A DNA stretch of 39,991 bases from a virus: IMG/VR virus record IMGVR_UViG_3300020401_000033, positions 1-39,991 of that record; one strand, written 5' to 3'. The position numbers were made by a program, and so were the translations under genes. The notes beneath the pieces were generated by a model that was not told where the DNA came from, ran no database searches, and saw only the letters and a program-made list of their open reading frames with translations. Below, piece after piece: positions 1 to 39,991 of the stretch. The stretch's first letter is position 1, and each line of letters opens with the position of its first letter.

Positions 1-1092
1 TCTGCTTATGATGGAAAGCTTGACCAAATAAGAATATTTACTTCCGTGCTTTCAAGCTCTCAAGTAACGGAGCTATACAATGAAAAGCCTTGTGCATCTA
101 CAAGTAATTTTATGCCAGTTACCTATACAGGCAATGGCACAGCAGGGCGCTTTATTAGTAACGTAGGAATGGACTTGGAAACAAACGGAGGTTTAGTTTG
201 GATAAAATCAAGAAATGATACTGATAATCATATTTGGCAAGATAGCGTAAGGGGAATAACAAATTTCATAATGTCAAGCAGTCAAGCGGCACAAGCTTCA
301 AGTGATATGGTTGTTTCTCTTGAGGCAAATGGGTTTATTTTTGGTGCAGACACACCTACAGGTGTTAATACTAATAATATAAACTTTGTAGCTTGGGTTT
401 GGAAAGGTGGTGGTGACTCAGTAACAAATAATGTCGGAAGTTTAAGCAGTACAGTGTCGGCTAATGACTCTGCAGGCTTCAGCATAGTACAATATACAGG
501 AACTGCGAGCTATACAGATACTGTAGGGCATGGACTTAGTCAAGCGCCTACACTTATTATTCAAAAAGCACTAAGCGGCATAACTGATTGGTATGTGTTA
601 TATAACCTAGATGGTACAGGGGCGTGGGATTGGGCAAAATTAAACCAGACCGATGCGTTTGCGGTAGATTCTCCTCAAAGATTTGCAACAACTTCTACCA
701 CATTTATCAATTGGGGATGGGCTGGATATACCATGATTAATTATCTTTTCTACCCAGTGACAGGGTATAGTTCCTTCGGCACCTATACAGGCAATGGAAG
801 CACAACGGGGCCGACTGTAACGGTTGGGTTTAGAGCTTCTTTTGTAATGATTAAAAGAACGGATTCTACAGGTTCGTGGTATTTATTTGATTCCGCAAGA
901 GCAGAAAGCGAAACTTTTTTACCAATAATGAATTACGCAAATTTAACTAACGTAGAATATAACACCACAGGGACGGCTTATAATGGAATGGGCCTTACTA
1001 TTACTGACACAACGTTTGAAGTAGACTTTAGTAGCGCCTGGACAGACTTAAACGCTTCAGGTGGAACTTATCTATATATGGCATTTAAATAA
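1..1092 (+). CDS. Tail fibre / receptor-binding protein, C-terminal part (start outside window)
   Basis: The frame is open from base 1, so the true start lies to the left; the GTG at 46 is only an internal codon. The first ~30 residues (DGKLDQIRIF, then VTELYNE) look like the closing strand of a LamG/concanavalin-type carbohydrate-binding domain. The rest carries YTGNG-type repeats and a KSRNDTDNHIWQDSVRG segment, which I associate with the DUF7483 domain of marine phage tail fibres; a second YTGNG unit begins near 780. It probably acts outside the virion in host recognition. The stop at 1090-1092 is followed at once by the lysis genes, so it ends a structural gene group. Tail-fibre identity is fairly sure, the domain name less so. 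Confidence 0.75.
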   Translation, partial: SAYDGKLDQIRIFTSVLSSSQVTELYNEKPCASTSNFMPVTYTGNGTAGRFISNVGMDLETNGGLVWIKSRNDTDNHIWQDSVRGITNFIMSSSQAAQASSDMVVSLEANGFIFGADTPTGVNTNNINFVAWVWKGGGDSVTNNVGSLSSTVSANDSAGFSIVQYTGTASYTDTVGHGLSQAPTLIIQKALSGITDWYVLYNLDGTGAWDWAKLNQTDAFAVDSPQRFATTSTTFINWGWAGYTMINYLFYPVTGYSSFGTYTGNGSTTGPTVTVGFRASFVMIKRTDSTGSWYLFDSARAESETFLPIMNYANLTNVEYNTTGTAYNGMGLTITDTTFEVDFSSAWTDLNASGGTYLYMAFK

Positions 1093-1167
1093 TATGGAAT
1101 ACACACAAAATAACTCGACTTTAATGGATATTGAAATAACATATACTATTGTCAAAACTAAAAAGAA

Positions 1168-1323
1168 ATGAGCTTTGCAGATATGAAATTATACTCTTTA
1201 AACGCAGTTGCATTAGCTATTTCTATGGCTGACATTGATGTTCTTTTAAAAATTATTTTACTTTCAGTATCTATTGGATATACTATTCATAAATGGATAT
1301 TGATGCATGGAAAGAATAAGTAA
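1168..1323 (+). CDS. Small membrane protein, possible holin or lysis accessory
   Basis: This is a 51-aa ORF. Residues ~25-47 (VLLKIILLSVSIGYTIHKWIL) form one convincing transmembrane helix, preceded by a weaker hydrophobic stretch and followed by a short basic tail (HGKNK). It overlaps the start of the M15 peptidase gene (1307) by 17 bases in another frame, which suggests co-translation. Its place directly before the endolysin and a second holin-like gene makes a lysis role plausible (holin, antiholin or spanin-like), but nothing in the sequence decides which. The ATG at 1168 was chosen because it gives the complete protein; a second in-frame Met follows five codons later. Confidence 0.6.
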   Translation: MSFADMKLYSLNAVALAISMADIDVLLKIILLSVSIGYTIHKWILMHGKNK

Positions 1324-1771
1324 ACATATATCTTACCACGAAGGCATTAGGTCAAACACCGCTTTAAGACTTAATATTAATAATACACCCACTGATTATC
1401 ACCTTTCTAATATGGAAAATTTGGCGTACCATTTGTTTGAGCCTTTAAGAGAATGGGTGGGAGGGCCTATAAAAATTACATCGTTTTATAGAAACGAAAA
1501 ATTAAATAAGGCTATTGGCGGAAGTTCACGAAGCCAGCATTGCGAAGGCAGAGCTATTGATATCGATGACACTTTTGGCTATAAAACAAACGCTGAAATG
1601 TTTGATTATATTAAAAAAAATCTAAGCTTTGATAAAATGATATGGGAGTTTGGAGATGATGATAACCCTGCCTGGGTTCATGTTAGCTATGACAGCCCTG
1701 ATTCAAATAGGCAAAGAACATATAAAGCTATCTCTCAAAACGGTAGAACAATATACACTAAATATGAGTAG
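1307..1771 (+). CDS. Peptidase M15-family endolysin
   Basis: 154 aa, a zinc peptidase of the M15 (D-Ala-D-Ala carboxypeptidase/endopeptidase) type expected to cut peptidoglycan cross-links at lysis. The family pattern is visible: SFYRN near residue 60, SSRSQHCEGRAIDID at 73-87 giving the zinc ligands His78 and Asp85, and WVHVSYD at 123-129 giving the last zinc ligand His125. The length fits a single-domain phage enzyme, and there is no signal peptide, so it would need a holin. The start codon lies inside the upstream small membrane gene and the stop overlaps the next start (1764), as in a compact lysis cassette. Confidence in the family is high; the exact bond cleaved is not known. Confidence 0.88.
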   Translation: MERISKHISYHEGIRSNTALRLNINNTPTDYHLSNMENLAYHLFEPLREWVGGPIKITSFYRNEKLNKAIGGSSRSQHCEGRAIDIDDTFGYKTNAEMFDYIKKNLSFDKMIWEFGDDDNPAWVHVSYDSPDSNRQRTYKAISQNGRTIYTKYE

Positions 1772-2243
1772 ACCTAAGAAAAAATTTGGACAAACAACAG
1801 TCGGTAAATTATTAAAAGGAGCAGTTGGGTTAATTAACCCGACTTTAGGAAATCTTATACAAGGAGAAATGTCCGTAGAACAAGTTATTGCTTCTATAAA
1901 AAATGCTGAAGCGCCTTTAGAGGATAAGATACGAGCTCAAGAAATGATACTTGAAGCTTATGAAGCCGAGGTAGCAGACAGAGCTAGTGCTAGACAGAGA
2001 GAAATGGCGGCAGTCGCTTCTGGCTCAAATGATATACTATTTAAAACCGTAGGCTGGGGAATCACATTAAGTTTTGTAGCTGTGATTGCTGGAGCAATAG
2101 GAGTTTGGAAAATACCTGAAGAATCTCAAAGATTATTTGACATGGGTTTTGGAGCGGTAGTGGCAGCGTTTACCCAAGTTATAGGATATTATTTTGGAAG
2201 CTCTATGGGGAGTAAGCAAAAAACAGATTTAATGAAAAAATAA
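1764..2243 (+). CDS. Holin-like protein with C-terminal membrane segments
   Basis: 159 aa. An upstream in-frame start at 1650 is possible, but ATG 1764 overlaps the endolysin stop by 8 bases and begins MSRPKKKF, a natural start. The N-terminal half is helical and charged, with EVADRASARQREM near residues 74-86. The C-terminal part has two hydrophobic segments (about residues 100-120 and 128-148) and a basic tail. This layout resembles '3TM holin' proteins of gene-transfer agents and phages. It is probably the pore former that lets the M15 enzyme reach the wall. A tail-associated membrane role cannot be excluded. The stop shares a base with the next start (TAATG). Confidence 0.6.
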   Translation: MSRPKKKFGQTTVGKLLKGAVGLINPTLGNLIQGEMSVEQVIASIKNAEAPLEDKIRAQEMILEAYEAEVADRASARQREMAAVASGSNDILFKTVGWGITLSFVAVIAGAIGVWKIPEESQRLFDMGFGAVVAAFTQVIGYYFGSSMGSKQKTDLMKK

Positions 2244-2467
2244 TGGATATTAGAAAAATATCAGTAGGGCCTGATTACAAGTCAGGAGCAATGCATTATA
2301 TTGTAGGACAAGAAATATTAGGCGGAAGTCATAAGATACATTTAATAAAATATGACTCTGAAAAGAAATCCATACTTATATGGATAGAAAAAGAACAAGA
2401 GATATTTCTATGGAAAGAGTTTAATTTTACAATGCCTATTTCAATTGAATATAATATTAATTTTTAA
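2243..2467 (+). CDS. Hypothetical protein, 74 aa
   Basis: I do not recognise this small protein. It is rich in beta-strand-type alternation (HKIHLIKYDSEKKSILIWIE) with no membrane segment and no cysteines. The start overlaps the holin-like gene by one base (TAATG), and the next gene begins three bases after its stop, so it is certainly read in the same transcript. The position between lysis and packaging genes gives no clear function. Confidence 0.6.
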   Translation: MDIRKISVGPDYKSGAMHYIVGQEILGGSHKIHLIKYDSEKKSILIWIEKEQEIFLWKEFNFTMPISIEYNINF

Positions 2468-2469
2468 GA

Positions 2470-3033
2470 GTGAAATCTCCGTTTTGTTTTATAGTAAAAC
2501 CAACTAAAGGGAAAAGATACAACAACTCTAAAGAAATATCTGGAGTTGATTTTTTAACTAGCACATCAGAAGAAAACCATATGGCCTCAAATAGAGAGGC
2601 TATTGTTGTTTCTACACCTATAGATTATAACGGAGATATATCTCCAGGAGATATTCTTTTAGTACACCACAATGTGTTTAAGTTTTACAACGACATGAAG
2701 GGTAGACAAAAAAGCGGAAAGAGTTATTTTAAAGATGACCTTTTTTTTATTGACGACACTCAATACTTTATGTATAAAAAAGATAATCAGTGGCATTGTC
2801 ATGACAGGTATTGTTTTGTAAAGCCTATTCCTGCAAGCGAGTCATATATATTTAAGCCTTTTGCAGAAGAACCCTTAATGGGAAAAATTAGGTATATTAA
2901 CACCAGATTAAAATCTTACGGGCTTAACCAGGGAGATTTGGTTACATTTCAGCCCGATACAGAGTATGAGTTTGAAGTAGATGGTGAAAAACTTTATAGA
3001 ATGTTTGACCATCATATTACAATGAAAATATAA
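2470..3033 (+). CDS. Tandem GroES-like (co-chaperonin fold) protein
   Basis: 187 aa starting at GTG 2470; the first ATG (2581) would remove the opening strand of the first domain, so GTG is preferred. The protein appears to be two GroES-like barrels in a row. Half one runs from CFIVKP (~residue 5) through SPGDILLVHHNVF to FFIDDTQYFMYKK. Half two runs from CFVKPI (~115) through GKIRYIN, NQGDLVTFQPDTEYEF and VDGEKLYRMFDHHI at the C-terminus. Each matches the order of cpn10: entry strand, loop, GxV strand, GD-V-F, D-GE-y-hh. Phage co-chaperonins such as T4 gp31 help the host GroEL fold the capsid protein, and the terminase/capsid neighbourhood fits that, but the function here is inferred. The loop sequences do not resemble the usual GroES mobile loop. 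Confidence 0.55.
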   Translation: MKSPFCFIVKPTKGKRYNNSKEISGVDFLTSTSEENHMASNREAIVVSTPIDYNGDISPGDILLVHHNVFKFYNDMKGRQKSGKSYFKDDLFFIDDTQYFMYKKDNQWHCHDRYCFVKPIPASESYIFKPFAEEPLMGKIRYINTRLKSYGLNQGDLVTFQPDTEYEFEVDGEKLYRMFDHHITMKI

Positions 3034-3317
3034 TGCTAGAATCTGAAGATTTAAAAAAGAAAATCATACACGCTGGCAGGCGCGCAGTTGAACAACTCAT
3101 TAAGGTTGCAAAGGAAGATATTATTAAGCCAGACCCTGAAGATGAACTTGCGGCAGATAGGCTAAAGAATGCAGCAGCTACAAAAAAACTAGCTATATTT
3201 GATGCATTTGATATATTAAATAGAATTGATGGAGAAGAGGAAACATTGAAGCTTTCAAAACAAGGAGGCTCGAAGGTAGAAACAAAACAAGGTTTTGCAG
3301 AAAGAAAATCTAAATAA
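3033..3317 (+). CDS. Candidate small terminase subunit
   Basis: 94 aa, highly charged and helical (LKKKIIHAGRRAVEQLIKVAKEDI, then a KLAIFDAFDILNRI helix), with a basic disordered tail. It lies directly before the large terminase: the stop is immediately followed by the terL ATG, and its own start overlaps the previous stop. Small terminase subunits are often helical DNA-binding oligomers encoded just there, so this is the best candidate by position and size. I see no clear helix-turn-helix signature, so an unrelated packaging accessory is possible. Confidence 0.45.
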   Translation: MLESEDLKKKIIHAGRRAVEQLIKVAKEDIIKPDPEDELAADRLKNAAATKKLAIFDAFDILNRIDGEEETLKLSKQGGSKVETKQGFAERKSK

Positions 3318-5540
3318 ATGTATAAGGTATTAGATAAATATATTCCAAATGCAGTAAGGCTTAATAAGAACAGAGCTAAAAGCTGGGAGTATGGTTATAA
3401 TGAAAAATATGATTTTATAGTTATATCTAAAACAGGGCAAGTTGGGGATGTTATAGAAATATCAGGACTTCGTGTTGGACTGCCTAAACAACCAGCCAAA
3501 GTTAGTTCGCGTTCTAAAACTAAATCGGAGCAATATTGGGAGCGAAAAGAATACCCTAAAGAACTTTCTAAAATATATTCTATTTTTCAATGGAACGATA
3601 TGCCATCTGCTTTTAAAAGTAAATGGGTAGAATATATAGAGCTAGAATTTGATAAAAGGGAAGAAGGGCACTGGTTTATGAACAATGGCATCCCTACTTA
3701 TATAACTGGCTCTCATTATATGTATCTACAGTGGTCGACTATAGATGTTGGGTTTCCAGATTTTAGAGAAGCTAATAGATTGTTTTTTATATTTTGGGAA
3801 GCGTGTAGAGCAGACAAAAGAAGCTTTGGAATGATATATTTAAAAATAAGACGCTCTGGGTTTTCTTTTATGGGCTCTTCAGAATGTGTAAACATAGGCA
3901 CTCTTGCTAAAGACTCTAGAGTAGGAATACTTTCTAAGACAGGGTCGGACTCTAAAAAAATGTTTACAGATAAAGTAGTGCCTATCTCGAGCAGGCTGCC
4001 ATTCTTTTTTAAGCCCATTCAAGATGGTATGGACAAGCCTAAAACAGAATTAGCTTTTAGAATACCCGCATCCAAAATTACTAAAAAAAATATGTACGAA
4101 ACCGTTGATGAAGAGTTGTCAGGTCTTGATACTACCATTGATTGGAAGAATACAGATGATAACTCTTATGATGGAGAAAAACTATTGCTTTTAGTTCATG
4201 ACGAAAGCGGAAAATGGATTAAGCCTAATAATATATTAAACAATTGGAGAGTCACCAAAACCTGTTTAAGATTGGGTAGTAGAATAATTGGAAAATGTTT
4301 AATGGGTTCAACTTCTAATTCTTTAGATAAAGGAGGAAAAAATTTCAAACGATTATATGAGGATTCAGATATATCAAAAAGAAACGCTAACGGACAAACT
4401 AAGAGCGGACTATATTCTTTGTTTATTCCTATGGAATATAATATGGAAGGGTTTATTGATATACATGGGCATCCTGTTTTAAGAAGAAGCGAAGATAAGG
4501 TTAAAGGAGTAGATGGAGAGTGGATAGATAATGGAGCTATTGACTATTGGGAGGCAGAGGTGGAATCTTTAAAATCTGACCCAGACGCACTTAATGAATA
4601 TTATAGGCAGTTTCCTAGAACAGAGTCTCATGCTTTTAGAGACGAGAGTAAAGCCTCAATTTTTAATCTTACTAAAATATACCAGCAGATTGATTATAAT
4701 GATTCTTTAATAAAAGAACATCACTTGACAAGAGGAAATATGTCCTGGCAAAATGGTATTAAAGACAGTAAGGTAGTTTTTAAGCCTGATAGTCGTGGCA
4801 GATTTTTAATAAGTTGGGTTCCAAATAAAGGTGTTCAAAACAAAGTGATAGAAAGAAATGGTTATAAGTATCCAGGGAACGAACATATAGGAGCGTTTGG
4901 CTGCGACAGTTATGATATTTCTGGCACTGTAGGAGGTGGCGGTTCAAATGGAGCGCTCCATGGCCTAACAAAGTTTAGTATGGAAGAAGCGCCATCTAAT
5001 GAGTTTTTTTTGGAATACATAGCTAGACCTCAAACTGCTGAAATATTTTTTGAAGAAGTTCTTATGGCTTGCGTGTTATATGGCATGCCTATTCTTATTG
5101 AAAATAATAAACCTAGATTGCTATATCATTTTAAAAATAGAGGTTACAGAGCTTTTTGCATGAATAGGCCAGATAAACATTATTCTAAATTATCAAAATC
5201 TGAAAAAGAGCTAGGTGGTATACCTAATAGCTCTGAAGATGTAAAGCAATCTCATGCAGCAGCAATAGAGTCATACATAGAAAAATATGTAGGAATAGAT
5301 TTTGAAGGTAGTTTGAGAGAAAAAGATGAGATGGGTTCTATGATGTTTACTAGAACTTTAGAGGATTGGGCTAAGTTTGATGTTAACAATAGAACAAAGT
5401 TTGATGCTACTATAAGTTCGGGCCTAGCTATTATGGCAAATCAAAAACATATGTATCTACCCCAGAAAAAACAATCAAAAATAAACCTTAACTTTGCAAG
5501 GTATACAAATAAAGGAACAATAAGTGAATTAATTACATAG
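3318..5540 (+). CDS. terL: Terminase large subunit (packaging ATPase-nuclease)
   Basis: 740 aa. It pumps DNA into the prohead and cuts concatemers. The N-terminal ATPase shows a degenerate Walker A of the crAss-like type, LKIRRSGFSF (RRSGFS near residues 178-183, without the usual GK[ST]). Walker B is LLLLVHDESG with Asp295-Glu296. The C-terminal RNase H-like nuclease begins near FGCDSYDISG (acidic Asp ~530), continues to PILIENNKPRLLYHF (Glu ~595) and ends with a SHAAAIESYI block typical of these terminases. The length is at the upper end for the family. It directly abuts the small-terminase candidate and the portal gene, the classic packaging order. Identification is secure; the packaging mode (cos, pac or other) cannot be read from the sequence. 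Confidence 0.92.
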   Translation: MYKVLDKYIPNAVRLNKNRAKSWEYGYNEKYDFIVISKTGQVGDVIEISGLRVGLPKQPAKVSSRSKTKSEQYWERKEYPKELSKIYSIFQWNDMPSAFKSKWVEYIELEFDKREEGHWFMNNGIPTYITGSHYMYLQWSTIDVGFPDFREANRLFFIFWEACRADKRSFGMIYLKIRRSGFSFMGSSECVNIGTLAKDSRVGILSKTGSDSKKMFTDKVVPISSRLPFFFKPIQDGMDKPKTELAFRIPASKITKKNMYETVDEELSGLDTTIDWKNTDDNSYDGEKLLLLVHDESGKWIKPNNILNNWRVTKTCLRLGSRIIGKCLMGSTSNSLDKGGKNFKRLYEDSDISKRNANGQTKSGLYSLFIPMEYNMEGFIDIHGHPVLRRSEDKVKGVDGEWIDNGAIDYWEAEVESLKSDPDALNEYYRQFPRTESHAFRDESKASIFNLTKIYQQIDYNDSLIKEHHLTRGNMSWQNGIKDSKVVFKPDSRGRFLISWVPNKGVQNKVIERNGYKYPGNEHIGAFGCDSYDISGTVGGGGSNGALHGLTKFSMEEAPSNEFFLEYIARPQTAEIFFEEVLMACVLYGMPILIENNKPRLLYHFKNRGYRAFCMNRPDKHYSKLSKSEKELGGIPNSSEDVKQSHAAAIESYIEKYVGIDFEGSLREKDEMGSMMFTRTLEDWAKFDVNNRTKFDATISSGLAIMANQKHMYLPQKKQSKINLNFARYTNKGTISELIT

Positions 5541-7976
5541 ATGAAAGATGTTACTATAAACATATCATCTACATATTTTCCTAGCCAGTTTGTTTCTGAT
5601 GCAGAAAAGGCAACAGACGAGTTTGGTCTTCAAATAGGTCAAGCAATACAATACGAATGGTTTAAGAAAGATGGAAATCAATGTAGATATTATAATCAAT
5701 GGCGAGATTTTCACAGACTTCGTCTTTACGCCAGAGGAGAGCAATCGATAGCAAAATATAAAAATGAATTAGCAGTAGATGGAGACTTATCTTATCTAAA
5801 CTTAGATTGGACTCCAGTGCCAATTTTACCTAAATTTGTAGATATAGTTGTCAACGGAATGCAAGACCGAGAGTTCAAGGTTAAAGCATATGCTCAAGAC
5901 GCACTTTCACAAGCAAAACGCAGCAAGTATCAAGACATGATAGAAGGTCAAATGGCTGCTAAAGATATTTTATCAGACATTCAAGAACAAACGGGAGTAA
6001 ATCCTTTTGTTATGAATCCTGACGATTTACCCTCTACAGAAGAAGAGCTTAGTCTATATATGAATTTAAACTATAAGCCAGCTATAGAAATTGCGGAAGA
6101 GGAGGCTATAGATACAATGTTTTCTGAAAACCATTATGACGATATAAGAAAGCAATTGGATTATGACTCTACAGTCTTGGGAATGTCAGTTGCTAAACAT
6201 GAATTTTTACCTGGAGCTGGAGTACAAGTCTCATATGTAGACCCAGCTAATGTGGTGTACAGCTATACCGAAGACCCACATTTTAAAGATTGCTTTTATT
6301 GGGGTGAAATCAAAACACTACCGATTGCGGAACTTCTTAAAATAGACCCTAAATTAACTCGTGAGGATTTAGATGAAATATCGAAATATTCACAAAGTTG
6401 GTATGATTATTACAATGTTGCGCAGTTTTACGAAAATGATGTTTTTTACAGAGACACATGCACCTTGATGTATTTTAATTATAAAACCACTCAAAAAATG
6501 GTTTATAAAAAAAGAATACTTGAGGGCGGGGGTTCTAAAATGATTGAAAAAGACGATACTTTCAATCCTCCAGAAGAAATGCTGGAAGAAGGAAAGTTTG
6601 AAAAGATAGAAAAAACTATAGATGTATGGTATGAGGGGATAATGGTAATGGGAACTAATATCCTTTTAAAATGGGAGCTTGCTAAAAATATGGTAAGGCC
6701 AAAATCTTCTTCACAACACGCTTTACCAAACTATATAGCTGTAGCTCCTAGAATGTATAAAGGAGTTATTGAATCCTTAGTGAGAAGAATGATACCTTTT
6801 GCCGACCTTATACAAATAACTCATTTAAAACTACAACAAGTTATTGCAAGAACAGTACCTGATGGAGTCTACATAGATGCGGATGGCTTAAATGAAGTAG
6901 ACCTGGGAACGGGTGCAGCGTATGACCCTTCAGATGCTTTGCGTTTATATTTTCAAACAGGTAGTGTAGTTGGAAGAAGTTACACTCAAGAAGGAGATTT
7001 TAATCAAGGTAGAGTTCCCATAAAAGAGCTTACAAGTAATTCAGGGGCATCTAAAACACAAATGCTTATAACTAACTACAATCATTATTTGGATATGATA
7101 CGCTCTGTAACAGGTTTGAATGAAGCAAGAGATGGAACTACACCAGACCCAGATGCTTTGGTTGGCGTGCAAAAGCTTGCTGCGTTAAATTCTAATACTG
7201 CAACCAGGCATATACTAGATGGCAGTCTTTATATTTACAGAACTTTAGCAGAAGCGCTTACTTATAGAATAGCTGATATATTAGAATACGCAGACTTCAA
7301 AGAAGATTTCGTTAATAAAATAGGCAAATACAACGTAAGTATACTTAGTGAAATTTCAGACCTTTATATATATGATTTTGGTATTTTTATAGAGTTATCT
7401 CCTGACGAAGAACAAAAAGCCATGCTAGAACAAAACATTCAAATGGCTTTATCTAAAGGAGATATTAATTTAGAGGATGCAATAGACATCAGAGAGATTA
7501 AAAACATAAAACTAGCAAACCAACTTCTAAAGGTAAAAAGAATTGCTAAACAAGAGCGTGATGAAAAAATGGCTATGCAAAAACAAGCTATGACTGCTCA
7601 ACAGCAACTTAAGTCACAAGAGATGGCTGCACAATTGGCTATTGAAAAAATAAAACTTGAAGGCGAGTCTAAAATGAAAGTTAAACAAGCTGAAGTAGCT
7701 TTTGAAATTGAGAAAAATAAAAATGAAGCTCAGCTAAAAGCTCAGTTAATGGAACAGGAGTTTCAATACAATCTACAGCTTAGGAATGTAAGTGAAGAAG
7801 CTTTAGCTTTTAGAGAGGGTGCTAGAGAACAAGCCAAAAGCGACAGGATAAGTCAGCAAAACAGCGAACAATCACAATTAATATCTCAAAGAAAAAATAA
7901 TCTTCCACCCAAAAAATTTGAGTCTAATGAGGATAGTTTGGATGGATTTGATTTAGCAGAATTTGAGCCCAGATAA
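5541..7976 (+). CDS. Portal protein
   Basis: 811 aa, starting on the base after the terL stop. The block RLRLYARGEQSIAKYK followed by LNLDWTPVPILPKFVDIVVNGM (residues ~52-110) is the N-terminal signature I associate with crAss-like portals. The middle contains the wing/stem region. The C-terminus (about 650-770) is a long Lys/Glu/Gln-rich coiled coil that fits the barrel of large podovirus portals. It forms the dodecameric DNA gate at one capsid vertex, binding terminase during packaging and connector proteins later. Nothing appears truncated. Size and context make this assignment firm. Confidence 0.88.
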   Translation: MKDVTINISSTYFPSQFVSDAEKATDEFGLQIGQAIQYEWFKKDGNQCRYYNQWRDFHRLRLYARGEQSIAKYKNELAVDGDLSYLNLDWTPVPILPKFVDIVVNGMQDREFKVKAYAQDALSQAKRSKYQDMIEGQMAAKDILSDIQEQTGVNPFVMNPDDLPSTEEELSLYMNLNYKPAIEIAEEEAIDTMFSENHYDDIRKQLDYDSTVLGMSVAKHEFLPGAGVQVSYVDPANVVYSYTEDPHFKDCFYWGEIKTLPIAELLKIDPKLTREDLDEISKYSQSWYDYYNVAQFYENDVFYRDTCTLMYFNYKTTQKMVYKKRILEGGGSKMIEKDDTFNPPEEMLEEGKFEKIEKTIDVWYEGIMVMGTNILLKWELAKNMVRPKSSSQHALPNYIAVAPRMYKGVIESLVRRMIPFADLIQITHLKLQQVIARTVPDGVYIDADGLNEVDLGTGAAYDPSDALRLYFQTGSVVGRSYTQEGDFNQGRVPIKELTSNSGASKTQMLITNYNHYLDMIRSVTGLNEARDGTTPDPDALVGVQKLAALNSNTATRHILDGSLYIYRTLAEALTYRIADILEYADFKEDFVNKIGKYNVSILSEISDLYIYDFGIFIELSPDEEQKAMLEQNIQMALSKGDINLEDAIDIREIKNIKLANQLLKVKRIAKQERDEKMAMQKQAMTAQQQLKSQEMAAQLAIEKIKLEGESKMKVKQAEVAFEIEKNKNEAQLKAQLMEQEFQYNLQLRNVSEEALAFREGAREQAKSDRISQQNSEQSQLISQRKNNLPPKKFESNEDSLDGFDLAEFEPR

Positions 7977-8003
7977 TGCAAAAAAGTGCATTTATATTTT
8001 TAA

Positions 8004-8011
8004 TAACTTTG
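8004..8011 (+). promoter_or_regulatory. Bacteroidota-type -7 box (TAACTTTG) before the scaffold-like gene
   Basis: TAACTTTG fits the Bacteroidota sigma-A -7 consensus TAnnTTTG and lies 18 bases before ATG 8030 in a 53-base AT-rich gap. No TTG is seen at the -33 position, so it is a partial promoter match. Confidence 0.4.
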
Positions 8012-8029
8012 TAATCTAAATTATATCTA

Positions 8030-9211
8030 ATGGAATTAAAAGTAAGAGCGCTAGACGCGCCTGAACAAAAATCTGTTCAAGAAGTTGAGCAGGAGCTCTT
8101 AGAAAAGCATGAGCAAAAATATGACGAAGTATCTGAGGAAAAAACAGAGTCTACACAGACCACTTTAGATTTAGATACCCCAGAAGAGAGTGTCGTTAAC
8201 GACACCCCTGAAGTAAAAGAAGAAGTAAAAGAAGAAGTAAAAGAAGAAGTAAAAGAAGAGAAAGTTGAGGAGCAAATCCCACAGCTTTCCGAAGACCAAG
8301 TTCTTACATATATTGGAGAAAGATACGGTAAGCAAATCAATTCTTTTGATGAATTAATTCAAGAGCGTGAAGCCGCAGAGGAATTGCCAGAAGATGTTGC
8401 TGCTTACCTAAAGTATAAAAAAGAAACAGGAAGAGGATTTGAAGACTATGCGCGTTTGCAAAAAGACTTTAACTCCATGACTCCTGATTCTTTGCTAAGG
8501 GAATACTTAACAGTAACTGAAGGAGAGGGTTTAGACCCTGAAGATATTGATTCATTAATGGAAGACTATTCATATGATGAAGAAGTAGATGAAGAATCGG
8601 TTATCAAAAAAGTAAAATTAGCAAAGAAAAGAACTATTGCTAAAGCAAAGAAGTTTTTCAATGAGCAAAAGGAATTGTATAAGCAGCCTCTTGAGTCAAG
8701 TTCGGCTGTTGATTCTCAAGCAAATGAGGAATTAATTGAATATAGGCAATACTTAGAATCTGCTAAATCTCAAGAAAAAGAGAACGAGCTAAAACGCAGT
8801 TGGTTTTTAAAAAAGACCAACGAGGTGTTTTCTAATGATTTCAAAGGTTTTGATTTCGTGCTTGACGATAAAACAATAACGTTCTCGCCTGGAGATAAAG
8901 AGGCAATCAAAAAAAACCAAGAAACACCCATGAACTTTATAACGAAGTTTTTGGATGATAAAGGGTTTGTAAAAGATGCGCCTGGTTATCACCGAGCTTT
9001 AGCAATTGCAATGAACCCTGATAAATTTGCCAAGTTTTTTTACGAACAAGGCAAATCAGAAGCAACTGAAGATGTTTTACGCAAAACTAAAAACATAAAT
9101 ATGAGTGAGCGTAGAGCCCCAGAGGTTACTAATAAAGGGGGAATGAAAATAAGGTCAGTCGGCTCTGATTCGGGCAGAGGCCTAAAAATAAGAAGTATAA
9201 CAAAAAAATAA
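8030..9211 (+). CDS. Candidate scaffolding protein
   Basis: 393 aa, very rich in Glu, Asp and Lys and low in hydrophobic residues. An acidic disordered N-terminus (to ~85) carries four EVKE repeats. A helical middle follows (FDELIQEREAAEELPEDVAAYLKYKKETG), then a basic C-terminal tail with two KIRS elements (MKIRSVGS, LKIRSITKK). Scaffold proteins lie between portal and capsid genes, are charged and helical, and bind capsid through a basic C-terminus; all three hold here. No protease motif was seen. I am fairly confident of an assembly role, less so that it is the scaffold itself. Confidence 0.6.
   Translation: MELKVRALDAPEQKSVQEVEQELLEKHEQKYDEVSEEKTESTQTTLDLDTPEESVVNDTPEVKEEVKEEVKEEVKEEKVEEQIPQLSEDQVLTYIGERYGKQINSFDELIQEREAAEELPEDVAAYLKYKKETGRGFEDYARLQKDFNSMTPDSLLREYLTVTEGEGLDPEDIDSLMEDYSYDEEVDEESVIKKVKLAKKRTIAKAKKFFNEQKELYKQPLESSSAVDSQANEELIEYRQYLESAKSQEKENELKRSWFLKKTNEVFSNDFKGFDFVLDDKTITFSPGDKEAIKKNQETPMNFITKFLDDKGFVKDAPGYHRALAIAMNPDKFAKFFYEQGKSEATEDVLRKTKNINMSERRAPEVTNKGGMKIRSVGSDSGRGLKIRSITKK
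8190..8205. repeat. Perfect 16-bp palindrome inside the scaffold-like gene
   Basis: GTGTCGTTAACGACAC equals its own reverse complement. It lies within codons for SVVNDT, just before the EVKE repeats. It contains TGTCG, also repeated upstream of the primase gene (39800-39854). It may be a protein-binding site or chance. Confidence 0.5.
8210..8257 (+). repeat. Four exact copies of a 12-base in-frame repeat
   Basis: GAAGTAAAAGAA is repeated four times head to tail and encodes EVKE each time. Copy-number change would lengthen or shorten the acidic N-terminus of the scaffold-like protein without shifting frame. Confidence 0.9.
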
Positions 9212-9221
9212 ATTTAACATT

Positions 9222-10643
9222 ATGGCTGGAGCAGTTCAAGCAACCCCAGGGTTTGCTTTACAACCAAGTGCGGAACAAGTCCCCTTGGCTTCAAATTATA
9301 TCACTACTTTTGATTTCTTGAATCAGTATCTACCTGATACTTATGAAAAGGAATTTGAAAGATACGGCAATCGTACTATTTCTGGATTTTTAAGAATGGT
9401 AGGAGCCGAAATGCCTTCTAACTCTGACCTTATCAAATGGGCTGAGCAAGGAAGATTACACACTAAATATACCAATTGTGCATCAGGAGCATCAGCTGCG
9501 GCTGACACTGCAACTATCACAGTAAATGATACTCTTGTACCAGGTACTGGAAGCATTGCAATTAGAGTAGGACAAACAGTTGTTATCTCTGATAACGCTG
9601 GTTCAGGAATGAACAAAGGTATCGTTACTGCGGTAGATACTGCGGCAGGAACTTTTGACGTTGCTTACTACGAAGCTGGCGGACAAGTTGGTGGAACTGG
9701 ACTTACAAGGACAGTATTTATTTATGGCTCAGAGTTTAGAAAAGGTACATCTGGAATGTCAGGTTCTTTAGAGGCTGATGACACTATCTTCTCTAACTCT
9801 CCTATTATCATTAAAGATAAATATGCTGTTAGTGGTTCAGATATGGCCCAAATTGGATGGGTAGAAGTTACTACAGAAAACGGAGCTACTGGATACCTAT
9901 GGTATTTAAAGTCTGAGCATGAAACTAGATTGCGTTTTGACGACTATCTAGAAACTGCAATGATTGAAGCAGTTCCTGCTGAAGCAGCTTCAGGAGCTAT
10001 TGCAACTACAGGAGATGTAGGTAATAAAGGTTCTGAAGGTATTTTCTATGTAGTAGAAAACAGAGGAAATGTATGGGGTGGAGGAAATCCAACCACATTA
10101 GCTGATTTTGACGCTATTATTTCAAGATTAGATAAGCAAGGTTCTATCGAAGAAAACGTAATTTTCGTTGATAGAGATTTTAGCTTTGATATAGATGATA
10201 TGTTAGCCGCTCAAAACTCTTATGGTGCTAATGGAACTTCATACGGACTATTTGATAACGATAAAGATATGGCTCTAAATCTTGGTTTTACAGGATTTAG
10301 AAGAGGTTATGACTTTTACAAGTCTGACTGGAAATATCTAAATGACCCAACAATGAGAGGTGGTCTTCCGACTGGAGCTGGCTCAGGCCGTGTAAACGGG
10401 CTGTTAGTTCCTGCTGGTTCAACTACTGTTTATGACCAAATACTTGGTAAAAACGCTAAGAGACCATTCCTTCATGTTCGTTACAGAGCTTCTGAAACTG
10501 AAGACAGACGCTACAAAACCTGGATTACAGGTTCTGCTGGTGGAGCTGCTACTTCAAGCTTAGACGCTATGGAGGTCAACTTTTTGTCTGAGAGAGCTGT
10601 ATGTACTTTAGGTGCAAACAACTTCTTCTTATTCCAAGAGTAG
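9222..10643 (+). CDS. Major capsid protein (HK97-type, crAss-like)
   Basis: 473 aa. The N-terminus (LASNYITTFDFLNQYLPDTYEKEF, then RTISGFLRMVG) and its place after portal and scaffold match crAss-like capsid proteins. Residues ~85-165 are a Gly/Thr/Val-rich beta segment (TITVNDTLVPGTGSIAIRVG) that looks like an inserted accessory domain in the extended-loop region. The C-terminus carries RYRASETEDRRYKTWI and ends NFFLFQE. Codon use is smoother and richer in GCT/GGT/AAC-type codons than in neighbouring genes, as expected for the most abundant product. A strong terminator follows at once, which would give a short, abundant transcript. No tool was used to confirm the fold. Confidence 0.85.
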   Translation: MAGAVQATPGFALQPSAEQVPLASNYITTFDFLNQYLPDTYEKEFERYGNRTISGFLRMVGAEMPSNSDLIKWAEQGRLHTKYTNCASGASAAADTATITVNDTLVPGTGSIAIRVGQTVVISDNAGSGMNKGIVTAVDTAAGTFDVAYYEAGGQVGGTGLTRTVFIYGSEFRKGTSGMSGSLEADDTIFSNSPIIIKDKYAVSGSDMAQIGWVEVTTENGATGYLWYLKSEHETRLRFDDYLETAMIEAVPAEAASGAIATTGDVGNKGSEGIFYVVENRGNVWGGGNPTTLADFDAIISRLDKQGSIEENVIFVDRDFSFDIDDMLAAQNSYGANGTSYGLFDNDKDMALNLGFTGFRRGYDFYKSDWKYLNDPTMRGGLPTGAGSGRVNGLLVPAGSTTVYDQILGKNAKRPFLHVRYRASETEDRRYKTWITGSAGGAATSSLDAMEVNFLSERAVCTLGANNFFLFQE

Positions 10644-10653
10644 TATTATATTA

Positions 10654-10680
10654 GGGAGGTGTAAAAACCTCCCTTTTTTT
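10654..10680 (+). terminator. Rho-independent terminator after the capsid gene
   Basis: A 7-bp perfect stem, GGGAGGT/ACCTCCC, with a 6-base loop (GTAAAA) is followed by seven T residues, 11 bases after the capsid stop. Confidence 0.9.
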
Positions 10681-10702
10681 AAATTTAATTAAATCTTATA
10701 TA

Positions 10703-11455
10703 ATGAAAAATAAAACATTCGTAGACAAAGTCTACAAACTCACCAGAAATGCAGCGCCTTTATCTTTTATGCTGCCCACTAGACATTCAAGAAGATTCCC
10801 TCTTTTATACTTTGACGAAGTTCAAGGCACAAATAGAACTCTTAGATATGCCCGTAATCAAAAATCTCCTTTTGAAGATGAACAAGATGGAAATATTGTT
10901 ATGGAACCTGTTATATTTGAAGATGGTTTTTTAAGAGTGCCTAAAGACAATCCAGTTTTACAAGAGTTTTTACATTATCACCCTTTAAACGGAAAAAAGT
11001 TTGTTGAGGTAAACGAAGAAAAAGATGCCACTGATGAGGTAAATCAATTTAATTTAGAGGTCGATGCACTTATTGAAGCGCGCAAGCTAACTGTATCTCA
11101 AGTTGAAAATATAGGGAGAGTATTATTAGGAATTGATACAACAAGAGTTACTACAGCAGAACTTCGTAGGGATATTTTGGTGTATGTTAAAAGAGACCCT
11201 GCTGGGTTTATGAAGATAGTTAATGACCCTATGTTAAAGCTTCAATCAAAAGTAAAATTGTTTTTTGATAATTCACTCTTAAGTTTTAGGAACAAAAGAA
11301 AGGAAGTATGGTTTAATACTGCTAACAATAAAAAGAAGATGTTAACTGTACCTTATGGTGAAGACCCTCTTTATATTGTTTCATCATATCTTCAAAGCGA
11401 TGATGGTCTTGAACACCTAAAGATGTTAGAGGGATTATTGGAAAATGATTATTAA
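10703..11455 (+). CDS. Conserved structural/assembly protein candidate, 250 aa
   Basis: I cannot assign a specific function. The first third has QGTNRTLRYARNQKSPFEDEQ and a beta-type block (VMEPVIFEDGFLRVPKDNPVLQEFL). The middle is helical (VNQFNLEVDALIEARKLTVSQVENIGRVLLGID). The last third is basic with many aromatics (LLSFRNKRKEVWFNTANNKKKM). There are no membrane segments or cysteines. It stands alone between two terminators, directly after the capsid gene and before the ring protein, so a head-decoration, head-completion or assembly role is likely. The helical middle slightly resembles DNA-binding modules. Confidence 0.65.
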   Translation: MKNKTFVDKVYKLTRNAAPLSFMLPTRHSRRFPLLYFDEVQGTNRTLRYARNQKSPFEDEQDGNIVMEPVIFEDGFLRVPKDNPVLQEFLHYHPLNGKKFVEVNEEKDATDEVNQFNLEVDALIEARKLTVSQVENIGRVLLGIDTTRVTTAELRRDILVYVKRDPAGFMKIVNDPMLKLQSKVKLFFDNSLLSFRNKRKEVWFNTANNKKKMLTVPYGEDPLYIVSSYLQSDDGLEHLKMLEGLLENDY

Positions 11456-11471
11456 ACTACAAGGTTTGAAG

Positions 11472-11502
11472 AGAGGTCAAATTTAATGACCTCTTTTTTT
11501 TT
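11472..11502 (+). terminator. Rho-independent terminator after the 250-aa gene
   Basis: An 8-bp perfect stem, AGAGGTCA/TGACCTCT, with a 7-base loop (AATTTAA) runs into nine consecutive T residues. Confidence 0.92.
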
Positions 11503-11505
11503 GCT

Positions 11506-11513
11506 TATCTTTG
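11506..11513 (+). promoter_or_regulatory. -7 promoter box TATCTTTG before the connector operon
   Basis: A perfect match to the Bacteroidota TAnnTTTG -7 box lies just after the terminator and 15 bases before ATG 11529. It probably restarts transcription for the ring, muzzle and adhesin genes. No TTG -33 element is seen because the terminator occupies that position. Confidence 0.6.
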
Positions 11514-11528
11514 TACAAAAAGTAAGCG

Positions 11529-12485
11529 ATGATAAATGCTGTTAGAAATACAGTTTTAGCAATACTAAACAAGAATAATTACGGCTACATATCTCCAGCT
11601 GATTTTAATCTTTTTGCCAAACAAGCTCAGTTAGATATTTTTGACGAATATTTTATTTCATACAATAGTCAAATTAATAAAGAAAACGCTAGAGTTTCAG
11701 GGACTGGATACGCTGATATTAGAAAGGGATATGAAGAGGTTATAGACACATTTTCCGTTACAGGAACGTTAGCTAACGCAAGCACTAATATATACACTGT
11801 ACCTACATTAGCTACAACAAATTCAGATTATTATCTTTTAAATAAGATTTTAATTTATAGTAAAATTATAGCGTCAGGCACAAGCACAGGAACTAGCGGA
11901 GCAAATACTTTGATTGACTCTGCTGCAACTTTTCAAACAGCTGGGGTCGCTGTTGGTGATATTGTTTCAGTAATGATTAATGCTGCAAATGTTTCTAACT
12001 TGTCAGTCACTACTATTACAAGCGAAACCCAGTTAGAAGTTTCTCCAGCTCTTTTAAACACATCCCCCCTTACTTATGCAATTTACAGGCCAGCTGATTT
12101 AAAAAATGAAGCAGAGCCTGTTACTCACAGTAAAATAACAATGCTTAATAAGTCTATGCTTACAACACCCAACACAACTTTTCCAGCGTACACTTTAGAA
12201 GCAGACTCATTAACATTATATCCTGACACAATAAACACAGTTGGGAGGGTGGTGTCACAATACATAAGGTATCCGAAAGACCCAAAATGGACTTACGTTA
12301 GTTTGTCGGGAGGAGAGCCTTTGTTTGACCAGTCACAAAGTGATTATCAAGATTTTGAGCTGCCTGAAGATGATGTAAATAATTTAGTAGCTAGAATATT
12401 ACAATACGCAGGACTTTCTATACGAGAAATAAGCACAGTACAATTTGGTCAAGCATTAGAACAACAAGAAACAAAAGAACAATAA
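11529..12485 (+). CDS. Head-tail connector / ring protein 1
   Basis: 318 aa. The N-terminus INAVRNTVLAILNKNNYGYI followed by SPADFNLFAKQAQLDIFDEYF and INKENARVSGTGYADI is a pattern I associate with a crAss-like structural protein of the tail-barrel ring. Residues ~110-170 are a Thr/Ser/Ala-rich beta insertion. The C-terminal YIRYPKDPKWTYV block and DDVNNLVARILQYAGLSI helix are also typical. It would sit below the portal and extend the DNA channel. It begins a new transcription unit after a terminator and is separated by one base from the second connector gene. Role by family resemblance and position; which ring it forms is uncertain. Confidence 0.72.
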   Translation: MINAVRNTVLAILNKNNYGYISPADFNLFAKQAQLDIFDEYFISYNSQINKENARVSGTGYADIRKGYEEVIDTFSVTGTLANASTNIYTVPTLATTNSDYYLLNKILIYSKIIASGTSTGTSGANTLIDSAATFQTAGVAVGDIVSVMINAANVSNLSVTTITSETQLEVSPALLNTSPLTYAIYRPADLKNEAEPVTHSKITMLNKSMLTTPNTTFPAYTLEADSLTLYPDTINTVGRVVSQYIRYPKDPKWTYVSLSGGEPLFDQSQSDYQDFELPEDDVNNLVARILQYAGLSIREISTVQFGQALEQQETKEQ

Positions 12486-12486
12486 T

Positions 12487-13404
12487 ATGGCATATTTATC
12501 TCAATACCAATATTACGAAAATGGAGGAGTAGACCCCAAAAACACTAATTGGGGTTCCTATCAATATGTTTCTTTAGAAGACATCGTTAATAATTTTGAG
12601 TTGATGTATCATGGTAATCATTCTGTGATAAACAACGAAGAAAGATATAAAATATTATTTCACGCAAAAAGAGGTATACAAGAGTTAAACTATGATGCTT
12701 TTAAAGAAATTAAAGCTTTAGAACTTACAGTGTATGATAATTTGATATTTACGCTTCCAAGTGATTATGTAAATTGGATTAGATTGTCGTTATATAAAGA
12801 TGGATGGCTTAGACCATTAAACGAAAACATTCAAGTAAACTCTGCACAGTCATATCTACAGGGAAGTGGAGGCACATTAACATTTAACTCTGATGGAACA
12901 GTAGAAACAGACACTTCTACCTTAGATACTGAAAGACTAAATGGAAAACAAAAAAGCATCTATTTAAACAAAGAGAATACTGACGAACAAGTTCCGCCCG
13001 ACACAGAAGCAAATTGGTATGCAGATTATACTATTGGCGCTCGTTATGGTTTGAATACTGAAACAGCAAACATAAACCCCACCTTTAGAATAGATAAACA
13101 AGCTGGCGTTATAAATTTTGATTCCACAATGCTTAATGAAAATTGCGTTTTAGAGTATATTTCAGACGGGATGGAAAACGGAGATGATTCTAAGGTTTCA
13201 GTAAATAAGCTGTTTGAAGAATATTTATATGCATATATAAGATATGCGTTACTAAACAACAAGTTTAATGTACAAGAATATATAATAAATAGAGCTAGAA
13301 AAGACAAAGCTTCTTTATTAAGAAATGCAAAAATTAGATTAAGCAATATTCATCCAGGTAGATTGTTAATGAACATTCGAGGACAGAATAAGTGGATTAA
13401 ATAG
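12487..13404 (+). CDS. Head-tail connector / ring protein 2
   Basis: 305 aa. The block RYKILFHAKRGIQELNYDAFKEIKALELTV, then TLPSDYVNWIRLSLYKDGWLRPL, recalls tail adaptor/stopper proteins of podoviruses in which a helical bundle is followed by a beta sandwich. The C-terminal half (CVLEYISDGM, LFEEYLYAYIRYALLNNKFN, then RARKDKASLLRNAKIRLSNI) is the helical closing part. It is encoded one base after ring protein 1 and one base before the muzzle-like gene, so the three are expected in stoichiometric complexes at the tail. I am confident it is a tail-connector component, not of its exact ring. Confidence 0.7.
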   Translation: MAYLSQYQYYENGGVDPKNTNWGSYQYVSLEDIVNNFELMYHGNHSVINNEERYKILFHAKRGIQELNYDAFKEIKALELTVYDNLIFTLPSDYVNWIRLSLYKDGWLRPLNENIQVNSAQSYLQGSGGTLTFNSDGTVETDTSTLDTERLNGKQKSIYLNKENTDEQVPPDTEANWYADYTIGARYGLNTETANINPTFRIDKQAGVINFDSTMLNENCVLEYISDGMENGDDSKVSVNKLFEEYLYAYIRYALLNNKFNVQEYIINRARKDKASLLRNAKIRLSNIHPGRLLMNIRGQNKWIK

Positions 13405-13405
13405 A

Positions 13406-16400
13406 ATGGCAAATCTTCAGAGAAATTTTATTAAAGGAAGAATGAACAAGAGCCTTGATGAAAGGCTTCTTCCTAATGGTGAATATATAGATGCTCTAAA
13501 TGTAAGGCTTGGCTCAACAGAAGATACTGAAATCGGTTCTGTAGAAAATTCTAAAGGTAATTCAGTATTAACACAACTGGCTTTTTCTGGGGTAGACACC
13601 AGTTTAGCCGCTAGATGTATTGGTGCTTTTGAAGATGGAGCGAACCAAAGAATATATTGGTTTGTTCACGACCCTGCTTTTCCATTGGGAGTTCCTCAAA
13701 AGCTAGATTTAATAGTATCCTATAATGTTCATACCAGTAATTTAACTTATCATGTTATTAGTATTAATGACGGAAGCGATAGTGCTACAACTTTAAATTT
13801 TAATTCTAACAACTTAATTACAGGGATAAATTTAGTTGAGAACTTGTTGTTTTTTACGGATAATTTAAATCCTCCTAGGTTTATAAATATAAATCAAAAT
13901 TACGATGTTCCTGTAAACAACATAGACCAAATATCCGCAGAAGAATTATTGGTTATTAAAAGACCACCCGTTGAAGCTCCTAGTATTAGACTTCTTAACG
14001 TACCTGGACAACAAGACAATTTTTTAGAAGAGAGGTTTATTACTTTTGCATATAGGTATAGATATGTTAATGGAGAATATTCTGCAACCTCTCAATTTAG
14101 CCAATATGCTTTTGACCCTGGAACTTTTAATTTTAGCTTTAATAGCTTTTTAAACGAGGGAATGAAAAACAGCAAAAACGCTGTGGTAATAACATTTAAT
14201 GCTGGAGGGCCTTTAGTAAAAGATATACAGTTGCTTTTTAAAGAATCTACTACCTCTGCTATAAAAGTAATAGAAACATTTAATAAAAGTAATTTAGGAT
14301 ATGCTGACTTTAATAATTATACTTTTACTTTTGATGACAGCAAAATATTTACTCTTTTACCTGAATCTGAAATATTAAGACTCTATGATAATGTGCCAAA
14401 AGTGGCACAATCTCAAACCGTTATGGGTAATAGACTTATGTACGGTAATTACAAAGATGGATATGATTTAAAAGACAAGTATAACGACCCTTTAAAACTA
14501 GAGTTTATAGCATCTTTAAGCTCAGATGTAATAGATGTAGAAACATTACAATCTACTGTTGGCCCTTATTCTTATAGTATTGATGGAACTGTTGTGGTAA
14601 ACAACCCCGTTGTTTTTTTGGATTTTTCTAATGTCACTCTTAAAAAGGGAGCGGTTATAAGTTTAGATTTCAGAGTTGAGCATGAGTCTTTTTCAGGAAA
14701 TACTCCTGGAGCAACTACAACCTCTACTGATTTAATATTTGAATACACTCTGCCTACTGACTTTGCTAATGTATATTCTTTAGCGACCAGCACAGATTTT
14801 ATTGAAAAAATAGGGACTTCGACAAACATACAAACTGTAGGCAATGCTTGTAATGGAACAACATTAACAGACCAATTGAATTGTGCTCTACCATCTACTT
14901 TGGGAACATACACAAAGACTGCAAGTGGTATTACAGCAGATGGGCAGCCAATTAGTATAGTTTCTACTCCTGGAAGCAACACTATTGGACTTGTTATGAT
15001 AGCAATGAAATACGTTGATAGTTCTAATACCGCATATGAATATTACAACATTAATTTTAGCTCGGCTGAATATCAAGGCACTAGCAATACTTTAAGCCTT
15101 CATAGCAACAGAGGTTATGAAATGGGAATAGTATATATGGATGAATTCGGCAGGTCATCTACCGCATTAGTAAGCCCAAGCAATACTGTCCAAATTCCAT
15201 GTGCTAATTCTGTAAACAAAAATAAAATACAAGTAACTATACCAGTTCAGCAGTTAGCTCCAAACTGGGCTACAAGGTATAAGTTTGTAATAAAACCTTC
15301 TGAAGATACATATGATACTATTTATTCTAACATATACTACCAACAGCCAGGGACTAATTTTATATGGTTTTTATTAGAAGGAGAAAGCGCCAATAAAGTT
15401 CAAGAAGGAGATAGGCTTATAGTAAAATCAGATAGTCAAGGCCCAGTATTAAGATGTGTAGAAACCGCTGTTTTAGAAAAAACCCCACAAACCTCGGATT
15501 TTTTGCCTGATTTAGTAGATGATTCAGGAAATGAAGTTAAAGCTATAGCGGGAACTTACATGAGGTTGAATCCTAGTAATTTTTCTACAGTTAAAAATGA
15601 CAACTCAATTGTAGCTCCTGGCACAGAATATGTCAGAACAAATACAGCTGGCGCTTACCCTCTTATGGCTTATCCTATGAACGTAGAAGACCCAGCCAAC
15701 CCAGGGCAATATCTTGACTATGATGTGCCAGCTGGAACTAGGATTACAATGAACATACGACAAGAGAGGTTAGGCCCAGGAAGTGGTAATGGCGCGTGTG
15801 AAAGAAGAATAAATCAAATAGATGTAGATTTAGTAGCCTCTGCTGATTATAACAATATGTCAGATTGGTTTTATGGCGACAACATAGCTTTAGTTTTTAA
15901 TAATGCTACTACAGAAGTAGGAGCAAATGGAGCCCCCATAGTGAATAGCGTTGAGGCTTACTTAGCTCAAGCTTCTGCCCCAGATTTAACTTCTCCTAGT
16001 ACAGATATAAGCACTTCTTTAAACACAAATTATTATAGGTTTTATAGAGATACAACTTCAAATAGACTATACCTTTTAATTACAGGAACACAGAGGTGTG
16101 GAGGAGTAGCTTCACGAGATAAAAGAAGGTCTAGTATAACGGCAGAAATACAAGTTTACAGAGCTGAATCTGTTGTTACTTTTGAAACAATACCACAAGA
16201 TGCTTCTCCAAATATTTGGTACGAAAACCATTTATCTTTTGCAATAGACGAAAACGGACATCACCAAGGAAATATTCAAAACCAAACTGATAGTGTTTCT
16301 GCAATAGTAGATACGGAGTTTGCAAACGTTTATGCTTTTGGAAATGGCGTTGAAAGTTATAAAATTTTAGACTCTATTGTAGGAAAGACTTTAAACTACG

Positions 16401-18637
16401 GAGAAAGAGTAACTTCTACATCTACTCAAGAATATAAAGAAGCTCACAGGTTTGCTGATATTACATATAGTGGTGTTTTTAATGATGAAACTAATGTAAA
16501 TAAACTAAACGAATTTAATTTAGGACTATCTAATTTTAAAAGTTTAGAAGAAATTTTTGGTTCTATTCAAAAGCTACACTCTAGAAAGTCAGACGTTTTA
16601 GTTTTACAAGAAGATAAAATATCTTATGTATTAGCTGGTAAAAACTTACTTAGTGACGCTTCAGGAGGTGGCGCTTTAACATCTGTCCCCGAAGTTTTGG
16701 GAACTCAAATAACCCGAATAGAAGAATATGGCATAAGCAAAAATCCTGAAAGTTTTGCTACGTGGGGTAAAAATAAATACTTTACTGATGCTAAAAGAGG
16801 AGTTGTAATAAACCTGATGGGCTCTAGCGCTCAAAACGAACAGCTAGAAATTGTATCTCAGTATGGAATGAGAGGATGGTTTAGAGATTTATTTATAGAG
16901 GCTTTTGATACAGAAAAGTTGGGCGGTTATGACCCATATATGAATGAATATGTTTTAGCAACAAGTTTATCAACAGGCACATTATTAGCTGAATGTGTAA
17001 ATTGTGGTATTAATAAGTTTATTACTCTTGAGCCAGGTGTAGCTTTTAACTATTGTGTAGACCTTACTGAGTTTTTAGGTCAAACAGAAATAAGATATAC
17101 AATACCATTTGAAGGAGATGATGACATACTTACTGAATCAAGTGACCTTTTGTTGACCGAACTAAATTCAAACCAGCAGACTAGCGAAGTGCCCTTAAGT
17201 GGAACAGGATATGTTATTACAGCTGTTTATAATGGAGCAACTTACTCAACTGGAACAGTATATACAAGTGGTGTTTTAACTTTTAATAAAAACTCAGTAG
17301 CTGAAACTACAGTAGATATTACTGTTACTACAGACTCTTTAACATCTGATACTATTCAAGTAGATGTTGAATGCCCACAATCTGAAATTATAAACATTTA
17401 CAATGTATGTGTAACTAGCAATGCTGATGCCGAACAGTATATAACAAATGAATACAGGTGGAGCTCGGGAAGCTATAATTCTCCTTTGCATTCTGAAAGA
17501 GTAGAGTTTTCTACAAGCACTATTAACCCTGTAGTTTCTCAGTATAGCGTAATTACAGGAAAAGAAGGAGGGGGAGTTATACCAGGGGCTAATGCCACCG
17601 TATCTATTATAAGTAGAAAAGAAGGGTTTGATAATTTTAATTTTAATGCAAACACAAATAAATTAAAGTATTTAAGAACAGACACTGTTTATCAAAATAA
17701 CGGAACTTCAATTGACTCCTTATTATTGAATGCCAGTAATGCTACCCCGATTATTTCTCAATCTAATCCTGAACAGTTTTATGCAGAGTTTACTATGCCC
17801 ACTTCAGGACAGAATTTATATTTAATTTGGGACTATAGAAGCTCTTCTTCAGCTATTAGCTTATGTTATTCAAACACAAGCTTATCAGATGCTTGTACAG
17901 GATGTACTCCAATACCAACTCCTACTCCAGTAGCACCAACACCCAGTCCAACTTTTTATGCTTGGCCTATAGAAAGCTTCGGTTCAATTACAAGCCCTCC
18001 TTCGTGTCCTTTAACAGACACTTATGTATATGCTGCTGTTTCAAGTTATTCAGATGTTTATGCTAATAGCACTGTATTTTATTCTGACCAATTACTTCAA
18101 GTTCCTTTCCAGGGTAATGATAAATACTTTGGTGTAAGAGCAGCTAATAGTGGGTCAGGATTATCGTCAGGAATATTTAAAATGACTAATCAAGGAACAG
18201 TTTCTAATATTGACTTATCAGGGGTTTGTAATACCGCTCCAACTCCTGCTGGTACAGAAGTGTGGGATTTGCAATTATGTAGTGGAGCTCCAGGAAACTT
18301 ACAAGTTTATGATGATGGTCTTTTAGATAGCGGTATGGTAATAGGATACAATGGAAATTGTTATACTGTTTTAAATAAAACAACAAGCATATCTGGACAA
18401 CCTTTTAGTATATACACAGAATATGCGGATTGTACTGAATGTACACCTGGAGTATATTATTATGAATTAAGACATTGTACAACGGGCAGTTTGACTGATG
18501 TAGAAATTACTCAGTCTTTAAATATAGGACAAGCTTTGGTTTGGAATAACCAATGCTGGGCAGTTAATGCAATTGCAAGTGGAGGAGCGCAAATAGTTCC
18601 TACAAGTTTTCACGCTAATTGTAATACATGCCCATAA
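13406..18637 (+). CDS. Giant tail 'muzzle/stabilisation' protein with C-terminal adhesin-like modules
   Basis: 1743 aa. The N-terminus LQRNFIKGRMNKSLDERLLPNGEYIDALNVRLG is typical of crAss-like 'stabilisation/muzzle' proteins that form the distal tail assembly with beta-propeller-like regions. The core ends near residue 1500 with LYLIWDYRSSSSAISLCYS. After this come extra modules: a Pro/Thr linker (PIPTPTPVAPTPSP, ~1510-1525), an ~65-residue beta module, APTPAG, a Cys module (~1620-1680: LCSG, YDDGLLDSGMVI, CYTV, DCTEC) and a degenerate second Cys module to the end (HCTTG, CWAV, CNTC). The same modules recur in the next gene. The tail end is therefore probably exposed and receptor-facing. Core identity is good; module function is inferred. 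Confidence 0.8.
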   Translation: MANLQRNFIKGRMNKSLDERLLPNGEYIDALNVRLGSTEDTEIGSVENSKGNSVLTQLAFSGVDTSLAARCIGAFEDGANQRIYWFVHDPAFPLGVPQKLDLIVSYNVHTSNLTYHVISINDGSDSATTLNFNSNNLITGINLVENLLFFTDNLNPPRFININQNYDVPVNNIDQISAEELLVIKRPPVEAPSIRLLNVPGQQDNFLEERFITFAYRYRYVNGEYSATSQFSQYAFDPGTFNFSFNSFLNEGMKNSKNAVVITFNAGGPLVKDIQLLFKESTTSAIKVIETFNKSNLGYADFNNYTFTFDDSKIFTLLPESEILRLYDNVPKVAQSQTVMGNRLMYGNYKDGYDLKDKYNDPLKLEFIASLSSDVIDVETLQSTVGPYSYSIDGTVVVNNPVVFLDFSNVTLKKGAVISLDFRVEHESFSGNTPGATTTSTDLIFEYTLPTDFANVYSLATSTDFIEKIGTSTNIQTVGNACNGTTLTDQLNCALPSTLGTYTKTASGITADGQPISIVSTPGSNTIGLVMIAMKYVDSSNTAYEYYNINFSSAEYQGTSNTLSLHSNRGYEMGIVYMDEFGRSSTALVSPSNTVQIPCANSVNKNKIQVTIPVQQLAPNWATRYKFVIKPSEDTYDTIYSNIYYQQPGTNFIWFLLEGESANKVQEGDRLIVKSDSQGPVLRCVETAVLEKTPQTSDFLPDLVDDSGNEVKAIAGTYMRLNPSNFSTVKNDNSIVAPGTEYVRTNTAGAYPLMAYPMNVEDPANPGQYLDYDVPAGTRITMNIRQERLGPGSGNGACERRINQIDVDLVASADYNNMSDWFYGDNIALVFNNATTEVGANGAPIVNSVEAYLAQASAPDLTSPSTDISTSLNTNYYRFYRDTTSNRLYLLITGTQRCGGVASRDKRRSSITAEIQVYRAESVVTFETIPQDASPNIWYENHLSFAIDENGHHQGNIQNQTDSVSAIVDTEFANVYAFGNGVESYKILDSIVGKTLNYGERVTSTSTQEYKEAHRFADITYSGVFNDETNVNKLNEFNLGLSNFKSLEEIFGSIQKLHSRKSDVLVLQEDKISYVLAGKNLLSDASGGGALTSVPEVLGTQITRIEEYGISKNPESFATWGKNKYFTDAKRGVVINLMGSSAQNEQLEIVSQYGMRGWFRDLFIEAFDTEKLGGYDPYMNEYVLATSLSTGTLLAECVNCGINKFITLEPGVAFNYCVDLTEFLGQTEIRYTIPFEGDDDILTESSDLLLTELNSNQQTSEVPLSGTGYVITAVYNGATYSTGTVYTSGVLTFNKNSVAETTVDITVTTDSLTSDTIQVDVECPQSEIINIYNVCVTSNADAEQYITNEYRWSSGSYNSPLHSERVEFSTSTINPVVSQYSVITGKEGGGVIPGANATVSIISRKEGFDNFNFNANTNKLKYLRTDTVYQNNGTSIDSLLLNASNATPIISQSNPEQFYAEFTMPTSGQNLYLIWDYRSSSSAISLCYSNTSLSDACTGCTPIPTPTPVAPTPSPTFYAWPIESFGSITSPPSCPLTDTYVYAAVSSYSDVYANSTVFYSDQLLQVPFQGNDKYFGVRAANSGSGLSSGIFKMTNQGTVSNIDLSGVCNTAPTPAGTEVWDLQLCSGAPGNLQVYDDGLLDSGMVIGYNGNCYTVLNKTTSISGQPFSIYTEYADCTECTPGVYYYELRHCTTGSLTDVEITQSLNIGQALVWNNQCWAVNAIASGGAQIVPTSFHANCNTCP

Positions 18638-18649
18638 AATAATAAAGAA

Positions 18650-19249
18650 ATGGCAACAACAGGAACATATTATTTTGATGCAGCAAGTTTTGCTAACGCA
18701 ACAGTTGTGTACACCGACCAAGATTTAACTAACATAGCACCTAACGGGTGGTATTCAGACCAAACTATTGTTAGAGAACAAATTTCTGGTGTTTTATTTG
18801 CAGCACAATCTTGTGCGGCTCCAACTCCCACACCCACACCAGTGCCTGCTGCGCCTACGCCTACGCCTACGCCTACGCCTACGCCTACTCCGCCTACGCC
18901 CCCTACTCCGCCTACACCTACAGCGCCTACACCAGTGCCTGCTGCGCCTACGCCCGTGCCTACAGCTCCAACACCAACGCCTACAGCACCTTCTCCTGTG
19001 CCTGTGCCTGTGCCTGTGCCTGTACCTACAACTCCAACACCTGTGCCTTCAGCAGCTGGTTCATATGATTTATTTTACTGTACTGGAGGGGGAGCAAATT
19101 TAAGAGTGGTAGATGATGGAAACCTTAATCCAGGTATGGTAATTAAATACGCAGGAGTTTGCTATACGGTATATAACTATACATCCTACACTGGCAACTT
19201 TAGCTCTTATGATGAGTTTGATGATTGCGCTGAATGTTTAGCTAGTTAA
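18650..19249 (+). CDS. Pro/Thr-rich adhesin-like tail protein
   Basis: 199 aa in three parts. Residues 1-55 (TYYFDAASFANATVVYTDQ) resemble the beta module at ~1545-1610 of the muzzle protein. Residues 57-133 are a linker in which about half the residues are proline, mostly TP, VP and AP. Residues 138-199 are a Cys module (YCTGGG, VVDDGNLNPGMVIKY, CYTVYN, DCAEC) like the muzzle C-terminus. It starts 12 bases after the muzzle stop and so is probably a separable tail-tip or fibre subunit. The linker should form an extended polyproline rod and is a natural substrate for the 2OG dioxygenase and glycosyltransferase encoded next. The linker DNA is GC-rich against an AT-rich background. There is no signal peptide. 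Function is inferred from architecture and neighbours. Confidence 0.75.
   Translation: MATTGTYYFDAASFANATVVYTDQDLTNIAPNGWYSDQTIVREQISGVLFAAQSCAAPTPTPTPVPAAPTPTPTPTPTPTPPTPPTPPTPTAPTPVPAAPTPVPTAPTPTPTAPSPVPVPVPVPVPTTPTPVPSAAGSYDLFYCTGGGANLRVVDDGNLNPGMVIKYAGVCYTVYNYTSYTGNFSSYDEFDDCAECLAS
18853..18888 (+). repeat. Six tandem GCCTAC hexamers in the Pro-rich linker
   Basis: Six exact GCCTAC units encode the (PT)n stretch. The unit is two codons, so slippage changes linker length without breaking the frame. Related imperfect copies continue to ~18930. Confidence 0.95.
18995..19024 (+). repeat. Five tandem CCTGTG-type hexamers in the Pro-rich linker
   Basis: Four exact CCTGTG units and one CCTGTA encode a (PV)n stretch in frame, a second likely slippage tract in the same linker. 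Confidence 0.93.
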
Positions 19250-19261
19250 TTCAAATATATA

Positions 19262-19269
19262 TATCTTTA
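19262..19269 (+). promoter_or_regulatory. Near-consensus -7 box TATCTTTA before the dioxygenase gene
   Basis: TATCTTTA differs from TAnnTTTG only at the last base and lies 15 bases before ATG 19285, the same spacing as at 11506 and close to that at 21309. It sits in the 35-base gap after the Pro-rich gene. Confidence 0.45.
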
Positions 19270-19284
19270 CAAAAATTTAATTTA

Positions 19285-20454
19285 ATGAAAGAAACTCTAA
19301 ACTTTTTAACAAAAGAGGAGTGTGATTATTTTATTGATATGATTGATAAAAATCATTCACCATCTTCTGTAGTAGAAGGAGGAGAACAATTAAGCACAAT
19401 ATCCGACACTCGAACTTCTAGCACTTGCAATCTCAACCACAAAGACCCAAAGGTACAATCGCTCCATAAAAAAATTGCTGATTTTTTAGGAATTGAATTA
19501 TCTAAAGGAGAGCATCTACAAGGTCAACTTTACGAAGAGGGTCAGTACTTCAAGCCGCACCAAGATTTTTTTTCAGGCCCAGCAATAGAAAAACATTGTT
19601 TACATTCTGGAAACCGAACTGATACCCTGATGATATATTTAAACGATGACTTTGAAGGAGGAGGTACAAACTTTGTCAATTTAAACAGAATAGTTACACC
19701 ACAAAAAGGAATGGCCTTGAGTTGGAAAAACATGGTTGAAGGTCTCGTACAAAATGATTCAATGCATGAAGGTATGCCTATAAAAAAAGGAAAAAAATAT
19801 ATTATTACTTCGTGGTGGCGAGAAAATTCATGGGACAATGTGCGTGACCAAAATCTTTTTTTTAACAAACCAAAAGAATATAATAATGTAGATGACTTGC
19901 CAAAACTAACTCCAAATGGCTATAAAGTAGTAAAATGCCCCCCTGCTACTTGGGCATTAATTCAAGACGCTTACACTTTGCTAAAAGAAAAATCTCAGCC
20001 AGAAGAATTTCAAGGTAAAGAACAGTTTATCCCAACAGGAGATACAGAGCTTTTTTCTTTCGACCATCTCCCATACATAAGGTCTTTAATACACACCCAG
20101 CTTCAGCCAATACACGAAGATTTTGCACGACAAAAAATCACTCCTTCTTTTATATATGGTATTAGGTCATACAAAAAAGGCTCAACTTTAGCTACACATA
20201 CCGACAGAATAGCAACACATCATGTATCTTCAATCATAATTGTTGATAAAGATTTAAAGTGCGGTTGTCAACATAAAGATTTTGGTGATGATTGGGCGTT
20301 AGATATACAAGACCATAATGGAGACTGGCGTAAGGTTTATGCCAATCCTGGAGAAATGATATTGTATGAGTCGGCTAGATGTGCACACGGAAGGGTTGAC
20401 GCTTTTCAGGGGACATATTTTAGAAACTTTTATGTCCACTATCAGCTTGCATGA
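19285..20454 (+). CDS. Tandem 2-oxoglutarate/Fe(II) dioxygenase, prolyl-4-hydroxylase-like
   Basis: 389 aa with two oxygenase domains, each with an apparently intact iron triad. Domain 1 (about 1-180) follows the P4H pattern: GQLYEEGQYFKPHQD gives His92 and Asp94, TLMIYLNDDFEGGGTNF is the following strand block, SMHEGMPIKKGKKYIITSWW gives His161 and Lys171, the latter ten residues on as for the 2OG-binding Lys of P4H. Domain 2 (about 285-389) has LATHTD (His305, Asp307), CAHGR (His368) and Arg380 as a candidate 2OG ligand. P4H enzymes hydroxylate proline or other residues using O2, 2OG and Fe(II). The upstream neighbour is a PTP/PVP-rich tail protein and the downstream gene is a glycosyltransferase joined by a 4-base overlap. 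The substrate is inferred; a nucleic acid or small-molecule substrate is possible. Confidence 0.82.
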   Translation: MKETLNFLTKEECDYFIDMIDKNHSPSSVVEGGEQLSTISDTRTSSTCNLNHKDPKVQSLHKKIADFLGIELSKGEHLQGQLYEEGQYFKPHQDFFSGPAIEKHCLHSGNRTDTLMIYLNDDFEGGGTNFVNLNRIVTPQKGMALSWKNMVEGLVQNDSMHEGMPIKKGKKYIITSWWRENSWDNVRDQNLFFNKPKEYNNVDDLPKLTPNGYKVVKCPPATWALIQDAYTLLKEKSQPEEFQGKEQFIPTGDTELFSFDHLPYIRSLIHTQLQPIHEDFARQKITPSFIYGIRSYKKGSTLATHTDRIATHHVSSIIIVDKDLKCGCQHKDFGDDWALDIQDHNGDWRKVYANPGEMILYESARCAHGRVDAFQGTYFRNFYVHYQLA

Positions 20455-21296
20455 TTACTATTCCTGTAGCGGTAGCTATTCCGTTTTTTGAAAAACAAAT
20501 ATCTTTTTTTCAATATCAACACAAAGAGGTTTATGGTCAAGACGCTTTTAATAAAGCGTACATTCCTATAGTAAGGTATAATCATTTTAATGAAGCCTCT
20601 AAGTTTGATGTAGAGTGGAATATGTCGTTGCCATACAAAATGGTAAACTCTGTTTATGATTACATAAAAAGCGACAAACAGTGGCATATTCCCATAAACG
20701 TATTTATTGCGGCCAAACAATTGCTTTATTTGTTTCAAGATGAAGATGTAATAGAAATAATTGATTCCGACTTAGTCCACTTAAAACCTTATCCTAAAAT
20801 TTACGACCACTTAGATTATGATGTAGTTTTAGTAGACGCAACATATGAGAAGTGGCATATGCATATTTCAAAACCTGACTCTTTAAACAGAAAAGTTATA
20901 AAAGAATATTTAACTCATAATGAAGAGGGGTATATTAACGGGGGATTTAATGTTATAGCTAGAGTTAAAACTATAAAAAAAATTATAGATGATATAATTA
21001 TTTATTCATGTAATGTAACAGAAAAAGAAAAAGGAAATCAACACTCTTGGTGGTGTGCAATGTATGGGTTAAATATAGCCTGTCACAATCACAAATTAAA
21101 AATGATAGATATAAAAAACTGTTATTATCCTGGAGTTAATAATTTAGAAGAAAATCATTACATAGCTCATTATAGTTGTGACCCTCTTTTTGATAAACAC
21201 AAAATGCATAAATTAGACCCTTCAACATTTCCAAATAATTCTTTTTATAACCAAGCTAAAAAATGGTTGGCCCAAACATCAAAAAAAAAGATATAA
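20451..21296 (+). CDS. GT-A-like glycosyltransferase
   Basis: 281 aa, starting at ATG in an ATGA overlap with the dioxygenase stop. The N-terminus is a Rossmann-type strand (ITIPVAVAIPFFEKQ). DEDVIEIIDSDLVHLKPYPKI carries the DSD motif at 105-107, the metal/nucleotide-sugar motif of GT-A enzymes, followed by a hydrophobic strand. EGYINGGFNVIARVKTIKKI (159-178) resembles the NxGf segment after the DxD in GT8-like families, and IAHYSCDP (238-245) may supply the late metal-binding His. No membrane anchor is seen, so it should act in the cytoplasm on phage proteins or small molecules. Coupling to a P4H-like enzyme suggests a hydroxylated acceptor. The sugar donor and acceptor cannot be read from the sequence. 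Confidence 0.65.
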   Translation: MITIPVAVAIPFFEKQISFFQYQHKEVYGQDAFNKAYIPIVRYNHFNEASKFDVEWNMSLPYKMVNSVYDYIKSDKQWHIPINVFIAAKQLLYLFQDEDVIEIIDSDLVHLKPYPKIYDHLDYDVVLVDATYEKWHMHISKPDSLNRKVIKEYLTHNEEGYINGGFNVIARVKTIKKIIDDIIIYSCNVTEKEKGNQHSWWCAMYGLNIACHNHKLKMIDIKNCYYPGVNNLEENHYIAHYSCDPLFDKHKMHKLDPSTFPNNSFYNQAKKWLAQTSKKKI

Positions 21297-21308
21297 CATA
21301 TTAATTTG

Positions 21309-21316
21309 TAAATTTG
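21309..21316 (+). promoter_or_regulatory. -7 promoter box TAAATTTG before the cupredoxin-like tail gene
   Basis: A match to TAnnTTTG lies 16 bases before ATG 21333 within a 36-base gap; a partial copy (TAATTTG) directly precedes it. No -33 TTG is evident. Confidence 0.5.
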
Positions 21317-21332
21317 CAATAAACATAATTAT

Positions 21333-23096
21333 ATGAACGGCTGGAAATTTACGGCAGGAGCAGCAAGTATTGTAGGCGTTCCAGCTGTAGGATATAATAA
21401 GGGAGCTTTAACAGATTGCCCAAGCTCTGCAAGTATGGGGAGTGGGTTTACTCCAACAACTCTTACAACAAATTTACCAGGGTTTGGATGTTATAATTCT
21501 ATTTCAGGAGGAGGTGGAACAGCCTCTACTATTGGCTTTGCCTTAAATGGAAGCGGAACAGCTTCTAACCTATCATTAGCTAGGTTTTATTATACACCAT
21601 CTACAGGGATTACTACTGCAGCGTTCATGATTTCTTCATCCCAATCAAATCCAGGTACTGGAACGGTTGGCGGCACTATAACAGGAGATGACGGTTCTTC
21701 AGGAACCTGGAATGTAAATTATGTCAAACAAACATCTCCGTTTTTTGATGATAATGGTTTCGGTAGTTCTTACGAGCCTTTGTCTATAGGTACGGTAACA
21801 TTGAATGGGTTAACATTAACCAATGGAGTTACTTACGATTTAATAACTAGCGGCAGCCCTGCACCTGTTCCTGTTCCAACGCCAATTACTATTCCTGATT
21901 ATTGTTTTTCAGCTACTAACAATGTATCGTTTCAAAGTATACTTGGAGTTAACTCCTATGTTTTTAATAACAACTATGGCGTATATGGTTCTTCGACAGG
22001 AACTTTTGTTTTTAACTCAATACCCTCTACTCATCCGATTGCTTTTCAAAACAGCGGAAAAACAACTTTAATATCTTACACAGGGCAGTACAGCATTGGC
22101 ACAAAAACTGGATTAGACGGGAACACTTATGAATATTTTTATGGAGATGTAACTGTAAATGTAAGCGGGGATTTTGGCACAATAAGTTATGAGTGTTATT
22201 ATCATGGATATATGGGCGGACAAAACAATTATGTTTACAACGCTCAAACTTGTCCACCATTAGGGCCTCCCATAATACCACCAGTTGAAGACCCTAGCAA
22301 AAAATACACTTTGAGCTACAGCGATGGGGTAAAAGGATGGCCCTCTTTTTACTCTTACAATCCTGATATGATGATTGGAATGAATAATTATTTTTATTCT
22401 TTTAAAAGAGGCCAATTATATAGTCACAACACTAATTCAATACGAAACAATTATTATGGTGTTCAATATAATTCTCAGATGACATCAGTATTCAACGATA
22501 ATGCTTTAGAAAATAAAGTATTTAAAACAATAAATTTAGAAAGTGATACAGCTTGGTCAGCATCCTTATCTACTGATATACAAAGCGGAGGGACTATAGA
22601 CAGCACTTGGTTTGAAAAGAAAGAAGGAGCATGGTTTGCTTATGTGAGAGCAACGGGAGCGAGCCCAGCTGATGCTTCAGAGTATCCTATGCGTTCAGTA
22701 AACGGAATAGGAAAGTGCAGTTTTAACGCTGTAGATGGAACTAACACACAGATTGGGTTCAGCACCTCACCTCAAGTTGTCATTGGAGGAGATATTAGTA
22801 TAGGAGATATGGTATATTTTTCTTTACCTCCTTACACTACCCTTCAATTAGCGGGACAGCTTACTTCTATTAATGTAGATTTAAGCCAGGCTTTGAATAC
22901 TATCGTAATACAAAATAACATCACCAATGCAGTTGCTATTACTGCTCAAGACGCTTACATTGCATATATTAAAGACCAGCAAGCAGAATCTCACGGAATG
23001 CTGGGTCATTATTGTTTATTCACTCTTACCAATACAGAGACAACTGCCACTGAACTACTGGCTGTTGAGTCGGAAGCGATGAAAAGCTATCCTTAA
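21333..23096 (+). CDS. Tail protein with a cupredoxin-like domain
   Basis: 587 aa. Residues 1-170 are a Gly/Ser/Thr-rich beta domain. Residues 174-188 are a short Pro-rich linker (PAPVPVPTP). Residues ~190-302 look like a cupredoxin-type domain: FNSIPSTHPIAF gives His234 and ISYECYYHGYMGGQ gives Cys288, His291 and Met294, the His...Cys-x2-His-x2-Met order of type-1 copper sites such as amicyanin. A PPxxPP spacer follows. The C-terminal half (from ~325, YTLSYSDGVKGWPSFYSY and GQLYSHN) is a conserved block I associate with crAss-like and flavophage tail proteins. It is probably an exposed tail component. Copper binding is a prediction; the domain may be only structural. It has its own candidate promoter box. 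Confidence 0.7.
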   Translation: MNGWKFTAGAASIVGVPAVGYNKGALTDCPSSASMGSGFTPTTLTTNLPGFGCYNSISGGGGTASTIGFALNGSGTASNLSLARFYYTPSTGITTAAFMISSSQSNPGTGTVGGTITGDDGSSGTWNVNYVKQTSPFFDDNGFGSSYEPLSIGTVTLNGLTLTNGVTYDLITSGSPAPVPVPTPITIPDYCFSATNNVSFQSILGVNSYVFNNNYGVYGSSTGTFVFNSIPSTHPIAFQNSGKTTLISYTGQYSIGTKTGLDGNTYEYFYGDVTVNVSGDFGTISYECYYHGYMGGQNNYVYNAQTCPPLGPPIIPPVEDPSKKYTLSYSDGVKGWPSFYSYNPDMMIGMNNYFYSFKRGQLYSHNTNSIRNNYYGVQYNSQMTSVFNDNALENKVFKTINLESDTAWSASLSTDIQSGGTIDSTWFEKKEGAWFAYVRATGASPADASEYPMRSVNGIGKCSFNAVDGTNTQIGFSTSPQVVIGGDISIGDMVYFSLPPYTTLQLAGQLTSINVDLSQALNTIVIQNNITNAVAITAQDAYIAYIKDQQAESHGMLGHYCLFTLTNTETTATELLAVESEAMKSYP

Positions 23097-23102
23097 AATT
23101 AT

Positions 23103-23110
23103 TATCTTTG
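23103..23110 (+). promoter_or_regulatory. -7 promoter box TATCTTTG before the GNAT-like gene
   Basis: A perfect TAnnTTTG match lies only 7 bases before ATG 23118, so a transcript from it would be nearly leaderless. It sits in a 21-base gap. Confidence 0.5.
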
Positions 23111-23117
23111 TAGTTAA

Positions 23118-23528
23118 ATGAATTTTAATATAATCCAACTTGATGAGTCTCATTATGATGAGATTTTGGTTGATTGGTGGAAAGACTGGGGATGGGTTCC
23201 TCCATTAAAAGATTTTCTTCCAGACAACGGTAAAGGCGGTTTAATAATATATGATGAAGAAACTCCTGTATGTGCAGGATTTATATATATGACAAATTCA
23301 AAGGTTTCCTGGATAGATTGGATTATTTCCAATAAAGATTATAGTAAAAAGCCTAATAGACAACACGCCATATCTTTATTGATTCATACCCTTACTCAAA
23401 TGGCTAAAAATACAGGAAGCGTTTTTGCTTACGCACTGCTCAAACACAAAGGTCTAATATCGGTGTACGAGCAGGAGGGGTATATAGCAGGAGACCAGTA
23501 TACAAAAGAAATGATAAAAATATTATAG
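23118..23528 (+). CDS. GNAT-like N-acetyltransferase
   Basis: 136 aa. The pattern (WWKDWGWVPPLKDFLPDNGKGGLIIYDEETPVCAGFIYM, a strand IDWIISNKD, a helix ISLLIHTLTQMAKNTGS and closing VYEQEGYIAGDQYTKEMIK) is that of the small GNAT-like proteins found in marine phage structural regions. The acetyl-CoA pyrophosphate loop (Q/R-x2-G-x-G/A) is poorly kept; KKPNRQHAISLLI occupies its place. Activity is therefore uncertain and it may be an adapted fold. It lies between the cupredoxin-like tail protein and the ejected proteins, one base before the next gene. A virion-protein modification role is possible but unproven. Confidence 0.6.
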   Translation: MNFNIIQLDESHYDEILVDWWKDWGWVPPLKDFLPDNGKGGLIIYDEETPVCAGFIYMTNSKVSWIDWIISNKDYSKKPNRQHAISLLIHTLTQMAKNTGSVFAYALLKHKGLISVYEQEGYIAGDQYTKEMIKIL

Positions 23529-23529
23529 T

Positions 23530-24336
23530 ATGGCGGCACTTACAACAATTGCAACTGCAGCAGGACTTGCAACAACTGCTGTTAGCGCGGGAAAATCTTT
23601 TATTCAAGCTAATAAACAAAAAAAACTTCAGCAAAAAGCAGAACAAGAAGCTGATAAGGCTATGATGGCTGCTAGAAAAAAGTTTGATGTAAACTACGCT
23701 GAAGGACTTTCTCTACAAAAAGAGGTTTTTGAGCGTGCAAGAGAAAATATGCTACGAAGTGGGGAGCAGGCTATAACAGCCGCCCAAGAATCAGACCCTA
23801 GATTATTAGCTTCTGTTACAGGAAGGGTTCAAGAAGCTCAACAAAAAGGACAGCGCGAAATAGCCACTACACAAGCAGACCGACTACTAGAGTTACAAAA
23901 ATTAACAGCTGCAGGAGAAGAAAATAGACAAATGCGATTAGCTGGTTTAGATTTGGAGGAAGCTAAAGGTGCTCAATTGGCTGCCAGAGATGCTCAAGAA
24001 GCTCAGGCCACAGCTCTAGAACAAGGCTTTAAAAGTGCAGGCAGTTTTCTTAAGCAAGCAGGTGAGGCAGCTCCTTTATTTGCTAAAACAGGAGGAGCGA
24101 GGCAATTAGCTAGGGCTGAACGAATTGGGGCTAGAAGAGGGGTAAGTGCTGATGATATTCAACAAGCTTTAGGAACAGGGAACAGAACAATTAATGGTGT
24201 TGACGTTTCACAAGTTGGAAGTATGAATAGGCAAGAGTTTCAAGATTTTATGGGCCAGCAAGATAGAGCTTTTGGTAGACAAATGAGACAAGACTTGGGA
24301 TTGCGGTCAGAATTTAATCCTTTTAACATATTTTAA
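23530..24336 (+). CDS. Internal virion (ejected) protein, membrane-active type
   Basis: 268 aa. An Ala/Thr/Gly-rich N-terminal hydrophobic segment (TTIATAAGLATTAVSAG, ~4-20) is followed by long Ala/Gln/Glu-rich helices to ~190 and a polar tail ending NPFNIF. This is the layout of T7 gp14-like internal virion proteins, which leave the head first and insert in the outer membrane. It is the first of three tightly linked genes (23530, 24337, 26161), matching the gp14-15-16-type arrangement and the cargo proteins of crAss-like phages. Sequence similarity to T7 is not claimed; the assignment rests on composition and order. Confidence 0.65.
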   Translation: MAALTTIATAAGLATTAVSAGKSFIQANKQKKLQQKAEQEADKAMMAARKKFDVNYAEGLSLQKEVFERARENMLRSGEQAITAAQESDPRLLASVTGRVQEAQQKGQREIATTQADRLLELQKLTAAGEENRQMRLAGLDLEEAKGAQLAARDAQEAQATALEQGFKSAGSFLKQAGEAAPLFAKTGGARQLARAERIGARRGVSADDIQQALGTGNRTINGVDVSQVGSMNRQEFQDFMGQQDRAFGRQMRQDLGLRSEFNPFNIF

Positions 24337-26154
24337 ATGGCTACTTACTACAAATATGCTGAGCGCAATGCAGCAAGTCAAGTAGACTGGTCGGCAATTG
24401 GAGCTTCGATAAGCAAAACTCTTACAGATGAAGTTGACAGAAGAGAAAAAGCAAAACAAGAAATTACAGACGCTTCTAATAAATATGCAGAAACGTTATC
24501 CAATGCTCCTCTAGGAGAATCACAAGATTTTAACGATTACACTTTAGATTTTGCAAGTAATGCAGAGCAGTTTAGACTTATGCAAGACCGTCTATTAAGG
24601 AGTGGTCAATTAAAATTAAGAGATTATAATATAGGCAGACAAAACTTAACAGCTGGTAGCAATCAAATGTTTAATCTAGCAAAAGAATATCAGAGTGAAT
24701 ATGCCGCAAAAATGGAGCGTATGAGAAATGAGGAGTCTCAAGATTTAGAGTCTCATTTGATGGGTACAGTTGAGGGCTTTAGTAATTTTACACAAACAGG
24801 GGCTTATATAGACCCCAATACAGGCAAAGTTTCGGTAGGTAAAAAAATACAAAAAACAATGCCTGACGGGACAATAGTTTATCAAATGAGTGATAACCCT
24901 AATGATTTTGCCTCTATAAATAGTTTAAGAAACAGACTAAAAAACCAGTACGACAGGTTTGACGTAGATGCAGCTCTTAAAAAGGATGTAGATAATTTAG
25001 GCACTAGAATAGAGGTAATGATGAAAGGAGGAGTAAAAACTCTTGAAGACGCTAAACAAGATGTAAACTACGAAAAAACTAGAGACACTTTTATTGATTC
25101 ATATCTTACTAACCCTGATAATATTACATCTATTCTAACAAATTATTTAGGCGCTGTTATAGACGAAAATGGAATGCCTGGAGAATCCTTTACATTTACT
25201 GACGATAAAACTGAAGCAGAATCAAGCGACCGATTTATTCTTTTAAAAACCAATGAGAATACAGGCAGAATAGAAGGAGATTTTTCTACCAAGAATGGTG
25301 AAAAACAATTAGAGATGGTTAAAAAAGCTCTACGCACACAGTTTGATTCTATGATTGATGTCAAAGAAACCGCCATGCCTATTGATAAACCTAGGCAACT
25401 AAGTTATACAGAAAGACGTAGAGGTAGTCAGGTTAAATCAGTAATAGATAATATTAGTAAACTGTGGTATGGAAACGAAAAAGAAATTGAAGCGGCTAGT
25501 AGAAGTTTAACTTCTTTAGTTCCAGCTATAGTTGGTATTGATGTTCAAGACAACGAGGTTATCATAGAGAAAATTGACAAAGACGGAACTGTAACTCAAA
25601 AAGGTAAAGGTGCAAGATACAAAACCTCTTATCCTAGGGAAACTTTTGATTTGTTTATAGAGTCTATTTCTGCTGAACTGGGAGGAGAAGTAAACTCTGC
25701 TGAAGCTATTAAAATAGCCAGAAGCAGCTTGCCAAAAGGAAGAGAAGAAAAAGGAGATACAGGCGCATTTGATATACCTAAACAGAAAAGTCTAGCACAA
25801 AATTTTAGTGACTATATAACTCAATATTTTACCGTAACAAGCCCACTAGAAGAAGATGAAACTGAAGCTGAATCTCAAGTTCGAGCTTTTCTTTTACCGT
25901 TTGGAGATTTTAAAGTTGAACAGACTTCTCCTGGTCGCGATAGGCTAGAGATTAGTTTAGGTGAGGGTAGTCGCAAAATACAAACTACAATAGACTTATC
26001 AAGAAATGATAGGGTAGGTCAGTTAAAGTCCTTTTTAGTAAACAATTTAGCTTTTTTCCAAGAAGCTGCAAGATTGCAAGAAAATGAGATGATAGAAAAA
26101 TTAGCCGCCTCGCCTGAGCAGCAAACATCTAAAGTTAATTACGCTGAAAAATAG
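24337..26154 (+). CDS. Internal virion / cargo protein, 605 aa
   Basis: It starts on the base after the previous stop. The N-terminus (MATYYKYAERNAASQVDWSA) leads into long helices (LTDEVDRREKAKQEITDASNKYAETL; YDRFDVDAALKKDVDNLGTRIEVMM), with mixed alpha/beta content later (EVIIEKIDKDGTVTQK). There are no membrane segments and no catalytic motif I recognise. Charged, mostly helical proteins of this size between a gp14-like and a giant gp16-like protein usually travel in the head and form the trans-periplasmic DNA conduit. That role is inferred from context. The gene appears intact. Confidence 0.6.
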   Translation: MATYYKYAERNAASQVDWSAIGASISKTLTDEVDRREKAKQEITDASNKYAETLSNAPLGESQDFNDYTLDFASNAEQFRLMQDRLLRSGQLKLRDYNIGRQNLTAGSNQMFNLAKEYQSEYAAKMERMRNEESQDLESHLMGTVEGFSNFTQTGAYIDPNTGKVSVGKKIQKTMPDGTIVYQMSDNPNDFASINSLRNRLKNQYDRFDVDAALKKDVDNLGTRIEVMMKGGVKTLEDAKQDVNYEKTRDTFIDSYLTNPDNITSILTNYLGAVIDENGMPGESFTFTDDKTEAESSDRFILLKTNENTGRIEGDFSTKNGEKQLEMVKKALRTQFDSMIDVKETAMPIDKPRQLSYTERRRGSQVKSVIDNISKLWYGNEKEIEAASRSLTSLVPAIVGIDVQDNEVIIEKIDKDGTVTQKGKGARYKTSYPRETFDLFIESISAELGGEVNSAEAIKIARSSLPKGREEKGDTGAFDIPKQKSLAQNFSDYITQYFTVTSPLEEDETEAESQVRAFLLPFGDFKVEQTSPGRDRLEISLGEGSRKIQTTIDLSRNDRVGQLKSFLVNNLAFFQEAARLQENEMIEKLAASPEQQTSKVNYAEK

Positions 26155-26160
26155 ATATCT

Positions 26161-29100
26161 ATGGATGAAGAAGTATTAAATGATTTGTTTGAAAGAGCAG
26201 TCTCACAAGGGTATACTAAATCCATAGAAGATTTTGCAACTTTGATAGCGACAGACCAAGAGGTACTCGAAGATAGTTATAGCTATGCTGTTGACAATGG
26301 ATATCCAAAAAGTATTTATGATTTTTCAACGCTTGTAGGGGTAAAAAAAAAAGAAGATACGGAATTACCATTGGAAAGTGGTTTATTGGAGCCTACTACA
26401 CTCCCTACGCTTCCTGAAAGCATTAATGTTGAGCAGATGCCTCAAACTGCATCTGTTACAAGTGAAGATTTAACGGTTGAATCGGGTTATGTAAGTCCCG
26501 ACTTAAAGATGGACATCTTAGATTTAGCCATCCAATTACCTACCTTTAATTATAAAGAATTAAACCCAGAGGGTCAAAAGTATATAGACGATATTGCTTC
26601 TACTTATAACCTAACCAAAGACCAGGTTTTAGCTCAAGCACTAACAAAAAAAGTTGCTGTAAATAGGTCTGGTGTAACCGACTTATGGGCTAATTCTTTA
26701 AAAATGGATGAGGCTCGCATAATGGAGGGTATAGCAAGTATTCCCTCGGTAATCTATGAGGCAGCGGCCTTGGTGTCCGACCCAATTAATAGAGCTTTAG
26801 GCTTACCTGAAACCGACCTTAAAGCTTTTGAAGAGGCTTTAGGGGTAGATACAGTGTTAGAATCTCTTATTAAAGAACAGGAATTTAGAGGAAAACAAGC
26901 GGAGCTTTTTAAACAAGGTAAAGGAATAGAAGGAGGTGTGTTTGATAATTTTGCAGAGGGTAATTTTGAGGATGGATTTACTTTATTAGGAGAAGGAATA
27001 GCAGGAAGCGCTGCAACAAGCATAGGTATAATGCTTGCTTCGGCATCAGGAGTTGGTCTTATTCCTTTGGCTGGAGGAGCAACCACAGTTTTGACTGGCC
27101 CAGAGCTAAGAGCGCAGAAAGAAAAGTTTCCCGAACAAAGCGATGCTGTAAATATGCTTAAAGCTGTAGGAATGGCGGGAGCTGAAATGTTTTTTACCAC
27201 AATTAGCCAGGGAACATTAGGGAAAGTTTATAAAGATATTTTATTAAAAGAGGGAGTAAAGCAGGGCAGAAAAACTTTTAAAGAGGGATTAATTGCAATG
27301 TACGAGACCGCCTTAAAAAAATATGGAGCTGTTACATCCTCTTTAGGAGAGGGTATAGAGGAAGTTGCTACACAAATAACACAAAACTTAATAGATGGAA
27401 GGCCTGTGTTTGAGGGAGTCGCAGATGCATTTCTAATAGGGTTTGGTTCTGGTGGTGTTTATGGAGCTCCTATTAATGCTGCCAAAGGATTTCAAGCTGT
27501 AAACGAAGCTGTAGCAAAAACAAAGATTAACAAAAAAATAAAACCCACTGAATTTTCTGATATAGTTCAGGTTTTTGAATCAGCTGAAACCAATGAGCTT
27601 CAGTTTGATTTAGCTAAAACTAAACGAGCAGATGCTATTCTTGTTAATGAGCTTAAAAGAAGAGTTGACAGAGGGGAAATGACACAAAAAGAGGCGGATA
27701 GAATACAAAAAAACTTTTTTGACACCTCAATAATTCAAGTAAAATTAGATAAAACCAATCTTAATCAAGAGCAAAAAATACAAGCAACTAATTTATTAAA
27801 AGAAAAAGAAGCTCTCACTCAAACTATAGAAGAGGTTGGCGACCCTAGTTTAACTGTAGCGCAACAAACAAGAGTTGATGAGATTAATGAAGAGCTCGCA
27901 AGCCTAAGTACTATTACAGAAACAATTAAAACAGATAAAGATGCCATTCAAGAGCAAAGCACAGAGGAGGTGGATGTACAGGAACAAGCCAGAGATGGCG
28001 AAGATGTGGGAACAGGAGACATCGTCATTGACGAAACTACCCGAGAGACTACACCCCAAGAAGAAGAGGTCGGTGTTGAAGACACAGAGACTGAGGAGGA
28101 GGTTAGCGTAGAAGAGGTTGAAGACCTTGAATATGCGCTAGGAATACCAAAGAAAAAAGACCTAAAGGATAAGAAAGAGATTACCCAAGAACAAGCTTTA
28201 AAAAATTTAAGAGAAAAACAAAAAGCTCTTAGAGATTTAGAAGCACAAATAAACCCAGATGGGCCAGGAAGTCCAAGTACTATTGCTTTAAATGATGCGA
28301 GGAGGGATGTTGATGATGCTAAAGCAGAATTATCTAAATTAATAAAAACCCCAATAGCGGAACAAGTCACAGAAGAACAAGTTACAGAAGAAACCCCTGG
28401 AACAGTTGAAAGGTTCTTTGGCGAGACTATAGAGGAGACCACAGAAAAAGTATCAGATAACTTGGTAGTTAACAGAAAAGAAGCGCCAGCTGATAAAACT
28501 TCAGAGCAGCTTAAAAGGGAACAATCTGTCCTTCGTATAGCAACTACAGCGGCTAAAGCTATTTCTAAGCTTTTGCCTAATACAAGAATAGTTATACACG
28601 ACTCCACTACAGACTTTCAAAACTTTGTTAGTGACGCTCAAGCTGAATCAGAGTTTAATCCAAGTGAAAATGTAATCCATGTAGACTTGTCTAAGGCCAC
28701 AGAAATAACTGTACCACACGAAGTGTTTCATGCGGTGTTTCTAAACAAGGTTAAAACAGATAACAGAGCCACGCGACAAGCAGACTTGTTGGTTAAAAAA
28801 CTAAAAGGAAATGTCCCTAAAAAAGTACAGCAAGAGATAGATGCTTTTGTTGCTAAATATGAAGGAGCTCCCGAAGTTCAAAATGAAGAGCGGTTGGCTG
28901 AGCTCATGGGTATATTAGCAAGAGATTATACAAACTTAGAAGCGCCTGCACAAAACTTTATCAAAACATTCTTAAAAACCTTAGCCAGAGCATTTGGTTT
29001 AAGAGATATTGAAAGCAGTTTTAATTCTGAAAATGATGTAGTAAAACTACTTCAGACTTTAGCTAGAAAAGTAAAAACTGGTGAAGAAATAACAGATGTA

Positions 29101-32100
29101 GATGTAGAAATATTAGAAGAAGGAACAGAAGCAACAGCAACACCTAGACAAAGAAAAGCAACAGTAGAGCAGGTGGCTCAGCAATACAACATGGACAATC
29201 AAGGGTTTATTCCCAAAACAGCAAACCTTTCACAGCTACGCAGGGCGGTAGAGCCATTTGGTTTAGGAGCTCAAAGAGCGAGGGTTGACCAGTTTGGAAG
29301 AGGCGGAGGATTGTTTTTGACTCGTAATGGTAGAAAATTTAATCCTTTTGCTGCCACGCCACGAAGAAGGGTTGCTCCAATAGAAGCACAAGATTTAACT
29401 ATAGAAGGAATCATAAAGGCTGGTAGAGAACAGGGCTTTAGTGACCCAGCTATTCGTGCTGTTCTAAAAGGAAGAGGCTTTAAAGCAAGCGAAATAAATC
29501 CAGCTATGGAACTGGCTCTAGGAAAAAATGAAGTGTTACCAGCTGCTTTTCAAAATATAGAGCAAGGAGCTCAAGAAGGACTAAAGTTGTTTAGAAACCT
29601 CCAATCTAAACTTAAAGAATATACAACTCAAGCTGAAAGAACTAAAGCAGAAACCAGAGCAAAAGCTTTAGAACTCCTTCAAGAGACTGAAGTGTATCAA
29701 GCATTGCCTGAAATATCTCAAAATGAATTGGTCTTAGCTCTAGATAGCTCTATAGGTACAAGGGCAAATAGAGCTGTTCAACAAGAGATAAGTAAAATAA
29801 AGAAAGCAGTTAGAGGATATAAAAAAGGAATAGCTGATTTGAGAAAAGCTCAAATAGAACTTAAAAATTTTATTAGAAACATATTGCCAGTTTCTAAAAC
29901 ATATACTCAAGCCGACATAGCTAGAAATATCGCTATAATTTCAAACGTAAAATCTAAACAGGATTTGCCTGCAGCAGTAGAAAAAGTTTTAAAAAATGTA
30001 GAAACTAAAAGAGATAGGCTAAAAAAGTCTTTGATTAAAAGAATATTGACCTCGGCAAAAAAGAAAGCCAAAGCAAGAATAGGTATAACTAGAAAAGTAA
30101 AAGCAAAAGGATTAGATGTTAGAGGTCAGCAATTCTTTAAAAGTGCAGTAGAAATATTAGAAAACATTTTGCTAAACCAAGTGGAGCAAGTGCAAACTTC
30201 TATAGATGAACTTGCTAATAAAATAGATGCCACACAAACCACTGACCAGGTGATAGATAGTGTGTTTGAAAAAGATGCTAGAGGAGAAAAACTATCCACT
30301 CAAGAAACAAAATTAATAGATTACATATTAGCAAGAAATTTATTTTCTGAAATTAATACTATGTCTTTGGAAGATGTTCAGCAACTAGAAGAAACTTTAA
30401 ATCAAATAACAAAAGAATCTATTTCAAAATTAAAACAAGACAGACAATTAGTTGCAGAAGAAAACCGCAAAATAAAAGACGAAGTAAACGAAGCTATAGC
30501 TTCTAACTACGAAGTTCTTACAGAAACAGATAGTGAAGGTAATGTAGTTTTTAAAGAAAAAGAAGTTCTAGACGAAGAACAAAAAGAGGTATGGGATTCG
30601 TTTAGAAAATTCAAAATATGGGATGGTATTAAAAAAATGAGTAAGTATTATCAGTTTACAGGAGTTCCTGTTATATATGATTACTTTAGAAAAAAGCTTG
30701 CTCATTTAGGAAGCCTTACGAAAATATTAGATAAATATCAAGAGGGATTTTTTTACAAAAACATTTACGATAAATTAAATGTGATGAGTGAAAATGCTTT
30801 GAGAGGTATATACAATCAAAAAGACATACTGGACGACTTGGCGAACAGCATACCAGGAATAACTAACGGGTATAGAGAAATATCAGAAAAGCTTTTTAAA
30901 GGGCCAATTGTAATTGAAAGAACAGTAGACGGAAAGAAAAGAAAAAGAACTTTTTCCGCTAACGAACTGTTAAGAATTTATGCTTTAAGTTTAAATGAAG
31001 TTCAAAGAGAAAAGCTAAAAAGCGATGGCTTTGATGATAAAGTACTAAGTAGAATTGAAAAAGAACTAGGGCCAGAGCTCACCGCTTTTGCAGACAATGT
31101 AGTGGAATATTTAAGCACATCTTATTTTGAATCTGTAAATGATGTTTATTCAAGTTTAAATTTTACAAACCTAGGTTATGTAGAAAATTATTTTCCTACC
31201 AGGACAAAAACTAAACTTGATAGCACGCTTCTTGAAGACGGAAACTTTAATGCAATATTTGGAGCTGAAAACTCTCCCGCTTTAAAAGCACGAACTGATT
31301 TAAAAAGCAAAATTGTTATTGACGAAGGAGATACTTTTACTTCTGTTTTAGATAACCACATTGAATCTATGGAGAGATTTAAATCTTATGCTAAAGGAGT
31401 AAGACAAATGAATGCTATATTTAATGCTGAAGGAGTTCAATCTCTTCTATACGTTACAGGTCTTAGAGACTTAATAAAGCAGTCTATTAATTTTGAGGTA
31501 AATCCTGATTATGGATATTCTAATATGCCTAATACAATTATTAGTAAATTAAATACAAAGTTTACATCTTTTGCTTTAGCCTTTAGAGTAATTCAAATAG
31601 CAAAACAAGCAACTTCTTTTATAAATGCTTTTGAAAAATATCAGTTTAGACCAGGTAAGTCCACCCCTGTTTTAGACACACTAGGGTTCTTAGCAGATTT
31701 ATCAGTAGTTATAGCCACGCTACCTAAACAAATTAAAAAAGCTTATAAATTATCTGCAACCTTTAGGGACAGAATAGAAAAAGGACTAGGCGGAGATGTG
31801 GTTGGGCTGGAATCTGGAGCTAAATTAAAGGCGCTTCCTAAAGACTCTCCTTTAATAAGTAAAGCGAGGCAAGCCTTTAGAACTGCTGGAGCAGCCCCTA
31901 CTGTCTTAGGAGATGTTATTGGTGTAATGGGATACATGGTTAATTACAACAGAAATATTAAGAATGGAATGAGTGAAAAAGAAGCGTTAAAAGTTTTTAA
32001 CGATTATAATGCAACTCAACAAAGTCGGAGAAACACTGATAAAATTCCTCTGCAACGAAGTAAAAGCGAGTTGACCAGAGCTTTTACAATGTTTGGAAGC

Positions 32101-32679
32101 ACGCTTTTTTTGCAAATAAACAAGGTGGCTATAGCGCAAGCTGCAATTATGAGTAAAGCTAAAGCTGGAAAATTTAAACAAATAAAAGCAGAAGAATTAA
32201 GGGCATTTGCTTTAAACTTAGGAGTGGCTAATGCATTGTTTGTTTTAACAGCTAACATAGCAAGGTTAATAAATGGGGATGATGAAGACAAAGAAGAAGT
32301 TTTAAGGGAGGTTAACAAAGCTTTAGTAGGCGCAAATTTGATTTATCAAGTTCCACTTCTTGGGGCTGCGGCAGAAAGTATGGTAGCGCGATATGAAGGT
32401 AAAAGCGGAAGGTATGCCTCATCAGTTGTCAATCCTTATCTATCAATTTACAGAAAGGTAAATAGATATTACGAAACTATAGGTACTGAGGGAGCAGTAA
32501 TACCATTAATTGAATTAGGCTTAGGAGCTCAAATAGACCCCTTAGTTGGTTTGTATAATGCTTTTGAAGGTATGGGTACTTTTGAAGAAGATGATATGTA
32601 TGACATTTTAGGTATTAGTCCATCATATAGACCTAGAAAAAGACCTAAACCAAAGGCTCCACCTAAAGTAGAATTTTAA
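26161..32679 (+). CDS. Giant ejected virion protein with HExxH metallopeptidase-like domain (2172 aa)
   Basis: The N-terminus has two copies of an ~28-residue unit (GYTKSIEDFATLI and GYPKSIYDFSTLV). A Gly/Ala-rich hydrophobic region (~275-320) could enter a membrane. An acidic disordered stretch lies at ~600-660. Residues ~805-960 look like a zincin: NVIHVDLSKATEITVPHEVFHAVFL has HEVFH at 853-857, and NEERLAELMG supplies a possible third ligand (Glu910 or Glu914). Long basic helices follow. The C-terminal ~450 residues (QQSRRNTDKIPL, FTMFGSTLFLQINKVA, ANIARLING) resemble the large 'polyvalent protein' C-terminal domains of phages. It is the last + strand gene. It probably enters the host with the DNA; the peptidase may cut host proteins or peptidoglycan, or act on virion proteins. 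The target is unknown. Confidence 0.72.
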   Translation: MDEEVLNDLFERAVSQGYTKSIEDFATLIATDQEVLEDSYSYAVDNGYPKSIYDFSTLVGVKKKEDTELPLESGLLEPTTLPTLPESINVEQMPQTASVTSEDLTVESGYVSPDLKMDILDLAIQLPTFNYKELNPEGQKYIDDIASTYNLTKDQVLAQALTKKVAVNRSGVTDLWANSLKMDEARIMEGIASIPSVIYEAAALVSDPINRALGLPETDLKAFEEALGVDTVLESLIKEQEFRGKQAELFKQGKGIEGGVFDNFAEGNFEDGFTLLGEGIAGSAATSIGIMLASASGVGLIPLAGGATTVLTGPELRAQKEKFPEQSDAVNMLKAVGMAGAEMFFTTISQGTLGKVYKDILLKEGVKQGRKTFKEGLIAMYETALKKYGAVTSSLGEGIEEVATQITQNLIDGRPVFEGVADAFLIGFGSGGVYGAPINAAKGFQAVNEAVAKTKINKKIKPTEFSDIVQVFESAETNELQFDLAKTKRADAILVNELKRRVDRGEMTQKEADRIQKNFFDTSIIQVKLDKTNLNQEQKIQATNLLKEKEALTQTIEEVGDPSLTVAQQTRVDEINEELASLSTITETIKTDKDAIQEQSTEEVDVQEQARDGEDVGTGDIVIDETTRETTPQEEEVGVEDTETEEEVSVEEVEDLEYALGIPKKKDLKDKKEITQEQALKNLREKQKALRDLEAQINPDGPGSPSTIALNDARRDVDDAKAELSKLIKTPIAEQVTEEQVTEETPGTVERFFGETIEETTEKVSDNLVVNRKEAPADKTSEQLKREQSVLRIATTAAKAISKLLPNTRIVIHDSTTDFQNFVSDAQAESEFNPSENVIHVDLSKATEITVPHEVFHAVFLNKVKTDNRATRQADLLVKKLKGNVPKKVQQEIDAFVAKYEGAPEVQNEERLAELMGILARDYTNLEAPAQNFIKTFLKTLARAFGLRDIESSFNSENDVVKLLQTLARKVKTGEEITDVDVEILEEGTEATATPRQRKATVEQVAQQYNMDNQGFIPKTANLSQLRRAVEPFGLGAQRARVDQFGRGGGLFLTRNGRKFNPFAATPRRRVAPIEAQDLTIEGIIKAGREQGFSDPAIRAVLKGRGFKASEINPAMELALGKNEVLPAAFQNIEQGAQEGLKLFRNLQSKLKEYTTQAERTKAETRAKALELLQETEVYQALPEISQNELVLALDSSIGTRANRAVQQEISKIKKAVRGYKKGIADLRKAQIELKNFIRNILPVSKTYTQADIARNIAIISNVKSKQDLPAAVEKVLKNVETKRDRLKKSLIKRILTSAKKKAKARIGITRKVKAKGLDVRGQQFFKSAVEILENILLNQVEQVQTSIDELANKIDATQTTDQVIDSVFEKDARGEKLSTQETKLIDYILARNLFSEINTMSLEDVQQLEETLNQITKESISKLKQDRQLVAEENRKIKDEVNEAIASNYEVLTETDSEGNVVFKEKEVLDEEQKEVWDSFRKFKIWDGIKKMSKYYQFTGVPVIYDYFRKKLAHLGSLTKILDKYQEGFFYKNIYDKLNVMSENALRGIYNQKDILDDLANSIPGITNGYREISEKLFKGPIVIERTVDGKKRKRTFSANELLRIYALSLNEVQREKLKSDGFDDKVLSRIEKELGPELTAFADNVVEYLSTSYFESVNDVYSSLNFTNLGYVENYFPTRTKTKLDSTLLEDGNFNAIFGAENSPALKARTDLKSKIVIDEGDTFTSVLDNHIESMERFKSYAKGVRQMNAIFNAEGVQSLLYVTGLRDLIKQSINFEVNPDYGYSNMPNTIISKLNTKFTSFALAFRVIQIAKQATSFINAFEKYQFRPGKSTPVLDTLGFLADLSVVIATLPKQIKKAYKLSATFRDRIEKGLGGDVVGLESGAKLKALPKDSPLISKARQAFRTAGAAPTVLGDVIGVMGYMVNYNRNIKNGMSEKEALKVFNDYNATQQSRRNTDKIPLQRSKSELTRAFTMFGSTLFLQINKVAIAQAAIMSKAKAGKFKQIKAEELRAFALNLGVANALFVLTANIARLINGDDEDKEEVLREVNKALVGANLIYQVPLLGAAAESMVARYEGKSGRYASSVVNPYLSIYRKVNRYYETIGTEGAVIPLIELGLGAQIDPLVGLYNAFEGMGTFEEDDMYDILGISPSYRPRKRPKPKAPPKVEF

Positions 32680-32732
32680 ATAACATATAAATAAGTATAC
32701 AGTTAAATAAAATCACTAAAGCAAACTCTTGT

Positions 32733-33119
32733 TTAGGCTCTAACATATTTAAAATTTCTTTTATTACTGAACGAAAGTGTAAGCTCTCCAGTTGTTTTAT
32801 CCCAAAAAGTTTCTCCTTTTAGTTCTTCTATAGAACTGTATATTATAGCATCAATGCACGCCCAAATTATTACACCTTTAATTCTTTTATCACGAAGCTT
32901 AATAATTTTTCTTGCTTCTACTGTAAGAGGGTAAGCGCTAGATAAAGGATTGTCTAAAACCTTTACTTCTACATATGATATAGCGTTATTGTTTTCATCT
33001 TTAATTCTAAAATCAACATCGTTATATCCAAGCTTTTGGTATTTATCTCCTCCTCGTGTATTAAGATATAAATCTATTGCCCATTTTTTTTTGGGCAATT
33101 GTTGGTCTACTTCAAACAT
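32733..33119 (-). CDS. Small PD-(D/E)XK nuclease-like protein
   Basis: 128 aa from ATG 33119; a longer version from TTG 33155 is possible but less likely. YNDVDFRI (Asp34/Asp36) followed by ISYVEVKVLDN (Glu51-x-Lys53) and a helix (EARKIIKLRDKRIKGVIIWACI) has the order of the PD-(D/E)XK core. It could be a DNA-processing nuclease, for example resolvase- or repair-like, used with the helicases upstream in the - strand operon. It is the last gene of that operon and converges with the giant virion gene 53 bases away. The active-site reading is by eye, so moderate confidence. Confidence 0.5.
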   Translation of the reverse strand: MFEVDQQLPKKKWAIDLYLNTRGGDKYQKLGYNDVDFRIKDENNNAISYVEVKVLDNPLSSAYPLTVEARKIIKLRDKRIKGVIIWACIDAIIYSSIEELKGETFWDKTTGELTLSFSNKRNFKYVRA

Positions 33120-33125
33120 TATTAA

Positions 33126-33155
33126 TATATTTACAGTATTGTTTTTTCCAGCCAA
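33126..33155 (-). promoter_or_regulatory. Possible - strand promoter for the terminal nuclease-like gene
   Basis: Read on the - strand, TTG (33155-33153), a 19-base spacer and TAAATATA (33133-33126) give the Bacteroidota -33/-7 spacing. The -7 box is imperfect, and it lies only 6 bases before ATG 33119. Confidence 0.25.
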
Positions 33156-33192
33156 TAGTTGAAAGCTTTACGCAGATTCTGTTGGCTTTTTT
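33150..33192 (+). terminator. Weak candidate terminator for + strand read-through
   Basis: AGCCAA (33150) and TTGGCT (33182-33187) can pair, followed by five T residues on the + strand. The loop is 26 bases, so this is a weak call. No better terminator is seen in 32680-32732, the gap after the long virion operon. Confidence 0.25.
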
Positions 33193-33911
33193 CATAAATC
33201 CATCATACAGTTAAAAGCAGTATGGCCCCCTAAAACTACTCCGCAGCCTAGGGCCTGCCGTTTAAAGTTTTTAGCATATGCCGCAGCATATGATTTGATG
33301 TCTATACCACAGCCCGTTTGCATTGCAAAGCATCTAAATCTTTTGCCTACAAACCATTTTACATAAGCCTCTGTGTGTGTGTGACCACAAACACTTGACA
33401 TCATATTGTTTTTCGCTTTAGCCTGAGCTTGACTTCCTTCTCCATGCTCATACAAAACATCATCATAAGTAACATTTTCAACCCAATTCCACTTTGGAGT
33501 TTGCAATATTTGATTGTAAGACTTAAGCCATTTGCTTGGAACACCAGCGGAAAATACTTTTCTAGAAGCAAGCCTATCGTGATTTCCTATACAAACATCA
33601 GCTTTTGGAAATGCTTTATACCATTTAGACACTTTTTTGACAGCCAAACTAAGCTCGTCTCCAGGAGAGAGCCCATCTGGGTCAGATTCATGATAGCTCC
33701 ACCCGTGAGAATCTATTATGTCCCCTATAAATACTACCTTGTTTAACAGGTATTTAGCGTATATGTCTTTACAAAAATCTAAATATTCTGGGTGAGTAAA
33801 TGGTTCGTGAAGGTCGCCAACAACCAATATCCTTTTTTCAACAGAGGTAAGGTATTCAAAGGCTACTCGCTTGTTTCCGTGTAACCTTGGTCTTATAGTA
33901 TTATAGTTCAT
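33192..33911 (-). CDS. Calcineurin-like metallophosphoesterase
   Basis: 239 aa with all metal-binding blocks of the family in order: VGDLHEP (31-37), GDIIDSH (63-69), GNHD (109-112), a His in LYEHGEG (~175) and CGHTHTE (~195-201). These enzymes use two metal ions to cleave phosphomono- or diesters, and in phages they serve as protein/nucleotide phosphatases or nucleases. This is the MPP fold without extra domains. Its start overlaps the stop of the small gene before it by 11 bases, so it belongs to the - strand DNA-metabolism operon. The substrate is not determined. Family confidence is high. Confidence 0.9.
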   Translation of the reverse strand: MNYNTIRPRLHGNKRVAFEYLTSVEKRILVVGDLHEPFTHPEYLDFCKDIYAKYLLNKVVFIGDIIDSHGWSYHESDPDGLSPGDELSLAVKKVSKWYKAFPKADVCIGNHDRLASRKVFSAGVPSKWLKSYNQILQTPKWNWVENVTYDDVLYEHGEGSQAQAKAKNNMMSSVCGHTHTEAYVKWFVGKRFRCFAMQTGCGIDIKSYAAAYAKNFKRQALGCGVVLGGHTAFNCMMDL

Positions 33912-34089
33912 CCTGAAGGGAGTCTATTAAATTTTTTAACTTTTTAATTAAAGAATGTAGCTCTGTTTTAAGCGAGGAATAATCTTCATCTATAAGGTGT
34001 TCATAGATGGAATTTGAAGAATTGTGAATGTCTTCCATGATAAAGTTGACATTCTGAACTCTCTTTGTATCTATTTTTTTTATTGCCAT
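33901..34089 (-). CDS. Hypothetical protein, 62 aa, helical
   Basis: Not recognised. The N-terminus is basic (AIKKIDTKRVQNVNF) and the second half is a likely coiled coil (YSSLKTELHSLIKKLKNLIDSLQDEL). It overlaps the phosphoesterase start by 11 bases and begins one base after the stop of the next upstream gene, which supports translation within the operon. Confidence 0.55.
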   Translation of the reverse strand: MAIKKIDTKRVQNVNFIMEDIHNSSNSIYEHLIDEDYSSLKTELHSLIKKLKNLIDSLQDEL

Positions 34090-34090
34090 T

Positions 34091-34321
34091 TTAATCCATA
34101 GACTGAATAAGCTTGGAGCCTAGTTCAGAATCTACTTTTTTGATGGCGTAATAGATTTTTCTAGAGTTTCTTTTTGCATTCTTTTTTTCAGACAGAGGAG
34201 TTCCAAGCCCTAACTCACAGTACATATTGGCATCAATTTCTAAAAGCGTGTCAACCTTTTTTTTGTTAGTCCAAGTCTTGTACTCAACTATCTTATCTAT
34301 ATCTTTTATTTCATAATTCAT
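34091..34321 (-). CDS. Hypothetical protein, 76 aa, basic
   Basis: Not recognised. It contains a basic segment (SEKKNAKRNSRKIYYAIKKVDSELGSKLI) preceded by WTNKKKVDTLLEIDANMYCELGLG. Helical and basic, it could bind nucleic acid. It is read from ATG 34321 after a 37-base AT-rich gap; no clear promoter box is seen there. Confidence 0.5.
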   Translation of the reverse strand: MNYEIKDIDKIVEYKTWTNKKKVDTLLEIDANMYCELGLGTPLSEKKNAKRNSRKIYYAIKKVDSELGSKLIQSMD

Positions 34322-34358
34322 ATAAGATATTTTATACTAAGTTAGGGATTTTTTTTAA

Positions 34359-34892
34359 CTATCTGTATTTAAGTAAATTAAAAACCTTCATATTGTGGGT
34401 GTCAAAACCTCTTTTGTTAAGGTAATTTCTGTAATTGTTTAGCTCTAGTTTTATTTCTTTTAAGAGTTCTCTCATCTCACAATTTTCATTTAAAAAATAA
34501 ATGTTTTCTTTTTTTACTTCTTTTAATTGTGTTTCTAAATCTGCTATTTTAACAAGGCAATCTTCAAAACTTAAAGCTTTGTTCTTTTCTCTTATTTCTT
34601 GATAGTATTTAGCTCTAGCCCTAAGTGTTTCGTATCTTAATCGATATTCTTTATCAATTTTCATTAAATTATTTATGGTTTTTATACCATGCAGAACAGT
34701 AGCGTGATTTTTTTTTGGATGAATACTTCGGGCTATATCAGATAAGCCCATTTTTTTTAACTCTTGACACATTTTAAAATATATAAACCTACTCTCTACA
34801 TACTCTCTTTTACGAGAAATATTTTTTAATGAATCGTCTATATTGTAATTATCGTGGTTTCTAATCGTGTCTTTTATCGTCTCTATATCCAT
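34359..34892 (-). CDS. DnaA domain IV-like DNA-binding protein with coiled coil
   Basis: 177 aa. Residues ~24-78 (ISRKREYVESRFIYFKMCQEL, then LSDIARSI, then KKNHATVLHGIKTINNLM) match the C-terminal double-stranded DNA-binding domain of DnaA. NHATVLHG corresponds to the DnaA signature (R)DHSTVLHA that reads DnaA boxes. There is no AAA+ domain. The remainder is a long coiled coil (~83-165) suited to dimerisation. It could mark the phage origin, compete with host DnaA, or act as a repressor. Its start overlaps the gene before it by 32 bases. The domain is well supported; the role is inferred. Confidence 0.75.
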   Translation of the reverse strand: MDIETIKDTIRNHDNYNIDDSLKNISRKREYVESRFIYFKMCQELKKMGLSDIARSIHPKKNHATVLHGIKTINNLMKIDKEYRLRYETLRARAKYYQEIREKNKALSFEDCLVKIADLETQLKEVKKENIYFLNENCEMRELLKEIKLELNNYRNYLNKRGFDTHNMKVFNLLKYR

Positions 34893-35211
34893 TCTTTATT
34901 GCTTTATTTTGGTTGTAAAAATCTAAATATTGGTCGGCATCAATAATTATAAATTGAAAAAAATAAGGGCTATGTTTCTGTTCGTTTATAAATCTTATTG
35001 CATAAAATATTGGTTCATCTTGTGTTTGTAAAACACCCGCTAAAAGTTGAGACCTGTGATTTACTTTTTTAAGTTTTGGAACTAACATTTCTATATCAAC
35101 AATTAGGTCTCCAGTTTGTTTTACAGTAAGAGATTCTTCTAGTTGTAATATAAAGGTTTCATCTAGTTCATAAAATAATTCAGCCGCTGTATACTTCTGT
35201 AATAAATCCAT
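34861..35211 (-). CDS. Hypothetical protein, 116 aa
   Basis: Not recognised. It is acidic in the N-terminal half (ELFYELDETFILQLEESL), with a beta-type centre (SPYFFQFIIIDADQYLDFY) and a basic end (YRDDKRHD). It overlaps both neighbours by 32 bases, the VRR-NUC gene before it and the DnaA-like gene after it, so it is probably co-translated with these DNA-metabolism proteins. Confidence 0.6.
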   Translation of the reverse strand: MDLLQKYTAAELFYELDETFILQLEESLTVKQTGDLIVDIEMLVPKLKKVNHRSQLLAGVLQTQDEPIFYAIRFINEQKHSPYFFQFIIIDADQYLDFYNQNKAIKNGYRDDKRHD

Positions 35212-35419
35212 GGTTTTTTAGTTCTTTAAGTCTGTACTTTTGTAGTGCAGATGTTTTTCCTTTTTTTGTTTTGACTTCGCTAAATATTACATTCGAGTTG
35301 GGTGGTATCGCTATTAAATCTGGAATACCGTTTTTGTTTGTTTTAATTAATTTAATTACATAGTACCCTTGGGCTTCTAATTCTTTGATTCTTTTTGATT
35401 GTATTTGTTGTTCAGTCAT
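35180..35419 (-). CDS. VRR-NUC domain nuclease
   Basis: 79 aa, a stand-alone VRR-NUC module of the PD-(D/E)XK superfamily. TEQQIQSKRIKELEAQGYYVIKL is the opening helix and strand, NGIPDLIAI gives Asp34, FSEVKTKKGKTSALQ gives Glu48, Lys50 and Gln60, and a helix and strand close the fold. Stand-alone VRR-NUC proteins in phages are thought to act on branched DNA or nicks. It overlaps its upstream neighbour, another nuclease-like gene, by 8 bases. All expected active-site residues are present. Confidence 0.85.
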   Translation of the reverse strand: MTEQQIQSKRIKELEAQGYYVIKLIKTNKNGIPDLIAIPPNSNVIFSEVKTKKGKTSALQKYRLKELKNHGFITEVYSG

Positions 35420-35792
35420 CGACTTGAAATAACTCTCTAATTTGATTTATTTTACTTATCAATGACCCTTGCAACGTATACCATTTTTTATCATAATATA
35501 TTTTATATACCTCACATTTCTGAAGAGGGATATCGGTGGTGTCATCTTCATGAGTATGGTGTGCAAAGATAACAAAACTAATTCCTGTATGCCAACTGTC
35601 TGCTATTCTCTCAAGCATTAATTTTTGACCAGTAGTGAGTTCAATACCTTTAAATTTTACTTCACCTAAAATTAATACTTTATTTTTAAACTCTAACACA
35701 AAGTCTATATCGGATGGATGAATTTTTCCCCATTCCACTCCACTAAACTCAATCCCTTGTTTTGCTCTATTACTATTTTTTATTAAAGGCAT
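35412..35792 (-). CDS. PD-(D/E)XK nuclease-like protein, 126 aa
   Basis: HPSDIDFVLEF (Asp28/Asp30), VLILGEVKFKG (Glu44-x-Lys46) and TTGQKLMLERIAD (Gln56 in the next helix) reproduce the D...ExK...Q order of PD-(D/E)XK nucleases. The C-terminus (CEVYKIYYDKKWYTLQG) looks like an added beta hairpin. It overlaps the zinc-finger ORF before it by 20 bases and the VRR-NUC gene after it by 8. Probable function is DNA cleavage in recombination, repair or host DNA breakdown. The catalytic residues are visible, but the subfamily is not recognised. Confidence 0.65.
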   Translation of the reverse strand: MPLIKNSNRAKQGIEFSGVEWGKIHPSDIDFVLEFKNKVLILGEVKFKGIELTTGQKLMLERIADSWHTGISFVIFAHHTHEDDTTDIPLQKCEVYKIYYDKKWYTLQGSLISKINQIRELFQVDD

Positions 35793-35946
35793 TTTTATCT
35801 TTTAAAGCCGTGTGACTATCAAACCCTTTTTTTGAAAGATAGGGATAAAAATGTTTTTTCTCCCAATGTTCTCGATACTCAAACCCGCCAGGAAACTCTT
35901 CGTCACATTGACTACACTTAATTATATTTTTTTTTATAGGCTTAAT
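35773..35946 (-). CDS. C2H2 zinc-finger microprotein with no canonical start codon
   Basis: Up to 57 aa. The frame contains KCSQCDEEFPGGFEYREHW and then EKKH, spacing Cys-x2-Cys-x12-His-x4-His, a classical C2H2 finger, followed by a Lys-rich tail. No ATG, GTG, TTG or CTG lies between the in-frame stop (35958) and the finger. The best candidates are ATT at 35946, giving MKPIKKNII, or later ATA/ATT codons. It overlaps the end of the helicase gene and the start of the nuclease-like gene, filling what would otherwise be a 141-base gap. It may be translated by a rare start, or by a -1 shift from the helicase frame; a sequence error is also possible. Phage C2H2 proteins usually bind DNA. Confidence 0.5.
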   Translation of the reverse strand: MKPIKKNIIKCSQCDEEFPGGFEYREHWEKKHFYPYLSKKGFDSHTALKDKNAFNKK

Positions 35947-37169
35947 AAATCTTTCTTAAAATGAGACAAGGTATAATCTTTCTTTTTTGTCACAGCATTA
36001 TAAATTTTATCTTCTATACCACCTTTAGAAAATATCCAGTAAACATTATTTTTTAGGGAATCTTTTGTGGTCATTCTATCCCTGCTTTGCCAATAACTTG
36101 TAGCACTAAAATCAATGTTATAATAAATCAAGCACTGGGCTTTTTTCAAACTGATTCCTTCTCTTCCGCTGACGATTTGTAGAGCAATACTTTTATCGGT
36201 ATCGTTAAATACACTTAGTTCTGTTGTTATAGAGTCTTTGTAAATCGATTTTAAAGCCTCTAGCTCCTCTTTAAACTTATAGAATATACCCACCTTCATA
36301 TTTTTAAATTCGTTGCGTATAAACTCTGCTTTTGAATAATCAATTACTGCTGATGCCCCTCCTTCAAATTTTACAGTACCAGAGTATATCTGGTGAAGTT
36401 TGCTCATAAGTTTTACTGGAGTGTCGGCTAGGATAACTTCCTCCTTACCTTCCACAACAAGACTATTTTTAAGTTCTTTAGCAATTCTATACGTTTGCTT
36501 AAGCATTTCTACATACAATACTTTCTCTACTGTATCAACTTTAAATCCCGCTTCTTTTTGTGAGTAGCTAATAGTATAAGGTTTCATATCTTCTAATATG
36601 TTTTTACTACCTCTAGTGTAATCTCTAATCCGAAGCGAATTTATTATTCGTTCTTTAACGTCTACATATTTATCGCAAAATCTATAAAAAGATTTGTATT
36701 GGTTAAATGGATTGTTAGGAATCCCATAAACTTGGTGATACATCTGACTGTACGACTCTGGTGTAGGAGTTCCTGACAACAATATTACCTTAGCTTTGTT
36801 TTTAATTATTATCATTCTTACGTCTTTAGCTCTTTTGCTAGGCTTTGGAAAAGCTCCTAAAGAATGTGCCTCATCTAATATAATAAAATCCCATTTCAAC
36901 TCTGTTGGTATTTTGTGGAGGCTTTCATAGTTAATTGTATGTAAATAAAAAGATGGTTTTAATAAGTTATAATCATTGTCAATAGAAGATATAGCTTTCT
37001 TTTTTGTAACAAACAAAACGTTTTGTGTTTCTGTAAAAGAATTTGCTATACCCAAAGCAGTAAGTGTCTTGCCAGTCCTAACCTCCATAGCTAAATAAAC
37101 AAAACTATGTTTTGATAAAACTTCTACTGATTTATTTATAATATTTTTTTGATAGTCTCTGTAGTTCAT
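35934..37169 (-). CDS. SNF2-like superfamily 2 helicase
   Basis: 411 aa. Motif I is MEVRTGKT (28-35), motif II DEAH (99-102) and motif III SGTPTP (132-137). The second RecA-like domain has a KVGIFYKFKEEL strand, SGREGISL and QSRDR (361-365) as motif VI with an arginine finger. The arrangement fits SNF2/HepA-type helicases rather than UvrB or RecQ. In phages such enzymes remodel replication forks or recombination intermediates. It overlaps the preceding small gene by 38 bases. No extra domains are present, making it a minimal version of the family. Confidence 0.87.
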   Translation of the reverse strand: MNYRDYQKNIINKSVEVLSKHSFVYLAMEVRTGKTLTALGIANSFTETQNVLFVTKKKAISSIDNDYNLLKPSFYLHTINYESLHKIPTELKWDFIILDEAHSLGAFPKPSKRAKDVRMIIIKNKAKVILLSGTPTPESYSQMYHQVYGIPNNPFNQYKSFYRFCDKYVDVKERIINSLRIRDYTRGSKNILEDMKPYTISYSQKEAGFKVDTVEKVLYVEMLKQTYRIAKELKNSLVVEGKEEVILADTPVKLMSKLHQIYSGTVKFEGGASAVIDYSKAEFIRNEFKNMKVGIFYKFKEELEALKSIYKDSITTELSVFNDTDKSIALQIVSGREGISLKKAQCLIYYNIDFSATSYWQSRDRMTTKDSLKNNVYWIFSKGGIEDKIYNAVTKKKDYTLSHFKKDLLSL

Positions 37170-37377
37170 TATTAAATTTTATTTTAGATTTAAGCCTTAA
37201 AATTTTAAAACATTTTTTCCACATTTTTTTCCCTTTAAAATAGATAAACATTTCATCAAGTGTCTTAATCGTAACCTTTCTGTGTGGGTTATGAATAAAA
37301 TAACATCCATTTTTATTATGTAATTTATCGATTGATAGTTCATCTATAATTACTTTATAGGAGTTTTCAAAAGCCAT
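37132..37377 (-). CDS. Hypothetical basic protein, 81 aa
   Basis: Start chosen at ATG 37377 (MAFENSYKVIIDELSIDKL); an earlier ATG at 37440 would overlap the primase gene by 49 bases. The sequence has NPHRKVTIKTLDEMFIYFKGKKMWKKCFKILRLKSKIKFN, very basic, and possibly binds nucleic acid. It lies between the primase-helicase and the SNF2-like helicase, overlapping the latter by 38 bases. Not recognised. Confidence 0.55.
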   Translation of the reverse strand: MAFENSYKVIIDELSIDKLHNKNGCYFIHNPHRKVTIKTLDEMFIYFKGKKMWKKCFKILRLKSKIKFNNELQRLSKKYYK

Positions 37378-37391
37378 ATTTTTATTAAGTT

Positions 37392-39800
37392 TCAAAATGG
37401 AATCTCTTCTTGTGTTATAGGTCTTTTTATAATCATCCATCTCCCCGCACTATCTCTTCCTTCTTCTGGTGGAATGTTGTATTTAAACAAACAGTAGGCA
37501 ACTAGCCATTTGTAAAACCTTGTGCGAGATACAGAATACCTTGCTCTTGGAGAGTAGTCAGGATATTCGTGAACAAAGTCTTGATATAGTTCTTGCTTAT
37601 ATATTTTACCTTCTGCGTTTAAATGTCTATTAGACAAAGTGTCTTTTATAAGACCGCACCATTCTATAAAATCGTGACAAGTCTCGGCAGATAACTGTCT
37701 AATCTTAAGATTTACAAAAGTACTTTCCACCAATCCTTTATCTAGAAACAATTGTAAACAAGATATCATGTAGTTATCAAAGTGTGTCCACTCCTCGGTG
37801 TCCCAATCATCAAACAAAAGTTTCCCAAATTCATCCTGCGGTGTCCAGTTCTTTTTGTAATGTTGAAATAATTCTAACTCCCACTTTCGTCTAGCAAAAG
37901 AATTGCCTGCACCTTTCAATGCATAATTAGTAGTTATAACTATTTTTGGAGACCTTGAAAATGGTATTAAAATAGCATCCTTGTTTTTCTTTTCTAATGT
38001 TAATCCTTCCGTCACCACACTAAATAATCTTTCAAAATCAAAGTATTTTTTTACATCATCAAAACAAAGTATCTGTGTGTCTGCAGAAACTAATTGATAG
38101 GCAAAAGACTTTTCAAACGTAAAAGACTTTCCATCTATAGTAACCAGCTTTTTCATTTTTGATAAAGCATTTTTAAATATTCCTTTTCCAGTTCCCCCCT
38201 CTGGATTGTCTGATATCACTTCATCATTTAATATAACGGCTGGACAATAAGATAAATTTTTATGACCATGCATTAAAAATCCAATCGTTGAACGCATAGA
38301 GGTAACACGACTTTCTTCTTTATTACAAATGTTTTCGATGAATCGACTATAATCACAAGGTTTAGAATCTTCATAATTAAAATTTCTGTCTATTACATGG
38401 TCTTTCCAAACGTAGCCACCAAGGTCAAGATAATCTATAGTTTTTACTTCATCTTTTGTTATTCTTACTGCACAATTATTATAGTATAGATAGCTTGTCT
38501 CTTTTGTGTCTTCTATAAATAATATATCAATAGTGCCTAGAAGAGTTAAAAATTCTTCTCTAAAAAAACGAGTCTGGTCTGCAAAATAATTGTAAACAGA
38601 TAAATCTTCTTGAGGCTTTAAGTACTCTAGAATAAAGTCTTTTATTTCTTTCTCGCTTGTATGGTCAATAAGATTGTTAGTAACCCTAACAAAAACATAG
38701 TTTTTACTTCCCTCTGGACAATATTTATAAAATCCGTTATCTTCTAAAAATTCTTTGAAAATCAAATGAATTATTTTCACTACGCCTTTATCTGTCTTAG
38801 TCCAAAATTTCATCTGTTTGTTTTCATCATCTGCCCTTTGTAATACAGAGTCTATTACAACCTCTTCCAAGTCTGCCCTTAAGAGTTGTTTCTTTATTTC
38901 GTTTTTATTTATCCCCCTTTTTAATTGTTGTTTTATTTCTGTTATTGCCTCTTCATCTTCATAATACTTTGTATTAAACTTTATTGTATTTTGATAGGCT
39001 GAATTAATTGTAGTGCTTATTTCTTGTTCGTTAAAATCTCGTGTGGCATACTGATTGCACACATATTGTGCTAGATTTTTATTGATACCATAGTCATTAA
39101 ATGCCATAGCTAAAACATAAACGTTGTGGTTTCTTTGCCCTTCAATCATAGGATACTTTTTTGTCCACCACTTAACTAATATATCTACAATTTTATTTTC
39201 ATCTGTTATGGGTATAGTTGGTGAATCTATGTTAATACTTACTTCCCTATACTCAGGCTCTTCAATTTTTTCCCAAAGCCTTGAATCTTCGTTTATATAA
39301 ATTAGTGGGTCAAAAGACTCATAACACACTCGACTTATATTTTTGCATGTCTTATCAAAGTGTGGAGAGTTATAATAGTTTTCTAAAGACTTAAAATAAT
39401 TGACGTGATTTTCTGCATCGTTTGGAATTCTAACCAACACTTTTAATCCATTACCAGATGGAGAAATAAAAACACAAAACGTATACTTGTCTTTTATTAA
39501 CTTTTCTTTATGCTGAATCAAATCTTTTTGTTTAGAATAGCCGTCAAAATCTAGACAAATTAAACCACTGTGATGAATTAAACTATTGTCTTCTCTTTTA
39601 GAAAACTTACCACTAAAACAAATAGAAGGTAATTGTTTTTTTAGTTCGTTTCTTTCTGCTTTATTTTTTTCTCTGCGTATTGATGTGACAAGTTCTTTTG
39701 ACTTGCCATCTTTTATTCTTTCAAGGACTTTGTAAACGTTTCTGTAGAAAGGGGTGTCGGTGTCTTTTATGTTTTTAAATATAGTTATCTCTTGCTTCAT
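37392..39800 (-). CDS. VirE/BT4734-like primase with D5/SF3-like helicase
   Basis: 802 aa. The N-terminus (~50-190) is a BT4734/VirE-N-like domain: LICLDFDGYS (Asp84, Asp86), VFISPSGNGLKVLVRI and KNISRVCYESFDPLIYIN fit an archaeo-eukaryotic-type primase core. A primase C-terminal helical segment follows (~205-275: WWTKKYPMIEGQRNHNVYVLAMAF). The helicase (~500-690) has GGTGKG (Walker A, ~535), ILCFDDV (Walker B), KIVITTNYAL (sensor) and ARRKWELELF (arginine finger). The C-terminus (~735-795) looks like a winged helix (SRTRFYKWLVAYC). It is probably the phage replicative primase-helicase and the first gene of the - strand operon. The start is the ATG after a 191-base regulatory gap. Confidence 0.85.
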   Translation of the reverse strand: MKQEITIFKNIKDTDTPFYRNVYKVLERIKDGKSKELVTSIRREKNKAERNELKKQLPSICFSGKFSKREDNSLIHHSGLICLDFDGYSKQKDLIQHKEKLIKDKYTFCVFISPSGNGLKVLVRIPNDAENHVNYFKSLENYYNSPHFDKTCKNISRVCYESFDPLIYINEDSRLWEKIEEPEYREVSINIDSPTIPITDENKIVDILVKWWTKKYPMIEGQRNHNVYVLAMAFNDYGINKNLAQYVCNQYATRDFNEQEISTTINSAYQNTIKFNTKYYEDEEAITEIKQQLKRGINKNEIKKQLLRADLEEVVIDSVLQRADDENKQMKFWTKTDKGVVKIIHLIFKEFLEDNGFYKYCPEGSKNYVFVRVTNNLIDHTSEKEIKDFILEYLKPQEDLSVYNYFADQTRFFREEFLTLLGTIDILFIEDTKETSYLYYNNCAVRITKDEVKTIDYLDLGGYVWKDHVIDRNFNYEDSKPCDYSRFIENICNKEESRVTSMRSTIGFLMHGHKNLSYCPAVILNDEVISDNPEGGTGKGIFKNALSKMKKLVTIDGKSFTFEKSFAYQLVSADTQILCFDDVKKYFDFERLFSVVTEGLTLEKKNKDAILIPFSRSPKIVITTNYALKGAGNSFARRKWELELFQHYKKNWTPQDEFGKLLFDDWDTEEWTHFDNYMISCLQLFLDKGLVESTFVNLKIRQLSAETCHDFIEWCGLIKDTLSNRHLNAEGKIYKQELYQDFVHEYPDYSPRARYSVSRTRFYKWLVAYCLFKYNIPPEEGRDSAGRWMIIKRPITQEEIPF

Positions 39801-39854
39801 GTCGATTTTATGTCAATTTTTTTTAGAGTTTATAGGGTCTTGTCGAAAATGTCG
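39800..39854. repeat. Four TGTC-core repeats upstream of the primase-helicase
   Basis: TGTCGA (39800), TGTCAA (39811), TGTCGA (39841) and TGTCGT (39850) form two pairs 11 and 9 bases apart. They lie at and just before the start codon of the - strand operon, a natural place for an operator or iterons. Confidence 0.45.
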
Positions 39855-39877
39855 TTTTATTTATTGTATATGAGTAA

Positions 39878-39913
39878 TAATAAATAATAAATAATAAATT
39901 ATATATATATATA
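39878..39913. repeat. AT-only repeats: three TAATAAA heptamers then (TA)7
   Basis: Three head-to-tail TAATAAA units (39878-39898) are followed by seven TA units (39900-39913). This is the most easily melted DNA in the window, located before the replication operon, so it is a candidate origin unwinding element or an A/T-rich promoter enhancer. Confidence 0.6.
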
Positions 39914-39944
39914 GGATATTTTTTTATTGGCACAACATAAAACC

Positions 39945-39970
39945 AAAAAAAGGGGAGCGACTACCTCCCC
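39945..39970 (-). terminator. Rho-independent terminator for genes beyond the right edge
   Basis: GGGGAG (39952-39957) pairs with CTCCCC (39965-39970) around a 7-base loop. On the - strand the stem is followed by seven T residues (39951-39945). On the + strand it is followed by C and four T, so weak two-way action is possible. Confidence 0.8.
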
Positions 39971-39991
39971 CTTTTAAGGTTTGCACTAATT

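Follow-up and report, generated by a model that had tools for sequence, protein, structure and literature searches.

A putative phage-encoded pathway for hydroxyproline O-glycosylation of proline-rich tail linkers

The DNA analyzed here (39,991 nucleotides, referred to as the window) stems from an aquatic crAss-like phage, and we consider it probable that this phage encodes a two-step pathway of hydroxyproline (Hyp) O-glycosylation acting on its own tail linkers. Late in infection, a tandem 2OG oxygenase would hydroxylate X-Pro positions in the extended Pro-rich linkers of adjoining virion proteins, namely the 18650 protein, the tail end of the 13406 protein and the linkers of the 21333 protein (Table 1). 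The GT-A enzyme with the overlapping gene would then put a sugar on the new hydroxyl, leading to stiff, glycan-coated spacers that separate the receptor-binding domains. Gene order, enzyme families, fold, invariant catalytic residues, co-occurrence, swapping of the glycosyltransferase slot and coupling between linkers and enzymes are observed, while the substrate, Hyp as acceptor, the sugar and the benefit are inferred and no chemistry has been shown. The inferred benefit could be stiffening, protease or receptor shielding, or altered binding.

An earlier note on this DNA had proposed that the phage hydroxylates and then glycosylates its own polyproline linkers, a reading which is largely supported by enzyme families, fold, co-occurrence and coupling. 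Going beyond it are the homology of the glycosyltransferase to hydroxyproline O-arabinosyltransferases (HPATs), its frequent replacement by GT60 and the co-variation of linker motif and enzyme family. We also lean towards a modular organization, in which a swappable glycan cassette behind a fixed prolyl 4-hydroxylase (P4H) gives the linkers a sugar coat specific to the lineage, and the linkers co-evolve as the matching acceptor code.

Gene arrangement and proline-rich linkers

All three open reading frames between positions 18650 and 21296 were recovered at the places given by the earlier note. Its description of a PTP/PVP-rich tail-like protein, a double P4H-like enzyme and a DxD glycosyltransferase was confirmed: the first gene carries a Pro/Thr linker of 79 residues, an HxD...H motif is present in both halves of the oxygenase, and the start of the glycosyltransferase overlaps the hydroxylase stop in an “ATGA” at 20451.

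Table 1. Features of the window that are relevant to the proposed pathway
Feature	Position	Strand	Basis	Pro-rich linkers
Large muzzle-like virion protein	13406..18637	+	phrog_14478, E 1e-239	17906-17950
Small virion-type protein	18650..19249	+	N-terminal domain, PT/PV/PPT linker, C-terminal domain	18818-19054
Tandem 2OG/Fe(II) oxygenase, 389 aa	19285..20454	+	PF13640, E 4.5e-15; P4Hs in PDB; 3gze	
GT-A glycosyltransferase with DxD	20451..21296	+	PF23452/GT95-related through homologues; GT8-like fold	
Protein with C-terminal crAss muzzle domain	21333..23096	+	PF25729 (crAss_MUZ_C), E 1.2e-18	21855-21902; 22254-22295

The small virion-type protein is proposed as the main substrate. Its linker lies between two small domains and consists of 37 Pro, 22 Thr, 9 Val, 9 Ala and 2 Ser, and homologues of the protein occupy the same position in relatives. 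The C-terminal domain is 55% identical to residues 1620-1679 of the large muzzle-like protein, which is a likely co-substrate and has its own linker ahead of C-terminal repeat domains. The protein with the crAss muzzle domain is likewise a likely co-substrate. Its linkers are short in the window and long in relatives, and those of the large muzzle-like proteins are also longer there.

The oxygenase and the glycosyltransferase

Domain 1 of the oxygenase (about residues 1-190) is a prolyl 4-hydroxylase by sequence and by fold match. A sequence search of the PDB returned solely P4Hs (E 1e-35 to 4.5e-35), and the best structural match is 3gze, an algal P4H with bound (Ser-Pro)5 (Z 25.1, 181 residues, rmsd 1.7), with the chlorovirus P4H 5c5t at Z 21.2. 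Residues H92, D94 and H161 are invariant across 32 relatives, as are Y83, T114 and K171, the 2OG contacts; the roles of such His/Asp/His and Tyr/Thr/Lys residues in contacting Fe and 2OG are described in PMC9676403. The tyrosine that contacts the target proline in the algal enzyme (Tyr140) is absent. The aligned residue is Phe89, which is invariant in the phage family. Tyr140 is highly conserved among P4Hs, and thus a typical but not a strictly defining feature; its replacement lowers certainty about the substrate, not about the fold. We regard domain 1 as a true P4H of the collagen/algal type, the hydroxylation of peptidyl-proline itself being inferred without an assay.

Domain 2 (about residues 196-389) is a second 2OG domain with HxD...H, in which relatives always keep H305 and H368, and almost always D307. 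A sequence search of the PDB with this domain alone gave no relative. Some related loci retain only this second domain, yet have Pro-rich linkers.

A match of TET/JBP type or to small-molecule hydroxylases would have refuted the proposed pathway according to the earlier note, and domain 1 resembles collagen/algal-type P4Hs, not TET/JBP. This bears on the idea that phage DNA is the target, hydroxylated in a TET/JBP-like manner and then glycosylated. Such two-step modification of bases is known from phages, but the genes here sit among virion genes and the position after the hydroxylase (the slot) holds the protein-acceptor families PF11397, PF10250 and PF23452, so that we give this idea hardly any credence.

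The glycosyltransferase has a DxD motif (D105/D107) that is invariant in 16 relatives. The protein itself has no direct Pfam match: it stays below the threshold for PF23452, the hydroxyproline O-arabinosyltransferase family (plant GT95; gathering threshold 23.9 bits), and gives no PF11397 hit. A Skp1-type GT60 identity was discarded for the window enzyme on the latter ground and applies only to other relatives. Two homologues, 51% (L142) and 38% (L070) identical to the window enzyme, pass PF23452 with 30.7 bits and 33.3 bits (E 4.3e-8), respectively. The HPAT link therefore rests on family members and not on the window enzyme itself. The predicted structure (pLDDT 78) has a GT8-related fold, with LgtC (GT8) at Z 10.5 and glycogenin at Z 9.9; a PDB search with the glycosyltransferase profile found no match, and comparing the A4 profile with three HPAT-like proteins from actinobacteria gave only a weak match (probability 3%, E 0.017). 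The enzyme appears to be a divergent relative of HPATs, and it is proposed to add the first sugar; arabinose transfer to Hyp was not assayed. In a Kyte-Doolittle scan no stretch of 19 residues exceeded 1.35, so the enzyme has no membrane-type hydrophobic segment, and the profile of a membrane-embedded serotype-conversion (gtr) glycosyltransferase is not met.

Co-occurrence and co-variation in related loci

We compared 77 syntenic loci, which were dereplicated at 90% identity, chosen by flanking genes and represent the closest matches to hydroxylase-bearing queries. In all 21 hydroxylase loci there are linkers that reach 13 or more Pro per 30 residues. Such linkers are missing from all 45 loci with neither hydroxylase nor GT60 (maximum 8 Pro per 30 residues). 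The association of hydroxylase and linker goes beyond chance, but its Fisher p (7e-14) overstates independence, given this choice of loci and the fact that two changes on the tree suffice to explain where the hydroxylase is present; a sign test on independent pairs had too few changes in P4H presence to be informative. Hydroxylase, Pro-rich virion proteins and glycan gene were found together in every related locus with all three positions present, and thus the co-occurrence that the earlier note had named as a test was met.

In related phages the slot holds glycan genes in every P4H locus where it is readable. The families differ: PF23452, PF11397 (GT60, the Skp1-hydroxyproline GlcNAc-transferase family; E 4e-36 in L033), PF04488, O-fucosyltransferase (O-FucT, PF10250), and also sugar epimerases, an aminotransferase and a carbamoyltransferase. 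On the hydroxylase tree the slot family changed at least 13 times. The linker motif tracks this family, with TP repeats beside GT60, PPT beside PF04488 and AP/VP beside O-FucT. The X-Pro profile of the upstream linkers is associated with slot family (R2 0.56, permutation p 5e-5), and the coupling persists if P4H distance is controlled (p 3e-4).

The coupling might merely reflect physical hitchhiking: if cassettes recombine together with the repetitive linker DNA on their flanks, it would arise without any enzymatic link. In favor of this, the whole set fits into about 10 kb and P4H presence is phylogenetically clustered. The P4H, however, is located between the upstream linkers and the slot, yet the slot enzyme is mirrored by the upstream linkers and hardly at all by the P4H phylogeny. 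Further, two loci with P4Hs of 94% identity have different slot enzymes (window type in L008, GT60 in L009), with most of the linkers having changed alongside the enzyme, between conserved flanking residues. Hitchhiking is thus improbable. A slightly less remote reading, though still a very doubtful one, is that both enzymes modify host molecules (a surface glycan or a host protein) and are only located in the tail operon. Phage glycosyltransferases often alter host serotype, and cyanophage 2OG oxygenases are usually taken as host-metabolism genes (PMC9602691). This would leave unexplained why linker composition co-varies with the slot enzyme and why the linkers are missing in relatives lacking P4H and GT60, and the window enzyme lacks a membrane-type stretch. 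The alternatives raised by the earlier note, modification of DNA bases or host glycans, are less favored in view of the P4H-like domain 1 and this co-variation.

The strongest competitor, which we nevertheless hold to be unlikely, concerns the acceptor: glycosyltransferases could act on Ser/Thr of the linkers in a mucin-like fashion, whereas the hydroxylase separately stiffens the polyproline helix and Hyp remains free of sugar. The acceptors of GT60 include Ser/Thr in addition to Hyp, the linkers of GT60 loci contain T-P/S-P, and GT60 also occurs in phages without P4H beside Thr-rich linkers; Ser/Thr may therefore be the acceptor where the slot holds GT60. Against a general role of Ser/Thr, O-FucT loci and some window-type loci have long PV/PA linkers that are poor in these residues (S+T 0.09 in L131 and 0.14 in L044), the Pro fraction of P4H-class linkers is steady at 0.33-0.41, and the family of the window enzyme is related to hydroxyproline arabinosyltransferases. 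Under the preferred reading of Hyp glycosylation, the slot is traded between phages and linker composition would follow the enzyme's preference; phages would therefore differ in tail glycan, like bacterial serotypes.

Known pathways and occurrence elsewhere

The plant extensin pathway (P4H and HPAT, GT95) resembles the phage loci in that a PF23452-type enzyme comes after a P4H, with Pro-rich repeat proteins alongside; HPATs attach arabinose to Hyp residues (PMC4908140). The plant system is secretory, whereas the phage system is phage-encoded, soluble and part of a tail operon, with a sub-threshold enzyme in the window. In the Skp1 pathway of Dictyostelium and Toxoplasma (Gnt1, GT60) a cytoplasmic P4H is followed by a GT60 GlcNAc-transferase acting on Hyp (PMC6939170). 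Several phage relatives have PF11397 in the slot, but Skp1 has a single defined Hyp in a regulatory protein instead of repetitive virion linkers, and the window has no GT60. The P4H of the algal virus PBCV-1 (vCPH) has the same fold as domain 1. As cited in PMC7019647, it was reported active on viral peptides (Eriksson 1999), while amino-acid analysis of PBCV-1 virions (ref 162 therein) found no hydroxyproline, which counts against the reading preferred here. This P4H is not known to be coupled to a glycosyltransferase slot.

In mycobacteriophage virion glycosylation we know of no hydroxylase step. The sites there are C-terminal, and PMC12619734 cites Freeman 2023 for glycosyltransferases that decorate capsid and tail tube. 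In Synechococcus phage S-SCSM1, 2OG oxygenases adjoin O-fucosyltransferase, carbamoyltransferase and GDP-fucose genes, but unlike in the window this cluster is outside any tail operon, and its authors read it as cell-wall and host-metabolism genes (PMC9602691). In Baltic viromes P4H-type genes count among the auxiliary genes with the widest distribution, with P4HA at 62% of water stations, and their use is called cryptic (PMC9301287). The reading given here names a testable substrate for such phage genes, their own tail linkers. If true, Hyp O-glycosylation of plants, algae and protists would extend to phages and probably to actinobacteria, with implications for how GT60 and HPAT enzymes evolved, and an exchangeable tail glycan coat could shape adsorption, stability or recognition.

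By terminase, the nearest relatives are a Manatee Spring contig (75%), then Flavobacterium elemo and Cellulophaga phages. The named isolated phages among them gave no P4H match in the phage collection, and two that were inspected have no Pro-rich linkers. The P4H-like genes of Erwinia Y3 and Salmonella Sen-NF lie beside asparagine synthase among replication genes and not beside Pro-rich virion genes; because of these contexts, such phage genes do not always have a linker role. MT838812 was set aside as it resembles a cellular fragment. In actinobacterial MAG contigs, a distant tandem hydroxylase occurs near Pro/Thr-rich PqqD-like proteins, PF23452 and GT60. As part of the modular organization towards which we lean, the phage system would be the first Hyp-linked glycosylation in a prokaryotic virus, with this actinobacterial cellular counterpart.

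Gene order and the position behind the hydroxylase

The record of 39,991 bases is from an aquatic crAss-like phage, with a terminase (phrog_6681), a portal (phrog_6547), a giant muzzle-like virion protein (phrog_14478) and the crAss muzzle C-terminal domain (PF25729). In the terminase comparison the closest annotated record was an uncultured 60.9-kb Manatee Spring phage (75% identity), followed by Flavobacterium and Cellulophaga phages. The genes for a Pro-rich protein, a double 2OG enzyme and a glycosyltransferase described in the earlier note are present as stated: 19285 encodes a 2OG oxygenase with two domains in tandem, its stop codon overlapping the start of the 20451 glycosyltransferase in an ATGA. 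The 18650 product consists of two small domains joined by a 79-residue linker with 37 Pro; the C-terminal one shares 55% identity with a terminal repeat domain of the muzzle-like 13406 protein. The inference drawn from these genes, that the phage hydroxylates and then glycosylates its own tail linkers, is supported well past motif likeness; no modification was observed.

The hydroxylase is encoded in 33 IMG/VR loci (51-91% identity). In loci that extend into the flanks, a muzzle-like protein comes first, then a Pro-rich protein (own gene or fused with the muzzle gene), the hydroxylase, one or more glycan genes and a Pro-rich muzzle-C protein. The slot, i.e. the position(s) just after the hydroxylase, carries glycan genes in all hydroxylase loci where it can be read: an enzyme like the 20451 product (window type), a PF04488 protein (206 aa), radical SAM plus PF11397 (GT60), O-fucosyltransferase (O-FucT) plus carbamoyltransferase, or combinations with epimerases, DegT aminotransferase and acetyltransferase. 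The extra sugar genes at three slots (L052, L070, L142) suggest that unusual sugars are made by the phage. In many loci a radical SAM/SPASM protein lies immediately 5' of GT60.

Coordinates of features in the compared loci
Locus	Position	Feature
L052	5305-7143	added dehydratase/epimerase, DegT aminotransferase, acetyltransferase genes
L070	5925-7763	as L052
L142	5817-7456	as L052
L009	7170-8078	radical SAM/SPASM 5' of GT60
L033	7167-8075	as L009
L048	4309-4908	second 2OG domain only (aligned to window residues 196-389)
L127, L131, L178, L195		as L048
L141	6340-7551	slot GT60 of ~405 aa (PF11397, E ~1e-74), no hydroxylase
L149	4043-5260	as L141
L147, L155, L176, L183, L192		as L141
L208	2087-7678	actinobacterial MAG cluster
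L210	3897-6810	as L208
L211	1284-8648	as L208
L212	892-5318	as L208
L201	6204-14302	S-SCSM1 2OG/O-FucT/2OG/carbamoyltransferase/GDP-fucose genes and virion protein VrlC (L201 and L202 taken together)
L202	23462-31273	as L201

Hydroxylase domains and glycosyltransferase families

Judged by its sequence and by an AlphaFold2 model (pLDDT 90), domain 1 of the hydroxylase is a P4H. It matches P4Hs of B. anthracis, Chlamydomonas, human and PBCV-1 (E 4.5e-35 to 2e-6), and the top structural match of the model is the algal P4H with (Ser-Pro)5 (Z 25.1, rmsd 1.7, 181 residues). The Fe and 2OG ligands are unchanged in all 32 relatives; domain 1 deviates from P4Hs in Phe89, where a tyrosine touches the target proline. 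Domain 2 retains HxD...H across the relatives, L067 alone having HxE. Domain-2-only proteins occur in some relatives (L048-type, 32% identity to window residues 196-389); these loci also have O-FucT, carbamoyltransferase and an extra 180-aa 2OG-like protein, and their linkers are rich in PV/PA.

The window glycosyltransferase on its own had no match in Pfam. Its homologues L142 (51% identity) and L070 (38%), as well as L052 and L064, passed the gathering score of PF23452, the hydroxyproline O-arabinosyltransferase family (HPAT, GT95), and the closer homologue L002 (86%) reached 20.4 bits, slightly under the cut-off. The predicted GT-A fold, with the GT8 enzymes LgtC (Z 10.5) and glycogenin (9.9) as top matches, fits the kinship of GT95 with GT8 (PMC4908140). 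PF11397/GT60 includes the Skp1-hydroxyproline GlcNAc-transferase and polypeptide Ser/Thr GlcNAc-transferases (PMC6939170, PMC8724618). By these memberships, the enzymes filling this one slot include members of two families in which hydroxyproline glycosyltransferases are known.

Linker composition with respect to hydroxylase and slot

Control loci were fetched via the flanking MUZ_C and acetyltransferase genes, avoiding selection on the hydroxylase, and dereplicated at 90% to 77 loci. Linkers were Pro-rich in 21/21 hydroxylase-bearing loci, with 13-21 Pro per 30-residue stretch, compared to at most 8 Pro in the 45 loci lacking both hydroxylase and GT60. The 11 loci with GT60 only were intermediate, several with Thr/Pro linkers; L143 was put in this class on a GT60-like fragment and would otherwise be the sole Pro-rich locus without both. 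One must keep in mind that two changes on the MUZ_C tree explain hydroxylase presence, so that the association is largely one clade and not 21 independent events, and that the control loci are best matches to hydroxylase-bearing queries, so that frequencies are not population estimates. The tandem hydroxylase was found elsewhere in none of the near-complete hydroxylase-minus genomes, several of which have a different, short 2OG protein. Several of the sister phages with a slot GT60 and no hydroxylase have Thr-rich PTAT linkers; the hydroxylase-less GT60 phages possibly represent a mucin-type Ser/Thr version of linker glycosylation.

The hydroxylase tree requires no fewer than 13 switches of slot family, which is near random; the residue before Pro in the linkers nevertheless tracks that family (40 loci). 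T-P reaches 0.68 in GT60 loci, with P-P, V-P and A-P nearly absent; P-P is 0.32 in PF04488 loci, A-P 0.29 and V-P 0.18 in O-FucT loci, and the profile of window-type loci is mixed. Permutation gave p 5e-5 (R2 0.56) for the linkers encoded 5' of the hydroxylase and 2.5e-4 for the downstream linker, or 3e-4 and 0.002 if hydroxylase distance was controlled for. These values assume exchangeable dereplicated loci, although the PF04488 loci group together in part on the tree; moreover, the test was picked only once the pattern had been noticed. The clearest case is L008 and L009, whose hydroxylases are 94% identical and whose slot enzymes differ: VAPTP-type linkers become TPSP-type at most positions, the flanking residues being unchanged. 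Simple hitchhiking of linkers with slot genes is unlikely as the cause, as the hydroxylase gene lies between the upstream linkers and the slot, yet does not track the slot family.

In hydroxylase-bearing phages Pro is constant (0.33-0.41) while Ser+Thr varies (0.09-0.46), and this linker composition favors hydroxyproline as the acceptor in PV/PA-rich cases. Where GT60 fills the slot, Thr or Ser tends to precede each Pro, and Ser/Thr thus stay possible as acceptors in these loci.

Literature and recurrence outside the group

No phage with hydroxyproline glycosylation was described in the literature searched, and novelty holds only within that literature, subscription papers being mostly outside. 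The viral P4H known from PBCV-1 reportedly acts on peptides, but no hydroxyproline was found in PBCV-1 virions (work cited in PMC7019647); P4H use by marine viruses was termed cryptic (PMC9301287). Mycobacteriophage virions are glycosylated by phage glycosyltransferases (work cited in PMC12619734).

When bacterial genomes were scanned, distantly related tandem hydroxylases (25-28%) came up on MAG contigs from Acidimicrobiia and other actinobacteria, together with PqqD-like proteins with Pro/Thr-rich tails and GT60. PF23452 proteins above threshold were found in 4/4 searched MAGs, and in L208 these genes are neighbours. The set is likely a cellular peptide-glycosylation cluster; the host assignment is provisional, since MAG contigs may be mis-binned. 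In cyanophage S-SCSM1, which carries 2OG and O-FucT genes, the virion protein VrlC contains a PQPRPQP-rich stretch.
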